From the IMG/VR virus record IMGVR_UViG_3300042522_000568, positions 1-58,754 of that record: a DNA stretch of 58,754 bases; one strand, written 5' to 3'. Source of the stretch: a virus. Each line of letters opens with the position of its first letter. Position 1 is the stretch's first letter. The position numbers and the translations under genes are program-made. This document shows, in pieces, positions 1 to 58,754 of the stretch. The notes beneath the pieces are model-generated. The model worked only from the letters and a program-made list of their open reading frames with translations, was not told where the DNA came from and did no database searches.

Positions 1-176
1 TGGGGTATAAGAAATTGTATCCAGCTGCTAAGACCAATTTACTATCAGGATGGTTAGATAGTTACTATGATAGTAAAAAACTTCAAGTAGCCCCCCAAGA
101 AACTGAATTGAGTAGTTATGTTAAAGGAGTTGATAACACGATCAGTGAAGGTGCATTTGACGATTTCAAATTGTAA
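1..176 (+). CDS. C-terminal end of an unidentified protein (5' truncated by window edge)
   Basis: An open frame enters from the left edge (codons in phase with base 3) and stops with TAA at 174-176, leaving 57 residues that end in GAFDDFKL. The stretch is hydrophilic, with a Trp/Tyr-rich part (GWLDSYYDS) and an acidic end. It is followed at once by a strong terminator, so this is the last gene of its transcription unit. I do not recognise the family from this fragment. Confidence 0.7.
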   Translation, partial: GYKKLYPAAKTNLLSGWLDSYYDSKKLQVAPQETELSSYVKGVDNTISEGAFDDFKL

Positions 177-197
177 TTGTAAATAATTAAAAAATAT

Positions 198-227
198 AAC
201 GAGTACTGTAACGAGTACTCGTTTTTT
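198..227 (+). terminator. Intrinsic terminator
   Basis: A perfect 10-bp stem (AACGAGTACT at 198-207, AGTACTCGTT at 214-223) closes a 6-nt loop and runs directly into a T tract (222-227). It lies 21 bases after the stop of the upstream partial gene, so it ends that transcript and insulates the PAS gene downstream. Confidence 0.9.
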
Positions 228-261
228 ATTATATTTATATCCATCTCGATCAATTTATATT

Positions 262-816
262 ATGGAATCCATTTTTGTATACCTAGAAAAAATATTAGTA
301 ATAAGTGCAGCTGGCGGTGTTCTATTCGGCGCATTCAAATGGGTATTTACATTGAATCGGAATGTAAAAGAAATATTAAAAGAAGTCAAACCCAATTCGG
401 GCACATCGTTAAAAGACCATGTAGATAAGATAAACAAGCAGGTTAGTCACGATAGTAATTTGATTAAGACTATATGCACACGACAAAAATGGATATTAGA
501 TAATAGACCGGAACCAATATTTGAATGTGATACCGATGGTAAATGTACGTGGGTAAATGAAAAATATTGTCAATTATTAAAACACGATGTAGATTATTTC
601 TTAGGTAATGGGTGGAAAAATGGTATCTTTAGTGAAGATTTGGAAATGGTTGAAAAAGAATGGGAAAGATCTATTAAAGACAAAAGAAGTAGTATTAGTA
701 TATACAGAATGATTGATAGAGAAGGTACTATATATAACGTTAAAGCAGTAGCCACCCGAAATGATAGTCATGGGTACATTGGGCATATAGAAATATTAGA
801 CGATAAAAAAGATTAA
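262..816 (+). CDS. Membrane-anchored PAS-domain protein
   Basis: 184 residues. The N-terminus has one hydrophobic segment (about residues 10-30, VISAAGGVLFGAFKWVF), then a charged linker, then a PAS fold from about residue 79 to the end: a start like ILDNRPEPIFECD, the TWVNEKYCQLL helix, a PEDLE/W-type segment and a closing strand with IGHIEILDD. PAS domains bind small ligands or mediate dimerisation. There is no kinase, cyclase or HTH output domain, so it is a stand-alone membrane sensor or a partner that modulates a host receptor; which one cannot be seen. No clear Shine-Dalgarno; a TATTTATA-like box lies upstream, around 233-240. Confidence 0.75.
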   Translation: MESIFVYLEKILVISAAGGVLFGAFKWVFTLNRNVKEILKEVKPNSGTSLKDHVDKINKQVSHDSNLIKTICTRQKWILDNRPEPIFECDTDGKCTWVNEKYCQLLKHDVDYFLGNGWKNGIFSEDLEMVEKEWERSIKDKRSSISIYRMIDREGTIYNVKAVATRNDSHGYIGHIEILDDKKD

Positions 817-841
817 TAATTGACAGTCAAATACTATTTAT

Positions 842-1489
842 ATGTATATTAATATGAAGTCTTCTAAAGAATTAATCAATAAACTGGTAAAAGAAACGTT
901 GGAACAAAAGTATACAAACGTTACATCTTCTTGGAGTGATTTAATCGACGAATTATCAAAAGAAATCAAGAAACCTATTGAACTCGACGATGCTGGCAAT
1001 TACAATGTATGTGATTGTGAACCATATCATATTAGTATTAGACCAATAGTACATGGTATTTGTGACGTACAAGCATTTAAAGACTATACTGATAGAACCA
1101 AGAAGCTTTTCATGAAATTTGAAGATGTTAAGAAATTCGTAAAAGAATATTTAGCATCCAAAGATTTAAATTATGTAGATAATGCTTTATCCAAGGCAGT
1201 AGAAAATAGTAAAGATAAAGAAGGTGGTAAAAAAGCAGATAAACAATCTGAGTCTGAAGAAAACGTAGTTAACCCTCAAAAAGGATTCAAACTTGTAAAG
1301 AATGTTAAGGTTGCGAATATGAATGATCCAAAAGACGATCCTACTCAACCAATGCAAGTTGTTGGAAAGTTTCTTAAATCGTCCGAATATAAGAGTGTTA
1401 ATCCAAAATATACACCTCCTACTTTACCAAAAGCTCTACAAAAATTGGTTATTAAATATACAAAAGCAGGTAAAGCTAAAAAGAAGTAG
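842..1489 (+). CDS. Hypothetical lysine-rich phage protein
   Basis: 215 residues if it starts at 842. ATG at 854 (MKSSKELINK) is an equally good start, because it drops only four residues and begins with a helix like those of other phage accessory proteins. The N-terminal ~110 residues look globular, with CDCEPYHI and a helical FEDVKKFVKEYL. A Lys/Glu/Ser-rich linker (about 125-145) follows, then a basic C-terminal tail ending in Lys residues. No enzymatic motif is recognised. It sits between the PAS gene and a secreted-protein gene. A basic tail could bind nucleic acid or the virion; that is inference only. Confidence 0.65.
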   Translation: MYINMKSSKELINKLVKETLEQKYTNVTSSWSDLIDELSKEIKKPIELDDAGNYNVCDCEPYHISIRPIVHGICDVQAFKDYTDRTKKLFMKFEDVKKFVKEYLASKDLNYVDNALSKAVENSKDKEGGKKADKQSESEENVVNPQKGFKLVKNVKVANMNDPKDDPTQPMQVVGKFLKSSEYKSVNPKYTPPTLPKALQKLVIKYTKAGKAKKK

Positions 1490-1516
1490 TTGACAATTTT
1501 TTAAATTTGGTATACT
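1490..1516 (+). promoter_or_regulatory. Sigma70-like promoter for the secreted repeat protein
   Basis: TTGACA at 1490-1495, 15-bp spacer, TATACT at 1511-1516 with an extended TGG before the -10. The -35 starts one base after the upstream stop codon. The expected start of transcription leaves a leader of about 20-25 nt carrying AAAGGA before the ATG at 1545. Confidence 0.7.
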
Positions 1517-1544
1517 ATAAATGTATACCTAAAAAAGGATAAAT

Positions 1545-1889
1545 ATGACAAAATTAATTACTATCGCCGCATTGAGTGCAACTCTAGCTTCTCAAACATT
1601 TGCTGGAGATAGAGAATGGGCAACTGTTGGTAAAGTATTAACCGGAGTCGCTGTAATTCATGTTATAGACAGAATTGTAAATCCCCCAACACAAGTTGTA
1701 TATATACAACCACAGCCAGTGGTTTACGCACAACCTGTGGTGTATGTTCAACCACAACCAGTGGTTTATGCGCAGCCTGTAGTATACGTTCAACCACAAC
1801 CAGTGGTTTACGTACAACCACAGCCAGTGGTAGTTGTATATGGTGGTTGGGGTCGTCCAGTACATCATTATCATCACCATCACCATTGA
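1545..1889 (+). CDS. Exported protein with PQPVVY repeats and a C-terminal histidine cluster
   Basis: 114 residues. A classic signal peptide (MTKLITIAALSATLASQTFA, cleavage after AxA near residue 20) is followed by a short hydrophobic region (VLTGVAVIHVIDRIV) and at least six repeats of the form QPVVY(A/V)QP. The C-terminus carries seven His in the last eight residues. Similar low-complexity Pro/Gln/Val exported proteins occur on bacterial chromosomes. The His cluster could bind metal ions. It has its own promoter, a good Shine-Dalgarno (AAAGGA) and its own terminator, so it is a single-gene unit that is probably well expressed. Its function is unknown; modification of the host envelope is a guess. 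Confidence 0.75.
   Translation: MTKLITIAALSATLASQTFAGDREWATVGKVLTGVAVIHVIDRIVNPPTQVVYIQPQPVVYAQPVVYVQPQPVVYAQPVVYVQPQPVVYVQPQPVVVVYGGWGRPVHHYHHHHH
1680..1842 (+). repeat. In-frame tandem repeat encoding QPVVY units
   Basis: Within the secreted-protein gene, the unit CCACARCCAGTGGTTTA(C/T)GY recurs with small variations about every 30 bases, interleaved with CAACCTGTGGTGTATGTT-type units. The copies are close at DNA level, so unit number could change by slippage or recombination. Confidence 0.75.
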
Positions 1890-1912
1890 TAATATTATTT
1901 TAATAATGACCC

Positions 1913-1938
1913 AAACCACCGTAACTGGTGGTTTTTTT
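1913..1938 (+). terminator. Intrinsic terminator after the secreted repeat protein
   Basis: AAACCACC (1913-1920) pairs with GGTGGTTT (1927-1934) around a 6-nt loop (GTAACT) and continues into a run of T to 1938. It lies 24 bases after the stop codon and just before the promoter of the AAA+ gene. Confidence 0.9.
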
Positions 1939-1948
1939 ATTTTTCCGG

Positions 1949-1976
1949 TTGACTTCTTATAAATCCGTGGTAAGAT
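1949..1976 (+). promoter_or_regulatory. Sigma70-like promoter for the MoxR/VWA pair
   Basis: TTGACT at 1949-1954, a 16-bp spacer and TAAGAT at 1971-1976 preceded by TGG (extended -10). The ATG of the ATPase gene is 22 bases after the -10 hexamer. Confidence 0.7.
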
Positions 1977-1998
1977 GGATTTACGGTAAGAAACACAT

Positions 1999-2973
1999 AT
2001 GAAAAATACAAACTCATTAAATTTGGTTACTAGCAAGGACTTCAACATCAAGGCGTATCTTGATACTTGTGTAAATCTGCGTCCTAGTTCATTGATTATG
2101 GACGATCTCAAGTGGAAGTATATGGTACGTAGTGCTATTCGTGGCAAGAACATTTTGCTTCTTGGACCAACTGGTTGTGGCAAGACTCTTGCTGCTCAAA
2201 CTGTAGCTAAGGCTATCGGTCGTGAAGATAACTTCTTCTATTTTAATTTGGGTGCTACACAAGATGCTCGCAGTGCTTTGATTGGTAACACTCACTTTGA
2301 CAAGAAGACTGGTACTTTATTCAAGGAGTCTAGTTTTATCAAGGCTATTCGCACTCCCAACGCCATCATTCTACTTGACGAAATTTCTCGTAGTCATCAC
2401 GACGGTGTTAATATTCTAATGACTGTTCTTGATGATCTCCAGCGTTATCTTCGATTGGATGAAAAGGATGATTGTGAAGTTGTTAAAGTTGCTGACGGTG
2501 TAACTTTTATTGCTACTGCTAACGTAGGTAATGAATATACCGCTACCCGTGTAATGGATCGTGCTCTACTTTCACGTTTTCCTGTTAAGATTGAAGTGAC
2601 TCCGCTTGATAAGGACGCTGAATTTTCTCTATTAAAGAATCGGTTTAATATTAACTCTAATGAACAGTTAGACGTTCTAAAGTCTGTTTGTGAAATTGCT
2701 GATCATACACGTAAACAGATTAAGCAAGAAGATAGTAAGCTTACCAATTTTATTCCTACACGTAGTACTGTTGAAATTGCGGAACTAATTGTTGATGGAT
2801 TTAATTTGCTTGAAATTGCTGAGACGACCATTTATCCTAACTTTACTGAGGATGGTGGTGTTGACAGTGAACGTACATATATTCGCCAGTTGGTACAGAA
2901 GTATATTAAGGTAGAATCTAAGGAAAAGTTGTTTAATGATCCATTGAACAATAATACTCAGCCTCCTTTCTAA
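1999..2973 (+). CDS. MoxR/CbbQ-type AAA+ ATPase
   Basis: 324 residues. Walker A GPTGCGKT at residues 56-63, Walker B with IILLDE, a sensor-1 segment IATANVGNEY, and an arginine-finger region MDRALLSRFP place it in the MoxR/CbbQ/CobS group of AAA+ ATPases. Members usually work with a VWA-domain partner to remodel or activate an enzyme, and the next gene here encodes exactly such a partner 23 bases downstream, so the two form a unit driven by the promoter at 1949-1976. Codons are visibly richer in G/C than in the glycan genes. CobS-like annotations are common for such phage ATPases; cobalt chelation is not supported here. Confidence 0.85.
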   Translation: MKNTNSLNLVTSKDFNIKAYLDTCVNLRPSSLIMDDLKWKYMVRSAIRGKNILLLGPTGCGKTLAAQTVAKAIGREDNFFYFNLGATQDARSALIGNTHFDKKTGTLFKESSFIKAIRTPNAIILLDEISRSHHDGVNILMTVLDDLQRYLRLDEKDDCEVVKVADGVTFIATANVGNEYTATRVMDRALLSRFPVKIEVTPLDKDAEFSLLKNRFNINSNEQLDVLKSVCEIADHTRKQIKQEDSKLTNFIPTRSTVEIAELIVDGFNLLEIAETTIYPNFTEDGGVDSERTYIRQLVQKYIKVESKEKLFNDPLNNNTQPPF

Positions 2974-2996
2974 TAACATATAGAAAATAAATTATT

Positions 2997-5081
2997 ATGA
3001 GCAACTACAGTGATTTCTGGTTAAAGGGTAACAATTACGATTGGGATTGGGAAGATGAACTTGATGCTGCTATTGCGGATGAAGCTAATAACACGTTAAA
3101 CGATGACGTAGAAGACCGTGTTTCGGAAAACACATCTCGACTGATTCGTATGTCTTCCGCTCGACGTGCTATTTCTAATTATGTCAGTATTCTGACAAAC
3201 CAGAACATTCCTGTAGTATTTAATGACAGTGCTGTAAATTGTACTGATGGTAAGGTGGTTTATATCAGTAGCGATATTACTAAGAAGGATAATTTTGACG
3301 TGGCGGTTGGACTAGCATTACACGAAGGCAGTCACGTCAAATATTCTGATTTTGAAATGTTTAAGACAGTGTGGATGAATGTTCCCCGTGACATTTATAA
3401 TTACACTGAAAAGTTGAATATTTCGAAAGATATTGTTGGCAAGACTAGTCAACAGATTCTAAATTATGTAGAAGATCGTTATATTGATTATACTGTACAT
3501 AATAGTGCGCCTGGTTATCGTGGTTATTACGATGCTTTGTATGATGAATACTTTAATAATAAAGTAATTTCAGATGCATTGAAAAGCGATTTATATCGTA
3601 CACCTAGTATCGATTCATATATGTTTCGTATTATCAATCTCACGAATCCTGATACAAGCTTGAAAGCATTGCCTGGTTTGTATGACATTGCTTGTGAATT
3701 GAATTTGTCAAATATCCGACGTTTGACAACTCCAAAAGATCGTCTAGACATAGCGTATAAGATTTCTGAAATTGTATTTAAGAATATTACTGAACATAAA
3801 ACTGATAATGCACAGTCACAACCAACGGATGGAAATGGTGATGGAGATGGTGATTCATCCGCCGTTGAAGATGATTCATCGAACCCAACTATATTGGGTA
3901 CTGCTAGTGATGTACTCGGTGGTATGGAGTCTACTGTTACAACTGATAGTAGTGATGTAACTTCCAATATTGGATCTGATTCAAATATTAGTAAGTCTAA
4001 ACAGACTAAGATTGCTAAATCGTTTGATAAACAGAAAGACTTTCTGGCTGGTAAAATCAAAAAGAAGAAGGTTTCTAGACGTGAGAAGACATTGCTTGAT
4101 GTACTAGAAAAGAGTAAAATTGATCTAGTACCTGTTGCAAGTGACGTTCTTAAAAATAACGGAATTGTTGGTAATGTTGAATGTATTCTTGTAAAGAATA
4201 TGACAAAAGAATTGATCCTCTCAGATGAATTTCCAATGTCTATTGCAAAAGATGACATTGGCGCTCGTACTATGTTACAGAAGAATGTGGATGACGGCAT
4301 TGTGTTAGGAGCTAAGTTGGGCCGCCGTCTTCAGATTCGCAATGAAATTAACGTTGATAAGTTTACCCGTCGTAATATTGGTAAGATTGATAAACGTTTG
4401 ATGCATGAACTTGGATTTGAAACTGATAGCAATATCTTTTATAATACATTTGTCACTAAATATAAGAAGATTAACTTTCATATTAGTGTAGATGCTAGTG
4501 CTAGTATGCAAGGCAAAAAGTGGAATCGTACAATTAAACTATGTGTTGCACTAGCAAAAGCTACATCTATGATTGACAATGTGGATCTGACGATTAGTTT
4601 TCGTACATCGATGGGCAACAGTCCATACATTGTAGTTGCATATGATTCTAAGGTTGATAAATTTAGTAAGATAAAGAATATGTTCTCATATCTTTTGCCA
4701 ACAAATACAACTCCAGAAGGATTATGTTTTGAAGCATTGTTACGATATTTGCCTAAAGCTAGTAACAACACGAACAGTTATTTTGTTAATATTAGTGATG
4801 GTGAACCATGTTTTAACTACCATAGTACAGGAGGCATTGGGTTTTCATATAACGGCACAACTGCTTTGAATCATACTCGTACACAAGTAAATAAAATTCG
4901 GGAGACTGGATATAACATCATTTCGTATTTTGTAACGGAATATGATGGATTTGGAGCCGAAACGTTACGTGCTAATTTCAGAACAATGTATGGCGCAGAC
5001 TCTAATTTTATTAACGTAGAGAATCTAAATCAGATTGTTAAGACTATTAATAAAAAGATGATGGATTCGATTGACATATAA
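2997..5081 (+). CDS. HExxH-motif and VWA-domain protein, partner of the MoxR ATPase
   Basis: 694 residues. The N-terminal half carries ALHEGSH (H109, E110, H113), an HExxH zinc-metallopeptidase-like motif inside a helical region. A low-complexity acidic/Ser-Asn linker (about 270-330) follows. The C-terminal third is a von Willebrand A domain with MIDAS motif DASAS (D499, S501, S503), a TTPEG threonine loop and the distal Asp in SDGEP. CobT-like VWA proteins pair with MoxR ATPases, and the adjacent ATPase gene fits this. Whether the HEGSH motif is catalytic is not known. The 3' end contains the -35 box of the next gene's promoter. Confidence 0.8.
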   Translation: MSNYSDFWLKGNNYDWDWEDELDAAIADEANNTLNDDVEDRVSENTSRLIRMSSARRAISNYVSILTNQNIPVVFNDSAVNCTDGKVVYISSDITKKDNFDVAVGLALHEGSHVKYSDFEMFKTVWMNVPRDIYNYTEKLNISKDIVGKTSQQILNYVEDRYIDYTVHNSAPGYRGYYDALYDEYFNNKVISDALKSDLYRTPSIDSYMFRIINLTNPDTSLKALPGLYDIACELNLSNIRRLTTPKDRLDIAYKISEIVFKNITEHKTDNAQSQPTDGNGDGDGDSSAVEDDSSNPTILGTASDVLGGMESTVTTDSSDVTSNIGSDSNISKSKQTKIAKSFDKQKDFLAGKIKKKKVSRREKTLLDVLEKSKIDLVPVASDVLKNNGIVGNVECILVKNMTKELILSDEFPMSIAKDDIGARTMLQKNVDDGIVLGAKLGRRLQIRNEINVDKFTRRNIGKIDKRLMHELGFETDSNIFYNTFVTKYKKINFHISVDASASMQGKKWNRTIKLCVALAKATSMIDNVDLTISFRTSMGNSPYIVVAYDSKVDKFSKIKNMFSYLLPTNTTPEGLCFEALLRYLPKASNNTNSYFVNISDGEPCFNYHSTGGIGFSYNGTTALNHTRTQVNKIRETGYNIISYFVTEYDGFGAETLRANFRTMYGADSNFINVENLNQIVKTINKKMMDSIDI

Positions 5082-5098
5082 TTTAAAGATGATATAAT
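5071..5098 (+). promoter_or_regulatory. Consensus sigma70 promoter
   Basis: Perfect TTGACA (5071-5076) and perfect TATAAT (5093-5098) with a 16-bp spacer. The -35 lies inside the last codons of the VWA gene. It is the strongest promoter match in the window and drives the gene at 5146. Confidence 0.85.
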
Positions 5099-5145
5099 AT
5101 ATTAACGGTTAAATTTATAACAACATAAACAAGAAAGGATAAAGT

Positions 5146-5529
5146 ATGAAAAAAACAGATCGTAAGAATAAGACAAATCAAACAATAAACTGGCCCTCAA
5201 ACATCTTTACTATTAAAGAGTTGAATGCGCAGAATCCAGATTTCGTAGAGATTACACTACGAACCCGTATGAAGAAATCGATGGATAGTGGGGAAATCAC
5301 TGATATTGGAGTTCTACATAATGGTAAGGGGCGACCAACGTTGGTATTTGTATATGGTACTGCTACCAATGAACATATTGAAGAAGCGAAGAGTCGTCAG
5401 GTCATCTTGAAGGACGTTTCGAATGTCAATGTAATTAAAATCACAAATACGCCAACAACAGTTGATATTTTTGATCGAAAGAGTGTTGAAACTCGTATCA
5501 ATGTACAAAACAATACTGTTAATGCCTAA
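5146..5529 (+). CDS. Hypothetical strongly expressed small protein
   Basis: 127 residues, basic N-terminus (MKKTDRKNKTN), then a mixed alpha/beta region containing FTIKELNAQNPDFVEITLRT and a glycine-rich turn NGKGRPTLVFVYG. I do not recognise the family. Expression signals are unusually complete: a consensus promoter, a Shine-Dalgarno AAAGGA 7 bases before the ATG, and a terminator 22 bases after the stop. That argues for a high-level, independently controlled product. The FTIKEL segment resembles the first helix of small DNA-binding folds, but this is weak. Confidence 0.75.
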   Translation: MKKTDRKNKTNQTINWPSNIFTIKELNAQNPDFVEITLRTRMKKSMDSGEITDIGVLHNGKGRPTLVFVYGTATNEHIEEAKSRQVILKDVSNVNVIKITNTPTTVDIFDRKSVETRINVQNNTVNA

Positions 5530-5771
5530 GGCTTAGGAACATACGACCAGAGCGGATTGTACTTAAGCAATCCGCTTTTTTCTTTTGTGTAGTAATTGAT
5601 AATAGCTTTTGGCGCTTTTTCTTTTATTGTACGTATGTATGATGCTGTCATGTTCCAACTACCATAATAAAGTGGTTCATCCATTTCGCTGTCTAAAATT
5701 AAAAATGTAGTGGATGTTATTTCAAATATATAAAATGTTTTATCTTTTAGATTGATTTTTTTAAATGCCAT
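5526..5771 (-). CDS. Hypothetical small protein
   Basis: 81 residues starting MAFKKINLKDKTFYIFEI and ending YVPKP. Alternating beta-like segments and a Tyr/Trp content typical of a small globular phage protein; no family recognised. It is the only sizeable frame in 5530-5771 and is divergent from the DruA-like gene with 18 bases between the two ATGs, a gap holding TATAAATA/TATTTATA. Its last codons double as the stem of the + strand terminator. Support is moderate, because coding evidence rests on composition and position. Confidence 0.55.
   Translation of the reverse strand: MAFKKINLKDKTFYIFEITSTTFLILDSEMDEPLYYGSWNMTASYIRTIKEKAPKAIINYYTKEKSGLLKYNPLWSYVPKP
5551..5582 (+). terminator. Intrinsic terminator inside the 3' end of the convergent gene
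   Basis: AGCGGATTG (5551-5559) pairs perfectly with CAATCCGCT (5568-5576) across an 8-nt loop and is followed by a T run. It ends the transcript of the + gene at 5146 and lies within the coding end of the minus-strand gene at 5526-5771. Confidence 0.85.
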
Positions 5772-5789
5772 GGTAGTATAGTTATAAAT

Positions 5790-6974
5790 ATGGATGCACT
5801 ACAAGAATATTTTGGGATCGAATCATTTGACTTTGAAACTAATAAAAAGAAACTAGTTGACAATCTCAACTATTTAAAAGCCATGACGGTTGAGGAACAG
5901 ACATTTTATAAGAAATGGCAAGAGATACAATCATATAATGGATCTGTCAATAAGTTAAATGAAGTAAAAGCCAAAATTTGGTCTCCAACCGATTTTAATG
6001 ATGAAAAGTTAACCATCAGTGAAATAGAAAAATGTAATCCAACTTTGGTTCATGTTACTTCTAAACGAGACAATGATGATTGGACTTTAATTCGTGTTTT
6101 TGGTCACACAATGACATTTGATCAAACTCCTGGGAGATTCATAAAGTTTCTTGTTACAGATGGAGATAAAGATAATCCCCGTTATATTGGGGCTATCAGT
6201 GTATCCAGTGATGTAATTGCTATTACTGATCGGGACGATTATTTGGGATGGACCACAACTGATAAAATGGAAAACAAACGATTGGCGCATAGTGCAATTG
6301 GTAGTTGTATTATGAGTACGCAACCGATTGGTTATAATTTTCTAGGTGGTAAGTTAGTTGCAGCTATGATTACTACATCAACTGTACGTGATCTTTGGAA
6401 ACAGTTATACGGTCAAATTCTTGTGGGTATGACAACTACAAGTTTATATGGTAGTTATAGTATGTATAACAGTTTAAAATGGTGGCATAAGTGTGGATCT
6501 AGTGCTGGTAAAATTTCAATTAAACCAGATGAAGATATCTATAAAGTATGGCACGAATGGGTAAAAGATAATTGTACTGAAAAGTATGATAAAGCTATGA
6601 CTCAACGTGAAGGTGTGTCTGGTCCTGTAACGGGAGCTAAAAGTAGGGTACTAAGTATGATTTTTAGTAAATGTGATATTAAACAAAGTCATTACCAACA
6701 CGGATATGAACGTGGGGTATATTACAGTTGTTTTTATGAAAATACTAAAGATTATCTACAAAGCAAGATTAATGATGATAAATTAATCATGAAAGACTTG
6801 TTTAAACGTGATACTCAAGCTGTTTGTGAGTGGTGGCGACCCAAAGCCATAGAACGATATAAAAAGCTAAAGAGTGAATCAAATTTAAAGACTAACATAC
6901 ATTTCTATAACCAAATGATTGGTATGTCTTACGAAGAAGCTAAATCTGTTTACTTTCATGAAGTCGGTAGATAA
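5790..6974 (+). CDS. DruA-like (DUF4338-type) protein
   Basis: 394 residues. The central part carries the arrangement I associate with the DUF4338/DruA family: RYIGAISVSSDVIAI, a D(D)YLGW segment, GSCIMSTQPIGYNFLGGKL, then GMTTTSLYGSYSMYN followed by WHKCGSSAGK. DruA was named from the Druantia anti-phage defence system, but relatives also occur in phages and their biochemical role is unsettled. The N-terminal 70 residues are helical. Here it stands alone, with no DruE helicase nearby, so a complete Druantia system is not present. Family assignment is from memory of the pattern and was not tested by search. Confidence 0.65.
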   Translation: MDALQEYFGIESFDFETNKKKLVDNLNYLKAMTVEEQTFYKKWQEIQSYNGSVNKLNEVKAKIWSPTDFNDEKLTISEIEKCNPTLVHVTSKRDNDDWTLIRVFGHTMTFDQTPGRFIKFLVTDGDKDNPRYIGAISVSSDVIAITDRDDYLGWTTTDKMENKRLAHSAIGSCIMSTQPIGYNFLGGKLVAAMITTSTVRDLWKQLYGQILVGMTTTSLYGSYSMYNSLKWWHKCGSSAGKISIKPDEDIYKVWHEWVKDNCTEKYDKAMTQREGVSGPVTGAKSRVLSMIFSKCDIKQSHYQHGYERGVYYSCFYENTKDYLQSKINDDKLIMKDLFKRDTQAVCEWWRPKAIERYKKLKSESNLKTNIHFYNQMIGMSYEEAKSVYFHEVGR

Positions 6975-6990
6975 TTAGGATTATAAATCG

Positions 6991-7005
6991 TATAGTTGAT
7001 ATTTA
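6991..7005 (+). promoter_or_regulatory. A/T box shared with the 13.7-kb gene (candidate late promoter)
   Basis: TATAGTTGATATTTA lies 9 bases before the ATG of the tail-fibre-like gene. The identical 15-mer occurs on the opposite strand at 13679-13693, again just upstream of a start codon. Similar TATTTATA boxes precede other structural-type genes. Confidence 0.45.
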
Positions 7006-7014
7006 TAATTAACT

Positions 7015-8328
7015 ATGGGATTTACATACATTGATACATTAACAGGTTCTTTGGAAGCTGATAATAAACCGGCTATTAAAATGGACGTTCCAATTGCGAA
7101 TGATTCATCTGCCGCTGGTACACACTATTTTGAACTTCAATATGATGGTGATGCAATTTTTTATATAACTAAAGAGGGATATGTACATGGCAATCAATTC
7201 GTTGGTCCTGTTGTGGGCACAACATCAACGTCTTCGTATTTGTTACAAACTAACCAGAATAGTACAAAAGGAGTTGGTTTTTTTGACGGTACAAGATTAA
7301 AAAGTGCAAATGGATTATTATTCGACAATAATACAAATGGAGTTAAATCATTAAGCATTTCTTCATCTTTATCATCTAATTATTTAAATATCGCAAGTCG
7401 TGGTGGTACTAATTTTAGTCAGGCCGGAATTAGTCTGTTTAATTTAAATAGTTCTGAAGCTTTCCCAAATCGTGACGGATGGAATATTTACTCTAATAAA
7501 AGTGGTAGTTTAACATTTACAATGCCGATTGGATCATACGAAATTTCTAGTTCAGGCGTTATATCTCGCGCGGCAGCTAATGAGGCCATTATTTATGGTA
7601 TGGTACAAAGAAGAAACGGTTTCTATTTTTGGCCATATATGGCTAATAATACGCCAGCTAGAGATGGTGCGATTGGTATAGGTGTACACCCGCCAAATGA
7701 ACCAACCGGATCGTTTAGCAAGTATTTAAGAGCCAAACTACAAATAAATATGTTTAGTGGTAGTGGTGAAGGACCATGGAGTCCCCAAGCAACTGTTGAA
7801 AATAGATCCACAGCTATATTGGTCAATTATGGATCAGGTAGTGCTAATACTGGCATGACCCCTACATTTTATGTTTCTGCAAGTGGAAAGACTTATATTG
7901 GTGGTCCGTTGCAAATAAACGGTGGAGTAAGATTAAATAGTCCCTCATATTTACCAATAACCACACGTGGTCAATCCGTGAGTATAAATGCTTCAAATGT
8001 AAACACTCAATTTATACAATTATCGAACCATGGTACTGCGTCTATTACAATGAGTACAGGTCAGCCATTGAATGTAGTGGTAAATCAAGCAGCGGCGACA
8101 CACTATACTGCTTCGTTATTATTTAAAGGAGCTACTTTAAGTGGATCTGTTTATTCATCTCCAATTGTTTGGAGAAATGGTACTCAACCGAAGATAATTA
8201 CTGGTTCTGCAAATAGAGCTGACTTTTTTACATTTGTAGGTGTAAATACATCTACGCTTGGACCTAAAGGAGCGGGTGCTGTAAATTATATGGTTATATA
8301 TGGTACATCAGTTCAAAATATGTATTAA
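7015..8328 (+). CDS. Tail-fibre/appendage-like structural protein
   Basis: 437 residues, rich in Ser, Thr, Asn and Gly with many short beta-like segments (SLSISSSLSSNYLNIASRGG, FYVSASGKTYIGGPLQINGG) and few charged residues, the composition of receptor-binding or appendage proteins of tailed phages. The N-terminus (GFTYIDTLTGSLEADNKPAIKMD) may be an attachment domain; patterns such as SGKTYIGG are seen before fibre tips. No chaperone domain with catalytic residues was recognised at the C-terminus. The Ig-like gene follows after three bases, suggesting co-translation and co-assembly. The exact virion position is unknown. Confidence 0.7.
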   Translation: MGFTYIDTLTGSLEADNKPAIKMDVPIANDSSAAGTHYFELQYDGDAIFYITKEGYVHGNQFVGPVVGTTSTSSYLLQTNQNSTKGVGFFDGTRLKSANGLLFDNNTNGVKSLSISSSLSSNYLNIASRGGTNFSQAGISLFNLNSSEAFPNRDGWNIYSNKSGSLTFTMPIGSYEISSSGVISRAAANEAIIYGMVQRRNGFYFWPYMANNTPARDGAIGIGVHPPNEPTGSFSKYLRAKLQINMFSGSGEGPWSPQATVENRSTAILVNYGSGSANTGMTPTFYVSASGKTYIGGPLQINGGVRLNSPSYLPITTRGQSVSINASNVNTQFIQLSNHGTASITMSTGQPLNVVVNQAAATHYTASLLFKGATLSGSVYSSPIVWRNGTQPKIITGSANRADFFTFVGVNTSTLGPKGAGAVNYMVIYGTSVQNMY

Positions 8329-8331
8329 TTT

Positions 8332-9084
8332 ATGATAGCTGCAGCTTTTTGGCAAACTAATAATACCGGTGGAGGTACTTCAGCAGGTGTTGCGCCTGTA
8401 ATAACTAATAATATTACGAGTTCAATCGTAAATACTTTTCCCACGACAATTACAGTTACAGTGTTAGGAATTCCAACGCCGGTTTTTTCATGGACTAAAG
8501 ATGGAGTTCCAATTGGTGGGGAGACTGGAACGTCGATTACTGTAAACGGAGTAGGATCATATGTAGTTACTGTCACTAATCCAAGTGGAACAGTTACTAG
8601 CGGCACATCGGTGATTTATTACAGTCCCGATCCTATATTTCACGTGCGATTTATATACTATAATGCGAGTACATGTAATTTATCATACGTTGAAAACCCG
8701 GTTATAAACGGTTATGTAGATTTGAGTGATCCACCGTCATTTATCGCACAGCAGAATGGAAATTATAATGTTCAAACACCTAATGCTACTGTTAATTATA
8801 CACTAAATGATACTGTTATGACAACTACATTTAGAGATAATTGTGTAAATGATATTTATATCTCCGATACAACTCAGGTATTTTCTTTAACTAGATATTA
8901 TTATAATTCATTCTATAATGATGAAACCGAATTATATGAATGTAAAGATCCAGTTGAAATTGGAACGACGAACCGAGTAGTTGGTCTAAATGATTTAGCG
9001 GGATCTATAAAAACACAATTTTTAGCCGATCCTACTAAAGGATCATCAGGAAATCCATTTACACACACGATTTCCGATTCCTAA
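8332..9084 (+). CDS. Ig-like domain virion/adhesin protein
   Basis: 250 residues. Residues about 35-100 form an Ig-like beta sandwich (TTITVTVLGIPTPVFSWTKDGVPI ... VGSYVVTVTNPSGTVTS): the Trp in FSWTKDG and the YVVTVTN strand are the usual core positions. The C-terminal 150 residues are unrecognised and contain several Cys and many Tyr/Asn. Ig-like domains decorate phage capsids and tails and help attachment to cell-surface sugars. It starts three bases after the fibre-like gene, so it is probably an accessory subunit of the same appendage. Confidence 0.7.
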   Translation: MIAAAFWQTNNTGGGTSAGVAPVITNNITSSIVNTFPTTITVTVLGIPTPVFSWTKDGVPIGGETGTSITVNGVGSYVVTVTNPSGTVTSGTSVIYYSPDPIFHVRFIYYNASTCNLSYVENPVINGYVDLSDPPSFIAQQNGNYNVQTPNATVNYTLNDTVMTTTFRDNCVNDIYISDTTQVFSLTRYYYNSFYNDETELYECKDPVEIGTTNRVVGLNDLAGSIKTQFLADPTKGSSGNPFTHTISDS

Positions 9085-9091
9085 TTTTTAA

Positions 9092-9120
9092 TTGACATTT
9101 TATAAAATGTATGGTACATT
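9092..9120 (+). promoter_or_regulatory. Sigma70-like promoter for uvsE (near-leaderless)
   Basis: TTGACA at 9092-9097, 17-bp spacer ending TGG, TACATT at 9115-9120. The ATG of the UV endonuclease begins seven bases after the -10, so transcription should start at or beside the start codon. Confidence 0.65.
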
Positions 9121-9127
9121 GAAGTGA

Positions 9128-10039
9128 ATGAATAAATCTCTATGTTGCATTTCACTAAAATTACAAAAACAAAAAATTCGAGCTTCGACAATGACGAAGA
9201 CTCGGTTTCTTGCGTTGGAACGTAAAAATGCAGAACAAATCGTAGCTGATCGTACTCTTAACAATGTAGTTGTCACACGTAAAACTTTGGAGTACTGTGC
9301 TTTGTACAAGTGGAATTATCGAATTAGCAGCGGTATGATGCCATTGGAAACTCTTCCAGAAGCTAATTTGTCAATTGAAACCACTTACAATTATGCAAAG
9401 ATCAAACAAGAATTTAATTTGTGTGATACTGTTATCAAGAAAAACAAAATTAGGTGTAGCACACATCCAGATCAATTTGTTGTTCCGGCAAGTGCAACTA
9501 AATCCGTAGTCGAAAAATCTATTGTTGAATTAAAATCACATGGAAAAATGATGGATGCTATGGGATTACCTCAAACATATGAGTCTCCCATTAATATTCA
9601 TATGAATATTTATAAAGGTAGTACTAAAGAAATTGCTAAACGGTTTGTTGATGTATACAATGATTTGCCTATTAATGTAAAGTCTCGATTGGTACTTGAG
9701 AATGAAGACAAGCCAAATAGTTGGAAGGTAGAAGAGTTGTATGAATTAATTTATTCAAACACTGGTATTCCTATCACCTATGACAATCTTCATTTTCGTT
9801 GTAACCCAGGCAAATTATCTGCTAAAGAAGCGGTAAAGTTGTGTATGTCCACGTGGGGCAAGTATCGTCCATTATTTCATTTTAGCGATAACGATCTTAC
9901 CAACAAAAATCCACGTGCGCATAGTGATTATGTTCGTAGTATTCCCGAAGAATATGTAGATCTTGATGTTGATTTTGAATTTGAGTTCAAAGCAAAGGAC
10001 TATGCTCTTGATCGATTCGAAAAAGAATTTAAAAAATAA
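9128..10039 (+). CDS. uvsE: UV DNA damage endonuclease UvsE/UVDE
   Basis: 303 residues. A TIM-barrel endonuclease that nicks DNA 5' to UV photoproducts. The family hallmarks are visible: an N-terminal CCISL strand, LYKWNYRISSGMMPL, CSTHPDQF, LVLENEDK (Glu at residue 191), ITYDNLHF, HFSDND, a second His in AHSDYV, and an acidic/Lys end FEFEFKAKDYAL corresponding to the metal-binding and modified-lysine region. Length matches bacterial UvsE (about 300). It would protect phage genomes exposed to sunlight. It has its own promoter directly upstream and lies between structural and small early-type genes. Confidence 0.9.
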   Translation: MNKSLCCISLKLQKQKIRASTMTKTRFLALERKNAEQIVADRTLNNVVVTRKTLEYCALYKWNYRISSGMMPLETLPEANLSIETTYNYAKIKQEFNLCDTVIKKNKIRCSTHPDQFVVPASATKSVVEKSIVELKSHGKMMDAMGLPQTYESPINIHMNIYKGSTKEIAKRFVDVYNDLPINVKSRLVLENEDKPNSWKVEELYELIYSNTGIPITYDNLHFRCNPGKLSAKEAVKLCMSTWGKYRPLFHFSDNDLTNKNPRAHSDYVRSIPEEYVDLDVDFEFEFKAKDYALDRFEKEFKK

Positions 10040-10050
10040 TTAAAAAGTTG

Positions 10051-10079
10051 TTGACAGTTTGAACAATGGATGGTAAGAT
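10051..10079 (+). promoter_or_regulatory. Sigma70-like promoter for the small basic protein
   Basis: TTGACA (10051-10056), exactly 17 bp, TAAGAT (10074-10079) with extended TGG. It is the best-spaced member of the TTGACA/TAAGAT group in this window and would start a leader of about 60 nt. Confidence 0.8.
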
Positions 10080-10087
10080 AAATTTAA

Positions 10088-10105
10088 GTTAGTGAAGAAT
10101 CTAAC
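10088..10105 (+). promoter_or_regulatory. Small hairpin at the 5' end of an A-rich leader
   Basis: GTTAG (10088-10092) pairs with CTAAC (10101-10105) across 8 nt, at the predicted 5' end of the transcript. It is followed by an unstructured A-rich leader (about 10106-10148) up to the ATG. Such a layout can stabilise an mRNA and keep its start site open; the role is inferred. Confidence 0.4.
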
Positions 10106-10148
10106 GAAACAAAAAAAACAAACAAAAAAAGAAAGTAATAAAAATAAT

Positions 10149-10451
10149 ATGTATACTCGTACAAATGCTCGTAACAAGACTAACTTCGTAGGCCATAACA
10201 CCGCTGGTGTTGAGATTTACCTCTCCACTCCTCTAGCGAAGGCCAAGAAGGCTTCACGCTTGACACTACGTAGTGGTAAGACCCGCGTTGACCTAGATGG
10301 TCGCCAGATTAAGGCACTACGTGAAGTCTTGAATGCTGGTTATAGTGCCGTCGGTTCAGTCATTGACCACGCTGTACCGGCCCGACCAACCCAAGTCAAG
10401 TCGCTTGCCGTTAAGGCTGCTCGTACAATGGTTGCTAGTCGTAAGGCTTAA
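10149..10451 (+). CDS. Small, very basic, probably abundant protein
   Basis: 100 residues from ATG 10149; an in-frame GTG at 10092 would add a low-complexity Lys/Gln leader and is unlikely. It holds 19 Lys/Arg against 5 acidic residues. After an N-terminal Asn/Thr/Arg region come helices such as DGRQIKALREVLNAGYSAVGS and SLAVKAARTMVASRKA. Codons are markedly more G/C-rich than those of its neighbours (for example GCC, CGC, AAG), a sign of selection for high expression, and the promoter and leader agree. The charge suggests binding to DNA, RNA or the ribosome. No family is recognised. Confidence 0.75.
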   Translation: MYTRTNARNKTNFVGHNTAGVEIYLSTPLAKAKKASRLTLRSGKTRVDLDGRQIKALREVLNAGYSAVGSVIDHAVPARPTQVKSLAVKAARTMVASRKA

Positions 10452-10464
10452 TTGAAATAAATGT

Positions 10465-10502
10465 TAACTCATATATGTAGATAGTTATACACATATGAGT
10501 TA
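10465..10502 (+). repeat. Inverted repeat covering the start codon of the membrane-protein gene
   Basis: TAACTCATAT (10465-10474) pairs perfectly with ATATGAGTTA (10493-10502) around an 18-nt loop. The right arm contains the ATG at 10495, so in RNA the start would be sequestered. No T tract follows immediately, so this is not a standard terminator. Confidence 0.5.
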
Positions 10503-10746
10503 TATTTTCAATAATCAATCAATGATGTGGCTGCTAGGTTTGCTAGCGGTCACTTTTTCATTTATAAGTTTGTTTGTGTCATATAAAATAATTAAAAAAT
10601 TTGATGAATTTCAAATTGCTACTTATGAAGCATTTGAATTGTTGAATAATGACCGAATTAAACTTTTAAAAGAAATTGAATCGTTACACAGACGTAGTAG
10701 AATGATAAACAATGAAACAAAACAAAACAATAGACGAAAAGAATAA
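10495..10746 (+). CDS. Small single-span membrane protein with coiled-coil tail
   Basis: 83 residues: a transmembrane helix at about residues 10-32 (MMWLLGLLAVTFSFISLFVSYKI), then a charged, heptad-like helix (FELLNNDRIKLLKEIESLHRR). The tail reaches a Lys/Arg/Asn-rich end that overlaps the next gene by 35 bases. Size and topology resemble small phage membrane proteins such as holin- or spanin-like or inhibitory proteins, but no signature decides among these. Its start codon lies in the inverted repeat at 10465-10502. Confidence 0.65.
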   Translation: MSYIFNNQSMMWLLGLLAVTFSFISLFVSYKIIKKFDEFQIATYEAFELLNNDRIKLLKEIESLHRRSRMINNETKQNNRRKE

Positions 10747-11185
10747 ATCACGGGGGTTATTCGATCATATAAATCATATCCGTGAAGTAAAAAGTCCTGA
10801 TTATTATCAATCTCTAACTGAGTCTGAAAAAAGTACATTTAATAAGTATATGTTATTGCGTGTGTTGAGTATGGATTCAGATATCATCGAAGAAATGGCA
10901 TTTATATCCAAGTATTTTCAAAATATACCAAATGATCATTTTTATAAACTATTGATTGATATTGTTCCTAAAGGAAGAAGATTTTCTAAATATATTAAAA
11001 AGTCAACAGGCAATGTTAATGAGACAATTTTAACTTGCATTTGTGATAAATTTAAAATTGGTCAAAAAGATGCAATTGATTATTATAAAGTGTTTGTAAC
11101 TGATGAAAAAGGAACTAAAGAATTGGTAAATTTAGTCGAATGCTTTGGATATACAGAAAAAGAAATAGAGAAAATGTTTTCATAA
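10712..11185 (+). CDS. Clamp-loader small subunit, T4 gp62-like
   Basis: 157 residues. The sequence HFYKLLIDIVPKGRRFSKYI, followed by a CDKFKIGQKDAIDYYKVF segment, matches the conserved core of T4 gp62 (a HFNYLMAAVPRGKRYGKW-like block and a KDAINYKSIL-like block). In T4 one gp62 joins four gp44 subunits to load the sliding clamp. The gp44-like gene is almost 30 kb away in this genome, so the complex is encoded at two loci. The gene overlaps the membrane-protein gene and abuts the dNMP kinase gene by one base, forming an operon. Assignment is by recalled motif, with good length agreement. Confidence 0.75.
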   Translation: MKQNKTIDEKNKSRGLFDHINHIREVKSPDYYQSLTESEKSTFNKYMLLRVLSMDSDIIEEMAFISKYFQNIPNDHFYKLLIDIVPKGRRFSKYIKKSTGNVNETILTCICDKFKIGQKDAIDYYKVFVTDEKGTKELVNLVECFGYTEKEIEKMFS

Positions 11186-11186
11186 T

Positions 11187-11828
11187 ATGATTATAATTGG
11201 AATATCAGGATACGCTCGTAGTGGTAAAGATCTGTTTACATCAGTGGCTCAGAAAGTATTAAAAGATCACGGAATTAAATCTGAAAAGTTTGCTCTTGCC
11301 TATGAACTTAAAAATGATCTTAAATCATTGATTAAGACAAAAATTGGTATAGATGTCTTTACAGATGATACTCAATCAAAATCTATAATCAGACCATTGT
11401 TAGTAGCATACGGCGACGTAATGCGTAAAACTAGTGAGGGAAAATATTGGACTGCTAAAGTTAGTCAACGTATCGATAAAAGTAAAGCTGATGTTGTTTT
11501 CATAACTGATATTAGATACGATGTTTATCCAGAAGATGAATGTACTTGGTTAAATCGTAAAATGTCTGGTAAGTTAATTCATATAACCAAGTTCAAACAA
11601 TCAGCAGTGCCACAAGGAAAAAGATTTAGCAAAAATAAAATTGTTAAGATATATGACGCTGCGCCAAATGACCATGAGTTATTAAATAATCCCAAAGTAA
11701 AATCAAAAGCTAATTATGCATTTGAATGGGAAGATTATAGTGATAAACTAAATGACACTTCATTAGAAGATCATCCGTATATCAGAGAAAAAGTAATAGT
11801 CGCATTAAAAGCGATTAACGTAATTTGA
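11187..11828 (+). CDS. Deoxynucleoside monophosphate kinase (T4 gp1-like)
   Basis: 213 residues. P-loop GYARSGKD at residues 7-14 (Walker A of the dNMP kinase type), the YGDVMRK segment that contacts the nucleotide, VVFITDIRY as a Walker-B-like strand and a late AAPNDHELLNN segment found in phage dNMP kinases. It phosphorylates dNMPs to dNDPs for phage DNA synthesis. It directly follows the gp62-like gene, consistent with a nucleotide/replication operon. Its last codons overlap the end of the convergent minus-strand gene by 14 bases. Confidence 0.8.
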   Translation: MIIIGISGYARSGKDLFTSVAQKVLKDHGIKSEKFALAYELKNDLKSLIKTKIGIDVFTDDTQSKSIIRPLLVAYGDVMRKTSEGKYWTAKVSQRIDKSKADVVFITDIRYDVYPEDECTWLNRKMSGKLIHITKFKQSAVPQGKRFSKNKIVKIYDAAPNDHELLNNPKVKSKANYAFEWEDYSDKLNDTSLEDHPYIREKVIVALKAINVI

Positions 11829-12096
11829 TTGTTTTTATTACATGATTACTACCGTGTGAAAAGATAATTTCATTATCGGTAGTTTTTGTTCTAAAATAGT
11901 CTATTAAATCAGAAGCATGAGATATTACAAAATTAATATATAACACATTACATTCTTCGTGTTTCTGATTTTTTCTTTGCTTTTGACAACTGCAGATTTT
12001 GTTTACTTGTTGTATACAATCTTTTAATCTATCCATTGAAACAATGTGTTCAGATGATAGCAAATTTACAAGTGCTTGATGACTTCCTATATTCAT
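11815..12096 (-). CDS. Hypothetical Cys/His-containing small protein
   Basis: 93 residues; last gene of the long minus-strand array. A cluster CSCQKQRKNQKHEEC in the middle could bind zinc, with LIDYF and FSHGSNHVI near the end. No family is recognised. It overlaps the upstream membrane-protein gene by 4 bases (ATGA type), which supports translation as part of the operon. Confidence 0.6.
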   Translation of the reverse strand: MNIGSHQALVNLLSSEHIVSMDRLKDCIQQVNKICSCQKQRKNQKHEECNVLYINFVISHASDLIDYFRTKTTDNEIIFSHGSNHVIKTIKLR

Positions 12097-12470
12097 AACA
12101 ATTTTCTAATTATTAAATAAATAGTTAATGAACAAATGTAATTAATTGGCAACATTAATAAAGAAAACCACTGTTGATATCCGAATAACAATGTTAATAT
12201 GTTTACCCCAATTAAAGTTGTCCAAAAACACAAACAAATCGGACATGATAATAATTTGGTTAAATAACCTGGATATTTTTCATATAAAAAGTTAGGATAG
12301 TTAGACATGATATCCACTTCCAACTTGTACTTCTCAAAGTCTGATATTTTTAATAAACTACGTGTGCTGGTTAGTTTTGAAATGGTTTGAACTATGTCAC
12401 TTTCAAACCAAACCACCATTATAAATGTGGTATAAAAAATAAGAGGTATATTAAAGTCGGTTATATTCAT
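12093..12470 (-). CDS. Small membrane protein with CPxCxxFW motif
   Basis: 125 residues with three predicted membrane segments: about 8-22 (PLIFYTTFIMVVWF), about 80-97 and about 100-122. The motif SCPICLCFW stands at the start of the second span, resembling the CxxCxxFW signature of small membrane proteins that phages and bacilli encode (DUF1360-like). Its role is unknown. It overlaps the glycosyltransferase upstream by 4 bases and the small Cys protein downstream by 4 bases. Confidence 0.65.
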   Translation of the reverse strand: MNITDFNIPLIFYTTFIMVVWFESDIVQTISKLTSTRSLLKISDFEKYKLEVDIMSNYPNFLYEKYPGYLTKLLSCPICLCFWTTLIGVNILTLLFGYQQWFSLLMLPINYICSLTIYLIIRKLL

Positions 12471-13672
12471 TGTAGTAATTGATTTTTGTACCAGCTATCA
12501 CTTAGATTGACTAACTTTTTATTATGATCGGTTAATTTATTAATTTTGAGTTTGAATATATCAAATTCTAATTCTCCTACGATGCCACTATCTTCAAGCA
12601 TTAACTGTAACATATTAAAGAATTCAAAACTTTGATTTGTTAACTTAACCGCGTCGAATTCGATTACAATATCATTTATTTTTTGATCTTCATAACGTTT
12701 TAATTTTTTCTTAAGATCAAACTTAGTATTCTTTTGTTCTAAGTTAATATAACGATCATATGAAACATCTGTATAAATTGTATCACACCATGGTTCTAAT
12801 AGAGTTAATTTATATTCATCACAGTTACGAACAACAAATCCAACATCATATCTGTTTGGAACAATAGGTTTCATAGTATCGTTGTGTTTAACAAAATGTC
12901 CCCATTTACGGATGAAGTTTCTGGCACTACGGTTATTTTGAGATAACCATTCATCACTTTCTTTACCTACTGTAGTTAGAGTTGGATTGTATCTACTTCC
13001 TCTACAGGTCATATGATATACGCAACCTTCCCATGTTTGTATAAATTTATATCCGTTTAACAAGAATCTATTGAAGATGTCACTGTCTTCTTTGCTTTGG
13101 GGTGCATATAGATCATCGTGCCCACCAATAGATTGGAAATCACTCTTATAAATGGCCCATGGCGCAAAGATTCCTTCTGTGGTTTTATCTTTTCTTGTCA
13201 TTCGGGTATCATTGAACCATTTCAATAAACCAGCCTCATTAAACTCTTCTGGTTCATTTCCGAATGCTTGCACAATCTTTTCTGGTCCTGGAGGATGTAA
13301 AGGTGGTTCAATGCGGGTAAGACTAACAATAGTACCTGGTTGAATATACTTTTCTACATATTTATCGAAGTTAGGACACGCATACATATCTGCGTGATAG
13401 ATCATTACCACATCGTTAGTAGCTACTTCGTTTATAAGACGGTCATATAGAATTGTATGACCCAATCTGGTTGGACCTTCGTTGCGGATAAATTTGAAGT
13501 GCGGATCTTTTTGTGCCGTTTCATTACACCATTCCATCGTACCGTCATTACTGAAGTCGTCTGCAACACAGATTTCATGTTCTTTGTGAGTTAAATTTTT
13601 ACGAATAGCGTCATAACTCCATTTTAGATATTTTAAGTTATTTCGACTGGGTTGAATAAAACTAATTTTCAT
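12467..13672 (-). CDS. Family 2 (GT-A) glycosyltransferase
   Basis: 401 residues. The N-terminal domain has the GT2 pattern: SFIQPSRNNLKYLKWSYDAI, the nucleotide-binding EICVADDFSNDGT, and the DxD equivalent MIYHADMYACPNFD. An acceptor part with GGHDDLYAPQSKEDSDIF follows, where ED is the usual catalytic base region. The C-terminal ~120 residues form an extra domain of unknown function. It adds a sugar to a growing glycan in the cytosol. This is the fifth gene from the downstream end of the array; a promoter-like TTGAAA-N18-TATAAT and the 15-bp A/T box lie just upstream. Confidence 0.85.
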   Translation of the reverse strand: MKISFIQPSRNNLKYLKWSYDAIRKNLTHKEHEICVADDFSNDGTMEWCNETAQKDPHFKFIRNEGPTRLGHTILYDRLINEVATNDVVMIYHADMYACPNFDKYVEKYIQPGTIVSLTRIEPPLHPPGPEKIVQAFGNEPEEFNEAGLLKWFNDTRMTRKDKTTEGIFAPWAIYKSDFQSIGGHDDLYAPQSKEDSDIFNRFLLNGYKFIQTWEGCVYHMTCRGSRYNPTLTTVGKESDEWLSQNNRSARNFIRKWGHFVKHNDTMKPIVPNRYDVGFVVRNCDEYKLTLLEPWCDTIYTDVSYDRYINLEQKNTKFDLKKKLKRYEDQKINDIVIEFDAVKLTNQSFEFFNMLQLMLEDSGIVGELEFDIFKLKINKLTDHNKKLVNLSDSWYKNQLLQ

Positions 13673-13678
13673 ACTATT

Positions 13679-13693
13679 TAAATATCAACTATA
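13679..13693 (-). promoter_or_regulatory. A/T box identical to the one at 6991-7005
   Basis: On the minus strand this reads TATAGTTGATATTTA and lies six bases before the ATG at 13672. An exact 15-base match before an unrelated gene on the other strand points to a shared regulatory function. Confidence 0.45.
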
Positions 13694-13709
13694 CAGTGCC
13701 AAAAAGTTT

Positions 13710-13739
13710 ATTATAATTCCGTCATCCGTTTTTTTTCAA
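13710..13739 (-). promoter_or_regulatory. Sigma70-like promoter for the GT2 gene
   Basis: On the minus strand: TTGAAA (13739-13734), 18-bp spacer, TATAAT (13715-13710), about 37 bases before the start codon. It lies in the only sizeable gap (93 bases) in this part of the glycan array, so transcription could restart here. Confidence 0.55.
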
Positions 13740-13765
13740 GTTTTGTTTGGTCAAATCGTCATAAT

Positions 13766-14524
13766 TTATGAATATAACTGTTTGTATGATCTTTCCATCC
13801 AATAGGAAACATGTCTGTCATTTTGTGGTATTGCGTTAAAATGATATACCCATCCACAGTTTATAAAATGTAAATCATCACTAAACCAACTATGACCTGG
13901 TATATGTAAAAGATTTTTTCGGAACAGATCTTGTAAATTATAACACTCAGACAGATAATTAATGTCTATTTTATTTGATTGTAGTATATAATTTATTATT
14001 GTTTGATCTGTACCCGCCTTTATTTCTGATGTTAAACGATTGATTTCATCAATATTATCAGTGTAAAAGTTTTTTATTGTATCGTAAATAGATTTTGTAG
14101 ACTTTCCTCCGATTATAAATCCTCCGTTTATATACTTCCAAGGATGTACATCGGATTGATTTGGAAAAATAGATTTCCATCCTTTAATGCTTCTACAAGT
14201 CCATTCATAACATCCGTTATTTAAAACCGCTGAAAATTTATTGTTTGTTTCATTAAAAAAGTTAGGACAATTAGGATGTACAATTGTATCAGCATCTACC
14301 ATCAAAACTTGATCATAATCTATACCATTATGTTCCAAAATATCGTGTACCCACCATCTCTGCAGTGTGATTTTGAATTTACTAGGATCCATAATTGGGT
14401 CTGTCCATTCAATCAACTTGACATCATTTTTATCACACCAATGCTTCCAACTTTTGACACTATAATGATATGGATTGCTTCTTCCATTTTTTAAATCTAT
14501 ATTAGGAATGAATACAACATTCAT
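13766..14524 (-). CDS. GT-A glycosyltransferase with DAD motif (paralogue A)
   Basis: 252 residues. It opens with a GT-A strand and the shared motif SVKSWKHWCDKNDVKLIEW, then QRWWVHDIL and the metal-binding MVDADTIV (DxD). Later blocks are KYINGGFIIGG, GTDQTIINY and LRKNLLH/WYHF-type segments. This layout resembles sugar transferases of the GT8/GT24 type that use UDP- or GDP-sugars. Two more genes here (17291 and 17946) share its N-terminal motif. It abuts the dehydrogenase gene with one base between. The sugar and acceptor are unknown. Confidence 0.75.
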   Translation of the reverse strand: MNVVFIPNIDLKNGRSNPYHYSVKSWKHWCDKNDVKLIEWTDPIMDPSKFKITLQRWWVHDILEHNGIDYDQVLMVDADTIVHPNCPNFFNETNNKFSAVLNNGCYEWTCRSIKGWKSIFPNQSDVHPWKYINGGFIIGGKSTKSIYDTIKNFYTDNIDEINRLTSEIKAGTDQTIINYILQSNKIDINYLSECYNLQDLFRKNLLHIPGHSWFSDDLHFINCGWVYHFNAIPQNDRHVSYWMERSYKQLYS

Positions 14525-14525
14525 A

Positions 14526-15374
14526 TTACTTATTATCTGTGACGGCAGACTTTGACTTTTCCCAGTCTTTATTTTTTCTAACCGATAAATTACGATTCCA
14601 AGCTGCTTTTAATATGACAGGATCAATATCAAACTTTTCAAATGTTTCTATAAAAGCGTTGATATCTTTTGGAAAACATGTGCCACCAAATCCAAAATCA
14701 TTATCGTGACCTGGTACTTGATAGTGACTTATACCAATTCTGCCATCGGACATAACACCACCTAATATTTTATCCCAAGATAGATTTAATTTATCAGATA
14801 ACAAAAACATTTCATTGAAAAATGATACTTTAGTTGCAAAGAAACAATTTGCAAAGTACTTTACAAATTCTGATTCTTTACTCTTCATTGCGTGACACGT
14901 GACTCCTGGGAATCTTTCTTCGTACAATTTTTTGATGGTTAGTGTGCCGTTTTCTTCTTCGCCACCAACTATATTTCTACTAGGTGTAATAAAATCTATA
15001 GCTGCTGATCTTGCAGTCAAAAATTCAGGAGAATGAATAATTTTGAGTGGACTAAACTTTTCACAAAGATAATCTGTGGTACCAATAGGAACGGTTGATT
15101 TAATCACAAATATTGTTTGTGGATTATAAGCGTGAGTTATTACGGTATTAAAGAAATCAACAATATAAGAAGTATCCGATCCTAATGTATCTTTAAACAT
15201 TGGAGTTGGTAAACAAACAAATACAATATCTTGTATTATAGTCTCATCAAATGAATGTGTAGATTTTGCACTGTTTACATCATAGATTTTAACGTCGTGA
15301 TAGTGATTTAAACCTTTACAAATAGCGCTACCAACAAAACCATTACCAACAATTCCGATTTTAAATTTGTTCAT
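14526..15374 (-). CDS. UDP-glucose/GDP-mannose dehydrogenase family protein, short form
   Basis: 282 residues from ATG 15374 (another ATG at 15383 adds three). Rossmann motif GIVGNGFVGSA at the start, VCLPTP, STVPIGTT, the HSPEFL loop and the catalytic-Cys block FGGTCFPKD. It oxidises the C6 alcohol of an NDP-hexose to a uronic acid with NAD+. Usual members have 390-450 residues; this one ends about 40 residues after the catalytic Cys and lacks the C-terminal NDP-sugar-binding domain. It may work as a dimer with a swapped site, or may be a phage-specific minimal form. It overlaps the upstream GT by 14 bases. Confidence 0.85.
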   Translation of the reverse strand: MNKFKIGIVGNGFVGSAICKGLNHYHDVKIYDVNSAKSTHSFDETIIQDIVFVCLPTPMFKDTLGSDTSYIVDFFNTVITHAYNPQTIFVIKSTVPIGTTDYLCEKFSPLKIIHSPEFLTARSAAIDFITPSRNIVGGEEENGTLTIKKLYEERFPGVTCHAMKSKESEFVKYFANCFFATKVSFFNEMFLLSDKLNLSWDKILGGVMSDGRIGISHYQVPGHDNDFGFGGTCFPKDINAFIETFEKFDIDPVILKAAWNRNLSVRKNKDWEKSKSAVTDNK

Positions 15375-16311
15375 AAATTTCATTCCAATTTTGTAACCAT
15401 TTTTCTTCTGTATAATACATTAGATAATTATCTTTTGCGGTATCTGAACAGTAATTATAAAACTCTTTGTCGTCTCTTAATCTTATTGATAGTTGATTTG
15501 CTTTTTCTATATCGCCTATGTTGACACTTAGTTCTGGATGCAATGTCTCTTGTGTGTCTAATCCTGTATATCCTATGCATGGTATACCCAAATAAGCACA
15601 GTTAAGAGCAAATGTACCCGCCGCATGTGTACGCATTAAGTGTATGCCCACATTAAAATTGGCAAGTGTTTTAATCCACTCAGTCCACATCATGTATGGT
15701 AAATGATGTAAGCTGGGAAATTGTTCTTCGTTTTCAATTTTTCTTCCCATACTAGGGATAAAAGTTGGCTTGTTGAAGTTTTGTGCTACAAAGTAACTGT
15801 CTACTCCGCCATACCAACTACAGAAGTTTCCGCCTATAATAGGCATACCATTATTTTCACGGAGTATATTTTTAACGGTATCTTCTATCATCAAAGACTG
15901 TAAATTAAATGTGGGTTTCTTAAATATACCTTTGAAGTATGAAATATCACTCTTGTTATGAGTTAATAGAAAGTCCATCGAACTTAGGAAATTAATATAA
16001 TTAACTTGATTTGTATAATTATAATCTTGATAATACCAGGCCGGACCTTCTTGCATTACTGTTACTTTTTTGCCAATAGATTTAACCAGCTCTAACAATC
16101 GGACAGTATCAAAGTTTTCTAACTTTTTTGGCAATATTACAATGACCAAATCATGTCGTGGTATACTAATTGACGATTTACTTAAAATGTAGTCTATTGG
16201 ATAATGATTGGCATTAAGTGCAATTTGCCAAGCAAATTCGGTACGACAATTTACAAAATCTCTAGGTAGTTTACCAATATGACTATTTTGACTAACAAAA
16301 CAAATATTCAT
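15361..16311 (-). CDS. GT-B-like glycosyltransferase
   Basis: 316 residues with two Rossmann-like halves. The N-terminal half holds HDLVIVILPKKL and VTVMQEGPAWYYQDY; the C-terminal half holds MPIIGGNFCSWYGGVDS, FNVGIHLMRTHAAGTFALNCAYLGIP and GYTGLDTQE, with the donor-binding pattern of family 1/4-type transferases (a helix after a Gly-rich turn, then a conserved acidic position). The donor is unknown. It is translated in the array with a 4-base overlap to the gene upstream. Confidence 0.65.
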   Translation of the reverse strand: MNICFVSQNSHIGKLPRDFVNCRTEFAWQIALNANHYPIDYILSKSSISIPRHDLVIVILPKKLENFDTVRLLELVKSIGKKVTVMQEGPAWYYQDYNYTNQVNYINFLSSMDFLLTHNKSDISYFKGIFKKPTFNLQSLMIEDTVKNILRENNGMPIIGGNFCSWYGGVDSYFVAQNFNKPTFIPSMGRKIENEEQFPSLHHLPYMMWTEWIKTLANFNVGIHLMRTHAAGTFALNCAYLGIPCIGYTGLDTQETLHPELSVNIGDIEKANQLSIRLRDDKEFYNYCSDTAKDNYLMYYTEEKWLQNWNEIYEQI

Positions 16312-17294
16312 AGTCTTTTTTTAAAATCTTCGTAAGTGTAAAAGTTTCCTGTATTATTAAATAAACTATTTAAATTGTGTTGTGACATCTCTTTGAATAT
16401 CTTCCACCAATCTCCTTTTTCTTTTCCACAAAATCCCCTTGGATTATTTTCATTCGCAATATACATGCGTTTATTTGGATGTCTTCTAGCGTGAACCTTT
16501 AAAATGTTTTTGAATATAATTTGTACGTATTTATCCCCTAATATTTTTTGCGCCATCATTGATAAACTTTCATCATCATTATGAATAAAGCAAGGCGGTA
16601 TATTAATGCCACTTTTAATTAAATCACTACTCAATACCAAACAAGAGCCATCTATTTTTGGATAATTTATCGTTTGTATATCAAGTTCTTTGATCTCTGA
16701 ATTGATAGTATTCATTTGATCTATGGTCATAAGTGACTTGGCTTGATTAATGTTATCAACATCTTTATCATCATATACATGATTTAGGAATTTAGGATGA
16801 ACTGTTACATCCCAACTGTTATCCCACATTTTTCGATCCGCAAAACATGCTATAAATCTGTATATTCCTTGCGATCTTATAACAGGAGTCAGAGTTTCCA
16901 ATCCAATTATTGCTTCTTTTGGAAGTAAACTATCTGTTTCTCCCCATATTAAATAATCAACTTTCTCACAATATTTTGTATTGAATTCTCTGCGATAATT
17001 TGTTTGTGTATAGAATTCATTATCATTATCTATAATTTTGTAATGTAAGTTAGGCAATTCTTTTATTCTAACCAGTTCATTCTCAAATCTATCAACCAGA
17101 TCATCTTTTGTCGTTTTAGATGTATCTATTTTTTCGAAAAACTGGGATGTGTTGAATACAAAATCCAAATATACGTTTTCTTTGTTGTCAACCGTGGACA
17201 AAAGATTTAACAATCCACCGATATAATCACTGAACATTTCAATCTCATAAAACATTACGTGGATGCCAATTGCGTATTTATAATTTATATTCAT
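16308..17294 (-). CDS. Glycosyltransferase-like protein (GT-A type)
   Basis: 328 residues. The order of elements fits a GT-A transferase: an N-terminal strand IGIHVMFYEIEMFSDYI, a central DYLIWGETDSLLP with an acidic metal site, RFIACFADRKMWDNSWDVTVHP, then IPPCFIHNDDESLSMMAQ and a closing HARRHPNKRMY. It contains no transmembrane segment. Family number cannot be assigned by eye. ATGA-type overlaps on both sides put it firmly in the operon. Confidence 0.6.
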   Translation of the reverse strand: MNINYKYAIGIHVMFYEIEMFSDYIGGLLNLLSTVDNKENVYLDFVFNTSQFFEKIDTSKTTKDDLVDRFENELVRIKELPNLHYKIIDNDNEFYTQTNYRREFNTKYCEKVDYLIWGETDSLLPKEAIIGLETLTPVIRSQGIYRFIACFADRKMWDNSWDVTVHPKFLNHVYDDKDVDNINQAKSLMTIDQMNTINSEIKELDIQTINYPKIDGSCLVLSSDLIKSGINIPPCFIHNDDESLSMMAQKILGDKYVQIIFKNILKVHARRHPNKRMYIANENNPRGFCGKEKGDWWKIFKEMSQHNLNSLFNNTGNFYTYEDFKKRL

Positions 17295-17953
17295 AAAAAT
17301 GTAGAGGCGATTGACATCAAATCTGGATTTAATTCGAAATTAAAAATTTTGCCGAACTTTGAAAGATTAGAGTCAATTGGTATCTCTTTTCTATTCATAT
17401 CTATCATATTATACACATACGGCAATTTATTATATTCTCCATCAAAGAAAAAATTCTGCGGAATAAATTTAAGATCTAATTTGTTAATTAAGTTTTGATA
17501 GTTTTCTTCTAAGAAGTTTAGAATCTGATCGAAGATTTGTTCATGGGACTTGTTAACAACAAATATGCTTAAATCAAAAAATCTTGAAAAGTCTACTTTT
17601 TTATTATTAAATACATGTTGTTGATACAATTCTATATTGGTTAACAAGTAACTAAAATCAGAATCCCATTCGGCAAATGTAAGCTTATTGTTGCTTAAAT
17701 CAAAAATATTCTCTGTATTTTTATTTACGAGCGTAGTGTCTCGTACTAAACAGATGTTGTCGAAACTTACAGCACTATTTTTCAATAATTTGAACATATA
17801 GAAAATCTGATTTGTTCTATCAAACGTTGGATTAACAATGTCAGTCAAACAGATTAATTTTAAATTGTGTGATTCACAATATTTCTTCCAAGATTCATAT
17901 GATAACTGGTTTAATTGTTCTGCTGATTGATATAAGACAACGAAATTATTCAT
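17291..17953 (-). CDS. GT-A-like protein lacking a clear DxD (paralogue B)
   Basis: 220 residues. The N-terminal block SYESWKKYCESHNLKLICL aligns with the same region of the genes at 13766 and 17946, but at the metal-binding position it has CLVRDTTLV instead of VDAD, and the C-terminal blocks are divergent. It may bind a sugar nucleotide without metal, act as a partner of its paralogues, or be decaying. Overlaps of 4 and 8 bases with its neighbours support expression. Confidence 0.6.
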   Translation of the reverse strand: MNNFVVLYQSAEQLNQLSYESWKKYCESHNLKLICLTDIVNPTFDRTNQIFYMFKLLKNSAVSFDNICLVRDTTLVNKNTENIFDLSNNKLTFAEWDSDFSYLLTNIELYQQHVFNNKKVDFSRFFDLSIFVVNKSHEQIFDQILNFLEENYQNLINKLDLKFIPQNFFFDGEYNKLPYVYNMIDMNRKEIPIDSNLSKFGKIFNFELNPDLMSIASTFL

Positions 17954-18743
17954 AGTTTTGCTTTATTAAGTCCCATGTTTGTTTCATTAGTTGGGTACGA
18001 GTGACCCCTCTATCGGAAAATCCGGAAAATATCCAAACGTTTAAATATTTGATAAAGAATGGTGTTTTATCATTTGTATAAGAATTGCCAGTTAATAAGT
18101 TACGTCTCCACAAATGATTTACGCCGTGAGATATAGGAAACACTTTTGTATCTATTTTATTTATTTGTATAAAGTAGTTTAGGACTGGTTGATCTCGACC
18201 ACGTTTTACCAATTTGTCTTCGTGATTTAATATAGATTCATGGTTATCAAAGTAGAACTTTTTCAAATCATCAAACATCGGTTTATGATTTTTATTAAAT
18301 AAAACGAAGCCAGCTAGAAAATGTTTGGTATAATCAAATTCAAATCCGTTAAAAAGATCTTTATATCCGTTTATACTTTCGTGTACCCACTTCATATTTT
18401 CATTTCCCAATATTCCACATAACTTACATTCGGATTCATTGAAGAAATTAGGAGCGTCCCATTTTACCATGATGGAAGCATCAACTGCTAATATTTGATC
18501 AAAATCTCCTACTTTGTTTTTTACAAAATCAAAAATATCTAACCAGCGTTGCCAATTGATTTTGTATTTGAGTTGATCGTCATAGGTAGTAACATCATAG
18601 TGTACAAATATAACATCGTTTTTCTTACACCAATATTCCCAAGATTTTTTACTATAGTCCATCCAAGAAAAATCGTCATAACGATACTTTTCTTTTACGA
18701 CATCACTACCTTTTACTCCACACCAAAACAATACGTTTTTCAT
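17946..18743 (-). CDS. GT-A-like glycosyltransferase (paralogue C)
   Basis: 265 residues from ATG 18743, which forms an ATGA overlap with the gene upstream; an in-frame upstream start would overlap much more. Shared motif SKKSWEYWCKKNDVIFVHY, then INWQRWLDIFDF, AVDASIMV (first Asp kept, second replaced by Ser), FLAGFVLFN, GRDQPVLNYF and LWRRNLLTG. The order is the same as in the gene at 13766, so the fold is the same. The altered DxD may change metal use. Sugar and acceptor are unknown. Confidence 0.7.
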   Translation of the reverse strand: MKNVLFWCGVKGSDVVKEKYRYDDFSWMDYSKKSWEYWCKKNDVIFVHYDVTTYDDQLKYKINWQRWLDIFDFVKNKVGDFDQILAVDASIMVKWDAPNFFNESECKLCGILGNENMKWVHESINGYKDLFNGFEFDYTKHFLAGFVLFNKNHKPMFDDLKKFYFDNHESILNHEDKLVKRGRDQPVLNYFIQINKIDTKVFPISHGVNHLWRRNLLTGNSYTNDKTPFFIKYLNVWIFSGFSDRGVTRTQLMKQTWDLIKQNYE

Positions 18744-20302
18744 TTTATAAAATACTCTTTCCAATAGTTGTAGGTTTTATAATCACTTGGGGTACCCCAG
18801 CAAATATAATGTTCTACTTCAAATACTTTTACATTTAATCCACGTTTGATATTTTGATTAATAACATCATCGACATAAAATTCACCATTAGTTCTTATAT
18901 TAGAATCATAGTTCTTTTTTAACCCGTCGATAAAATACTTGGCTTTTCTAAAAAACATTGTACCAATGATAGCATGGGTTTGTAAAGGATTATCGTAGAT
19001 AAACTTTTTACACGAAACGTGCTTGATGTTATTGTTTTCATCGACATCCAACCAAGAATACATATTAGGATTAACTTTACTCGTTTGATTGTTTCTAAAT
19101 GACCATACAATTACATCAACTGTTGGATCCTCGATTAATCGCTGATATTCGTTTGAATCGTAATATACACCATTGTCACACGCTGAAATTAAAATTGGGT
19201 TTTCTAATTCAATATTGAAGTGATTAATAGCTAATTCACATGTGCATGCTTGTCCTTCGGTAGTTTTATCTATTGATAAAACAGATGTGTTTTTATAATG
19301 TTGTTTAAGTGTAGTGTCTAATTTAAACTCACCCACGTGTTCTTTTAAACACACAAACGTATTATTGTCACAACTTGGTAGGCAATCAACTGCTTGCACA
19401 ACCATTGGTAACCCATCTACGTCTATAAGAGGCTTTGGTAATTTAAAACCTTCCATTGAAAACCTACTTCCTCTACCAGCCATCGGAAGTACTAGGGTAG
19501 TATTTGGTTGGTTAATAATTTCTAATTTATTGGTTTTAAGTTTTTTAAAATAAGATGACCATGATTTATATATCTCCAAATCGTATGGAGTTCCCCATTG
19601 CAACATTTTATCGATTTCAAATATATTTGTACGCAATCCATCTTTAACCAGTAGATTATATACTAAACTTATATAAAACTCACCTTTTAGATCATTTCCA
19701 GATTCCAACAATTGTTTAAAGTATTTTTTTACCAAGTTACCACTTTTAAAGTAATATGTTCCATTTGAAGCATATTCATTCATTTTATTGTTGGTAAACG
19801 GCTCTTTTTCTTTAATTTGAATCAATACTTTATTCTCTTCTTTACAGAAAGCATAGTTATCGCTTCCTAACATATGTGGATGGAATCCTGTGTAACACGG
19901 AATTGAACCGTCAAAATTGCCGATGTGAATTTCTTCTAAGAATTTATCAAAATTCCATACTGTACCATAATCACAATAGGTTATTATTGTTTCTTTGGAG
20001 TCGTCGATATGATCAAAGATCTGTGATACTGTGTAAACAGGACCTTTTTTGTGATTAGGAATAGAATGAATTTTACAATTTGGCACCAGAGACTTCAATA
20101 TCAATGACATATTGGTCTCTTTTAAATGTGGTTCGTTACAAATAAATGTTATGTCTGTAACTCCTGGGAATAGATCAACTACGTGTTTAATAATAGGATG
20201 TCCATCTACTTCAATTAGTGGTTTTGGGTCTTTGTATCCAGCCTCAATGAATCGTTTGCCAATTCCTGACATTGGGATGATAAGTTGAATATTGTCTTTC
20301 AT
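18740..20302 (-). CDS. Tandem sugar nucleotidyltransferase (two NTP-transferase domains)
   Basis: 520 residues containing two homologous pyrophosphorylase domains. Domain 1 (about 1-245) starts IIPMSGIGKRFIEAGYKDPK with PLIEVDG and has the acidic site TYCDYGTVW; domain 2 (about 270-520) starts VLPMAGRGSRFSMEGFKLPK with PLIDVDG and has ISACDNGVYY. Each also has an HKKGP/TEGQA-type donor loop, GTYYFK/GTMFFR, GEFY and WGTPYD/WGTPSD. Such enzymes couple a sugar- or polyol-phosphate to a nucleotide. Either two different phosphates are activated or the domains form an obligate internal dimer. It heads the cassette with the GDPD, HAD and aldolase genes. Confidence 0.85.
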   Translation of the reverse strand: MKDNIQLIIPMSGIGKRFIEAGYKDPKPLIEVDGHPIIKHVVDLFPGVTDITFICNEPHLKETNMSLILKSLVPNCKIHSIPNHKKGPVYTVSQIFDHIDDSKETIITYCDYGTVWNFDKFLEEIHIGNFDGSIPCYTGFHPHMLGSDNYAFCKEENKVLIQIKEKEPFTNNKMNEYASNGTYYFKSGNLVKKYFKQLLESGNDLKGEFYISLVYNLLVKDGLRTNIFEIDKMLQWGTPYDLEIYKSWSSYFKKLKTNKLEIINQPNTTLVLPMAGRGSRFSMEGFKLPKPLIDVDGLPMVVQAVDCLPSCDNNTFVCLKEHVGEFKLDTTLKQHYKNTSVLSIDKTTEGQACTCELAINHFNIELENPILISACDNGVYYDSNEYQRLIEDPTVDVIVWSFRNNQTSKVNPNMYSWLDVDENNNIKHVSCKKFIYDNPLQTHAIIGTMFFRKAKYFIDGLKKNYDSNIRTNGEFYVDDVINQNIKRGLNVKVFEVEHYICWGTPSDYKTYNYWKEYFIK

Positions 20303-20303
20303 T

Positions 20304-20780
20304 TTAATATAAACCTTTATTCTTTAAAGAAAATTTACACAAATCTACATAATCGGTACATACAGCATAGACAATCTTATCATTAAACTTTAATACTGAT
20401 TCCTCGTCTAAAAGAGGAATGATACAGTTTTCATCTAATCTAAGACTCAAATCGTGTACCCAAAAATGATTTGTGCTTGTTATAATATATGAATCTTGTG
20501 AATGACAAAAATATTTTATGTTAGAATTTAGTTTTTTTAATTCCAACGCTGACTCTAAATTTTTGCAATGATACCAAATATCGTTTATTCTATTTAATAT
20601 CCAGTGTTTATTGATTTTATAATCAGGAGTATCGTGTCCTAACCAAAATTCGTTATTTATATATCTTATATCAACTTCAACTTCATAACCACATCCTATA
20701 GCTGAATCTATATACGATGGTCTATTTTCTTTGTCAACAATTATTCCTCTGAGATTTCCGCGATGTGATATAATTATCAT
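20304..20780 (-). CDS. Glycerophosphodiester phosphodiesterase-like protein
   Basis: 158 residues, short for the family (usually about 240 or more). It retains the key N-terminal signature: SHRGN, then VEVDIRY and LGHDTPDY, the His-Glu-Asp set that binds metal and cleaves phosphodiesters in GDPD/PI-PLC-like TIM barrels. The second half is abbreviated (NLESALELK, FWVHDLSLR). In capsule-like loci similar short GDPD proteins accompany nucleotidyltransferases and phosphatases, suggesting sugar- or polyol-phosphodiester chemistry. It overlaps the HAD gene by 4 bases. Confidence 0.75.
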   Translation of the reverse strand: MIIISHRGNLRGIIVDKENRPSYIDSAIGCGYEVEVDIRYINNEFWLGHDTPDYKINKHWILNRINDIWYHCKNLESALELKKLNSNIKYFCHSQDSYIITSTNHFWVHDLSLRLDENCIIPLLDEESVLKFNDKIVYAVCTDYVDLCKFSLKNKGLY

Positions 20781-21076
20781 AAATTTTCGATTGGTATAGT
20801 TTTGTCATCAATAAACAAATCGTAATATGGTTTATCTACTCTTACTTCGTTATATTTAGCTCCCCATGTATCTAATTGATGCTTTGTAAGCGTATACCAA
20901 TTGATTTGTTTTCTACTACCTCTGGCAGTCCAATAGACAATTGTATTACCTTCGTCGTACAATTTGTTTATTTTTTCTATATTTTCTTTTATTGGATTAG
21001 AATTTGCATAATTTCTATCTTCCGATGTTTTACAAATGGTTTCGTCAATGTCAACGTAAATTATTTTTTTGCCCAT
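20777..21076 (-). CDS. HAD-type phosphatase (capsule biosynthesis type)
   Basis: 99 residues. Catalytic motif I VDIDETIC (nucleophile and acid Asp), motif II TARGSRKQ, and a terminal acidic motif LFIDDKT. The tiny size and the pattern HQLDTWGAKYNEVRVDKPYYD match the small HAD proteins of polysaccharide loci that dephosphorylate a sugar- or polyol-phosphate. Placed between the GDPD-like gene and the class II aldolase gene, with overlaps on both sides, it probably acts in the same pathway. Confidence 0.8.
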   Translation of the reverse strand: MGKKIIYVDIDETICKTSEDRNYANSNPIKENIEKINKLYDEGNTIVYWTARGSRKQINWYTLTKHQLDTWGAKYNEVRVDKPYYDLFIDDKTIPIENL

Positions 21077-21744
21077 AAATTGTTTCTATAAATTTCATTA
21101 GTATCTGTTTTCACCTGTACAACTTTATCTTCGGAAATAAACGTACATTGTCCGAGAGATTTGGATCCAATAAATATCTCTGCTGATTTTTCACACATTT
21201 CTGTAGCAATTAAGCATTCTCTAGTTGAAGATCCTACGCAGATTATACCATGATTTACTAATAAGATCAACTTTGGTAAATATTTATTATCTTCTATAAA
21301 TTTATTAACAGATACTTCTACGTTTTTACATAATTCTTCGCCAGGGTGTGCATAGTGTACTACACAAGATTTTTCTCCATTAAAAACAACTTGATCTGGA
21401 AACATCCGTTTATTTGCAAATTCCTCTATTAATAGCTGACTGCTACATAGTATTTTAAGTGTATTTATAGGATGTGTGTGTGCTATAAAGTTAACTTTTG
21501 GTTTTTGTAAAAGAAACGAGTGAAATCCAGTTTCTATGCTTGGTTTTTTGTTAAAGTTATTTAACTGATTTCCTTTAAAATCACATTTAACTAAATCATC
21601 ATAGGATAAATGATTCAATGTGGTACCACTTGCTTTTATTAGAAACCCACCTTCAATTTTTTCAGAAACGTTTCCCTCTGCGCCAACAACATAATTTTTA
21701 AGACACGATCCAAGTGTTAATAAATCGTCATTTGAATTTTGCAT
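21061..21744 (-). CDS. Class II aldolase/adducin-family protein
   Basis: 227 residues. Motifs of the zinc-dependent class II aldolase fold: GAEGNVSEKI, FLIKASGTTLNHL, HTHPIN (zinc ligands His-x-His), an acidic position in EEFANKRMFPDQ, and LLVNHGIICVG with the third His. Relatives cleave or epimerise sugar phosphates such as fuculose- or ribulose-phosphates. Next to the nucleotidyltransferase, HAD and GDPD genes it may make or divert a short polyol or deoxysugar for the glycan. The substrate is not readable from sequence. Confidence 0.85.
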   Translation of the reverse strand: MQNSNDDLLTLGSCLKNYVVGAEGNVSEKIEGGFLIKASGTTLNHLSYDDLVKCDFKGNQLNNFNKKPSIETGFHSFLLQKPKVNFIAHTHPINTLKILCSSQLLIEEFANKRMFPDQVVFNGEKSCVVHYAHPGEELCKNVEVSVNKFIEDNKYLPKLILLVNHGIICVGSSTRECLIATEMCEKSAEIFIGSKSLGQCTFISEDKVVQVKTDTNEIYRNNLWAKK

Positions 21745-21765
21745 AACAAGTTTAGAATATTTTAA

Positions 21766-22551
21766 TCAGACAACAATAGTCCAATTGTCTAACGACATGG
21801 GTTCTAATTTCAACTCATGTTTGTAATAAGTATCTTTGAGCAAACCGCCCCATCTTTCTTTTCGCACAAATGGGTAAATATATATTTTTATATTTTTAAA
21901 TATTCCATATCGTGCGTCTAATATATAACAAAAAGATGCCCATACAGAATCTACAAAATGCATTTCTTTAGCATGTTCTAAAATTTTTATCATATTAAAC
22001 ATATCCAAAGCATTTCCGTTTAAATCTATATACTGTGTGGATTCATGTTTTTTGAAATTTATAGCTGAATCTCCTAAGTGGTTATCATGGTATAATACAT
22101 AATTAGATCCGTGTTCTGCAATAAACTTTTCGTAAAATATATTCTCTTTATTAAAATCACGTTCTATGTTAAAAAAGTTAATTTTATTAATATAATCTAT
22201 ACCATAACAAATATAATATTTTTTATTAAAATGAATGCTAGGCGACGAAGATATAAAAGCGTTTTTATATTGATCGTTTCTATTTGCATCCAACTTACCA
22301 TGCAATAAATAATCGTAAATGTTTGCGTCGAATTTATTGTAAAAATCTTTTGATACTTTGGTTGTCGCTAACGGATCGTAAATTTTAGTTATGTTATTTT
22401 TATTTTTTAAATAAAATTCAAAAATTGGTTTTGCTTCGGGTCTTAGTATTACTGTTATATGATCGTATTTTGATAAATAATAATCGATCATGGATAAGTG
22501 ATTTACTAAATCCGTCCACGATTGGTAAAAAAATAAAAGACCTTGTTTCAT
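21766..22551 (-). CDS. Glycosyltransferase-like protein (paralogue of the 23333 gene)
   Basis: 261 residues from ATG 22551 (an in-frame TTG at 22569 is less likely). Rossmann-like beginning KQGLLFFYQSWTDLVNHLSMIDYYL, DHITVILRPEAKPIF, and the late block ILEHAKEMHFVDSVWASFCY that resembles the donor half of GT-B enzymes. The C-terminal part shares the pattern (L-E-x-A-x-E-hHF ... IYx-x-hhRxR-W) with the gene at 23333, so they are diverged copies. The function is inferred from position in the GT array. Confidence 0.6.
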   Translation of the reverse strand: MKQGLLFFYQSWTDLVNHLSMIDYYLSKYDHITVILRPEAKPIFEFYLKNKNNITKIYDPLATTKVSKDFYNKFDANIYDYLLHGKLDANRNDQYKNAFISSSPSIHFNKKYYICYGIDYINKINFFNIERDFNKENIFYEKFIAEHGSNYVLYHDNHLGDSAINFKKHESTQYIDLNGNALDMFNMIKILEHAKEMHFVDSVWASFCYILDARYGIFKNIKIYIYPFVRKERWGGLLKDTYYKHELKLEPMSLDNWTIVV

Positions 22552-22562
22552 CAAAATATATA

Positions 22563-23330
22563 TTACCAAAGCACTCCGTCATAAAACTTTTTGTTTGTAT
22601 TATTTAAAGTCAATAGCTCTATTATTTTATTATATTCTGGTATAAGATTTACGTCTAATTGATTGTTTGATCGCGGTAATAGTTTTCCTTTGTGAGTAAT
22701 ATGAATAAATTGAAAAAAAGACAAACAACTAAACCATCCACATTTTATAGGATTGTCAGTGTAAAGTTTATAAATTTTATATTTGAGACAGTGTTTCATC
22801 ACAGTTTTGTTTTCAATCGTTCTATATGTCTCATTTTTAAAATTCTCCATTATTTCCAATAATACACTCAATTTCCAGATAGAAGGGTTTACATTGTATA
22901 TGTAATTGTTTATATTTCTCTGCGCTCGTAATTCAACTTTTAAATCATTAAATTCAATTAATAATCTGTCTTTATTATATAGATCCCAGCTATGTCTACA
23001 TTGTAAGTCTATCCTATCGATTGAATGTTCGGTCATATAGTTTTTTACATGACTGATATATGAGTCATCTTTTTTAACAACTATGTCGATATCATGAATA
23101 AAAAGAATATATTCGTGTTTTAAACATTTCAATGATAGAACTCTGCTTGCATAAGGCAAAGAATTGTCATAAAAAATAACTTGATTATATTTACAATATA
23201 AATGATCTAAATTTTTGTCAGATTTGTTTATCAGTAAAATTTTATCCGCGTACTCTAACGCTTGTGTCTGTACAGAAAGTATATCTAAATAGTCTGTGTG
23301 TGAATAAACCACATATGTTAACTCATTCAT
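22563..23330 (-). CDS. GT-A-like glycosyltransferase
   Basis: 255 residues. N-terminal strand LTYVVYSHTDYLDIL, then DKILLINKSD, a YDNSLPYASRVLSL donor loop and the acidic metal site LFIHDIDIVV, typical for GT2-like enzymes that describe a short GT-A fold. The middle (DRIDLQCRHSWDLYNKDRL) is family-specific. The sequence is very A/T-rich, like its neighbours from 21.8 to 31.3 kb. No family number is assigned. Confidence 0.65.
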   Translation of the reverse strand: MNELTYVVYSHTDYLDILSVQTQALEYADKILLINKSDKNLDHLYCKYNQVIFYDNSLPYASRVLSLKCLKHEYILFIHDIDIVVKKDDSYISHVKNYMTEHSIDRIDLQCRHSWDLYNKDRLLIEFNDLKVELRAQRNINNYIYNVNPSIWKLSVLLEIMENFKNETYRTIENKTVMKHCLKYKIYKLYTDNPIKCGWFSCLSFFQFIHITHKGKLLPRSNNQLDVNLIPEYNKIIELLTLNNTNKKFYDGVLW

Positions 23331-23332
23331 AA

Positions 23333-24253
23333 TTAAAAATATTTTTTAAGATCGGATTCTTCAATTATAAATTTCCAATTTTCCAATATTGGATCTGCCA
23401 TCATTTTCCACGCGGAATCAAAATTAACATTCTTTGCCCATTTCCAATCTCTATTGCGCAACCAAACGTGGAAATATATGTTTTTGTTATAATTAAATAT
23501 ATTTTTATACTGAGCGTGATAAAAAAAGTTAACGTTGTTATTTTCTATAAAATGAATTTCCTCTGCTCCCTCCAGTAAATGAATTAATAATCCAACGCAT
23601 GGGGATTGATCGCTTATGTTTATAATTGGATATTTATTTTTTATAAAATTTTTGATTTTATTATTGGATGTATATTTCCAAGCTGTTATTGGATCGTTTA
23701 TTATGTTATATTTTGAATCTTCCGGTATATTGAATTTTTCAAATAATTGTTTTTTTAATAATTTTTCTTTTTCTATATTTCTACTGTAGTGAAAATAATC
23801 CATTCTAACTTTATTATTTAATCCTAACAATTTATAATATATAACGTGATTTATATCCACATTTTCATTTGGAAATACAGAGTTGGGTTTAGTTGTTAAA
23901 GATTCATGTATATCAAAATGATTATATAACGGGTTTCTATAGTCAAAATAGTGAGTGATTTTTGGATTAGATATATATCTGTTTGGCATCAGTCTTGTGT
24001 CACAAACATTATATTCACCTATTTGACCTTCGTTAATATAACCCAATGATCTTTTTGTAGTATTAATAAAAATTCTTACGTTGTATAAAGGATCATTGGA
24101 GAAATATTCCGAATAATATCTGAGAAAGTTGCCTTCGTCTATATTAAAATAGACAGACTCATAATAATTAAGTAGGTAGTAAAGTAAACTTATTACTGAT
24201 AGACAGTCTCCATATGCATAAGCTGGAGGTATTAATATTATTTTTTTATACAT
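23333..24253 (-). CDS. Glycosyltransferase-like protein (paralogue of the 21766 gene)
   Basis: 306 residues from ATG 24253; a GTG two codons upstream is the alternative. Begins YKKIILIPPAYAYGDCLSVI, a Rossmann-type strand and Gly-rich turn, and later has INISDQSPCVGLLIHLLEGAEEIHFIENN, which parallels the gene at 21766. Many Tyr and Asn residues reflect A/T-rich codons. GT-B-like by general pattern; catalytic residues cannot be named. Confidence 0.55.
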   Translation of the reverse strand: MYKKIILIPPAYAYGDCLSVISLLYYLLNYYESVYFNIDEGNFLRYYSEYFSNDPLYNVRIFINTTKRSLGYINEGQIGEYNVCDTRLMPNRYISNPKITHYFDYRNPLYNHFDIHESLTTKPNSVFPNENVDINHVIYYKLLGLNNKVRMDYFHYSRNIEKEKLLKKQLFEKFNIPEDSKYNIINDPITAWKYTSNNKIKNFIKNKYPIINISDQSPCVGLLIHLLEGAEEIHFIENNNVNFFYHAQYKNIFNYNKNIYFHVWLRNRDWKWAKNVNFDSAWKMMADPILENWKFIIEESDLKKYF

Positions 24254-24260
24254 ATACACG

Positions 24261-24893
24261 TTAGTGATTTATATATTTAAAAATTGAAATAATATAAAAC
24301 GATGGATCTAGAATCATTTTATTTACTAATTCAAATTTAATATTATATTTCTCTTGTATATCACGATGGGCTTTACTTTGTCCATTTTCATATTCACTTT
24401 TGTTATTCATCAAAAATGAACCCCAATCGTCATATATTATGATCGATCCATTACACAATAAATTGTTTTTTAAAACAAATTCCCAAACCTCTAATGTGGA
24501 TGTGTATATATCACAGTCCATATGTAAAATTCCTATTTTTTTATTATCGAATTTTGTTACTAAAGAATCAGTCAGTGTCTCAGAAAACCATCCATCGATG
24601 ATATGTGCGTCCTTTTTGTTAAGAAGTTCAGGATTAATATTTCCATTACATGAAAATTTTCCAGTCTTCCAAGGTGAATGTAAATCATTTTTTTCGACAG
24701 GCAACCCAACGAATGAATCAAAACCAAAAAAATTTCTATCAAGATTGTAGTTTTTATACAAATTATAAAACTCTAGAAAAGATTCCCCTTTATGTACGCC
24801 GAATTCTAAAAATAATTTATCTCGTAAAAAGTCTGAGTTTTTGGATACTAGTTCGTTTCTCAGTGACGTTTTGATTCTATTGTAAACATTCAT
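24261..24893 (-). CDS. SAM-dependent methyltransferase, TylF/MycF-like
   Basis: 210 residues. Motif I LFLEFGVHKGESF, then GFDSFVGLPV, and the metal-binding block GILHMDCDIYTSTLEVWEF followed by IIYDDWGSF. These are the marks of the TylF/MycF family of metal-dependent O-methyltransferases that act on sugar hydroxyls. It would methylate a residue of the glycan, possibly as a chain cap. It lies within the GT array, two bases from the next gene. Confidence 0.8.
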   Translation of the reverse strand: MNVYNRIKTSLRNELVSKNSDFLRDKLFLEFGVHKGESFLEFYNLYKNYNLDRNFFGFDSFVGLPVEKNDLHSPWKTGKFSCNGNINPELLNKKDAHIIDGWFSETLTDSLVTKFDNKKIGILHMDCDIYTSTLEVWEFVLKNNLLCNGSIIIYDDWGSFLMNNKSEYENGQSKAHRDIQEKYNIKFELVNKMILDPSFYIISIFKYINH

Positions 24894-24894
24894 A

Positions 24895-26322
24895 TTAACA
24901 TTGTGATTTTAAATTAAGTATTATGTAAAATATATAATTGTAATATTTTACATAATTTTCTTCGGGGATTCCAAAATTCCATCGTTCACAGTATACGTAT
25001 CTATTGAAGGATATAATCTTAAATTTTTCATTTGTTTTAAATTCATATGGAATGTTGTACTTTGAAAAAGATGAAAGTATATTTTCAACTGAGTGTTTTT
25101 TGTTAATAAGAATATTAAGACCTAATGACATATCTTCTTTTTCAAAAAAGTTTACAACTATATCTGAATTATCTTTTTGTGGAGCTATATATTTTTTATA
25201 GTCGTTTTTTCTATCAGATATTTGTTTAATTACTTTCTCTTCTGTATATCCTCTTGTTTTCACATCTCTTTCTAATTTCCACTTTGTTTTTAGAGATTCA
25301 TCGGGATCCATATATATTGAGAAATTATATATATGCCCAGCATCTCCATATAAACTGTGCAACCCACACACTATAATATTATCTGCATTTTCTATTTTTT
25401 CTGGTTGTTTAAATTTGCCTGTGTTATGATCATAATCCACTTGAAATATAGAATTGCCTATTTTTAGATTAAAAACATCTTCTTGCATTTTAGATACGAA
25501 ATTTGCATCAGGATTCAAATGTGTATATGTTTTCCAGTTTTCACTGTGTCTTTCCCATTTATGGTATCTGTCGCATTCTAATAAAATTGAATTTGAAAAG
25601 TATTTTTTAAGTAAATTTCCGAGTGTAGTTTTTCCAGAACCAGAGTCACCACATATAGCAAATACATTACACATAGATAATATTACTTCGTATTCTATGT
25701 CATCCTCTACGTAATCCAGTTTATTTTCGTTCAAATGGTAAAATAATACTGTTTCAGAGACAAAGCCATGTAACTTAACTAAATCGTTTAAATTTTTATA
25801 TAAATCAAAATATTTGTCCATTAACTCCGATGATCCATAGGCTATTATATCGCACAAATATGGGTCATTTATACTTTGTAGTTTGGTTTTGTCTAAAACC
25901 GTATTTTTTGGTATATGGATTTTATCTAAATCGTAATCGAAATTTATGAGTTGAAGATTTACATCTGGTCTTATTTTGATTACAATGTCATATTTTCCGT
26001 GTAATTCTTCGTTTAATTTTTTAATAAAATTGAGTTTATAAAATTTAAACCATGTATTATACAAGCAATTTTCTTTTGAATTGTTCGAAAATATTAAATT
26101 ATTTTCTTCTAATATAACTTTTGGTGACAATTCGGATTCTATGGATTTTATAATATCAGACAAATCATTGGGATTTAAATACTTATCTTCTAAAGATTCA
26201 TTTTTTGTTATGTGGATATAAACATCTGTTGATTTGAAATTGTCAATAATAAACTTTTTAATATTAGGTAGATTTAACTTAATAGTTCGTAAATATCCAG
26301 ATATTAATAAAGCGGCTTTCAT
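24895..26322 (-). CDS. Fusion of a GT-like domain to a uridine kinase/PRK-like kinase
   Basis: 475 residues from ATG 26322, whose A is shared with the TAA stop upstream; a 13-residue longer start is less likely. Residues 1-215 begin KAALLISGYLRT and continue VYIHITKNESLEDKY, KYDIVIKIRPDV, the pattern of capsule-locus transferase-like proteins. From about residue 222 a P-loop kinase starts: GDSGSGKT (225-232), LLECDRYHKWER, and ERDVKTRGYTEEKV, as in uridine kinase/phosphoribulokinase enzymes. The kinase could make a sugar- or polyol-phosphate that the GT-like half or the nucleotidyltransferase uses. A fusion of this kind is unfamiliar to me. Confidence 0.75.
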   Translation of the reverse strand: MKAALLISGYLRTIKLNLPNIKKFIIDNFKSTDVYIHITKNESLEDKYLNPNDLSDIIKSIESELSPKVILEENNLIFSNNSKENCLYNTWFKFYKLNFIKKLNEELHGKYDIVIKIRPDVNLQLINFDYDLDKIHIPKNTVLDKTKLQSINDPYLCDIIAYGSSELMDKYFDLYKNLNDLVKLHGFVSETVLFYHLNENKLDYVEDDIEYEVILSMCNVFAICGDSGSGKTTLGNLLKKYFSNSILLECDRYHKWERHSENWKTYTHLNPDANFVSKMQEDVFNLKIGNSIFQVDYDHNTGKFKQPEKIENADNIIVCGLHSLYGDAGHIYNFSIYMDPDESLKTKWKLERDVKTRGYTEEKVIKQISDRKNDYKKYIAPQKDNSDIVVNFFEKEDMSLGLNILINKKHSVENILSSFSKYNIPYEFKTNEKFKIISFNRYVYCERWNFGIPEENYVKYYNYIFYIILNLKSQC

Positions 26323-27548
26323 TATATTATATTTTTTAATGTTTCTAAATTTAGACTCCAACTACAATTTAATCCATTATCTAATTTTTTACATTTTTCT
26401 TTTTTCAATAATATGGTTTTGTATGTTATACTCGCATTCCATCCTGTTATTTTTTCATCGGAGTATTTAACTAATACTTCGTCATTCAAAACTTCTTCTA
26501 TTTCTCCAACCACATTTTCTGATTGTACTCGCATAAATTGTTTAAACTCATTTGATTCCGTGTGTTTTGTGTCCAGAAAGTAATAAGTATTTACTTTGTT
26601 CAAGCTGTAAGTAAATCTATAATTTACATCCAAAAATGTGGGTGATACTAATGTTATCAATTTACACAGTGGTTTACTAAACAATACATTAACAATTCCA
26701 CCTCCAATTGCGCCTACAATTGATTCCGCATTATTAAACAACAATATTTTATCGACAGTGGATAATTTTTCTGTGAATACTTCTTCATATCCTTGTGATT
26801 TTAGCAAATCAACCAGTTCATTTTCATTTTCACACTTTCTTCTGGTCGTATAATTTGTACCTATATTTGAAAAGTCGTTATGAATCCACGTTCTTCTTGA
26901 TATGTAAAATTTCTTTGGAAATTGTTTTTCGATCTTTAACTCTTTTACATTTTCTACAATTTCTTTATATAAATCGTAGATTTCTTCTCTAGGTTGTTGT
27001 TTCGGATCGGGTCCGTATGTATAAGTCGATGATATATAAACATGAGAATATACGGTGTCTTTATTTAATATAACTATATCCGATGAATCGATTTTCAATA
27101 TCTCAAGAAATTCGGTTACAAATTTATAAAATTTATCGCCGTGAGAATAATACATTAAAAGTTTAAGATTTTTAGTTATACTTTTTAATTTTTTATATGA
27201 AATCAGATATGGTAATGTGTCGTATATAAAGTGATAATAATTATCCGTATTATAAATGAAGTAAAAAACGGGATCGTTATACGTCTCAGATGTATTTCCC
27301 ACTTTATAATCTATTTTATCCGTACTATTAATGTTTCGTAAAGACATCGTTGACTCTTCAAGTGGTTGATAAAATGTATTATCTAATTTTGAATATAATA
27401 CTAAATTTGGATAATATAGAGATGATCCTGTAAAAACAACATCATTTAAAACATGAATATTAATTTCATCAAAATTATCAGATTTAGGAAATATTTCGAA
27501 TTTGTGATTGCCATTATCTGAAGTATTAAGATTTTTTATAGGTTTCAT
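26322..27548 (-). CDS. Family 61 glycosyltransferase
   Basis: 408 residues. Central blocks of the GT61 (DUF563) family: NYYHFIYDTLPYL, KKFYISRRTW, RRKCENENELVDLLKSQGYE, then VDKILLFNNAESIVGAIGGGIVN and VLFSKP. GT61 enzymes transfer xylose, GlcNAc or other sugars. The C-terminal ~80 residues form an extra domain (WNASITYKTILLKKE). It overlaps the genes on both sides by 1 and 4 bases. A second GT61 gene lies at 44298. Confidence 0.85.
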   Translation of the reverse strand: MKPIKNLNTSDNGNHKFEIFPKSDNFDEINIHVLNDVVFTGSSLYYPNLVLYSKLDNTFYQPLEESTMSLRNINSTDKIDYKVGNTSETYNDPVFYFIYNTDNYYHFIYDTLPYLISYKKLKSITKNLKLLMYYSHGDKFYKFVTEFLEILKIDSSDIVILNKDTVYSHVYISSTYTYGPDPKQQPREEIYDLYKEIVENVKELKIEKQFPKKFYISRRTWIHNDFSNIGTNYTTRRKCENENELVDLLKSQGYEEVFTEKLSTVDKILLFNNAESIVGAIGGGIVNVLFSKPLCKLITLVSPTFLDVNYRFTYSLNKVNTYYFLDTKHTESNEFKQFMRVQSENVVGEIEEVLNDEVLVKYSDEKITGWNASITYKTILLKKEKCKKLDNGLNCSWSLNLETLKNII

Positions 27549-28435
27549 AGTATTTTGTTAAATATGTATTCCACTCTACTTTCGGATGTATGATGTTTTA
27601 TTATGTTTTGATAAGAATTTTCTATAATATCATACAATTTATTTTTGTTATTTAGATAGTAAACAAGCTTGTCTTTTAATTCGTCTGTTGAATCCCATGA
27701 AACATAATGTACTCCGTCTTCTAAATTGGGTAATATGATATTGTATTTTTGAGCAAACAAGCAAGATTTATTTGCCATTATTTGCCACATTCTGGCATTA
27801 CATTCTCCTCCTCCAAACGCATCGACACTAATAAATGATTTTTTAATTGTGATAAAGTAATCACTAACATTTTCCGTTTTTATATTAAAATTAAGAGATT
27901 TAAGTTGATTGCATACTTCTACAGATTGTTTTCTTAGACCTGTTTCTAATTGACCATATGAACAAAATACGTCTATTTCTTTATTGTAAAAATTATTATT
28001 AAAATATGAATCTAATGTTGCAAATGGAAGTGGTATTATTCCCTGATCAACATGTTCTTTCAAACATTCTCTTTTAAAGTAATATCTTGATTTTGATTTA
28101 AAAGTTGGATCTAGTTGTTCATTTGTTTTTCCACGAAATCCTGTGTAGTTATACTCACTGCCATCAATATAAATCGTTTTATCCCAACCATTTACTTTAT
28201 CAATCAAATAAAACTTTGGTTCTTGAATTCCATTAAATTTAGATTTGCCCCAAATTGCAAATATATAGTCGCAGTTTTTTGAGTGATAAATAAATGTATC
28301 ATCGCTTATTATATTATCTGCGCCGTTACCTTCATCTGTATAATAAATTTCATGTTTTGTTTTCTTTAATCCCTCTATTATAGATGTCGCTAAATAATCT
28401 TCTTTTTTACACGGATTTATTACTAATATTTTCAT
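27545..28435 (-). CDS. Glycosyltransferase, family 1 (CgeB-like)
   Basis: 296 residues. GT-B type: N-terminal strand KILVINPCKKEDY, CDYIFAIWGKSKF, a middle linker with YIDGSEYNYTGFRGK, then the donor half with IDVFCSYGQLETGLRKQSVEV and FISVDAFGGGECNARMWQIMA, where the acidic residue next to the Gly stretch contacts the nucleotide sugar. The terminal SRVEYIFNKIL helix closes the fold. The start overlaps the GT2 gene upstream by 29 bases. Confidence 0.75.
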   Translation of the reverse strand: MKILVINPCKKEDYLATSIIEGLKKTKHEIYYTDEGNGADNIISDDTFIYHSKNCDYIFAIWGKSKFNGIQEPKFYLIDKVNGWDKTIYIDGSEYNYTGFRGKTNEQLDPTFKSKSRYYFKRECLKEHVDQGIIPLPFATLDSYFNNNFYNKEIDVFCSYGQLETGLRKQSVEVCNQLKSLNFNIKTENVSDYFITIKKSFISVDAFGGGECNARMWQIMANKSCLFAQKYNIILPNLEDGVHYVSWDSTDELKDKLVYYLNNKNKLYDIIENSYQNIIKHHTSESRVEYIFNKIL

Positions 28436-29117
28436 TTTTTGACAGAAGTTTTTTTGTTTTTTTCCAACCCCTCTGTTTATTGTGATCTACCCAACAAAAA
28501 TTTACAATTTTACATATAGCGCCTTTTTCACAATTTTCTATAAATTGACCTTCTTGGCCGCCCCAAATACCATCTCCTTCGTTGTACTTATTATTTTTAT
28601 TAAAATAACATATATCATTAAATTTATATTTATGATAGTGTTCTTTTGTAAAACCAAACATAAATCCGCCTATATTTCTAGTTAGTTGAACGCCTTCTTT
28701 TGGACCATTGCTAAATTGACTATCAACAAAAACACCGTTAGTTAGAGGACTATATATAGTATTTATACTTTTGGCGTCAGTATTAATATGATCGATGAAT
28801 TTGTTTACACTATTATTGAAAATGATATCATCATTAGTATTGATTATGATATCACATCCATCATTTATAGCATTATAAATACCTTGATTCCAAGCTCCTG
28901 TAATTCCTTCTATCGACTGATCTTCAATTTTAGAATATTTGACATTTGAATAGGTTAATATGTTAGACGGATATTGACTCGCATTATCAACAACATATAT
29001 TACTTTATCACATGTAATAACATCATTTATGGAATTTACTAATTTTTTTATAAATATATCTCCATCTGGTCTAAATTCATCTGACCAGTGCATAGCAACT
29101 GTAATTCCTATTTTCAT
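28407..29117 (-). CDS. Family 2-like glycosyltransferase
   Basis: 236 residues. GT-A order: GITVAMHWSDEF, VIYVVDNASQYPSN, the donor loop GITGAWNQGIYNAINDG, and the metal site INTNDDIIFN, followed by GGFMFGFTKEHY and a GIWGGQEGQFIE acceptor segment. A basic Lys-rich end follows WVDHNKQRGW. ATGA-type overlap with the gene upstream. Confidence 0.8.
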   Translation of the reverse strand: MKIGITVAMHWSDEFRPDGDIFIKKLVNSINDVITCDKVIYVVDNASQYPSNILTYSNVKYSKIEDQSIEGITGAWNQGIYNAINDGCDIIINTNDDIIFNNSVNKFIDHINTDAKSINTIYSPLTNGVFVDSQFSNGPKEGVQLTRNIGGFMFGFTKEHYHKYKFNDICYFNKNNKYNEGDGIWGGQEGQFIENCEKGAICKIVNFCWVDHNKQRGWKKTKKLLSKNENISNKSV

Positions 29118-30124
29118 TCTATTGTAACCGTGTTTATATTTTTAAATATATTGTAATAATACAAAACCAGTTTATTTAAATCATACAATTCATTAAATTT
29201 GTTTCTCATGTTCTCTACATAAAATTTTTGTAAATTAGAAAAATCGGAAAGAACATAGTCTATTTTTTCATTGAGATCTGAAAAATCGTGTTTGCATGGA
29301 ACATATGTCTGATAAGGTACGTATAAATTTGGTATTGTTTCAACATGTGACATGTCTGGTTTAATTAGTACTGATCCAAACATAGCCGATTCTAAATCTC
29401 TCGGCGCAATTTCACCAAATCCAAATGGAGCTAATATTATTTTAGAATTTGACATTCTATCGTAATATTGATTTGTGGGTAGTCTAACTCCTTTTTCTAA
29501 TTTTGTAACATTAAACTTGTTACTCAAATTATCTAATAAATTTTTTCTGAAGAAGTTGTAATGAGTCGATTGATTTAAATTATGTTCATATACATCTTTA
29601 TGTGGGTACATAAACATTGCGGACACATCAAACTGCTTATTGTTAATATAATTTAACCACTGTGGTTGTATTGTAGATAACCAGTTAAACCCAGATAGTT
29701 TTATTTTATCAAATAAATCTAAATTTGGTAAAGCATATTCGCCTGATCCCCAATAAGATCTTCCATTTGCATATTTTTTTAAATATTCTGTTTTGTCTTT
29801 ATAAAGAGTAGGTTTCAATAAACCAATCGATGTTGATTGTGAAAAAACTTCATATGATCCAATTAACGTAGCCGCATCTTGTCCGTCAAATAAAAAATAA
29901 GGTTCTTTTATTGTTTTTAAAAACTCAATGCCTATTGACACAGACTCATCAAGCGATACTTTTTTGTTTACAAAACTTGCATGTCCCACAAACGCAAAAT
30001 CAGCGTCACCATCTTTTACAAATTCTATGCCTACTTCTCTGAATATTTCATGCGCAAATAACAACGGACGAAAAGTAGTTTCGTTGCGATGTTTTTCTAA
30101 CTCATATATTTTTACTTTAACCAT
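29114..30124 (-). CDS. GT-B-like glycosyltransferase
   Basis: 336 residues from ATG 30124; the in-frame TTG at 30148 is less likely. It contains DADFAFVGHASFVN, PYFLFDGQDAATLIGS, FDVSAMFMYPHKD and the donor block KIILAPFGFGEIAPRDLESAMFG with VLIKPDMSH, the last being the family 1/4 signature in which Glu/Asp residues hold the nucleotide sugar. No membrane segment. It lies eight bases after a methyltransferase gene. Confidence 0.75.
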   Translation of the reverse strand: MVKVKIYELEKHRNETTFRPLLFAHEIFREVGIEFVKDGDADFAFVGHASFVNKKVSLDESVSIGIEFLKTIKEPYFLFDGQDAATLIGSYEVFSQSTSIGLLKPTLYKDKTEYLKKYANGRSYWGSGEYALPNLDLFDKIKLSGFNWLSTIQPQWLNYINNKQFDVSAMFMYPHKDVYEHNLNQSTHYNFFRKNLLDNLSNKFNVTKLEKGVRLPTNQYYDRMSNSKIILAPFGFGEIAPRDLESAMFGSVLIKPDMSHVETIPNLYVPYQTYVPCKHDFSDLNEKIDYVLSDFSNLQKFYVENMRNKFNELYDLNKLVLYYYNIFKNINTVTIE

Positions 30125-30132
30125 TAAATTTT

Positions 30133-30711
30133 TTATTTTTCTATACAAATAACACCTTCATAATCAAATAGGGGCCGCGTGAAATTAGATTTTGGTTCGT
30201 GTCCAATATATCTTACTATTTCTATTTTATCATGTTGAATTAGATCAGTTATTGCTTGTTTGATTTCTGGAAATGCCCCATAATCATCGTAAATAAAATG
30301 TTTTTTGTCACTTGATTGGAAGTTTAAAGATCTAATAGTGTCATTAATAACAGCGTCATATGTATGTTCAGCGTCAACTAAAAATACATCTCCATAGTTT
30401 GTAGGAAAAGTTGTTTTATAAACATCTTGCGCATAAAATTTAACATTGGGTCTATCGAAATTAAAATTTCTGGCCACATCAACATTTTCCAAATTAAATC
30501 CTATTACGTCTTTGAAAAGATAACTTAATACACGGGTTGTATATCCAATGTTAGACCCAATCTCCAGACAAGTTTTATTTTTAAATTCCTCTTTATTAAA
30601 GAATTCAAATAACTCACGTTTAAACTTATGGCTGGTAGTAGTTTTATGTTGAAACTTATCAGGAATATTAATTAGTATTTCATCTATAGACATATCAAAA
30701 TAATTTTTCAT
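30133..30711 (-). CDS. Class I SAM-dependent methyltransferase
   Basis: 192 residues. Motif I CLEIGSNIGYTTRVLS, motif II around VIGFNLENVDVAR, DVYKTTFPTNYGDVFLVDAEH (motif IV-like) and FIYDDYGAFPEI. Methyltransferases of this shape act on sugars or lipids in polysaccharide loci. It sits between two glycosyltransferase genes and overlaps the upstream one as ATGA. Confidence 0.8.
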   Translation of the reverse strand: MKNYFDMSIDEILINIPDKFQHKTTTSHKFKRELFEFFNKEEFKNKTCLEIGSNIGYTTRVLSYLFKDVIGFNLENVDVARNFNFDRPNVKFYAQDVYKTTFPTNYGDVFLVDAEHTYDAVINDTIRSLNFQSSDKKHFIYDDYGAFPEIKQAITDLIQHDKIEIVRYIGHEPKSNFTRPLFDYEGVICIEK

Positions 30712-31355
30712 TTAACCGCATATCCTTTATTTTCATCCTCTGTAAAAAGTTTATTGTAATTTAAATTAGTCTGTCTTTGTTTTTCAATTGTCTTTTCGTG
30801 AATAATTGCATAATCTTTTTGCGGAGGTATAAATACATAACTTTTGAAGCCTTCTACTTTTTCATGTAATCTTCTTTCGTACCTAATGTGTGACAAATTA
30901 CGATACAATCTGGATTGATAATCTGGGAAATTAATCATACCGTCATATAATCTCCATCCCCACATATTGATGTCTTGTTCAGTTACCCCAACAAAATAAT
31001 TTAAACGTGGTAACCATAATACTTCATTGTTATTATTCGATTCAATTATTAAATCTATATTCTCTATCAATCCATCAGTTGGAACTTCATCAGCATCTAG
31101 TTGAAAGATCCATTCACCTTTACATACTTCTATACCATAGTTTTTATGTGCGCCATAATTTTTATCTAACTTATGTTGTTGGAAATTTACTTTGTCTTTA
31201 AATTTTTGTATAATTTCCAGAGTTTCTGAATTATCCGAATAATCATCAAGAAGAACAATTTCATGGTTATCTTTTTTATATTCTATTAACTTGGATAGTA
31301 ATTTTTCTAAACTATCAGTTTCGTTATGACAAGTTACTAAGTAAGATAAAAACAT
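30708..31355 (-). CDS. Family 2 glycosyltransferase, WaaE/KdtX-like
   Basis: 215 residues from ATG 31355 (TGA-T-ATG with the gene upstream; a TTG further up is weaker). GT2 pattern: LSYLVTCHNETDSL, IVLLDDYSDNSET, LDKNYGAHKNYGIEV and the metal site FQLDADEVP. Then SRLYRNLSHIRYERRLHEKVEG, a block typical of WaaE-like transferases, where Trp and His residues shape the acceptor site. Likely role: adding a sugar to an inner glycan. Confidence 0.85.
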   Translation of the reverse strand: MFLSYLVTCHNETDSLEKLLSKLIEYKKDNHEIVLLDDYSDNSETLEIIQKFKDKVNFQQHKLDKNYGAHKNYGIEVCKGEWIFQLDADEVPTDGLIENIDLIIESNNNNEVLWLPRLNYFVGVTEQDINMWGWRLYDGMINFPDYQSRLYRNLSHIRYERRLHEKVEGFKSYVFIPPQKDYAIIHEKTIEKQRQTNLNYNKLFTEDENKGYAVK

Positions 31356-31356
31356 A

Positions 31357-32688
31357 TCAAACAATTTTTAGTTTAGGTAGAATAATTTTATTTTCAGTAT
31401 TACCAGCTGGTTTTAATTTAGGCAGTACAAACTGATTCTCTACTGCAAACGAAGGTACATACTTATCTAACAAGTCCCACAGACGTTTATCCATAGCAGT
31501 AATACTAAACTTCTCTGTATTTTCTTTACGTAGAAGTTCTGCGTTTTTAGTAAACTTGTCACTTTTGCGTGCAAAATAAACTTGTTTCATTTTATCTTCA
31601 GCGAGTGAATATGATACTTTAAACCATTTACTTTCTTTAATAATCCACTGGTTAACTGATTTTCTATCAATGTCTACAAGATTACCTGGTAATAAATTTG
31701 ACAACGTTGGATTTAAATAATCTAAATGTCCACTCCAATTAGAAACCAATAGAGGTTTTCCACTTAATGTGGATAATAAAAGGGGATGACCATATCCTTC
31801 GCCGTGTGTAAATGATATATGTGATATAATCTTTTCATGATTTAATAACGCATTCATTTCCGGTTCACTTAATTCACCGTGCAAAAGATAAACATTTGGC
31901 GCATTTTCTCCAATTTCATCTCGTACTTTTTTAATTTTTGATAGAATTTCAAATCTATCCACAGTAGAATATGAAGCTCCACTTGTTTTTACAATTAAAC
32001 ACGGTCTATCATTTGAATTGTTATTTTTAAATGCCGTACAGAATGTTTTTATTAAGTTGCCAATGTCTTTACGATCATTATATATTCCCCCATGTGTCCA
32101 CTGGCCGACAAATAAAAATGCAGAGGATTCTTTAATTTGTGATAAAGCGAGTTCAACCGAATCAATTTTCTCATCTGTTTTCTTAAAGATATTTGTATCG
32201 GCTCCCCAAAAACATACTTCGATTGGTTTTTCAACTTGAACAGGAACTTGTTGTCCATTTTCGAGTTGTTTTGCCATTTTGACTTCCGTAAATGTTTTCT
32301 TGACATGATTTGATAGACCGATTGTTAAGTCCATTTTATTAACACCTTCTATCCAACTGCCTGGTGGAATGGTAGTTTCGATACCAGCTGTCATACCGAT
32401 GTTGTATTTACCCACTGCTTGAAATTCTTCTGGAATTGTCAACTGCACGAATACGTCTGGCTGTTTATTTAGATTTCCTTGTAAAAATTTACTAGCTAGA
32501 CTCTTATCTTCTGGATCGGTTAAATCGTCAAGAAAACGTTTGCTTTGACAATTGCCCCACCTAGTAGGTGCTATTTTAACATCAAATTTATCATAACGAA
32601 TGATGCTTTTAGCAATAGATGTGGCCCAATCGCCATATCCACTGCGATTAAATACTGGTCCTGAAATTAGACATAATGGTTTGTTCAT
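31357..32688 (-). CDS. Family 4-type (GT-B) glycosyltransferase
   Basis: 443 residues. SGPVFNRSGYGDWATSIAKS at the N-terminus gives the Gly-rich acceptor loop; KPIEVCFWGADTNIFKK and AFLFVGQWTHGGIYNDRKD open the donor half; ISHISFTHGEGYGHPLLLST carries the E-x7-E-like donor motif. The C-terminus repeats a short LPKLK element (FVLPKLKPAGN ... IILPKLKIV). It starts the more G/C-balanced end of the array, upstream of which lies dUTPase. Confidence 0.85.
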   Translation of the reverse strand: MNKPLCLISGPVFNRSGYGDWATSIAKSIIRYDKFDVKIAPTRWGNCQSKRFLDDLTDPEDKSLASKFLQGNLNKQPDVFVQLTIPEEFQAVGKYNIGMTAGIETTIPPGSWIEGVNKMDLTIGLSNHVKKTFTEVKMAKQLENGQQVPVQVEKPIEVCFWGADTNIFKKTDEKIDSVELALSQIKESSAFLFVGQWTHGGIYNDRKDIGNLIKTFCTAFKNNNSNDRPCLIVKTSGASYSTVDRFEILSKIKKVRDEIGENAPNVYLLHGELSEPEMNALLNHEKIISHISFTHGEGYGHPLLLSTLSGKPLLVSNWSGHLDYLNPTLSNLLPGNLVDIDRKSVNQWIIKESKWFKVSYSLAEDKMKQVYFARKSDKFTKNAELLRKENTEKFSITAMDKRLWDLLDKYVPSFAVENQFVLPKLKPAGNTENKIILPKLKIV

Positions 32689-32689
32689 A

Positions 32690-33382
32690 TTATTGATTAA
32701 ATTGTTTTGTATCTCTTTCTTGTACCAATTGTGTGTATTTTTTATTTGGTGTAGGTACTCCTCCCAAACTAGTATATAGTGCTTCCATTTTACTCATTTG
32801 AACTTGGGCTATTTCGGATCTTTCTCCTTTTTTAACATCCGTACTACCGAATCCACCTTCGCCTCTATCTGTAGAATCCAATTCATTTACCAAAACAAAT
32901 TTTACATCTTCTACCGTGGTTACTTTGAGTTGACAAACTTTATCACCTTTCTTATAAAGTTTATCTGAATTTACAGTTCCTTCAATTAGATTATCGGTTC
33001 TAATTTTGTAATCTTCTGGTTGCCATTGATATTTAAAACGCAGTAATACTTCTCCACGATAATCAGCGTCAATCAATCCAACACAATTAGCTAATGTTAA
33101 ATTGTATTTACTAACACTACTACGAGGAAATGCTAAAATATCATAGTCGATATCAGTATAACCGAATCCACTATATACGCGTTCATTCTGTACAGCTAAT
33201 TTAAGATTAGTTTTATATTGAATGTAATCTATTCGTTTATATGTACCATTATCATATAGTTCTCCAACAATTTCTGGATCACTTGTAGCAACTACATCAA
33301 AACCAGTAGCTCTATCAGTAGCTTTTTTTGGTAAGTTTTCAACGTCTTGATAATCTTCGTTTTTTAATACTTGAATTTTCAT
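32690..33382 (-). CDS. dut: dUTPase
   Basis: 230 residues. All five motifs of trimeric dUTPases are visible: ATGFDVVA (1), FPRSSVSK (2), NCVGLIDADYRGE (3), KKGDKVCQL (4) and DRGEGGFGSTD (5). It hydrolyses dUTP to dUMP and keeps uracil out of phage DNA. It is longer than usual (about 150) because of insertions between motifs 1 and 2 and between 3 and 4, plus a ~40-residue C-terminal tail. A replication-type gene placed inside the glycan array; it overlaps the split-GT gene upstream by 4 bases. Confidence 0.92.
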   Translation of the reverse strand: MKIQVLKNEDYQDVENLPKKATDRATGFDVVATSDPEIVGELYDNGTYKRIDYIQYKTNLKLAVQNERVYSGFGYTDIDYDILAFPRSSVSKYNLTLANCVGLIDADYRGEVLLRFKYQWQPEDYKIRTDNLIEGTVNSDKLYKKGDKVCQLKVTTVEDVKFVLVNELDSTDRGEGGFGSTDVKKGERSEIAQVQMSKMEALYTSLGGVPTPNKKYTQLVQERDTKQFNQ

Positions 33383-34344
33383 GAAATGGTTTGTTTAATA
33401 GCTTCCAAATTTACAGCGTGTAAATCAAATCCTAGTTTATCGTTAGGTAATGATTTAATATCATAACCATGGTTGGTAAAGATGTCAAATGATTTAACTG
33501 GGGTAAAATTATTTAATGTGAAATCCATAGCTTTAATAAATTGATCGCACATGTTTTTACTGTTGATTCCTCCTTCATTCATTGCCCATTTACGACCTTC
33601 CATGCCATATTGCTCACGCTTTTCACTATTATGTAAATACCAATAAGCAATAGCATCTGCAATGTCTGTATAACTAACTAAATCATCCATGATATATGGA
33701 GTGGGAGGACTGCCTTGTAAATTTTGTACTTTGGTCCAAACTGGCTTAGCCCAAACTCCATGTTTCTTATATCTACCAGTAGTATTGGTACCAAATTCAA
33801 GATTAAATTCAACTGGTTTATCATCATCTGTAACAATTCCCAATTGATCTTGTAGACCACCTGTTACTGTGGCAATAACTGGAGTACCACACATAATGCT
33901 TTCAGCGATACTTAGACCAAATCCTTCATTGGAACTAACATTGGCGGTAACATCAGCCAGATTATAGAATGCTACCATTTCTTCTGGTGCTCTACGAGAC
34001 TCGTCCAATACCACTTTATACTCTGGACACACCGCTTGAATCGTAGCTACAAGATCAGTACCAGCTTCACACACTTTATCGGTATGCATAATTAAAGCAC
34101 ATTTTTTAGCTTGTTCTTGATCAATAGAAGCACAAAATGATTTAAATGCTAAAATTAGATTTGCTGGATGTTTACGATGTGCATTTCTACTATTGAATGC
34201 TACGATAAAATTGTAATCACCCTCTCCCAATAAACTTTTCTTCAACTTTTCAACTGAAGAATCTCCTTTTGGAAGTGGTTTAAATTCGTCACTGTTAATA
34301 CCATGCGGTACCAAGTGTAATAGATGTTTTCCTTTTACTGGCAT
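33379..34344 (-). CDS. Donor half of a split family 4 glycosyltransferase
   Basis: 321 residues. The protein begins where the second Rossmann domain of GT4 enzymes normally begins: LVPHGINSDEFKPLPK, FIVAFNSRNAHRKHP, ALIMHTDK, ADVTANVSSNEGFGLSIAES and CGTPVIATVTGG, the E-x7-E donor site. The acceptor domain is missing here and is encoded by the next gene upstream, one base away. A real Shine-Dalgarno (AAGGAG, minus strand 34360-34355) lies 10 bases before the ATG, so it is translated separately. Confidence 0.85.
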   Translation of the reverse strand: MPVKGKHLLHLVPHGINSDEFKPLPKGDSSVEKLKKSLLGEGDYNFIVAFNSRNAHRKHPANLILAFKSFCASIDQEQAKKCALIMHTDKVCEAGTDLVATIQAVCPEYKVVLDESRRAPEEMVAFYNLADVTANVSSNEGFGLSIAESIMCGTPVIATVTGGLQDQLGIVTDDDKPVEFNLEFGTNTTGRYKKHGVWAKPVWTKVQNLQGSPPTPYIMDDLVSYTDIADAIAYWYLHNSEKREQYGMEGRKWAMNEGGINSKNMCDQFIKAMDFTLNNFTPVKSFDIFTNHGYDIKSLPNDKLGFDLHAVNLEAIKQTIS

Positions 34345-34345
34345 A

Positions 34346-34897
34346 TTAAACGTTCTCCTTTATTATATTTCCATTATTATCAAAATCACCGTAGATACTA
34401 GTACAATTTCCCGGTCCTAGTACCCATTTATTAATGTTATCCGTTTGTTTGCTAATAGCAAACAAAGCGTCACAACTTTTATAGAATGGTTTATTCCACA
34501 TTGGATATGGTAAATCATCCCATATATCCAGGTAAGTTAGTGGGATTTTACTACGAATTTGATGTTCGATATTATACAACCATCCCCAGAAACGGGGATC
34601 TGTAAAATGTAGAATCGCATCTGGTTTTTCTAGAGCTATAATCTGATATAGACCATCTTCATCGCCATAACCATCAACTGGATATAGTCTCAAATAGTTA
34701 TCGGTTCTATTATTTAATTTATCACAAGCGTCTTTCATATCTACAACTTTACCAGCTTCTGGATGTTTAATAGCACCGGCAATTTGCACCCAATCATAAC
34801 TATGAAGTGTGCCTAATACCAATTCACGACTCATTGTAGCTACGCCACTATGCATTCTTAGATCGTCACTTAATAATAATATTTTTTTCTTTTTCAT
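34346..34897 (-). CDS. Acceptor half of a split family 4 glycosyltransferase
   Basis: 183 residues. ILLLSDDLRMHSGVATMSRE is the first strand and Gly loop of a GT4 acceptor domain; AILHFTDPRFWGWLYNIEHQ, LTYLDIWDDLPYPMWNKPFY and CDALFAISKQTDNINKWVL complete the domain up to the usual hinge. There is no donor half; that is the next gene. The two polypeptides probably assemble into one GT-B enzyme. Its start overlaps the RHH gene stop as ATGA. Confidence 0.85.
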   Translation of the reverse strand: MKKKKILLLSDDLRMHSGVATMSRELVLGTLHSYDWVQIAGAIKHPEAGKVVDMKDACDKLNNRTDNYLRLYPVDGYGDEDGLYQIIALEKPDAILHFTDPRFWGWLYNIEHQIRSKIPLTYLDIWDDLPYPMWNKPFYKSCDALFAISKQTDNINKWVLGPGNCTSIYGDFDNNGNIIKENV

Positions 34898-35109
34898 TTA
34901 GATTCCTTTGATAATGAAAATGGAGCGTTAAAACTTAACTTTGTATTAATACTTTCACTAATTTCTGATTGAAAGTTAGAATCTGATAAATACCTCTCAA
35001 GACATTTATTAACGAAGTCTTGAAATGATACTTTACCTCTTATATTCAGTTCTTTAAACTGATTATATAATTCTTGGTTAAGCTTTACTGTTGTAACAAA
35101 TTGATCCAT
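34894..35109 (-). CDS. Ribbon-helix-helix-like regulator
   Basis: 71 residues from ATG 35109 (MDQFVTTVKLNQELYNQF), preferred because the longer frame would encode repeat-like sequence from the operator. A short basic strand (FVTTVKL) followed by two helices (QELYNQFKELNI and VSFQDFVNKCLERYL) is the RHH/CopG fold. Such dimers bind palindromes with the strand in the major groove. Two ATGTACAT palindromes lie immediately upstream, so autoregulation of this gene and of the split GT behind it is likely. The C-terminal 25 residues are Ser-rich. Confidence 0.65.
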   Translation of the reverse strand: MDQFVTTVKLNQELYNQFKELNIRGKVSFQDFVNKCLERYLSDSNFQSEISESINTKLSFNAPFSLSKESK

Positions 35110-35112
35110 AAC

Positions 35113-35140
35113 ATATGTACATATATATGTATGTACATAT
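35113..35140 (-). promoter_or_regulatory. Paired ATGTACAT palindromes, candidate RHH operator
   Basis: Two perfect 8-bp palindromes, ATGTACAT at 35115-35122 and 35131-35138, are separated by 8 bp of alternating A/T. They lie 6-29 bases before the RHH start codon, where a repressor would block transcription or translation. Confidence 0.55.
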
Positions 35141-35152
35141 ATCACATATTAA

Positions 35153-36043
35153 TTATAATTTTGTAGCTTTACCATCACAGATTTTTTTATAATGGGTGCA
35201 GTATTTACAATGTTTTTTACCATTACCTGGAACTTTTATATATTGATTATTTTCATTATAAGTTCCATCTGAATTGAATCCAAAATCTAGAAATTCAATA
35301 AAACTATGAATACTTTCTTTGATTACTGTGGGTCCAGCACCAGGTTTAAATATTTGAATTCGACTTTGTGGAAAGCTAACATTTTCATATAGTTTACGTT
35401 TTACGATGAAGAATTCCACTTCGATATTATTTAATGGTACATTAAACTTTTTACTATAAACACTTTTGTATAGATGTAATTGTGCAAGTTTACTTACGTC
35501 TTCTTTCATGTAACTATTCCATCCACTGCTAGATGTCTTAAAATCAATAATTTTATAGTATTCTTTATTTTTCTCTTTTAAGACAATGTCAATGAAACCA
35601 ACAAATTCAACATTATTTTTAATCGGCATCTCTAATGGAATTTCAATACCAACTAGTTCATAATCTTTAGTAGAAAAGTATTTAAGTCTATTAGCTGATT
35701 TACAAAATGTATCGACAATGTCATTGCCATCGAAAATAAAATCAGTAAAGTCTTCTTCTTTTACATCTTTTACTTTTTTAATTTCTTCATTGAACTTATC
35801 TAAGAATAGTTTCTTTACATCTAATGCATCAGCAATGCCTACACCTTCGTTATAGAGCGAAGTAAGATATGTTTGAAATGCATGATGGATAGAAGTACCA
35901 AATGTGGTATTGATATTGTCATCTTTTACTCGGAGATTCTTGACATAATCCAGATACCATTTTTGTGGGCATTTTAAAAATGTAGAATATTGACTGAAGC
36001 TAACTCGTTTCTTTTTTATTTCTTTGATTTCTTCATTTGACAT
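35153..36043 (-). CDS. PD-(D/E)XK nuclease with Fe-S-type cysteines (Cas4/RecB-like)
   Basis: 296 residues. SQYSTFLKCPQKWYLDYV gives the first Cys and the Q-x-W helix; FGTSIHHAF is the His-containing helix; VGFIDIVLKE with YKIIDFKTSSSGW is the PD-(D/E)XK core (Asp, Asp, Lys); QLHLYKSVY is the QxxxY motif; and CKYCTHYKKIC supplies three more Cys. Cas4 and AddB-type nucleases hold a 4Fe-4S cluster with four such Cys. In T4-like phages similar proteins take part in recombination and replication. It is driven by a promoter that places the transcript start at the ATG. Confidence 0.88.
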   Translation of the reverse strand: MSNEEIKEIKKKRVSFSQYSTFLKCPQKWYLDYVKNLRVKDDNINTTFGTSIHHAFQTYLTSLYNEGVGIADALDVKKLFLDKFNEEIKKVKDVKEEDFTDFIFDGNDIVDTFCKSANRLKYFSTKDYELVGIEIPLEMPIKNNVEFVGFIDIVLKEKNKEYYKIIDFKTSSSGWNSYMKEDVSKLAQLHLYKSVYSKKFNVPLNNIEVEFFIVKRKLYENVSFPQSRIQIFKPGAGPTVIKESIHSFIEFLDFGFNSDGTYNENNQYIKVPGNGKKHCKYCTHYKKICDGKATKL

Positions 36044-36049
36044 TCTATC

Positions 36050-36077
36050 ATCTTAATGTATAATTAATAAAAGTCAA
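36050..36077 (-). promoter_or_regulatory. Sigma70-like promoter for the nuclease gene (leaderless)
   Basis: Minus strand: TTGACT (36077-36072), 16-bp spacer, TAAGAT (36055-36050), the same pair and spacing as the promoter at 1949-1976. Six bases separate the -10 from the ATG at 36043, so the mRNA should begin at the start codon. Confidence 0.7.
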
Positions 36078-36100
36078 CTTAAAAAAACTATATATTGTAT

Positions 36101-36832
36101 ATGAAGAAACTTCTAATTGCTCTATTGACAACATTTAATCTACACGCAAATGATCTATTTTTATATGATAAAAACAACGATGTAGAATTAAACGAGGTTA
36201 TTAATAATAAATTAAACGTATTACCAACAATAATAGGTAAAACATATACTATTACTAATAGTCTCAATATAAACACAACTAACTCTAGTGTGTCATATAT
36301 ATTACCATATCGTATCGCAGTGTATCATAAAGAAAACACGTCTACGTACTTCAATCAAACAAGTACTGAGTATGTTAATGATTTTAAATTGCCAGAGGTA
36401 GTTAAAGTAAAAGATGCAATGTTTAACTTTACAGTAAATGGCGAACTATATTGTGTTAGTGAAAGTACCAATATCAATACATTACTCACTACGTTATGTA
36501 GTGTAGCATTTGGCCAATCTACATTCTTTGTTAAATCTAACGAAAAGTTCACACATTTGTACGTAGTTAGTGGTACAGTGACAGCTTTGGATAATAAGTC
36601 TAAGAAGAAGAAAGAATTAAAATCAGGCGACTATTTGGTAGTTACCCCACAGATAATCATGAATGCTAGAGAAGCTAGTGTTACAAGATTGGGCAATAGT
36701 TTTAGTGTCAAAGAAGTGGAAGACGAAGAAAAAGAATTTCACTCCAAAGATCTTGATGTATTAAGATCCAAATTGGACAACACGTTATTTGTAAATCTCG
36801 GTCAAAATATTTTTGGATTTAAATTAAAATGA
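36101..36832 (+). CDS. Exported FecR-like protein
   Basis: 243 residues from ATG 36101 (an in-frame TTG at 36095 is weaker). Signal peptide MKKLLIALLTTFNLHA, cleavage after residue 16. The middle and C-terminal part has a FecR-type beta-fold: TFFVKSNEKFTHLYVVSGTV, a Lys-rich turn, then LKSGDYLVVTPQ. FecR domains are envelope or periplasmic sensor/scaffold modules. No transmembrane anchor follows, so it would be periplasmic or secreted. It starts the + operon that continues into the DNA polymerase (ATGA overlap with the next small gene). Confidence 0.65.
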   Translation: MKKLLIALLTTFNLHANDLFLYDKNNDVELNEVINNKLNVLPTIIGKTYTITNSLNINTTNSSVSYILPYRIAVYHKENTSTYFNQTSTEYVNDFKLPEVVKVKDAMFNFTVNGELYCVSESTNINTLLTTLCSVAFGQSTFFVKSNEKFTHLYVVSGTVTALDNKSKKKKELKSGDYLVVTPQIIMNAREASVTRLGNSFSVKEVEDEEKEFHSKDLDVLRSKLDNTLFVNLGQNIFGFKLK

Positions 36833-37056
36833 AATTAGATCATCTAGACTCGCTCACTGAAGACGAATTGGCAATATTATGGTATTGTATCAATAAAACT
36901 GAACCACCTGTGTTAAATGGTATTGAATTGGAGCCTGAGGTATTTACATCCATTAAACACAAAAAGTTAATGGATCGATTATTACAATGTGGACAACATG
37001 TAAAAGAAGAATATCATTCAGTTTTTGCTGGACTTATCAATAAGTTGAAGATATAG
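36829..37056 (+). CDS. Hypothetical small protein before the DNA polymerase
   Basis: 75 residues, mostly helical (LTEDELAILWYCINKTEPP, LMDRLLQCGQHVKEEYHSVF). Starts within an ATGA overlap with the FecR-like gene and ends seven bases before the polymerase start, so it is clearly part of the operon. No family is recognised. Its position suggests a replication accessory role, but nothing in the sequence shows one. Confidence 0.65.
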   Translation: MKLDHLDSLTEDELAILWYCINKTEPPVLNGIELEPEVFTSIKHKKLMDRLLQCGQHVKEEYHSVFAGLINKLKI

Positions 37057-37063
37057 TGGTTAT

Positions 37064-39715
37064 ATGTATCAAAACATTTTCGTTTCAAAGAAAGATAACA
37101 TTATTCATTTGTGGGATGATACTAAGGGATATGTAACTATTCCATATCGGCCATATGCTTATCGTAAACGTGAGGGTGGAATGTATCGCAGTATTTATGG
37201 CGATGAACTTGAAAAAGTTTATAAATTTAATTCAAAAGATCCAAGCTTGTTTGAAAGTGATGTTCCAGCAGAAACTCGCATTTTGATTGATGCTTACGAA
37301 GATAACGATGAACCATCTGAAGGACATCGTGTTGTATATCTTGACATTGAGGTTAGTACTGAAGGTGGGTTTCCAAATGTAGAAGAAGCTGATAAAGAAA
37401 TTACAGCTATTGCTATTTATGATAGTTTAACAGCTAAATATACAGCTTTCATCTTGGATAAAGAAAACAAGCTAAATGACTTTGTTAAAGAAAACGTAGA
37501 AGTACGTAGCTTTACGGCTGAAGATAGTCTATTGATGCACTTTCTGACCAAATGGGAAGAAATTCAACCTACTATTAGTACTGGTTGGAATAGTGATAAC
37601 TTTGACATGCCATATCTATTTCGGCGTATGAAAAATATTGTTGGGTCAAATAATGCAAAACGGTTGAGTCCAATTAAAGTTGCTTATATTAATGATTGGA
37701 ATAAGAAAGTTATTGTTGCTGGGGTAACTCACTTGGATTATATGACACTTTACAAGAAGCTTAATATTAAACAAGAGGCTAGTTATGCTCTTGGAGCTAT
37801 TGGTAAAAAGATTGTGGGTATGGAGAAGATTGCCTACAAAGGTAGTTTGGATGATTTGTATAAAGCTGATATCAACAAGTATATTGAATATAACTTGAAT
37901 GACGTACAAATCATTGTAGCATTGGAGAAGAAGTTACAGTTTATTGAATTGGCGAGGGCTATTTGTCATAAAGGACACGTTCCATATGAATGGTATGAAA
38001 TGAGTTCTCGTTTTATTGAAGGTGCTATTCTTATGTATCTGCGTCGTAAAGGACAAGTTGCTAAAAATAAATCATTGGATGGTCGTGACGAATATGAAAC
38101 GCAAATGGAAGATAATGAACAAGGTTTTGAAGGTGCTTATGTTAAGGCTCCTATTCCCGGTCGTTATGATTGGGTCTTTGATTTGGATCTTACATCAATG
38201 TATCCGAATATCATCATCAGTCTTAATTTATCACCTGAAACTAAAGTAGCAGTAATCAATAAGATTGAATATGATGATTCTTATGTTGAAGATCGTACCA
38301 AAGAAATCCGTGAAGATTATGAGAATTTAGGTGATAGTGTTCAGAAGAAAACTCCATTTGCTCAATATCTTGATCAACGATTGTACGCATTTAATGCTCG
38401 GTTATTTGCTCAGAACAAGATTGGTAAATATCATGTGGGTTCTACTATTTATACCAATGATGAATTTAAACAATTAATTACACAAACTAATTTGAGTGTT
38501 GCTAGTAATGGAGTAATGTGTAAACAAGATAAGACAGGAGTTATTCCGGAAATTCTAGTAAAATGGTTCGATGAACGTAAAGATCTTCGAAAACTAGCTA
38601 AAAAACATGCAGATTTAAAAGAATGGGAAAAATATGAATTTTATGATGGCCGTCAAAAAGTACAAAAAGTATTACTTAATTCAATCTATGGTGTATTGGG
38701 GTTACCGATCTTTAGATTTTATGACAAGGATAATGCGAGCGCTGTTACCATAACAGGTCAAGATATTATCAAATCTACAGGTAAAGCTATCAATGAGTGT
38801 TTCAAACGTGCATTGGATGAAAAAGAAGGAGACTGGGTTATATATACAGACACAGATAGTTGTTTTGCCAGTGCAATGCCCATCATTAAAAAGAATATGC
38901 CTGATATTGATATAAATGATGAAAAGGCAATGACTGAGGCTATTCTAAAAGTAACTGGTGATGTACAATCATTTGTCAATAAGTTTTATGATGTAATGGC
39001 AAAACGATATTTCAATATTGAAAATCATCGATTTGATGCAAAACAAGAAGTTATTGCCAAGACTAGTTTTTGGTTAGCTAAGAAACGGTACGCACAGTTT
39101 ATTGTTAACAAAGCCGGTATTGAATGTGATGAAATGGAAGTAAAAGGTATTGACGTAGTTCGTACTAGTTTTCCAATTCAATTTCGTAAGTTTATGCAAA
39201 AATTCTTGGATGATATGTTGCGCAAACTTCCAAAAGAACAAATTGACGTAAGCATTCTTGAATTTAAAGATAAGATGCCTACTTATCCTGTCATTGAGAT
39301 TGCAAAGAATACGAGTGTTAAGTTTAAGAGTCAGAGTGGTGAAACTGATTATAATCCAAAGACTAGACATCCGTTTCAGTTTATGGACGGTACGCCGGCT
39401 CAAGCTAAAGCTGCTTTGGCTTATAACGATTTGTTGAAAAACTGGAACTTGGACAAGGATGTTCCGCCGATATTCCACGGTCAAAAGATTAAGTGGGTAT
39501 ATTTAAAACAAAATGAATATGGTGTTGAGGGTATTGCTATGAAAGCTGACGGTACTGATCCAGATCGTGTTATTGCGTTTATTGAACAATATGTAGATAG
39601 AAATGCTATGTATGAACAAGAACTTAAAGGTAAGTTGTTGGATTTTTATAATGTGTTGAATTGGAGTTGGCCAAATGAAACAGATGTTAAATTGGAAGAG
39701 TTTTTTAGTTTTTAA
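37064..39715 (+). CDS. Family B DNA polymerase, T4 gp43-like
   Basis: 883 residues (T4 gp43 has 898). 3'-5' exonuclease motifs: YLDIEVS (D94, E96), GWNSDNFDMPYLFRR and YNLNDVQIIVALE. Polymerase motifs: A, DLDLTSMYPNIIISL; B, KVLLNSIYGVLG; C, YTDTDSC (D596, D598), plus the KKRYA motif that contacts the primer. It is the replicative polymerase with proofreading and works with the clamp (40168) and loader (40912, 10712). No intein or homing insertion interrupts it. Expressed from the upstream operon; no Shine-Dalgarno is visible. Confidence 0.96.
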   Translation: MYQNIFVSKKDNIIHLWDDTKGYVTIPYRPYAYRKREGGMYRSIYGDELEKVYKFNSKDPSLFESDVPAETRILIDAYEDNDEPSEGHRVVYLDIEVSTEGGFPNVEEADKEITAIAIYDSLTAKYTAFILDKENKLNDFVKENVEVRSFTAEDSLLMHFLTKWEEIQPTISTGWNSDNFDMPYLFRRMKNIVGSNNAKRLSPIKVAYINDWNKKVIVAGVTHLDYMTLYKKLNIKQEASYALGAIGKKIVGMEKIAYKGSLDDLYKADINKYIEYNLNDVQIIVALEKKLQFIELARAICHKGHVPYEWYEMSSRFIEGAILMYLRRKGQVAKNKSLDGRDEYETQMEDNEQGFEGAYVKAPIPGRYDWVFDLDLTSMYPNIIISLNLSPETKVAVINKIEYDDSYVEDRTKEIREDYENLGDSVQKKTPFAQYLDQRLYAFNARLFAQNKIGKYHVGSTIYTNDEFKQLITQTNLSVASNGVMCKQDKTGVIPEILVKWFDERKDLRKLAKKHADLKEWEKYEFYDGRQKVQKVLLNSIYGVLGLPIFRFYDKDNASAVTITGQDIIKSTGKAINECFKRALDEKEGDWVIYTDTDSCFASAMPIIKKNMPDIDINDEKAMTEAILKVTGDVQSFVNKFYDVMAKRYFNIENHRFDAKQEVIAKTSFWLAKKRYAQFIVNKAGIECDEMEVKGIDVVRTSFPIQFRKFMQKFLDDMLRKLPKEQIDVSILEFKDKMPTYPVIEIAKNTSVKFKSQSGETDYNPKTRHPFQFMDGTPAQAKAALAYNDLLKNWNLDKDVPPIFHGQKIKWVYLKQNEYGVEGIAMKADGTDPDRVIAFIEQYVDRNAMYEQELKGKLLDFYNVLNWSWPNETDVKLEEFFSF

Positions 39716-39720
39716 TTATT

Positions 39721-40128
39721 ATGAAAAAGTATAGAGATTTAGTAAATATACCCGAGGAGGGATGTTCATTGGAATTAAAAACTGGTTGTGATACTGTTGT
39801 TGCACGTAAATACGAACGTATAGTAATTGGTCAACGTGGACCATATGTAGAATTCACAACAAATCAGATATTATGTGATAAATTGTTTATTCCAAAAAAT
39901 CAGTTGTATAGACTAAGTGATCCTAAAGTTTATTATATTGAATTTAGAACAAATGATAGTAGCAATGTAAAAGTATATTATCAAATGAGAACTGCCGCAT
40001 ATGCTGATTATAAAATTGGTTGTTTTTATATATCCCCAGATGATTTATATGTTAACGGCATTAAGTGTCTAACATCTGTAGACGATTTATGTAAAGCATC
40101 CGAAGAATTTTTCGATTTTACATTTTAA
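39721..40128 (+). CDS. Hypothetical protein between polymerase and clamp
   Basis: 135 residues with mixed alpha/beta pattern: VNIPEEGCSLELKTGCDTVV, ERIVIGQRGPYVEF and YISPDDLYVNGIKCL. Five Cys are scattered, with no CxxC pair. No family is recognised. It starts five bases after the polymerase stop, in the place where T4 carries regA, but it does not resemble RegA. Its 3' end runs up to the clamp promoter. Confidence 0.65.
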   Translation: MKKYRDLVNIPEEGCSLELKTGCDTVVARKYERIVIGQRGPYVEFTTNQILCDKLFIPKNQLYRLSDPKVYYIEFRTNDSSNVKVYYQMRTAAYADYKIGCFYISPDDLYVNGIKCLTSVDDLCKASEEFFDFTF

Positions 40129-40130
40129 AA

Positions 40131-40159
40131 TTGACAAACCGCAAAACTTAGAATAAGAT
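40131..40159 (+). promoter_or_regulatory. Sigma70-like promoter for the sliding clamp (near-leaderless)
   Basis: TTGACA (40131-40136), 17-bp spacer, TAAGAT (40154-40159). The clamp ATG is eight bases after the -10 hexamer, leaving at most one or two leader bases. Confidence 0.75.
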
Positions 40160-40167
40160 TATAGAGT

Positions 40168-40905
40168 ATGAAGAAACAAACAATTAATACATTTATCGAC
40201 AAGTATTCTCTCAACGGAACCATTGAAAGCGTAAAATGGGTCATTGACAGTGCAAACAAACAAATCAAAACCGCTTCAATCAGTGATGATAAGAACGTAC
40301 TGTCGTTCGTGGTTATCAAAGATAGTGCTGGTTTGAATGATGCTGAGATTGGCATCAATGATACTGCTAAGTTAAAGAAGCTTCTAAGTGTTTTGAATGA
40401 CGAAGTAAATATCTCATTTAATATGCGTGAAGATAAGATCGTATCAATTTCTCTAACCGGGGAAAGTACTGATGTACAGTATGTTACAGCTGATCTAAGT
40501 GTAATTCCTAAAGTGCCTGAACTTAAGAAGTTACCTCCATTTAATTTGGAGATTCCTCTTACTAAAGAATTTGTTACTACATTCGTAAAAGCTAAGAATG
40601 CTTTGAGTGATGTAGATACTTTGACTTTTACCAAAGATAAGAAAGATAAACTAAAACTAGTTATTGGGTTTAGTAGTGTAAATAGCAATCGTATCAGTAT
40701 AGATTTTAAGCCAACGGAAGGTAAAGATACTCTTGGTAAGACTATTCATTTTAGTGCTAAATATTTAAAAGAGATTCTAACTAGCAATAATGACTGTGAA
40801 AATGCAGTATTAAAGATCAGTGACGCTGGTATTGCACACGTTGAGTTTAATAACGACGTATTTAACAGTAGCTATTACTTGGTTGAAATCAAGAACGTTG
40901 ACTAA
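40168..40905 (+). CDS. Sliding clamp, T4 gp45-like
   Basis: 245 residues (T4 gp45: 228). The general clamp pattern is seen: two similar halves of beta-alpha-beta, with IDSANKQIKTASISDDKNVL, a central connector PELKKLPPFNLEIPLTKEFV and a second half with DTLTFTKDKKDKLKLVI and FSAKYLKEILTSNN. It forms the trimeric ring that tethers the polymerase and, in T4, activates late transcription. It is the first gene of the clamp/loader/GT4 group and has its own promoter. Confidence 0.85.
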   Translation: MKKQTINTFIDKYSLNGTIESVKWVIDSANKQIKTASISDDKNVLSFVVIKDSAGLNDAEIGINDTAKLKKLLSVLNDEVNISFNMREDKIVSISLTGESTDVQYVTADLSVIPKVPELKKLPPFNLEIPLTKEFVTTFVKAKNALSDVDTLTFTKDKKDKLKLVIGFSSVNSNRISIDFKPTEGKDTLGKTIHFSAKYLKEILTSNNDCENAVLKISDAGIAHVEFNNDVFNSSYYLVEIKNVD

Positions 40906-40911
40906 TATTAT

Positions 40912-41868
40912 ATGAGCTTCTTTTCTGAAGAAACAGAAACACAGTCATCAGCTCACACTCTTTGGGCTGAAAAGTATCGTCCAAGTAATGTGGAGGATTA
41001 TATTTGTGATAGTCATTTGAAAGACATTTTGAATGAGTTCATCAAACGAAAAGATATCCCACATTTATTGTTTCATGGCGGAGCTGGTACTGGTAAGACT
41101 ACTCTTGCTAAGATTTTGACCAAGAACATTCCATCCGACGTAATTTATATTAATGCTAGTGATACTAACGGCATTGAAATGGTACGTACCAGAATCAAAG
41201 GGTTCGCTGGGTCTACTGGATTTCAAGCATTAAAGATTGTTATTCTGGATGAAGCTGACTTTTTCACTACCGAAGCTCAAGCAGCTCTTCGTAATCTGAT
41301 GGAAACATATAGTCAGTCTACACGGTTCATTTTAACATGTAATTATGTAGAAAAGATTATTAAACCATTGATCAGTCGTTGTCAAGTCTTTGAGATTGAA
41401 CCACCTACAAAGAAAGATGTAGCTGTTTATGTACGTAACATTCTTGACAAAGAATCGGTTAAGTATGAACTATCAGATTTGAAGATTGTATTGGATAATT
41501 TTTATCCTGACATTCGTAAAGTAATTAATTATTTACAACAGAGTAGTACTAGTGGTAGTCTTAAACTGGTCAAGACGCAGAATGCGAGTGTTGACTTAAA
41601 ATCTAGTTTGATTTCTATTTTGAATGGTAGTAAAACAAATTCAAAAGCATTTAATGAGATCAGACAGTTGGTAGCAGATGCTGGAACAAAAACATTTGAT
41701 GAATTGTATAGCGAATTATATGATAAAGCTAGTGATTTTGCTCCTGGTAAAGAAGTGCAAGTAATTATTGAAGTAGCGGAATATGTATATCAGAGCAGCA
41801 TGGTTGTAGATAAAGAAATTACATTTATGGCTTGTATTGCTAAATTGATAAAAACAATCAATAAATGA
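40912..41868 (+). CDS. Clamp-loader ATPase subunit, T4 gp44-like
   Basis: 318 residues. AAA+ loader: LWAEKYRPSNVEDY at the start, Walker A GGAGTGKTTLAK, Walker B IVILDEADFF, sensor 1 FILTCNYVEKI and the arginine-finger block PLISRCQ (SRC motif). Domain II (IEPPTKKDVAVYVRNIL) and the C-terminal helical collar follow. Four copies with one gp62 (10712) should load the clamp. It lies six bases after the clamp gene, and its TGA stop overlaps the start of a glycosyltransferase gene. Confidence 0.93.
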   Translation: MSFFSEETETQSSAHTLWAEKYRPSNVEDYICDSHLKDILNEFIKRKDIPHLLFHGGAGTGKTTLAKILTKNIPSDVIYINASDTNGIEMVRTRIKGFAGSTGFQALKIVILDEADFFTTEAQAALRNLMETYSQSTRFILTCNYVEKIIKPLISRCQVFEIEPPTKKDVAVYVRNILDKESVKYELSDLKIVLDNFYPDIRKVINYLQQSSTSGSLKLVKTQNASVDLKSSLISILNGSKTNSKAFNEIRQLVADAGTKTFDELYSELYDKASDFAPGKEVQVIIEVAEYVYQSSMVVDKEITFMACIAKLIKTINK

Positions 41869-42965
41869 TAAAGAAAGTATCAAGTATAGTTAGTAGTAAA
41901 CCAGTTATTCATCCATCTGTCGTAATAAACGATATAGGCACAATTAAATATATTGGTCAAAGCGGCACTAGCGGTTATGCTAGTGCCGCTAAAGGCTATT
42001 TAGCAGACTATGTATTACGTAATATATCTGTTAATTGGACTCAATTATTATTTGATAATAGCAACAATGATAGAAATTATTATGTAGACGCTTTGGCAGA
42101 AAGTGTAATTGGAATATCGTATGATAGTTACGATACTGTAATCTTACATAGTACTCCAGACATTTGGAATGATTTATTGTTAACACATAATAATAAAGTT
42201 AAAAATGTAGTTGGATATTGTACGTGGGAAACAAATAAGCTACCATCAAAGTGGGTTAGTTATATTAATAACGTACCGGAAGTTTGGGTTCCATCCATCT
42301 TTAATAAAGAATGTTTTATGAATTCTGGTGTGAATTCTAATATAAAAGTAGTACCTCATATATGGCATCATCAGAATTTAATTAATAAAGACAGTATAAC
42401 CATATATGATCATGTAAGAAATGTAGTACCCAAAAACAAATATACATTTTATAGTATAGGCGAATTAAATTTTAGAAAAGGTATAGAAGATTTAGTAACC
42501 GTATTTGATAAATTTAATGATGATTATCCAGATACTCAGCTTTTAATTAAAGTTCATTACAGAGATTATCAACCCGTCAATAGACAGTATTGTATTAACA
42601 CTATTAATAAATTAACTAATAAGTTGGGTACATCTATTCATATTATACTAGATAATTTAAGTAATAGGGATATATTAGGATTACATAGTTTTGGAGATTG
42701 TTATGTTAGTTTGAACAAAGGTGAAGGATTTGGATTAACTATATTTGATGCTTTTAATTATGGCAAAAAAGTAATTACTACTGGATATGGTGGTCAAGTA
42801 GATTATCTTGGTTTAGATTATGATGGATTGGTAAAATATAAAATAGATAAAGTAAGTGGTATGGAATCGTTTAGTACTAATTATTCAGTAGATCAAGAAT
42901 GGGCATATCCGGATTTGGAGCATGTTTACGAATTAATGAAAAAATGTTATGATAATCAATTTTAA
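41865..42965 (+). CDS. Family 4 glycosyltransferase
   Basis: 366 residues. GT-B: the acceptor half has GQSGTSGYASAAKGYLADYV and VVGYCTWETNKLPSKW; the hinge reads VPSIFNKECFMNSGVNSNI; the donor half has FYSIGELNFRKGIEDL, LIKVHYRD and CYVSLNKGEGFGLTIFDAF with the E-x7-E pattern, then GKKVITTGYGGQ. It is translationally coupled (ATGA) to the clamp-loader gene, so a glycan gene is expressed together with replication genes. Confidence 0.88.
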   Translation: MIKKVSSIVSSKPVIHPSVVINDIGTIKYIGQSGTSGYASAAKGYLADYVLRNISVNWTQLLFDNSNNDRNYYVDALAESVIGISYDSYDTVILHSTPDIWNDLLLTHNNKVKNVVGYCTWETNKLPSKWVSYINNVPEVWVPSIFNKECFMNSGVNSNIKVVPHIWHHQNLINKDSITIYDHVRNVVPKNKYTFYSIGELNFRKGIEDLVTVFDKFNDDYPDTQLLIKVHYRDYQPVNRQYCINTINKLTNKLGTSIHIILDNLSNRDILGLHSFGDCYVSLNKGEGFGLTIFDAFNYGKKVITTGYGGQVDYLGLDYDGLVKYKIDKVSGMESFSTNYSVDQEWAYPDLEHVYELMKKCYDNQF

Positions 42966-43311
42966 CCAGTTAGACAAATTAAGAAAAAATGTTCAATTTT
43001 TGGAAGGTACATTTTCATTAGAAAAAGATCGTAATTTTTCTTGGATATGGACATCTAAAGTTGTAAATGGAATTGTTTCAAATATTAATGACATTACTAT
43101 TAAAGCATTTAGTGAAATTGATAATAATTTATTTTACGATAATAATAGTATAGAAATTAAATCCAATTGTCTCAATATTATTAAACTTAACACATCTGGA
43201 AAAGAAGAATTCAGCTTTCGACTAGAAAACGCATTTATTCCGGAGAATGATAATAGAGAACTTGGATTGAAAATCGTAGGCATTTTAGTGGATGGAGAAG
43301 TAATATTTTAA
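42949..43311 (+). CDS. Small beta-sandwich protein, possible carbohydrate-binding domain
   Basis: 120 residues. FLEGTFSLEKDRNFSWIWTS opens a pattern (Gly-Phe ... Trp-x-Trp-Thr), continues with short strands and closes in AFIPENDNRELGLKIVGILV. This resembles stand-alone beta domains that accompany glycosyltransferases (a Trp/Asp-Arg-Glu-Leu-Gly frame). It may hold the acceptor glycan for the neighbouring GT4, whose 3' end it overlaps by 17 bases. The family was recalled by eye. Confidence 0.55.
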   Translation: MIINFNQLDKLRKNVQFLEGTFSLEKDRNFSWIWTSKVVNGIVSNINDITIKAFSEIDNNLFYDNNSIEIKSNCLNIIKLNTSGKEEFSFRLENAFIPENDNRELGLKIVGILVDGEVIF

Positions 43312-43342
43312 TACGAAATGTATACAAGTCCCACAAGAAAAT

Positions 43343-44062
43343 ATGACACGTTTATATCCAAAATCGCTTAACATAGAAACTACATCAATTTGCAATTTAA
43401 AATGTGTAATGTGTACTCAGTCAGCTGAAGATTTTGGAAGAGCTAAAGTTCATTTGTCCGAGAACACTTTGGAACAATTAAAACCGTATATATTAAATGC
43501 GGAATTTATACAATTGCATGGAATTGGAGAACCAACTTTAAGTCCATCATTCTGGAAATGTTTAGAAGTATTAAACAATAATAGTTGGTCATCTACTAAT
43601 ACTAATTTGGTGAGTTTATCCGAAGAAAAAATGATAAAATTAGTTAATTCTTCGTTAAAACATTTGAGTGTTTCTATTGATTCCCCTAATGTCGAAACAT
43701 ACTCTAAAATAAGAGGCGCAAATCTTAATAATGTAATTGAAAATATTAAAAAATTAATGTCTTATAAAGAACAATATAAGTCGAATTTAACAATCACATT
43801 AAACATGACATTAATGAGAGAAAATATTTTGGAATTAAAAGATGCAATAGATTTATGTGTAGATCTTAATATAAACATATTAGATACTTGGCCATTGAAT
43901 AATTGGGAAGGTGAACAGTTTAATAGGCAAATTAGAAATTGGACTTTTAATTATGAAGATCAATTACCTTGGAAGTTTCAAGAACTATATAACGATGAAA
44001 TTGATAAAATATCAATTTATGCAAATGAAAAAAATATTAAATTTACTTATCATAAAATATGA
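43343..44062 (+). CDS. Radical SAM enzyme core
   Basis: 239 residues. The 4Fe-4S site CNLKCVMC (C17, C21, C24) in the first strand, then a GIGEPTLS segment (GxGEP, SAM binding), SVSIDSPNVETYSKIRG and NMTLMRENILEL. This is the partial TIM barrel of radical SAM enzymes. The C-terminal cluster-binding SPASM part is absent and is encoded by the next gene. Such enzymes act on peptides or sugars (for example dehydration or epimerisation); within a glycan block a sugar substrate is possible. The substrate is not readable. Confidence 0.85.
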   Translation: MTRLYPKSLNIETTSICNLKCVMCTQSAEDFGRAKVHLSENTLEQLKPYILNAEFIQLHGIGEPTLSPSFWKCLEVLNNNSWSSTNTNLVSLSEEKMIKLVNSSLKHLSVSIDSPNVETYSKIRGANLNNVIENIKKLMSYKEQYKSNLTITLNMTLMRENILELKDAIDLCVDLNINILDTWPLNNWEGEQFNRQIRNWTFNYEDQLPWKFQELYNDEIDKISIYANEKNIKFTYHKI

Positions 44063-44301
44063 AACTTGAAATAAAAGATTGTAAACATCCGTGGGAGAAT
44101 TTACAAGTATTAGCTACAGGTGAGGTAAGAGTTTGTTGTTGGAGTTCACAGCACTTAGGCAATCTTAATAAAGATACACTCAACGATATTTGGCTTGGAA
44201 AAACTCTTCAAGAATTAAGAGAATTTGTTAAATCTAACAAATTACACCGTATTTGTAATGGCGCTCCATGTCCATATGTTCAAGCATATATAAAGAATTA
44301 A
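44059..44301 (+). CDS. Stand-alone SPASM-like domain
   Basis: 80 residues with C8, C26, C27, C66 and C71 in the order of a SPASM auxiliary Fe-S domain: CKHPWENLQVLATGEVRVCC, then GNLNKDTLNDIWLG and ICNGAPCPY. In most proteins this domain is fused to the radical SAM barrel. Here it starts in an ATGA overlap with the radical SAM gene, so the two are co-translated and probably form one enzyme. Its stop overlaps the end of the convergent GT61 gene by 4 bases. Confidence 0.8.
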   Translation: MKLEIKDCKHPWENLQVLATGEVRVCCWSSQHLGNLNKDTLNDIWLGKTLQELREFVKSNKLHRICNGAPCPYVQAYIKN

Positions 44302-45443
44302 GAATTTATACAATCTTTTAATTTTTGTATATCATTGAATTTAAATGGTTGATCTGGTACACGTCTACAAACATCTGGATACATATCCACACCCAATAAT
44401 TCAACCCCACTTGTAATTAGATGTAATTTTGTTTGTTTGACTGTACATAACCACTCTAACATGGGTTTCCATTCAGCATAATGTGGACCGGTGATAATAA
44501 TATTTTTAGTACCTGGAGATTCAAAAATTATGTTAAATGTTGTAGATCCTCCTTGTTGTATAATACAGTCTGAATTATTTACTAATTTTATTTTTTCAAA
44601 AATATTAAGATCCATTAATTCTACATTTTCAAATCCTAAATGTTCTATTTCTTTATAAACTTCTTTTTCGTTCGTCATATATCTAAAGTGATACCATCCG
44701 TTTTTTTGAGTATCCAATCTAGATATAAAATTATTTTTTGCAAATGTTCTTTTTACTTTTTTGCTTTCTTCAACTAATAAGTTATATAATTCGAATTGAG
44801 TGTCGCTCCATAACCAAACATCCTGAGAAGTATATGGTACAGGCAAAATTAACGTATCAATGTGATAAACTTTTCCCATTGTTAAAGGCAAAAATTTATC
44901 AAATAAATTATTATGTTTCAAATAAAAGTCAGTGATATCTTCAGCAAAATCACTTCTAAAACTCAATTTTTTTATAAAACTTTTATCGTTTACATCATTT
45001 GCATAATTTATTATGGGTCTTATTTGGCCAAATTTAACATTTGAGTTGTTTTTGCACATTTGTGGATAATACCACATTTTTGGATATACATCTGTTAAAA
45101 AATGACTGTAATTCCATTCTAAATAATCATAACAAAAAAATAATTCATCTACGTGTTCATCTATTTTTAAATTTTTAGATTCTTCGGAATATTCACCATA
45201 TTCTATAGTAGGATTTTTTTCGTCATACCACAAAGCATTAGTATCAGGATGTCTATTAATGTATTTTTTAATTCTATAATTTTCACTGTATACTTTTATA
45301 TTATTATAAACATCGTCTAATGTAAGCTTAGAAAAATTTGTTAAATCAATAATACAATTCTTCAAAATAAAACATTTATTTTTGTTTTTATAAATGTCTG
45401 GTATTATTTTTAATTCAGGAAACTTATATTGATCGAAATTCAT
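44298..45443 (-). CDS. Family 61 glycosyltransferase (second copy)
   Basis: 381 residues. WNYSHFLTDVYPKMWYY, FISRLDTQKNGWYHFRY, then EIEHLGFENVELMDLNIFEK with LVNNSDCIIQQGGSTTFNII, and GTKNIIITGPHYAEW follow the GT61 order seen at 26322, but the two proteins are strongly diverged. It is a single minus-strand gene inserted between + operons; its start is separated from the divergent methyltransferase gene by 40 bases containing a perfect 16-bp palindrome. Confidence 0.82.
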   Translation of the reverse strand: MNFDQYKFPELKIIPDIYKNKNKCFILKNCIIDLTNFSKLTLDDVYNNIKVYSENYRIKKYINRHPDTNALWYDEKNPTIEYGEYSEESKNLKIDEHVDELFFCYDYLEWNYSHFLTDVYPKMWYYPQMCKNNSNVKFGQIRPIINYANDVNDKSFIKKLSFRSDFAEDITDFYLKHNNLFDKFLPLTMGKVYHIDTLILPVPYTSQDVWLWSDTQFELYNLLVEESKKVKRTFAKNNFISRLDTQKNGWYHFRYMTNEKEVYKEIEHLGFENVELMDLNIFEKIKLVNNSDCIIQQGGSTTFNIIFESPGTKNIIITGPHYAEWKPMLEWLCTVKQTKLHLITSGVELLGVDMYPDVCRRVPDQPFKFNDIQKLKDCINS

Positions 45444-45449
45444 GTTAAT

Positions 45450-45465
45450 ATGTATTTAAATACAT
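45450..45465. promoter_or_regulatory. Perfect 16-bp palindrome between divergent genes
   Basis: ATGTATTTAAATACAT reads the same on both strands and lies between the GT61 gene (minus, ATG at 45443) and the methyltransferase gene (plus, ATG at 45484). Its half-sites ATGTA/TACAT are also those of the RHH operator at 35113-35140. Confidence 0.45.
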
Positions 45466-45483
45466 TCTAGTTTACTATTTTTT

Positions 45484-46098
45484 ATGAATAATTCTTTTAA
45501 CGGGTGGTTACACATTGAGCAATTTAATTTAAATAAAGTTATTGATTTAGTCTTAACTAATGGAACATCAGAAACAATAAATTCAGATATGTGGTTAACG
45601 CCTATGATAGGGGATAAATCTGAATCGTTGTCTATTTTGGATTTCGGATGTGGTGTAGGCCGTAATATTTTTGACTTTTCACAAAATTTTCAAAATTGGA
45701 AATTTTATGGATACGATAATCCACATATGATGAATAAAGCTAACGAATATTCAAAAATAAGATTTAGCAAACAAATATGTGATTATCCAAACCTAGAACT
45801 TATATCTGATTGGGATATACTGAAAACAATAAAGTTTGATTGCATATATGCTACTATTGTTTTTCAACATATACACGAAAATGATCTTAATTTATATTTA
45901 CGAGATATCAAGAAAATGACCAGTAGATTGATCGTGTCTGGTCGAAGATTTAACGATGATATTGTCGATGGCAAACACAAAAACACATGGCAAATTTTAG
46001 AAAATAATGAGTTCTATCCTTTAAACGCTAAAGAAATAAACTATAATGTTGATGGTGATCCGAACGAACACATAACTTGCATATATGATTGTAAATAG
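45484..46098 (+). CDS. Class I SAM-dependent methyltransferase
   Basis: 204 residues. Motif I ILDFGCGVGRNIFDFSQ, motif II-like FYGYDNPHMMNKA, and FDCIYATIVFQHIHENDLNL as motif IV. It would methylate a small molecule or sugar. The start of the next gene lies inside its last codons (14-base overlap), so both are co-translated. Confidence 0.82.
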   Translation: MNNSFNGWLHIEQFNLNKVIDLVLTNGTSETINSDMWLTPMIGDKSESLSILDFGCGVGRNIFDFSQNFQNWKFYGYDNPHMMNKANEYSKIRFSKQICDYPNLELISDWDILKTIKFDCIYATIVFQHIHENDLNLYLRDIKKMTSRLIVSGRRFNDDIVDGKHKNTWQILENNEFYPLNAKEINYNVDGDPNEHITCIYDCK

Positions 46099-46858
46099 AA
46101 AAAACGTATTAATTGGCATTCCTGTTAAAAATTGTGACTCTTGGTTGGAAAACACAGTTAGACAAATTATTAACTTGGATTATGATAAAGAAGATTTGTC
46201 CATTGTTTTTGTAGAGAATGATAGCGAGGATAATTCATTTGCCGTAATAGAATATTGTATACGTGAATTGTTATCAAAATATAGATACAGATCTATAAAA
46301 TACGAGAAAAAAGATATCGGATTTAAATTGCCGCACGAATCCAGACATGACTTTAGACATATGGATAAAAGAATGAATAGTTTAAAAATTATACGTAATT
46401 ATATAGTTGATAATTATTTAGCGGATAATGGTTATATATGGTGGGTAGACGCGGATTATCAATATATCCCACCAAACTTTTTAAAAGAATCTGTAGAGTT
46501 TAATACCGATATCATCATGCCACGGGTTGAAGTCAATGATGTAAATTATGACGGAGTGACACATGCGATTATTGATGGAGTCGTAGTTCCAATAAATAAA
46601 GTGGCAAGTCGTTTTGATGATACGTTTTATAGAATGAATATAGTAGAATGTGCTGCTTTAATTTCAAGAAGAGTGTTTGATAGTGGATTGCAATATGACA
46701 GTGGAATTATCAAAGAAAACGATGGCACAGAACACTTTTTACAAGAAGGTCCACATTTTTCTTATAGAGCAAAATTATCTGGATTTAAATTATATGGTTC
46801 ATTAAAACATGTAATTATTCATCAACCAATAAATGGTACTATACCATATAATGACTAG
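46085..46858 (+). CDS. Anp1-like (GT62-type) glycosyltransferase
   Basis: 257 residues. VLIGIPVKNCDSWLENTVRQ, LSIVFVENDSEDNSF, the basic block ESRHDFRHMDKRMNSLKIIRN and the metal site IWWVDADYQYIPPNF, then IIMPRVEVND. The order matches the Anp1 family (alpha-mannosyltransferases best known from fungi), where the R-R-N helix precedes the DxD. Related proteins occur in viruses. It is probably a cytosolic GT adding mannose or a similar sugar. Family assignment is by remembered pattern. Confidence 0.65.
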   Translation: MIVNRKNVLIGIPVKNCDSWLENTVRQIINLDYDKEDLSIVFVENDSEDNSFAVIEYCIRELLSKYRYRSIKYEKKDIGFKLPHESRHDFRHMDKRMNSLKIIRNYIVDNYLADNGYIWWVDADYQYIPPNFLKESVEFNTDIIMPRVEVNDVNYDGVTHAIIDGVVVPINKVASRFDDTFYRMNIVECAALISRRVFDSGLQYDSGIIKENDGTEHFLQEGPHFSYRAKLSGFKLYGSLKHVIIHQPINGTIPYND

Positions 46859-46860
46859 TT

Positions 46861-47481
46861 ATGTATGTAAATTTTAAAGATATAGAAGTTAAAGTATTGA
46901 CTATACCAAGCAATACTCATAGACTTGATCAATTTAAGCGTGTTTTTGAAGATAAGTTAAACTTTGATGTATATTATGGCGTAACATTACCCAGACCATT
47001 GGGATGTGATATATCTTTAATAAAGTTATGGAACGTTATTAAACCACCAATTCTTGTGTTAGAGGACGATTGTTGTCCAACTGAGTGGTTTAAAACCGAA
47101 CTGAATGTTCCCGACGACGCTGATGTAGTTCATATTGGTACATCTGGCTGGGGGGTTAAAGATGGTAGATCCGAATGGAATAATTTATCTATTTCAAAAT
47201 ATAATGATGATTATTATAGATTAAGTGGCATGACAAGTACACATGGTATGTTGTTTTTAACACAACGATATTTGGAAAACTTAATATCTATAGGACAAAA
47301 ATATCCTGTTCTGTGTGAAGTTGGGGGAGTTGGAATTGATTATTTTACATGTCAACATCAACACGAATATAACGTATATGGCGTTGCTAAACCATTTGTT
47401 TATCAAAATGATCCATCTACTGATAGTATGACTAAACATCCTCTTGAAGATATTTATAAAAAATTAAAAGAAAATATATGA
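46861..47481 (+). CDS. GT25-like glycosyltransferase
   Basis: 206 residues. VKVLTIPSNTHRLDQFKRVF, FDVYYGVTLPRP and the acidic site PILVLEDDCCP fit the GT25 order (a short Rossmann strand, substrate loop, then LEDD). Later VVHIGTSGWGVKDGRSEW and YRLSGMTSTHGMLFLTQRYL contain the His/Ser acceptor-side blocks. It starts two bases after the Anp1-like gene and overlaps the GT10 gene by 4 bases. Confidence 0.65.
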   Translation: MYVNFKDIEVKVLTIPSNTHRLDQFKRVFEDKLNFDVYYGVTLPRPLGCDISLIKLWNVIKPPILVLEDDCCPTEWFKTELNVPDDADVVHIGTSGWGVKDGRSEWNNLSISKYNDDYYRLSGMTSTHGMLFLTQRYLENLISIGQKYPVLCEVGGVGIDYFTCQHQHEYNVYGVAKPFVYQNDPSTDSMTKHPLEDIYKKLKENI

Positions 47482-48284
47482 ACGTAGTTTGTCCGAACTT
47501 AAGTCATATACCAGAATCATATTGGAATGATAAGTTGAAAAGTAAAAATATTGATATAATTGTAAAATACGGATACCCAACTAATGTAGAAGAAGATGTT
47601 GTTGTTACAGATGCGGATATGTTAAATACAAATCAAGATTATAAGAACATCTATGGGTGGATAATTGAGTCTTCTGATATCTTAGAACATTTTACACCTG
47701 GGTATTTTGAAAAAGTAAAGAATAACTTACACGTGTTTAAAAAAATATACACTCACGATATAGATTTGTTAAATTACTCTGATAAATTTGTTTTTTATCC
47801 ACACGGCGATTGTTGGATTAAAGATCCTAAGTTTAATAAAACCAAACTAATCTCAATGATATCATCTGGTAAAGATTGGATATCTGGTCATAGATTTAGA
47901 TTAGAAATTGTAAAAAATATTTCTACTAAAATTGATTTTTTTGGCAGAGATACAAATCCTATTGATAGAAAAGAAGATGCTCTTAACGAATATATGTTTT
48001 CTATTGCAATGGAGAACTGTAAAAAAGATTATTATTTTACCGAAAAATTAATTGATTGTTTTAGAACAAAAACAATCCCAATTTACTGGGGATGTCCATC
48101 TATAGGCAATTTTTTTGATGTAAACGGAATACTTACATTTAATACGGTTGAAGAGTTAAAATCAATTCTACTAAACTTAACAAATGAATATTACTATTCA
48201 AAAATTAAATCAATCGAATTTAATTATAAAAAATCATTTGAATATGATTCACCTTTTAGTAATTGTCAGATATTTTTTGAATAA
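47478..48284 (+). CDS. Family 10 glycosyltransferase (alpha-1,3/4-fucosyltransferase type)
   Basis: 268 residues. The donor-binding core of GT10 is unmistakable: YMFSIAMENCKKDYYFTEKL, then FRTKTIPIYWGCPSIGNFF. GT10 enzymes bind GDP-fucose (in some viruses other GDP- or UDP-sugars) and transfer to O-3 or O-4. The N-terminal half is reduced compared with bacterial members. GDP-mannose 4,6-dehydratase at 56267 makes the precursor of GDP-fucose, giving a pathway link. Overlaps the end of the convergent methyltransferase gene by 19 bases. Confidence 0.88.
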   Translation: MNVVCPNLSHIPESYWNDKLKSKNIDIIVKYGYPTNVEEDVVVTDADMLNTNQDYKNIYGWIIESSDILEHFTPGYFEKVKNNLHVFKKIYTHDIDLLNYSDKFVFYPHGDCWIKDPKFNKTKLISMISSGKDWISGHRFRLEIVKNISTKIDFFGRDTNPIDRKEDALNEYMFSIAMENCKKDYYFTEKLIDCFRTKTIPIYWGCPSIGNFFDVNGILTFNTVEELKSILLNLTNEYYYSKIKSIEFNYKKSFEYDSPFSNCQIFFE

Positions 48285-48997
48285 ATAAATTTATTATAAT
48301 TTTGATAATTTGTTTGTGGTCGTTCGTCTTCTATAATATATTCTTCTAAATTTAGTCCTTCAAATGACGTTGAGTTCCACGTGTAAAATTTTTTACTACA
48401 CTTGTTTGTAAGTTTATTTAAATATTCAAGTCTATTATTCATTTCAATTTCTGAAATACAATAGTTTGAAATTACAAGATCATAATTTTCATTTATTTTA
48501 TCAATATCAAAACATGATATTATATCAATATCTAGATCTGTTTTATTAAAATAATATTTTTGTAATTGTGTGACATTAGGTAAATCTATTATAGAATAAT
48601 TTAATTTATGATTTTTCATTATATTCTTTAAATAAAAACATAATCCTCCGTATCCCCCTCCAATTTCAATTATTTTTATATCATTTTTATTATACCAATT
48701 TTCAATTTTCGATTTAATTAATAAAGCATGATAAATATATCTTAAATTTGACGGAGATATATGAAATCCTTCTATATCATAGATACTCGGATTTCCTATG
48801 CTGTCATTTATTTCGATTAAATCAGTGTAATTTTCGACATTAGAATTAAACTCATTTTCGATTAGTTTTTTATATTGCAATCCAAACTCATGAGATACAT
48901 GTTCTAACATGTAGGTAAAATCACAATGTCTTTTGAAATTGATATCTATATTTGACAAAAAATTATTATAAACCAAATATGTATTATCTATTTTCAT
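48266..48997 (-). CDS. Putative sugar O-methyltransferase
   Basis: 243 residues. Motif I IKIIEIGGGYGGLCFYLKNI, followed by SIIDLPNVTQLQKYYF and YDLVISNYCISEIE. The order and the N-terminal all-helical region match the class of bacterial putative sugar O-methyltransferases from polysaccharide loci. It would cap a residue of the glycan. It lies one base downstream of the GT11 gene. Confidence 0.82.
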   Translation of the reverse strand: MKIDNTYLVYNNFLSNIDINFKRHCDFTYMLEHVSHEFGLQYKKLIENEFNSNVENYTDLIEINDSIGNPSIYDIEGFHISPSNLRYIYHALLIKSKIENWYNKNDIKIIEIGGGYGGLCFYLKNIMKNHKLNYSIIDLPNVTQLQKYYFNKTDLDIDIISCFDIDKINENYDLVISNYCISEIEMNNRLEYLNKLTNKCSKKFYTWNSTSFEGLNLEEYIIEDERPQTNYQNYNKFIYSKNI

Positions 48998-48998
48998 T

Positions 48999-49757
48999 TT
49001 AAATTTGTATCCAACTTTTTGGAATTATATTTTTAGAATCTATATCAGATTGATCGGAGAACCATTTTTTTGGTCCTACTACAGTTTTATTGTTGTTTTT
49101 ATTTAACCAAGCGCTCCACCAACTAAATGTACTATTAGCAATTATGTTGTGGTCACATAAACTCATCAATATCAAATCAATCATTTCATCATTAAATATA
49201 GAATAATACGAGTTTGGATAATTTTGTTTAACAAATTCTATGTCATCTGATATGAATAAAAATGAACAATTCTTATAAATGTCCATAGCTTGTTTGTAGT
49301 AATCGTGTGTAAGAATATTGTATATATGATTGTGGGATAAATAATCACCTCTTCTTATATGAACCGATACAATCGGTCTTGGAATTGTTTTTATAAATTC
49401 CTCTATTTCATTTTTCCTGTATGAAAGATTATACAAATTTATAACTTCTTCTCTTTTATTTTTAAAATATAATTCTGATTGAAAATAACCATCTAATAGA
49501 AGATTCTCCGAGTAGGGAATTGTATCATAAGAATGTTTTAATTCAGTATAATTGTTTTTGCAAATAAAATCTCTTGTTGTTTTAACATTTTTAAATATAG
49601 TATCTTTATATTTTGTTGATTTACACCCCTGCATGGGAGTATAACATTTATCAAAATCAAATACAGCAATATCATTATTTTCCAATGCGTGTACATAAGT
49701 CGTTGATATTTGAAATAATTGATTACCAATTCCACCTTTTAAATTACAACTTATCAT
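48999..49757 (-). CDS. Family 11 glycosyltransferase (alpha-1,2-fucosyltransferase type)
   Basis: 252 residues from ATG 49757 (ATGA overlap with the gene upstream; a TTG further up is weaker). GT11 signatures: GGIGNQLFQ at the start, VSVHIRRGDYL (H133-D138) and CDHNIIANSTFSWWSAWLN. The family transfers fucose from GDP-fucose to O-2 of galactose or similar sugars. Full length for the family is about 270-290. Together with the GT10 gene this makes two fucosyltransferase types within 3 kb. Confidence 0.9.
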   Translation of the reverse strand: MISCNLKGGIGNQLFQISTTYVHALENNDIAVFDFDKCYTPMQGCKSTKYKDTIFKNVKTTRDFICKNNYTELKHSYDTIPYSENLLLDGYFQSELYFKNKREEVINLYNLSYRKNEIEEFIKTIPRPIVSVHIRRGDYLSHNHIYNILTHDYYKQAMDIYKNCSFLFISDDIEFVKQNYPNSYYSIFNDEMIDLILMSLCDHNIIANSTFSWWSAWLNKNNNKTVVGPKKWFSDQSDIDSKNIIPKSWIQI

Positions 49758-50347
49758 AACAGCTCGTAAATCCAACAACCTTCATTTGTATGTTTTGTGT
49801 TTTTTAATAGTTCATTAACTGCTTTTTTAACACCTGGCCAAGAATCCGAATCTGCCCAATAGTCATGTCCAGATAATATTCCATTTTTTTTAACTTTTGG
49901 TAACCAATGAATTATATCATTTTTTACGTCTTCATATTCATGAGAAGCGTCAATAAAAATAAAATCTATCGAATCGTCATCAAAAAGTTTTGAAGCTTCT
50001 ACAGATGGTAGACGGAGATCGGTATAATAGTTTTCAAACGGAGACATATTGTTTTTAAATATATTATATAGATCTGATACTTCATCGTATGATTGATGTT
50101 CAACGCTACCATTCCAAGTATCCACACATATAAATTTTATGTCTTTTTTAGAATTTATAATTTCGACCACCATATATGCAGCTGATTGACCTTTCCAGCT
50201 TCCTATTTCAATAAATGTACTATTTTTAGGAAATCTTTTAACCATTTCTGAATACAACTTTGGATATGTAAAAAAAGAATTGTTAAATTGTGGTTCGGTG
50301 TATATGTGATTCATTTTTGTATATATATGGTTATACTTCATATCCAT
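49754..50347 (-). CDS. Class I SAM-dependent methyltransferase
   Basis: 197 residues from the outermost ATG 50347; starts at 50341 and 50314 are possible, the last after a YNHIYTKMNHIYTEP duplication. Motif I FIEIGSWKGQSAAYM, then KFICVDTWNGSVEHQ, and IDFIFIDASHEYEDVKNDI as the metal/motif IV block; GILSGHDYWADSDSWPGVKK follows. This is the DHE/HDY pattern of small cytosolic methyltransferases in glycan loci. Confidence 0.82.
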   Translation of the reverse strand: MDMKYNHIYTKMNHIYTEPQFNNSFFTYPKLYSEMVKRFPKNSTFIEIGSWKGQSAAYMVVEIINSKKDIKFICVDTWNGSVEHQSYDEVSDLYNIFKNNMSPFENYYTDLRLPSVEASKLFDDDSIDFIFIDASHEYEDVKNDIIHWLPKVKKNGILSGHDYWADSDSWPGVKKAVNELLKNTKHTNEGCWIYELL

Positions 50348-50990
50348 GACATCCGAATGTCTTTAAGTTTTGATTTTCTGGAAGTATTTTCTCTTTAGAA
50401 AATTTCAAAGCAACTTCAAATGGCGCAAACACGTTTCCGTGTTTTTCATATAATTTATGATTATGTACACATATTGTGTTGTCTTCGTTAACAGAATAGT
50501 GATTTAAGTGTTTGTAATAACATCCAAACATTGTTGATGCAAATGGTATGTGTTCAATATTGGGGGTATTTAATAATCTTTTACTTCGTAAACTAAATCC
50601 TCCATTTCCAACTCTTATGTGTTTATTGTCTGGGTCTATATAACAACTATCTGTATATGGCCAAGGCGCGCCTATATAATCATATTTCAAAAATTCATCA
50701 GTCCACAAATGTGGATTTATTACAAATCCATCGTGTTGAACAACCAAACAAAATTCAGTATCTACATGTTTATATAAATCGTATATCATGTAGTGACTAT
50801 ATGCCTCTATGGATGTTAAATGTCTACACTTTTCAATTTTTATGTGTGGATCAACCTGTATTTTTTCGTGGGTAATTAATTTAATTTCATTAAAATTTAT
50901 ATTTTTCGAACAATGTAGAATTGAATTTATAGACTCATTTAACTTTACTGAAGTAACGCATATAAGAGTAACATCTTTTAAATTAATCAT
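50331..50990 (-). CDS. DUF5672-like glycosyltransferase-type protein
   Basis: 219 residues from ATG 50990 (TAA-T-ATG after the gene upstream). VTLICVTSVKLNESI, then FCLVVQHDGFVINPHLW, YDYIGAPWPYTD and VGNGGFSLRSKRLL with a late FAPFEVALKFSKE and FGCHGYE. I recognise this string of motifs as the DUF5672 family found in polysaccharide loci; it has a GT-A-like acidic site (QHDG) and is presumed to be a glycosyltransferase. Confidence 0.82.
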   Translation of the reverse strand: MINLKDVTLICVTSVKLNESINSILHCSKNINFNEIKLITHEKIQVDPHIKIEKCRHLTSIEAYSHYMIYDLYKHVDTEFCLVVQHDGFVINPHLWTDEFLKYDYIGAPWPYTDSCYIDPDNKHIRVGNGGFSLRSKRLLNTPNIEHIPFASTMFGCYYKHLNHYSVNEDNTICVHNHKLYEKHGNVFAPFEVALKFSKEKILPENQNLKTFGCHGYEV

Positions 50991-50991
50991 A

Positions 50992-51654
50992 TTAGAAAAG
51001 TGGGGTTTTAGCACAGTCGTTATATAGATGTGTGCTTCTTCCTGGGATACAACTTGCTATTTTTCTATTTTTAGCTCTCAACAACAAAAATGATTCATAA
51101 TCCCAACACGAAGTTGGATTTAGTTTAAATCTTTCAATCCACACATTATAATCCGATTTCAATGTATCATATTTACATGCAAATGTACCTGTTGTAGAAT
51201 TTGTAAATTTCCAATGAGAATTTTTAGTTAAAAAAACTATAGTTCTTTCGCCAATATCCGTAACCTCTGGGTTTGTCCAACCGCTGTATGAATACTTATC
51301 TGGATGGTCATATAAAGTAACGTAATCTGAATGTTGTAATCCTTCTTCAATCAGTTTATCAGATCCGATTTTATGTAAATAATCATCTTCTACTAAATAT
51401 AAACTATCATTCGTGGTAAAATTATTTAAACAAAAATCTAATTTATTAATAAAATATGTAGATCTGCCTCTAACTTTATTTTCTATAAAGTTTATGTTCT
51501 TTGATTTAACGAAATTTACAAACTCATTGTTTAGATTATCACCCAACACATAAATTTGATCATCTTTGAAAATTTCACATAAATTATTGAAAGATGTTTT
51601 TTTACAGATTTTACTGTTTGTGTTTTCACATATGGACAATATTATTCTTAACAT
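50992..51654 (-). CDS. GT-A-like glycosyltransferase
   Basis: 220 residues. RIILSICENTNSK, IYVLGDNLNNEFVNF, then the acidic site SLYLVEDDYLHK and the acceptor-side blocks YVTLYDHPDKYSYSGW, TTGTFACKYDTLKSDYNVW and TSCWDYESFLLLRA. The VEDD motif serves as a DxD equivalent. It is the first gene of a five-gene minus unit and starts 28 bases from the divergent virion-like gene. Confidence 0.7.
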   Translation of the reverse strand: MLRIILSICENTNSKICKKTSFNNLCEIFKDDQIYVLGDNLNNEFVNFVKSKNINFIENKVRGRSTYFINKLDFCLNNFTTNDSLYLVEDDYLHKIGSDKLIEEGLQHSDYVTLYDHPDKYSYSGWTNPEVTDIGERTIVFLTKNSHWKFTNSTTGTFACKYDTLKSDYNVWIERFKLNPTSCWDYESFLLLRAKNRKIASCIPGRSTHLYNDCAKTPLF

Positions 51655-51682
51655 AACTATTTATATCTATATTTATAAGTAT
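51655..51682. promoter_or_regulatory. Divergent intergenic A/T boxes (candidate late promoters)
   Basis: The 28 bases between the two ATGs contain CTATTTATA (51658-51666) and ATATTTATAAGTAT (51669-51682), i.e. TATTTATA/TATAAATA elements reading in both directions, as in the 5772-5789 gap. Position suggests that one A/T-box pair drives both genes. Confidence 0.4.
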
Positions 51683-52225
51683 ATGTCTAAATTACGAGAA
51701 TTAGGAGATCTTGGCGACAGAATGATGCAAGGTTTACCTTTTGCACAAGGAGGAGCTGTTTCTGGTGCTTCTGATGTATCTACATTTACGAGTCCTGATG
51801 TATCACAAGATCCGAGTAATTTTGACACATTAACCGATAAAAGCAAGATTACCGTTAGTTCAAAAGATTCAATGTCAAAAGTAACACCATTTGGTCCATA
51901 TACTGGCCAAAATCCGAGAGATTATGTGGGAGATGTTGAAAAAATTAAATACAAAGTAACTCCTGATGAAATTATCATGGGTATTGATTATGAAATGAAG
52001 AAACTTGTACTAAAAGATAAACAAGTAGCCAAACAAAACGTCGTGAATAATCTAAAGAATGACCACCAGTATTATAGCAAACTACATATGTTAGATATTG
52101 AAGATGGCGAAGAAGAAAAGAAATCAGAAGAAATAACTGATTATCGCACACCACAAGAAAAAGCTATTGCTGAAATAATGAGAGATTTGCACGAAAAGAA
52201 GAAACAACGTAGAAATTGGAGTTAA
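51683..52225 (+). CDS. Virion-like accessory protein with DUF5661-like segment
   Basis: 180 residues from ATG 51683; codons upstream run through the promoter region and encode an implausible Ile/Tyr string. The N-terminal third is Gly/Ser/Asp-rich and looks disordered. The segment YEMKKLVLKDKQVAKQNVVN with NDHQYYSKL resembles the (IA-x-x-x-L ... YYSKL) motif of the protein at 52434. The end is a charged helix (EKAIAEIMRDLHEKKKQRR). First gene of the + late-type operon that ends with the lysozyme fusion. Confidence 0.7.
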   Translation: MSKLRELGDLGDRMMQGLPFAQGGAVSGASDVSTFTSPDVSQDPSNFDTLTDKSKITVSSKDSMSKVTPFGPYTGQNPRDYVGDVEKIKYKVTPDEIIMGIDYEMKKLVLKDKQVAKQNVVNNLKNDHQYYSKLHMLDIEDGEEEKKSEEITDYRTPQEKAIAEIMRDLHEKKKQRRNWS

Positions 52226-52237
52226 TATTTATTATAT

Positions 52238-52441
52238 ATGAGAAATTTTGCTAAAGACGGACCACCTCAATATCGTAAACCAGATCCACTTCATAAAGGA
52301 TGGCATTATATTGGCGATGGTAAATTTCACGATCCCACTTTGGGAAGTGATGCAATGCGAGGTCGTAGATGGATGATTGATCCAAGTGCGGGAAACGGTA
52401 AAAGCTTTTCAAAATTTCAACAAGGAATGAAAAATGATTAA
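52238..52441 (+). CDS. Hypothetical small basic protein
   Basis: 67 residues: MRNFAKDGPPQYRKPDPLHK, then GWHYIGDGKFHDPTLGSDA and RGRRWMIDPSAGNGKSF. Aromatic, Gly- and basic-rich with little helical content, likely a small virion or assembly component. Its 3' end overlaps the next gene by 8 bases. No family is recognised. Confidence 0.65.
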   Translation: MRNFAKDGPPQYRKPDPLHKGWHYIGDGKFHDPTLGSDAMRGRRWMIDPSAGNGKSFSKFQQGMKND

Positions 52442-53684
52442 TAATTTAGATAAATTGTCAGGCGGCGTAGGTGATAATACTCCTACAACCGAAGTAGATC
52501 CTATACAACTCTCTACCGGAATTCAGATAGAAATGGAACATACAAACGATACTGAAATTGCGCAATCTATCGCAATGGACCACTTAACAGAAGATCCTAA
52601 ATATTACAGTAAATTGGTTGCTGCTGGATTAGCTAGTGAATTTAAACCTTCCACTGGTTCTGGATTAGGCGATACAAATCAAAGTATTAATGATAAATCT
52701 AGAGTTGGTAATAAAGGTTTACAAAAAGGTAATATGGGTGGGACTATTGGTGGTACATCAAATGGACAAGTAGATGGTAGACGCAGTGAACCTATTGTAA
52801 ATAAGACTATTGATATCGAATTGGAAGGTCAAACTTTTAACAGCTTAGAAGAAGCTATGTTAGACGAAAAGAAAAGAAGAAAGAAAGGCAAAGGTAAAAG
52901 AAAACCAAAACCAACAAATCCTGCTTTATGGGCTAGAGCCAAATCCGCAGCAAGATCTAAATTTGATGTTTATCCCAGCGCTTATGCTAATGGATGGGCC
53001 GCTAAATGGTACAAAAGTAAAGGCGGCGGATGGCGAATGAGTGAAGCTTATCCAACTCAAGCTATGGAAAGTTCATTTCCATTAGACGGAACAATGGTCG
53101 GATCTGGTACAAATGGCAGTGGATATGATTTTGTGGGATATGCAGAAAATAAAAAAACTATGAATAAACAACAACTAAAAGAAGCTATTAAACGAATGAT
53201 TCGTGAAATGGAACAAGACGATGTTAATGTGGATGCAGAAAAAGAATCTGTGACTATCACATTGGATCGTGAACTTGCTCAAAAACTTCACGCTTTATTA
53301 ATGACACAATTGGCTCCGGCCGGTGAAGATGCTGAACAAACACCAGCTGGACCAGAAGACGCAAATGCTGTGGTACCAGCTGAAGACGATACAGAAGTTA
53401 CCGCTGCTAACATGAGTAGCGATCAATTGCCTATTAAAGCTGGTGAAGAAAGTGGCGAATCTGTTGATGATATTACATCTGATGAATCAGATTCAATGGA
53501 TGAAGCTAAAAAGAAATGGATACAAAAAGCCATTAGTAAACCAGGCGCTTTGAAAAAACAACTTGGTGTATCTGCTGACAAAAAAATCCCAGCTGGTAAA
53601 TTAGCCGTTGCAGTAAAAAAAGGTGGTAAAGTGGGTCAAAGAGCTCGATTAGCAATGACTCTTCGAAAGTTAAAGAATAAGTAA
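52434..53684 (+). CDS. Multi-segment virion-like protein
   Basis: 416 residues made of recognisable phage modules. The N-terminus has GIQIEMEHTNDTEIAQSIAM with DHLTEDPKYYSKL (DUF5661-like). A Gly/Asn-rich linker follows. Then NPALWARAKSAARSKFDVYPSAYANGWAAKWYK (written in two parts: NPALWARAKSAARS and KFDVYPSAYANGW), a PSAYA-type domain. A helix MNKQQLKEAIKRMIREMEQ and an acidic linker (about 295-350) come next, and the basic end KPGALKKQLGVSADKKI ... RARLAMTLRKLK. Such modules occur in capsid- or tail-associated accessory proteins of T4-like phages. No catalytic site is evident. Confidence 0.7.
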   Translation: MINNLDKLSGGVGDNTPTTEVDPIQLSTGIQIEMEHTNDTEIAQSIAMDHLTEDPKYYSKLVAAGLASEFKPSTGSGLGDTNQSINDKSRVGNKGLQKGNMGGTIGGTSNGQVDGRRSEPIVNKTIDIELEGQTFNSLEEAMLDEKKRRKKGKGKRKPKPTNPALWARAKSAARSKFDVYPSAYANGWAAKWYKSKGGGWRMSEAYPTQAMESSFPLDGTMVGSGTNGSGYDFVGYAENKKTMNKQQLKEAIKRMIREMEQDDVNVDAEKESVTITLDRELAQKLHALLMTQLAPAGEDAEQTPAGPEDANAVVPAEDDTEVTAANMSSDQLPIKAGEESGESVDDITSDESDSMDEAKKKWIQKAISKPGALKKQLGVSADKKIPAGKLAVAVKKGGKVGQRARLAMTLRKLKNK

Positions 53685-53693
53685 TATACTTAT

Positions 53694-55229
53694 ATGCCTC
53701 TTTTCAAGATCAAACGTACTGGACAATTGGGGTTTTTCTCCGATAAAGCAAGACCTTCATATGACATGGGTAATAATAAAGTTTATTACTTCTTAAAAAT
53801 AGTAGATCCTATCAAAACGGATTGGGAGATTGCTACATTGCCACGTTACTATGTGTTTACAGGTGATCAATCTAGATATTCCGCCTCTGAGTTGTTACCA
53901 ATACAAACCAAAGACTTGAAAAAGGCACAAAAGAATAATACGTTGGATAAATTGATGTCTACCGATACAATGAATGAAAATGCGGAAATGTCGCAAAGTG
54001 ATATTACGAAGATTATTGATTATAGTGAAAAGTTACAATCAATGTTTGATGTAAATGATAACTTAGAAGATTGGGTTAAAGCTAAATTGAATCATGCTTG
54101 TGATTATGTAGCTACTGTAAGAGATTATTTGAAGTTTTACCGTGATGAAAAAGATGCTGGTGCTACCGATGATCAAATAGACGAAAAGTGGACAAATAAT
54201 TATAAGAAGAGTATTAATTGCAACAATCCCAAAGGTTTTAGTCAGAAGGCACATTGTAAAGCCAGAAGACTGAGACAAGCTGGTAAACATACACAAAGTA
54301 AACCAGTAAGAGAAATATATGAAGCTGTTGTACGTCATATGTTAAAAGAATTCGATAGCAGCATGGCTATGGGTGCTTTGAAACAACTTAACAGTGATGC
54401 TAAAGAATTAGATCAAATGTTGCAACCAAATACTCAATTGGAAGATTGGGTAAAAGTTAAGTTGAACTTGGCCGGTGAATACTTGGACGATGTGTATCAC
54501 CACCTAGATCACTTTGGTCCAGAAGGTAGAAAGTTTGACGAAGTAAAAGTTGCAAACGATATTGAAGAAGGTTGGAAAGACTGGCTTGCTGCTGGAGCTA
54601 TTGGATTAGCAGCAACTACTGGTAAAGTAGATGCCGCCAAAGTGAAACAACCATCTAATCCAATTGTACAAACTGCTACAAAAGATTCTGAGACTTCTTT
54701 TTTAAACAAAAAAACAAGTGACTATGTAGGTCATTGGGAAGGTAAAAAAGACACTGTTTATAAAGATAGTGCTGGTTTGCCTACAATTGGAATTGGTCAC
54801 TATCTAAATAATAGTCAAGAAGACCGTCAATTATTTAAAGCTTTATTTGGAGATACTGTAAATTATAATAAAGTATTAAATGGTCAACAAAAGCTCACAG
54901 ATGATCAAATTGAAAAGTTATTTAATATGGATGTTAAGATTAAAGAGAAACTTGCATCTAAGAAAATTAGTAATTTTACGAGTTTACCAATATATGTTAA
55001 AAACGCAGTTATAAATGCTTTGTATAGAGGAGACATTGGACCAAAAACAATTGGATTGATGAATAGTGGCGATTGGGCCAATGCGACAAAAGAATATTTG
55101 AATCATAAAAATGCAAAGAGTGGACCATCTCAAATTCAACGAAGAATGAAGACAAATGCATTAGCATTTGCTCAATACGCAAAAAATAAGAACGAATATA
55201 TAACGCAGAGTGATTACGTAATTGGATAA
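53694..55229 (+). CDS. Virion-type fusion protein with C-terminal T4-like lysozyme (GH24) domain
   Basis: 511 residues. Residues about 345-510 form a GH24 muramidase: the catalytic set E349, D358 and T364 (HWEGKKDTVYKDSAGLPTIG, spacing E-x8-D-x5-T as in T4 lysozyme), then GIGHYL and IQRRMKTNALAF. Upstream are two copies of a helical segment, LEDWVKAKLNHACDYV (from 124) and LEDWVKVKLNLAGEYL (from 249), and an INCNNPKGFSQKAHCKARRL block. The N-terminus is beta-like. It would cut peptidoglycan either as a virion enzyme during infection or as an endolysin; the large N-terminal part favours the virion. Confidence 0.85.
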   Translation: MPLFKIKRTGQLGFFSDKARPSYDMGNNKVYYFLKIVDPIKTDWEIATLPRYYVFTGDQSRYSASELLPIQTKDLKKAQKNNTLDKLMSTDTMNENAEMSQSDITKIIDYSEKLQSMFDVNDNLEDWVKAKLNHACDYVATVRDYLKFYRDEKDAGATDDQIDEKWTNNYKKSINCNNPKGFSQKAHCKARRLRQAGKHTQSKPVREIYEAVVRHMLKEFDSSMAMGALKQLNSDAKELDQMLQPNTQLEDWVKVKLNLAGEYLDDVYHHLDHFGPEGRKFDEVKVANDIEEGWKDWLAAGAIGLAATTGKVDAAKVKQPSNPIVQTATKDSETSFLNKKTSDYVGHWEGKKDTVYKDSAGLPTIGIGHYLNNSQEDRQLFKALFGDTVNYNKVLNGQQKLTDDQIEKLFNMDVKIKEKLASKKISNFTSLPIYVKNAVINALYRGDIGPKTIGLMNSGDWANATKEYLNHKNAKSGPSQIQRRMKTNALAFAQYAKNKNEYITQSDYVIG

Positions 55230-55232
55230 ATT

Positions 55233-55571
55233 ATGAATGAATGGCCAACTGTGCCTATGGGCAACTTACAAGCTATGATGGTAATGCGTCAACAGAGTGC
55301 GCCTACGCCATCTATTAATGGTTTTGATCCATATCAAGCTATGTTGAGACGTAAACAATCAAATGTATCTGATGAGAGCGGGTATATTAATGCGGATGTA
55401 CAACAATATGACGTTAAAGATATTCAAGCGTTAGAAGAGTTTTGTCAACAATATGGAATCATGGGATTTAACTTTGGTAAGATGAATCCCAAATCAGCGT
55501 TGAGAATGCTCAAAGGAAAAATGGGTATACGAGAAGAAAAACCGACACCGACGACTGTGTTATTCGGTTAA
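55233..55571 (+). CDS. Hypothetical virion-like protein
   Basis: 112 residues: a Met/Gln-rich N-terminus (PMGNLQAMMVMRQQSAP), a linker, and a helical C-terminal domain VKDIQALEEFCQQYGIMGFN with FGKMNPKSALRMLKGKMGI. Starts three bases after the lysozyme-fusion gene and ends the + unit at a strong terminator. No family is recognised; position suggests a structural or assembly role. Confidence 0.65.
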   Translation: MNEWPTVPMGNLQAMMVMRQQSAPTPSINGFDPYQAMLRRKQSNVSDESGYINADVQQYDVKDIQALEEFCQQYGIMGFNFGKMNPKSALRMLKGKMGIREEKPTPTTVLFG

Positions 55572-55572
55572 C

Positions 55573-55603
55573 AAAAAACCCCTCGTTTGAGGGGTTTGAT
55601 TTT
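55573..55603. terminator. Bidirectional intrinsic terminator
   Basis: AAACCCCTC (55576-55584) and GAGGGGTTT (55589-55597) form a perfect 9-bp stem around GTTT. On the minus strand it is followed by six T (55578-55573) and on the plus strand by a weaker T-rich tail. It separates the convergent units ending at 55571 and 55602. Confidence 0.9.
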
Positions 55604-55868
55604 ATTGTTCTAATGAAAATTTTGCTTGTTTTAATTCTGGTGGTAATAGTTCGTTTAGTGGTTCAAGACAGTTAACGCAATATGGTATATTAATTGGTAC
55701 CAAAGCGTCTTTATCTGTACCAGCGAGTATTTTACTTACTTTTCTAAACATAACGCCGTTTTGAAAAACAGCACCTTGACATTCAGTACATTGTACCGAT
55801 TGCGTGTCTTTTAGTCCAAAGTTAACATTTGGAGTTTGATTCATTCCTTGTATTTTATTATTAAACAT
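55602..55868 (-). CDS. Small zinc-ribbon-like protein
   Basis: 88 residues with CTECQG and YCVNCLEPLNELLP, two CxxC pairs about 40 residues apart, expected to hold one zinc. Between them is a beta-like stretch (AVFQNGVMFRKVSKIL). Similar tiny zinc-ribbon proteins are frequent next to replication or assembly genes in T4-like phages. It lies three bases downstream of the IscU-like gene. Confidence 0.7.
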   Translation of the reverse strand: MFNNKIQGMNQTPNVNFGLKDTQSVQCTECQGAVFQNGVMFRKVSKILAGTDKDALVPINIPYCVNCLEPLNELLPPELKQAKFSLEQ

Positions 55869-55871
55869 AAT

Positions 55872-56270
55872 TTATATTCTTTTTCTTTTTTTGTAATCTT
55901 CTAACGCTGCATTAAGTGCCTCGGTAGCCAAAACACTACAATGAATTTTTACCGGTGGGAGGCCACCCAACGCAGTAACAATATCATCATTATTAAAATT
56001 TTTCTGAAGTTCTTCTATAGTACGCCCTTTTATTAGTTCTGTAGCCATACTGGAAGCAGCTATCGCACTACCACACCCAAATGTCTTAAATCTTGCATCA
56101 GTTACTGTTTGTGTAGCATCATCAATTTTAAGAGTAATCTTCATAATATCACCACACGCTGCGGCGCCTACTTCACCAATAGCATCTGCATCTTTTATAT
56201 CGCCCATATTTCTTGGGTTCATAAAATGATCCATTACCGTTTCATTATATAATGTATAAGAGTCACTCAT
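55872..56270 (-). CDS. iscU: IscU/NifU-type Fe-S cluster assembly scaffold
   Basis: 132 residues, full length for IscU. It has YNETVMDHFMNPRNMG, the three cluster Cys in AACGD (C39), FGCGSAIA (C66) and HCSVLA (C111), with D41 and H110 also in place. The chaperone-binding motif LPPVK stands at 104-108. IscU assembles 2Fe-2S and 4Fe-4S clusters with a cysteine desulfurase. This phage encodes likely Fe-S enzymes (the radical SAM/SPASM pair and the Cas4-like nuclease), which could be the clients. The desulfurase must come from the host or from outside the window. Overlaps the GDP-mannose dehydratase gene as ATGA. Confidence 0.93.
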   Translation of the reverse strand: MSDSYTLYNETVMDHFMNPRNMGDIKDADAIGEVGAAACGDIMKITLKIDDATQTVTDARFKTFGCGSAIAASSMATELIKGRTIEELQKNFNNDDIVTALGGLPPVKIHCSVLATEALNAALEDYKKRKRI

Positions 56271-57382
56271 AGTCCGATTTGTTTTAAGTCATTTTTAACC
56301 ATCTTATCAACCAGTTGTTCAAATGAAATTTCTGGTTTCCATCCTAATTCTTTTCTGGCTTTGGTGCTATCACCTAGTAATAAGTCTACTTCAGCAGGTC
56401 TATAAAACTTAGGATTGATTTTAACCAAGACAGAAACTACTGGATCATATTTAATTGCATTTTGTGTAGTGATACTAAATTCAGCAGATTCAGCTTGTCC
56501 ATGCCATGCACCTTCGATCTCAGCCCCTTTAAATGCGTACCATACAAATTCAGCAATTGTATGTGTTTCATTGCTAGATAATACATATTCATTTGGTGTT
56601 TCTTGGTTTAACATCTTCCAGATACCGTCAACGAAATCTTCAGCGTCACTCCAATCTCTTCTGGCTTTTACATTGCCCAGTTCAATTGGTTCAAATGATT
56701 TTCTCTCAAGAATTGCTTTTTTGATTCTAGCTACTCCCTTGGTAATTTTTCGAGTGACAAATTCTTCACCTCTTCTAGTTCCTTCATGATTGAATAACAA
56801 CCCTTGTACAGCATACAAGTTATAACTTTCTCTGTATACTTTAACCAATTGTCTAGCTGCAGATTTACTAGCACCATATGGACTACGAGGTCTTGCAGGA
56901 TGATTTTCATCTTGTGGAATGTATGCGACATCACCGTATTCTTCACTGCTACCCGCATTATAAAATCTACAAGATGGTTTATGTTGACGAATTGCTTCAA
57001 GAATGTGAATTACACTAGTAGTATTACATTCCCATGTTTGAGCAGGAAAATCCCATGATGAACCAACAAATGTTTGTGCAGCTAAATTAATAAAGTAATC
57101 TGGTTTTAACTTTTCTACTATCTTGCTAATACTATGTGCATCACTCAGATCAAAGTTAACTAATTTAAATCTGGGGTTGTTTTCTAAGTGTCTAATGTTT
57201 TCATGATTTTTAATACTCAGTCTTCTAGCACCTCCTACTATAAAACAGTCTGTTTTATCAAGTAGATAATCTACCATAAAACTTCCATCTTGTCCAGTTA
57301 CCCCCGTAACAAATACAACTTTTTTGTTTTCCATAAAAGGAACAACATCATTAATATTATATATATCCATAAAAAATTTCAT
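56267..57382 (-). CDS. gmd: GDP-mannose 4,6-dehydratase
   Basis: 371 residues (an internal ATG at 57334, MENKKVVF, would give 355 and is closer to the usual start). Short-chain dehydrogenase motifs: TGVTGQDGS (NADP binding), the catalytic Ser/Thr-Glu in SSEEYG, YGASKSA (Tyr and Lys), FNHEGTRRGEEFVTRK and the WKPEISFEQLV end typical of GMD. It converts GDP-mannose to GDP-4-keto-6-deoxymannose, the precursor of GDP-fucose, GDP-rhamnose or GDP-perosamine. The GT10 and GT11 genes point to fucose. The next enzyme (GDP-fucose synthase) is not in this window. Confidence 0.93.
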   Translation of the reverse strand: MKFFMDIYNINDVVPFMENKKVVFVTGVTGQDGSFMVDYLLDKTDCFIVGGARRLSIKNHENIRHLENNPRFKLVNFDLSDAHSISKIVEKLKPDYFINLAAQTFVGSSWDFPAQTWECNTTSVIHILEAIRQHKPSCRFYNAGSSEEYGDVAYIPQDENHPARPRSPYGASKSAARQLVKVYRESYNLYAVQGLLFNHEGTRRGEEFVTRKITKGVARIKKAILERKSFEPIELGNVKARRDWSDAEDFVDGIWKMLNQETPNEYVLSSNETHTIAEFVWYAFKGAEIEGAWHGQAESAEFSITTQNAIKYDPVVSVLVKINPKFYRPAEVDLLLGDSTKARKELGWKPEISFEQLVDKMVKNDLKQIGL

Positions 57383-57855
57383 TAATCTTCATCATCGTCG
57401 TCTTCTTCTTCATCTAAATAGTCGTCGGAAGGATCTTGGTTAATATTATATTTTTCTTTAAATTTTTGCATATCTTCATTTGATATTTTTAATAAATGAA
57501 GAACTGCTTGCATAAAAAATATAACATGTTCTTTTGTGAAATTGTATTGTTTACAATAATCCACAACTTTATTTGCTAATTTTAATATTTTTGTTTGTAT
57601 TTTTTTATTAATATAAATTTTATCAAATGTCTCTCCACCTTTTTGTATTAAGCCTGGTATATCATTTTCTTGTAAAAACGTTTTTGTTTTTGCTTTTATT
57701 TCTTTATTGATCTCTTTTTCAAGTTTATTCACGTCTGGAAATTTACTTTCTAATTTTTTACGAATAGATTTTATCTCAGATGGTTTTATTTTTTTAGCAA
57801 TATTGAATGTTACTAATATTCCATGTTTTGACAATAAATGTTGATAATTATCCAT
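57382..57855 (-). CDS. Hypothetical helical protein with acidic tail
   Basis: 157 residues, almost all charged helix: KIKPSEIKSIRKKLESKF, KLEKEINKEIKAKTKTFL, VIFFMQAVLHLLKIS, ending in a run of Asp/Glu (DYLDEEEDDDDED). Acidic tails of this kind occur in DNA mimics, chaperones and scaffolding-type proteins; no family is recognised. The stop overlaps the GMD start by one base (TAATG). Confidence 0.65.
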   Translation of the reverse strand: MDNYQHLLSKHGILVTFNIAKKIKPSEIKSIRKKLESKFPDVNKLEKEINKEIKAKTKTFLQENDIPGLIQKGGETFDKIYINKKIQTKILKLANKVVDYCKQYNFTKEHVIFFMQAVLHLLKISNEDMQKFKEKYNINQDPSDDYLDEEEDDDDED

Positions 57856-57870
57856 TATTATTAAATATAA

Positions 57871-58617
57871 TTAAAAACGTTGTTTCAATATTTTTTTGCT
57901 ATCTTGTAGTATATCTGGGTCAAATACTTTTGGACCTTTACTAATATATCCTTTTCCACTTGTAAATGTACAGTTATAACACAACATACGAATATTTTCT
58001 ATTTTATGATTTTTGTTATTGTTATCCTCAAAATTTAACAATAATGGAATTTTACCATCGGTAATTCTACGCTCATGAAATCCACATTGTTCACATTCCA
58101 ATTTTTTGATACCACTTCTAATAAGTTTATCTTTGAGTCTGTGAATTGGAAAGTCTGGATGTTTTCCATCAAGAATATCATTGATTGGATACTTTCCGAC
58201 ATGCGGATTACTTAAACTTCTAGGAGCAGTTTTTCCTTTTTCAATTGGCCATCCTTTTGTTTTATGAATGCCATATTTTTTTGCATAATTTTTAAACGTG
58301 TTATAAGTAATTCCTAACAATCTAGCTGCAAATTTTGCTGACGGAGCTCTTTCTTGTGCTTCTTTTATTTCAGATTCAGTTATGGGTTTACTATATCTAC
58401 CCATGGCCTGTCTTTTAGGATATATTTGATCCGCAAATTGTTTTTCTAAATGTGGTATAGTAACACCTTTATTGCGTAACTCTTTAAACGCTTCAAGTTC
58501 TTTTCTAACATCTTGTCCAATCTCACTCAAAGACAATAAATGTTCAACTTTAGCTTTTAAAGCATCCAGTTCTTCTAACTTTTTTACGATTTGTTGTTGA
58601 TCTAATATATTGTCCAT
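57871..58617 (-). CDS. HTH plus degenerate HNH/zinc-finger protein
   Basis: 248 residues. A coiled N-terminal helix (LEELDALKAKVEHLLSL), a helix-turn-helix-like segment ESEIKEAQERAPSAKFAARL followed by LGITYNTFKNYAKKYG, and a C-terminal zinc module CEQCG ... LLLNFEDNNNKNHKIENIRM with CYNC. The frame is that of phage HNH proteins, but the catalytic His-His/His-Asp pair is replaced (LNFED where DH(I/L)xGD is usual), so nuclease activity is doubtful and DNA binding more likely. ATG overlaps the stop of the upstream gene by one base. Confidence 0.7.
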   Translation of the reverse strand: MDNILDQQQIVKKLEELDALKAKVEHLLSLSEIGQDVRKELEAFKELRNKGVTIPHLEKQFADQIYPKRQAMGRYSKPITESEIKEAQERAPSAKFAARLLGITYNTFKNYAKKYGIHKTKGWPIEKGKTAPRSLSNPHVGKYPINDILDGKHPDFPIHRLKDKLIRSGIKKLECEQCGFHERRITDGKIPLLLNFEDNNNKNHKIENIRMLCYNCTFTSGKGYISKGPKVFDPDILQDSKKILKQRF

Positions 58618-58754
58618 TAGTGTTTAGATGAAGATAGTGGTTCTATTGCTAGATCTACGTCTGTAGAAGCATAAAATATTTTACGTAACATTTCAGCTCT
58701 ACCAGGAAATCCAGCATTTAAAAGTACTTTGTATGTATTAACAATTTTTTCTTT
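58617..58754 (-). CDS. C-terminal end of an unidentified protein (5' end beyond window)
   Basis: An open minus-strand frame enters from the right edge and stops with TAA at 58619-58617, giving 45 residues (KEKIVNTYKVLLNAGFPGRA ... ending EPLSSSKH). The TAATG junction with the HNH-like gene shows they share an operon. Mostly helical; family not recognised from this fragment. Confidence 0.65.
   Translation of the reverse strand, partial: KEKIVNTYKVLLNAGFPGRAEMLRKIFYASTDVDLAIEPLSSSKH

Follow-up and report, generated by a model that had tools for sequence, protein, structure and literature searches.

A putative two-chain radical SAM enzyme with a separately encoded Twitch domain in a virus rich in glycan genes

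The virus record analysed here (58,754 bases, called the window below) encodes a family B DNA polymerase, a clamp-loader-like ATPase and many glycosyltransferase-like genes. It also carries a gene for a radical SAM barrel that is followed at once by a gene for a small cysteine-containing protein, which raises the question of whether a radical SAM enzyme is built here from two separate chains and, if so, on what kind of substrate it would act. The two open reading frames proposed in the first-pass annotation, together with their short overlap, were confirmed in the sequence:

43343..44062, plus strand: radical SAM barrel subunit, 239 aa, with the motif CNLKCVMC (PF04055, E 5.2e-14)
44059..44301, plus strand: stand-alone Twitch (auxiliary Fe-S cluster) subunit as read here, 80 aa (PF13186, SPASM, E 6.4e-12)
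44059..44062, plus strand: ATGA overlap holding the stop codon of the barrel gene and the start codon of the Twitch gene, read from the sequence

The Twitch gene lies in the -1 frame relative to the barrel gene. Overlaps of 4 bases are ordinary in the window (a simple rule gave 75 ORFs, and 17 of the 65 adjacent pairs on one strand overlap in this way), and translational coupling of the two genes through the ATGA is likely. The parts themselves are already in databases, RefSeq naming the stand-alone half 'SPASM domain-containing protein'. In the open-licence literature, covered by titles and the starts of abstracts, no description was found of a radical SAM enzyme with its SPASM or Twitch domain on another chain. 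Judged by comparison with related loci, the pair is a Twitch radical SAM enzyme whose division into two genes is genuine and conserved. One passage of PMC9012708 says that direct evidence on the role of the Twitch/SPASM auxiliary clusters 'has long remained elusive'. A naturally split enzyme would allow the cluster-bearing subunit to be removed, exchanged, mutated or titrated while the barrel chain stays as it is, which would permit separate tests of electron acceptance, of substrate binding and of folding.

The two proteins and their closest relatives

The pair belongs to a family of 10 loci, in 7 of which the two parts are split (the window, the viral contigs L063 and L003, and the bacterial loci L098, L102, L178 and L179), while in 3 they are fused: L100 from a deltaproteobacterial MAG, L101 from Reyranella and L103 from Brevundimonas. 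The window barrel scored 53.2 bits with PF04055 against a cut-off of 29.5, which places it in the radical SAM superfamily, and the CxxxCxxC motif is present in 9 of the 10 family members, these being all whose sequence reaches that far. As the first-pass annotation had noted, an auxiliary-cluster domain is missing from the barrel ORF. Its best NCBIfam models describe putative metalloenzyme or tungsten-cofactor maturases, with scores far below their cut-offs (92.3 of 400 and 91.4 of 380 bits). Nine Brachyspira hyodysenteriae plasmids were also seen to encode a radical SAM protein whose identity to the window barrel is about 29-30% over residues 5-177.

The small protein had been described at first pass as having five cysteines in SPASM order. 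The five cysteines are there (residues 8, 26, 27, 66 and 71, conserved in all 10 family members), as is the Pfam SPASM match, but the name needs correcting. The seven-Cys SPASM motif is CX9-15GX4C-gap-CX2CX5CX3C-gap-C, as given in a section of PMC6231123; the small protein has its first part only, as C8-x12-G21-x4-C26, followed by C66-x4-C71. Full SPASM identity was ruled out on this account, and the protein is read as a Twitch domain, with one cluster. All 10 family members keep C-x17-C-C and C-x4-C, the last pair being C-x2-C in 15 of 16 other loci and C-x4-C in one (L108).

The layout predicted for the 80-aa protein (model pLDDT 83, pTM 0.69) is that of a Twitch domain, in which cysteines flank a hairpin and two more follow the second helix: Cys8, strands at 16-24, Cys26-27, helices at 41-45 and 48-58, Cys66 and Cys71. 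This order agrees with the description of BtrN and SkfB in section 7 of PMC6231123. When a Twitch profile made from 8 family rows was compared with the PDB, BtrN sequences were the sole matches at E up to 1 (6.6e-5 and 1.2e-4); with 9 outgroup rows added, BtrN reached 1.3e-11 and anSME came second at 2e-4. BtrN also led the weak Foldseek matches of the window Twitch model (E 0.05, probability 1.00, TM 0.65), and the structural alignment with it gave a Z of just 3.5 (rmsd 2.9, 68 residues). On sequence and model the small protein is thus a Twitch domain, which would carry one auxiliary Fe-S cluster on Cys 8, 26 or 27, 66 and 71. Stand-alone Twitch proteins of Azospirillum (L185 8915-9592, L186 10598-11275) have an additional C-terminal domain of about 140 residues, which in L185 is DUF7024-like below the cut-off (21.2 bits against 24.4).

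How the two parts might fit together was judged from the model of the fused relative L101 (pLDDT 88.5, pTM 0.84). The sole stretch of that model below 50 is residues 265-286, between the domains, which is the position of the gene boundary in the split members. A break of the chain at a disordered linker should leave the domains able to pack, so an enzyme of two subunits is the simplest reading of the split loci, and we infer by this comparison that barrel and Twitch protein assemble into a complex.

Compared with solved structures without its C-terminal helix, the L101 model matched DesII (Z 22.0, rmsd 5.5, 324 residues), SuiB (Z 21.8, rmsd 4.0, 295 residues), SkfB (Z 21.5, rmsd 3.4, 286 residues), anSME (Z 20.1, rmsd 4.0, 289 residues), BlsE (Z 20.0, rmsd 3.8, 280 residues) and BtrN (Z 16.6, rmsd 3.5, 221 residues). 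DesII, a radical SAM enzyme acting on a nucleotide-linked amino sugar, has the highest Z but is tied with SuiB and SkfB, two of the three being peptide-acting; it is one chain and 16% identical, and a common fold is no proof of a common function. SkfB and SuiB share domain order and fold with L101, and the linker between barrel and Twitch in SkfB is described as mostly disordered in section 7 of PMC6231123, as it is in the L101 model. Both differ in being one chain with a peptide-binding N-terminal domain (stated for SkfB in a section of PMC6231123), for which the window barrel is too short, and SuiB differs further in having two auxiliary clusters.

Among solved enzymes BtrN, the dehydrogenase of butirosin biosynthesis (PDB 4M7S, 4M7T), is the best relative of the Twitch part. 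It likewise consists of a barrel and a Twitch domain with one auxiliary cluster, and its C-x17-C pair and the G-N and W positions that follow align with the family Twitch. It differs in being one chain, a state found in 3 family loci against two genes in the window and 6 others, in being only about 20% identical by fold, and in its last Cys pair, where C-x2-C aligns with C-x4-C here. The best NCBIfam model of the small protein is NF033640, for twitch domain-containing radical SAM proteins (E 8.8e-9, 34.9 bits), and the same model is third best for the barrel (E 2.6e-14, 53.1 bits); both scores fall far short of its 170-bit cut-off, and it describes a single chain with the Twitch domain first, whereas here the barrel comes first and there are two chains. 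A radical SAM task divided over two proteins is described for the lipoyl synthase LipS1/LipS2 in a part of PMC9585515; there, each protein has a radical SAM and an auxiliary cluster, in contrast to one kind per chain here.

Neighbouring genes and the proposed reaction

The pair stands beside glycosyltransferase genes, as had been annotated, and an IscU gene attributed to the phage at first pass was likewise found. The relevant genes are:

41865..42965, plus strand: glycosyltransferase group 1 (PF00534, E 1.6e-10), with a 48% identical homologue at the same place in L063
42949..43311, plus strand: 120-aa protein encoded between glycosyltransferase and barrel, found in L001 and L002 as well
44298..45443, minus strand: GT61 glycosyltransferase (PF04577, E 6.9e-15), 30% identical to an L063 gene
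45484..46098, plus strand: class I methyltransferase (PF08242, E 7.5e-10), 40% identical in L063 and 33% over 134 residues in L003
55872..56270, minus strand: IscU-like Fe-S scaffold (NifU_N, E 7.5e-50)

The order glycosyltransferase group 1, barrel, Twitch, GT61, methyltransferase is common to the window and L063, save for the 120-aa gene, a gene of this type being absent between glycosyltransferase and barrel in L063, and for the GT61 gene, which is on the strand of the pair in L063 and turned round in the window. The methyltransferase is the one neighbour that each of the three viral loci keeps next to the pair. In A. brasilense a methyltransferase also follows the pair; it showed no match to the viral 45484-46098 gene and is of a different kind, its homologue in genome G397 belonging to PF13578. 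Elsewhere in the family, L100 has a methyltransferase and a glycosyltransferase nearby, L101 a methyltransferase, L103 nucleotide-sugar enzymes and a GT61 gene within about 8 kb, and L098 two methyltransferases within 8 kb; near the pair of L102, on its short contig, no glycan or methyltransferase gene was found.

The 120-aa protein, which has no Pfam match at E 0.01, was considered as a third component and rejected: an 18-residue end is all that it shares with the C-terminal domain of the Azospirillum Twitch proteins, a similarity (for the L002 homologue, BLAST E 0.026 and 0.05; hhalign probability 6%) that is too weak, and BLAST of the window protein itself against that domain gave no match.

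As to cluster supply, the IscU-like protein is a possible source for the pair. IscU is present in 2 of 5 virus records searched, namely the window and the contig of L001, a closely related virus. In L003 an IscA-like gene (PF01521, E 1.8e-19) lies two genes upstream of the barrel and Twitch genes. On the minus strand of the window at 55872-57382 the genes for the IscU-like protein and for a GDP-mannose 4,6-dehydratase have 4 bases in common, an Fe-S scaffold gene being paired here with a deoxysugar gene. A further observation concerns the four genes after the pair, which between window 45484-48284 and 13570-16501 of L188 on the L001 contig are just 84-91% identical, while the flanks at 41865-45443 and 48266-51654 are 99-100% identical; by this comparison, part of the glycan cassette appears to have been locally replaced between the two.

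We lean slightly towards the view that the pair is one radical SAM enzyme of two polypeptides that oxidises a sugar of a glycan built by the neighbouring glycosyltransferases. The barrel would bind SAM and a [4Fe-4S] cluster and generate the 5'-deoxyadenosyl radical, and the start codon inside its stop would couple translation of both genes. The Twitch subunit, with its one auxiliary cluster, would dock at the site which that domain occupies in one-chain relatives. That cluster would take the second electron, as proposed for BtrN, whose auxiliary cluster, held by four Cys, is thought to do so in aminocyclitol oxidation according to a passage in PMC9012708. A C-OH group of the substrate would be oxidised to a ketone, the likely substrate being a sugar of the glycan in question, which the adjacent methyltransferase would perhaps methylate later. 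BtrN-like chemistry on a sugar is proposed because of the BtrN match and the glycan neighbours. The window also has genes of GT10 and GT11, two families with fucosyltransferases among their members; together with the GDP-mannose 4,6-dehydratase gene these make a GDP-linked deoxysugar a fair first guess. If this is true, radical chemistry enters phage glycan building; in pelagimyophages, radical SAM gene cassettes are described within a glycosyltransferase-rich region in a part of PMC7029224.

A sugar substrate for the pair, aided by the BtrN match, is possible. The family barrel profile matched SkfB (6.2e-8) and BtrN (1.1e-7) best among solved structures, the two being close together. The window barrel alone matched PqqE first (2.7e-4), then SkfB (0.0022), and also a lipid synthase, and it did not match BtrN at E 0.01. 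The peptide-acting PqqE and SkfB thus precede any sugar enzyme, which counts against a sugar, and since the window is rich in glycan genes, glycan neighbours are likely by chance. A two-subunit enzyme acting instead on a peptide or protein, of the virion or the host, is an unlikely alternative that still deserves weight, as in fold comparisons SkfB, SuiB and anSME equal or outrank the sugar enzymes and as PqqE and SkfB come first for the window barrel alone. Against it stand the Twitch part, nearest to BtrN by sequence, and the glycan genes next to the pair; a gene for a precursor peptide was not noticed either, though the search for one was not systematic.

Separate genes in related loci

The same two genes occur in L001, where barrel, small protein and 120-aa gene are 100% identical to those of the window. 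L002 is 88% identical in the barrel (dN/dS 0.083 over 125 codons); its contig ends inside the barrel, and it was left out of the count of split and fused loci. More diverged pairs are present in the viral contigs L063 (51% identity in the barrel, 54% in the small protein, 2-base gap) and L003 (39% and 45%), in which the most likely start of the small gene is 13 bases past the barrel stop. Between window and L063, with synonymous sites near saturation, the barrel had a dN/dS of 0.43 and the small protein one of 0.33. In L063 (1-1891 and 2398-3186) the clamp-loader gene also looks interrupted by an intein-like stretch, which as judged by eye ends in FFIGKSKILTSNC ahead of clamp-loader residues, and endonuclease-like ORFs are near.

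Two bacterial split pairs, each with genes that overlap by 8 bases, came from a scan of species genomes in which 78 loci were kept: L098 in Azospirillum sp. TSH64, of which L099 has a second copy, and L102 in a Burkholderiales MAG. Sampling of 82 genomes of the family of L098 gave two more, L178 (genome G397, 5-base gap) and L179 (genome G403, 4-base gap). On the complete plasmid p5 of A. brasilense MTCC4039 the pair is at the same place as in G403, and in RefSeq a 'radical SAM protein' there adjoins a 'SPASM domain-containing protein', followed by a class I methyltransferase and with glycosyltransferases on both sides. The accessions of this A. brasilense pair are WP_137143739.1 and WP_137143740.1. 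Contig C4 of G397 (183,672 bases) has the pair near both ends, as L178 and as L180, in which the barrel is broken by a stop; the duplicate is probably a redundant, error-prone contig end, and L180 was left out of the count.

The small protein might instead be no fixed subunit at all but an unattached Fe-S protein, either handing electrons to the barrel or shared by several radical SAM proteins. Its separate chain would suit this, as would the C-terminal extension of some relatives such as L185, yet each of the 7 split loci has it directly after its own barrel, the 3 fused ones have both on one chain, and in the window no SPASM match besides the 80-aa protein was found; we therefore regard this as improbable. 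Programmed frameshifting that yields an additional fused product is much harder still to credit: the second gene does lie in the -1 frame a few bases from the stop in the window and L063, but no X XXY YYZ heptamer was seen by eye before the stop in either, and the junctions differ widely among loci, four bacterial ones having GGAG or GGAGG of their own within the end of the barrel gene, before the second start. That a sequencing or assembly frameshift merely broke one gene, as the metagenomic origin of the contig might suggest, was rejected as next to impossible and is excluded in practice, since the two genes recur in L001 and in seven family loci including two diverged viral contigs and four bacterial genomes, one of them complete, the one doubtful split, L172, being different in having an N base in the overlap of its two ORFs. 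Separate genes are thus conserved across divergent loci and no indel is needed to explain them, the fused forms (3 of 10) being without the flanks of the window, so that the refutation offered at first pass, fused relatives with the same flanks and reads supporting an indel, did not materialise.

In a tree of 26 loci built on both domains the 10 family loci grouped together with support of 100/99, split and fused members being intermixed. The best tree has three changes between the split and fused states; well-supported branches force three of them when both domains are used and two when the barrel is used by itself, and a constraint uniting the split rows gave p 0.015 (both domains) and 0.046 (barrel alone). 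As several rows, L103 among them, are on long branches, the exact number is uncertain, and the tree is silent on the frequency of splits elsewhere because its 16 other rows were picked from fused loci. Within this small, rare family the state has, as far as the tree can tell, changed more than once. The fuller claim, of a virus-encoded two-subunit radical SAM sugar oxidase whose natural Twitch split arose more than once and by which the phage would obtain an unusual keto- or deoxy-sugar on a glycan, is put forward as a tentative one, somewhat short of probable.

The barrel and auxiliary domain normally share one chain, as had been supposed: in 39 Azospirillaceae genomes, 3 of 69 SPASM matches lie in open frames of under 300 residues, two being the L098 copies and one a partial match in a 156-residue frame. 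At E 1e-40 the family occurred in 1 of 385, 3 of 82, 1 of 399, 1 of 76, 1 of 15 and 1 of 200 genomes around known members, each count including the member used to draw its group and several groups overlapping. Among 50,697 phage records no relatives were found at E 1e-3 (barrel) or 1e-2 (small protein).

A survey of 175 loci, in which overlapping places were counted repeatedly, gave 158 ORFs with a Twitch/SPASM match at E 1e-3, placed C-terminal to the barrel in 83, N-terminal in 31 and without a barrel match in 44. Ten of these 44 rows are split pairs of the family (the window, its near-twin contig, L063, L003, L102 and both L098/L099 copies) and one is L172. The other 33 are in ORFs of at least 314 residues that likely hold a sub-threshold barrel; as these were judged as a group, not singly, an absence of other splits is not claimed. 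The order of the domains also differed by source, the Twitch/SPASM domain standing before the barrel in 26 viral two-domain ORFs and after it in 3 (overlapping loci recounted), against 5 and 80 in bacterial ones, and most of the viral enzymes seem to have the permuted order known from NF033640.
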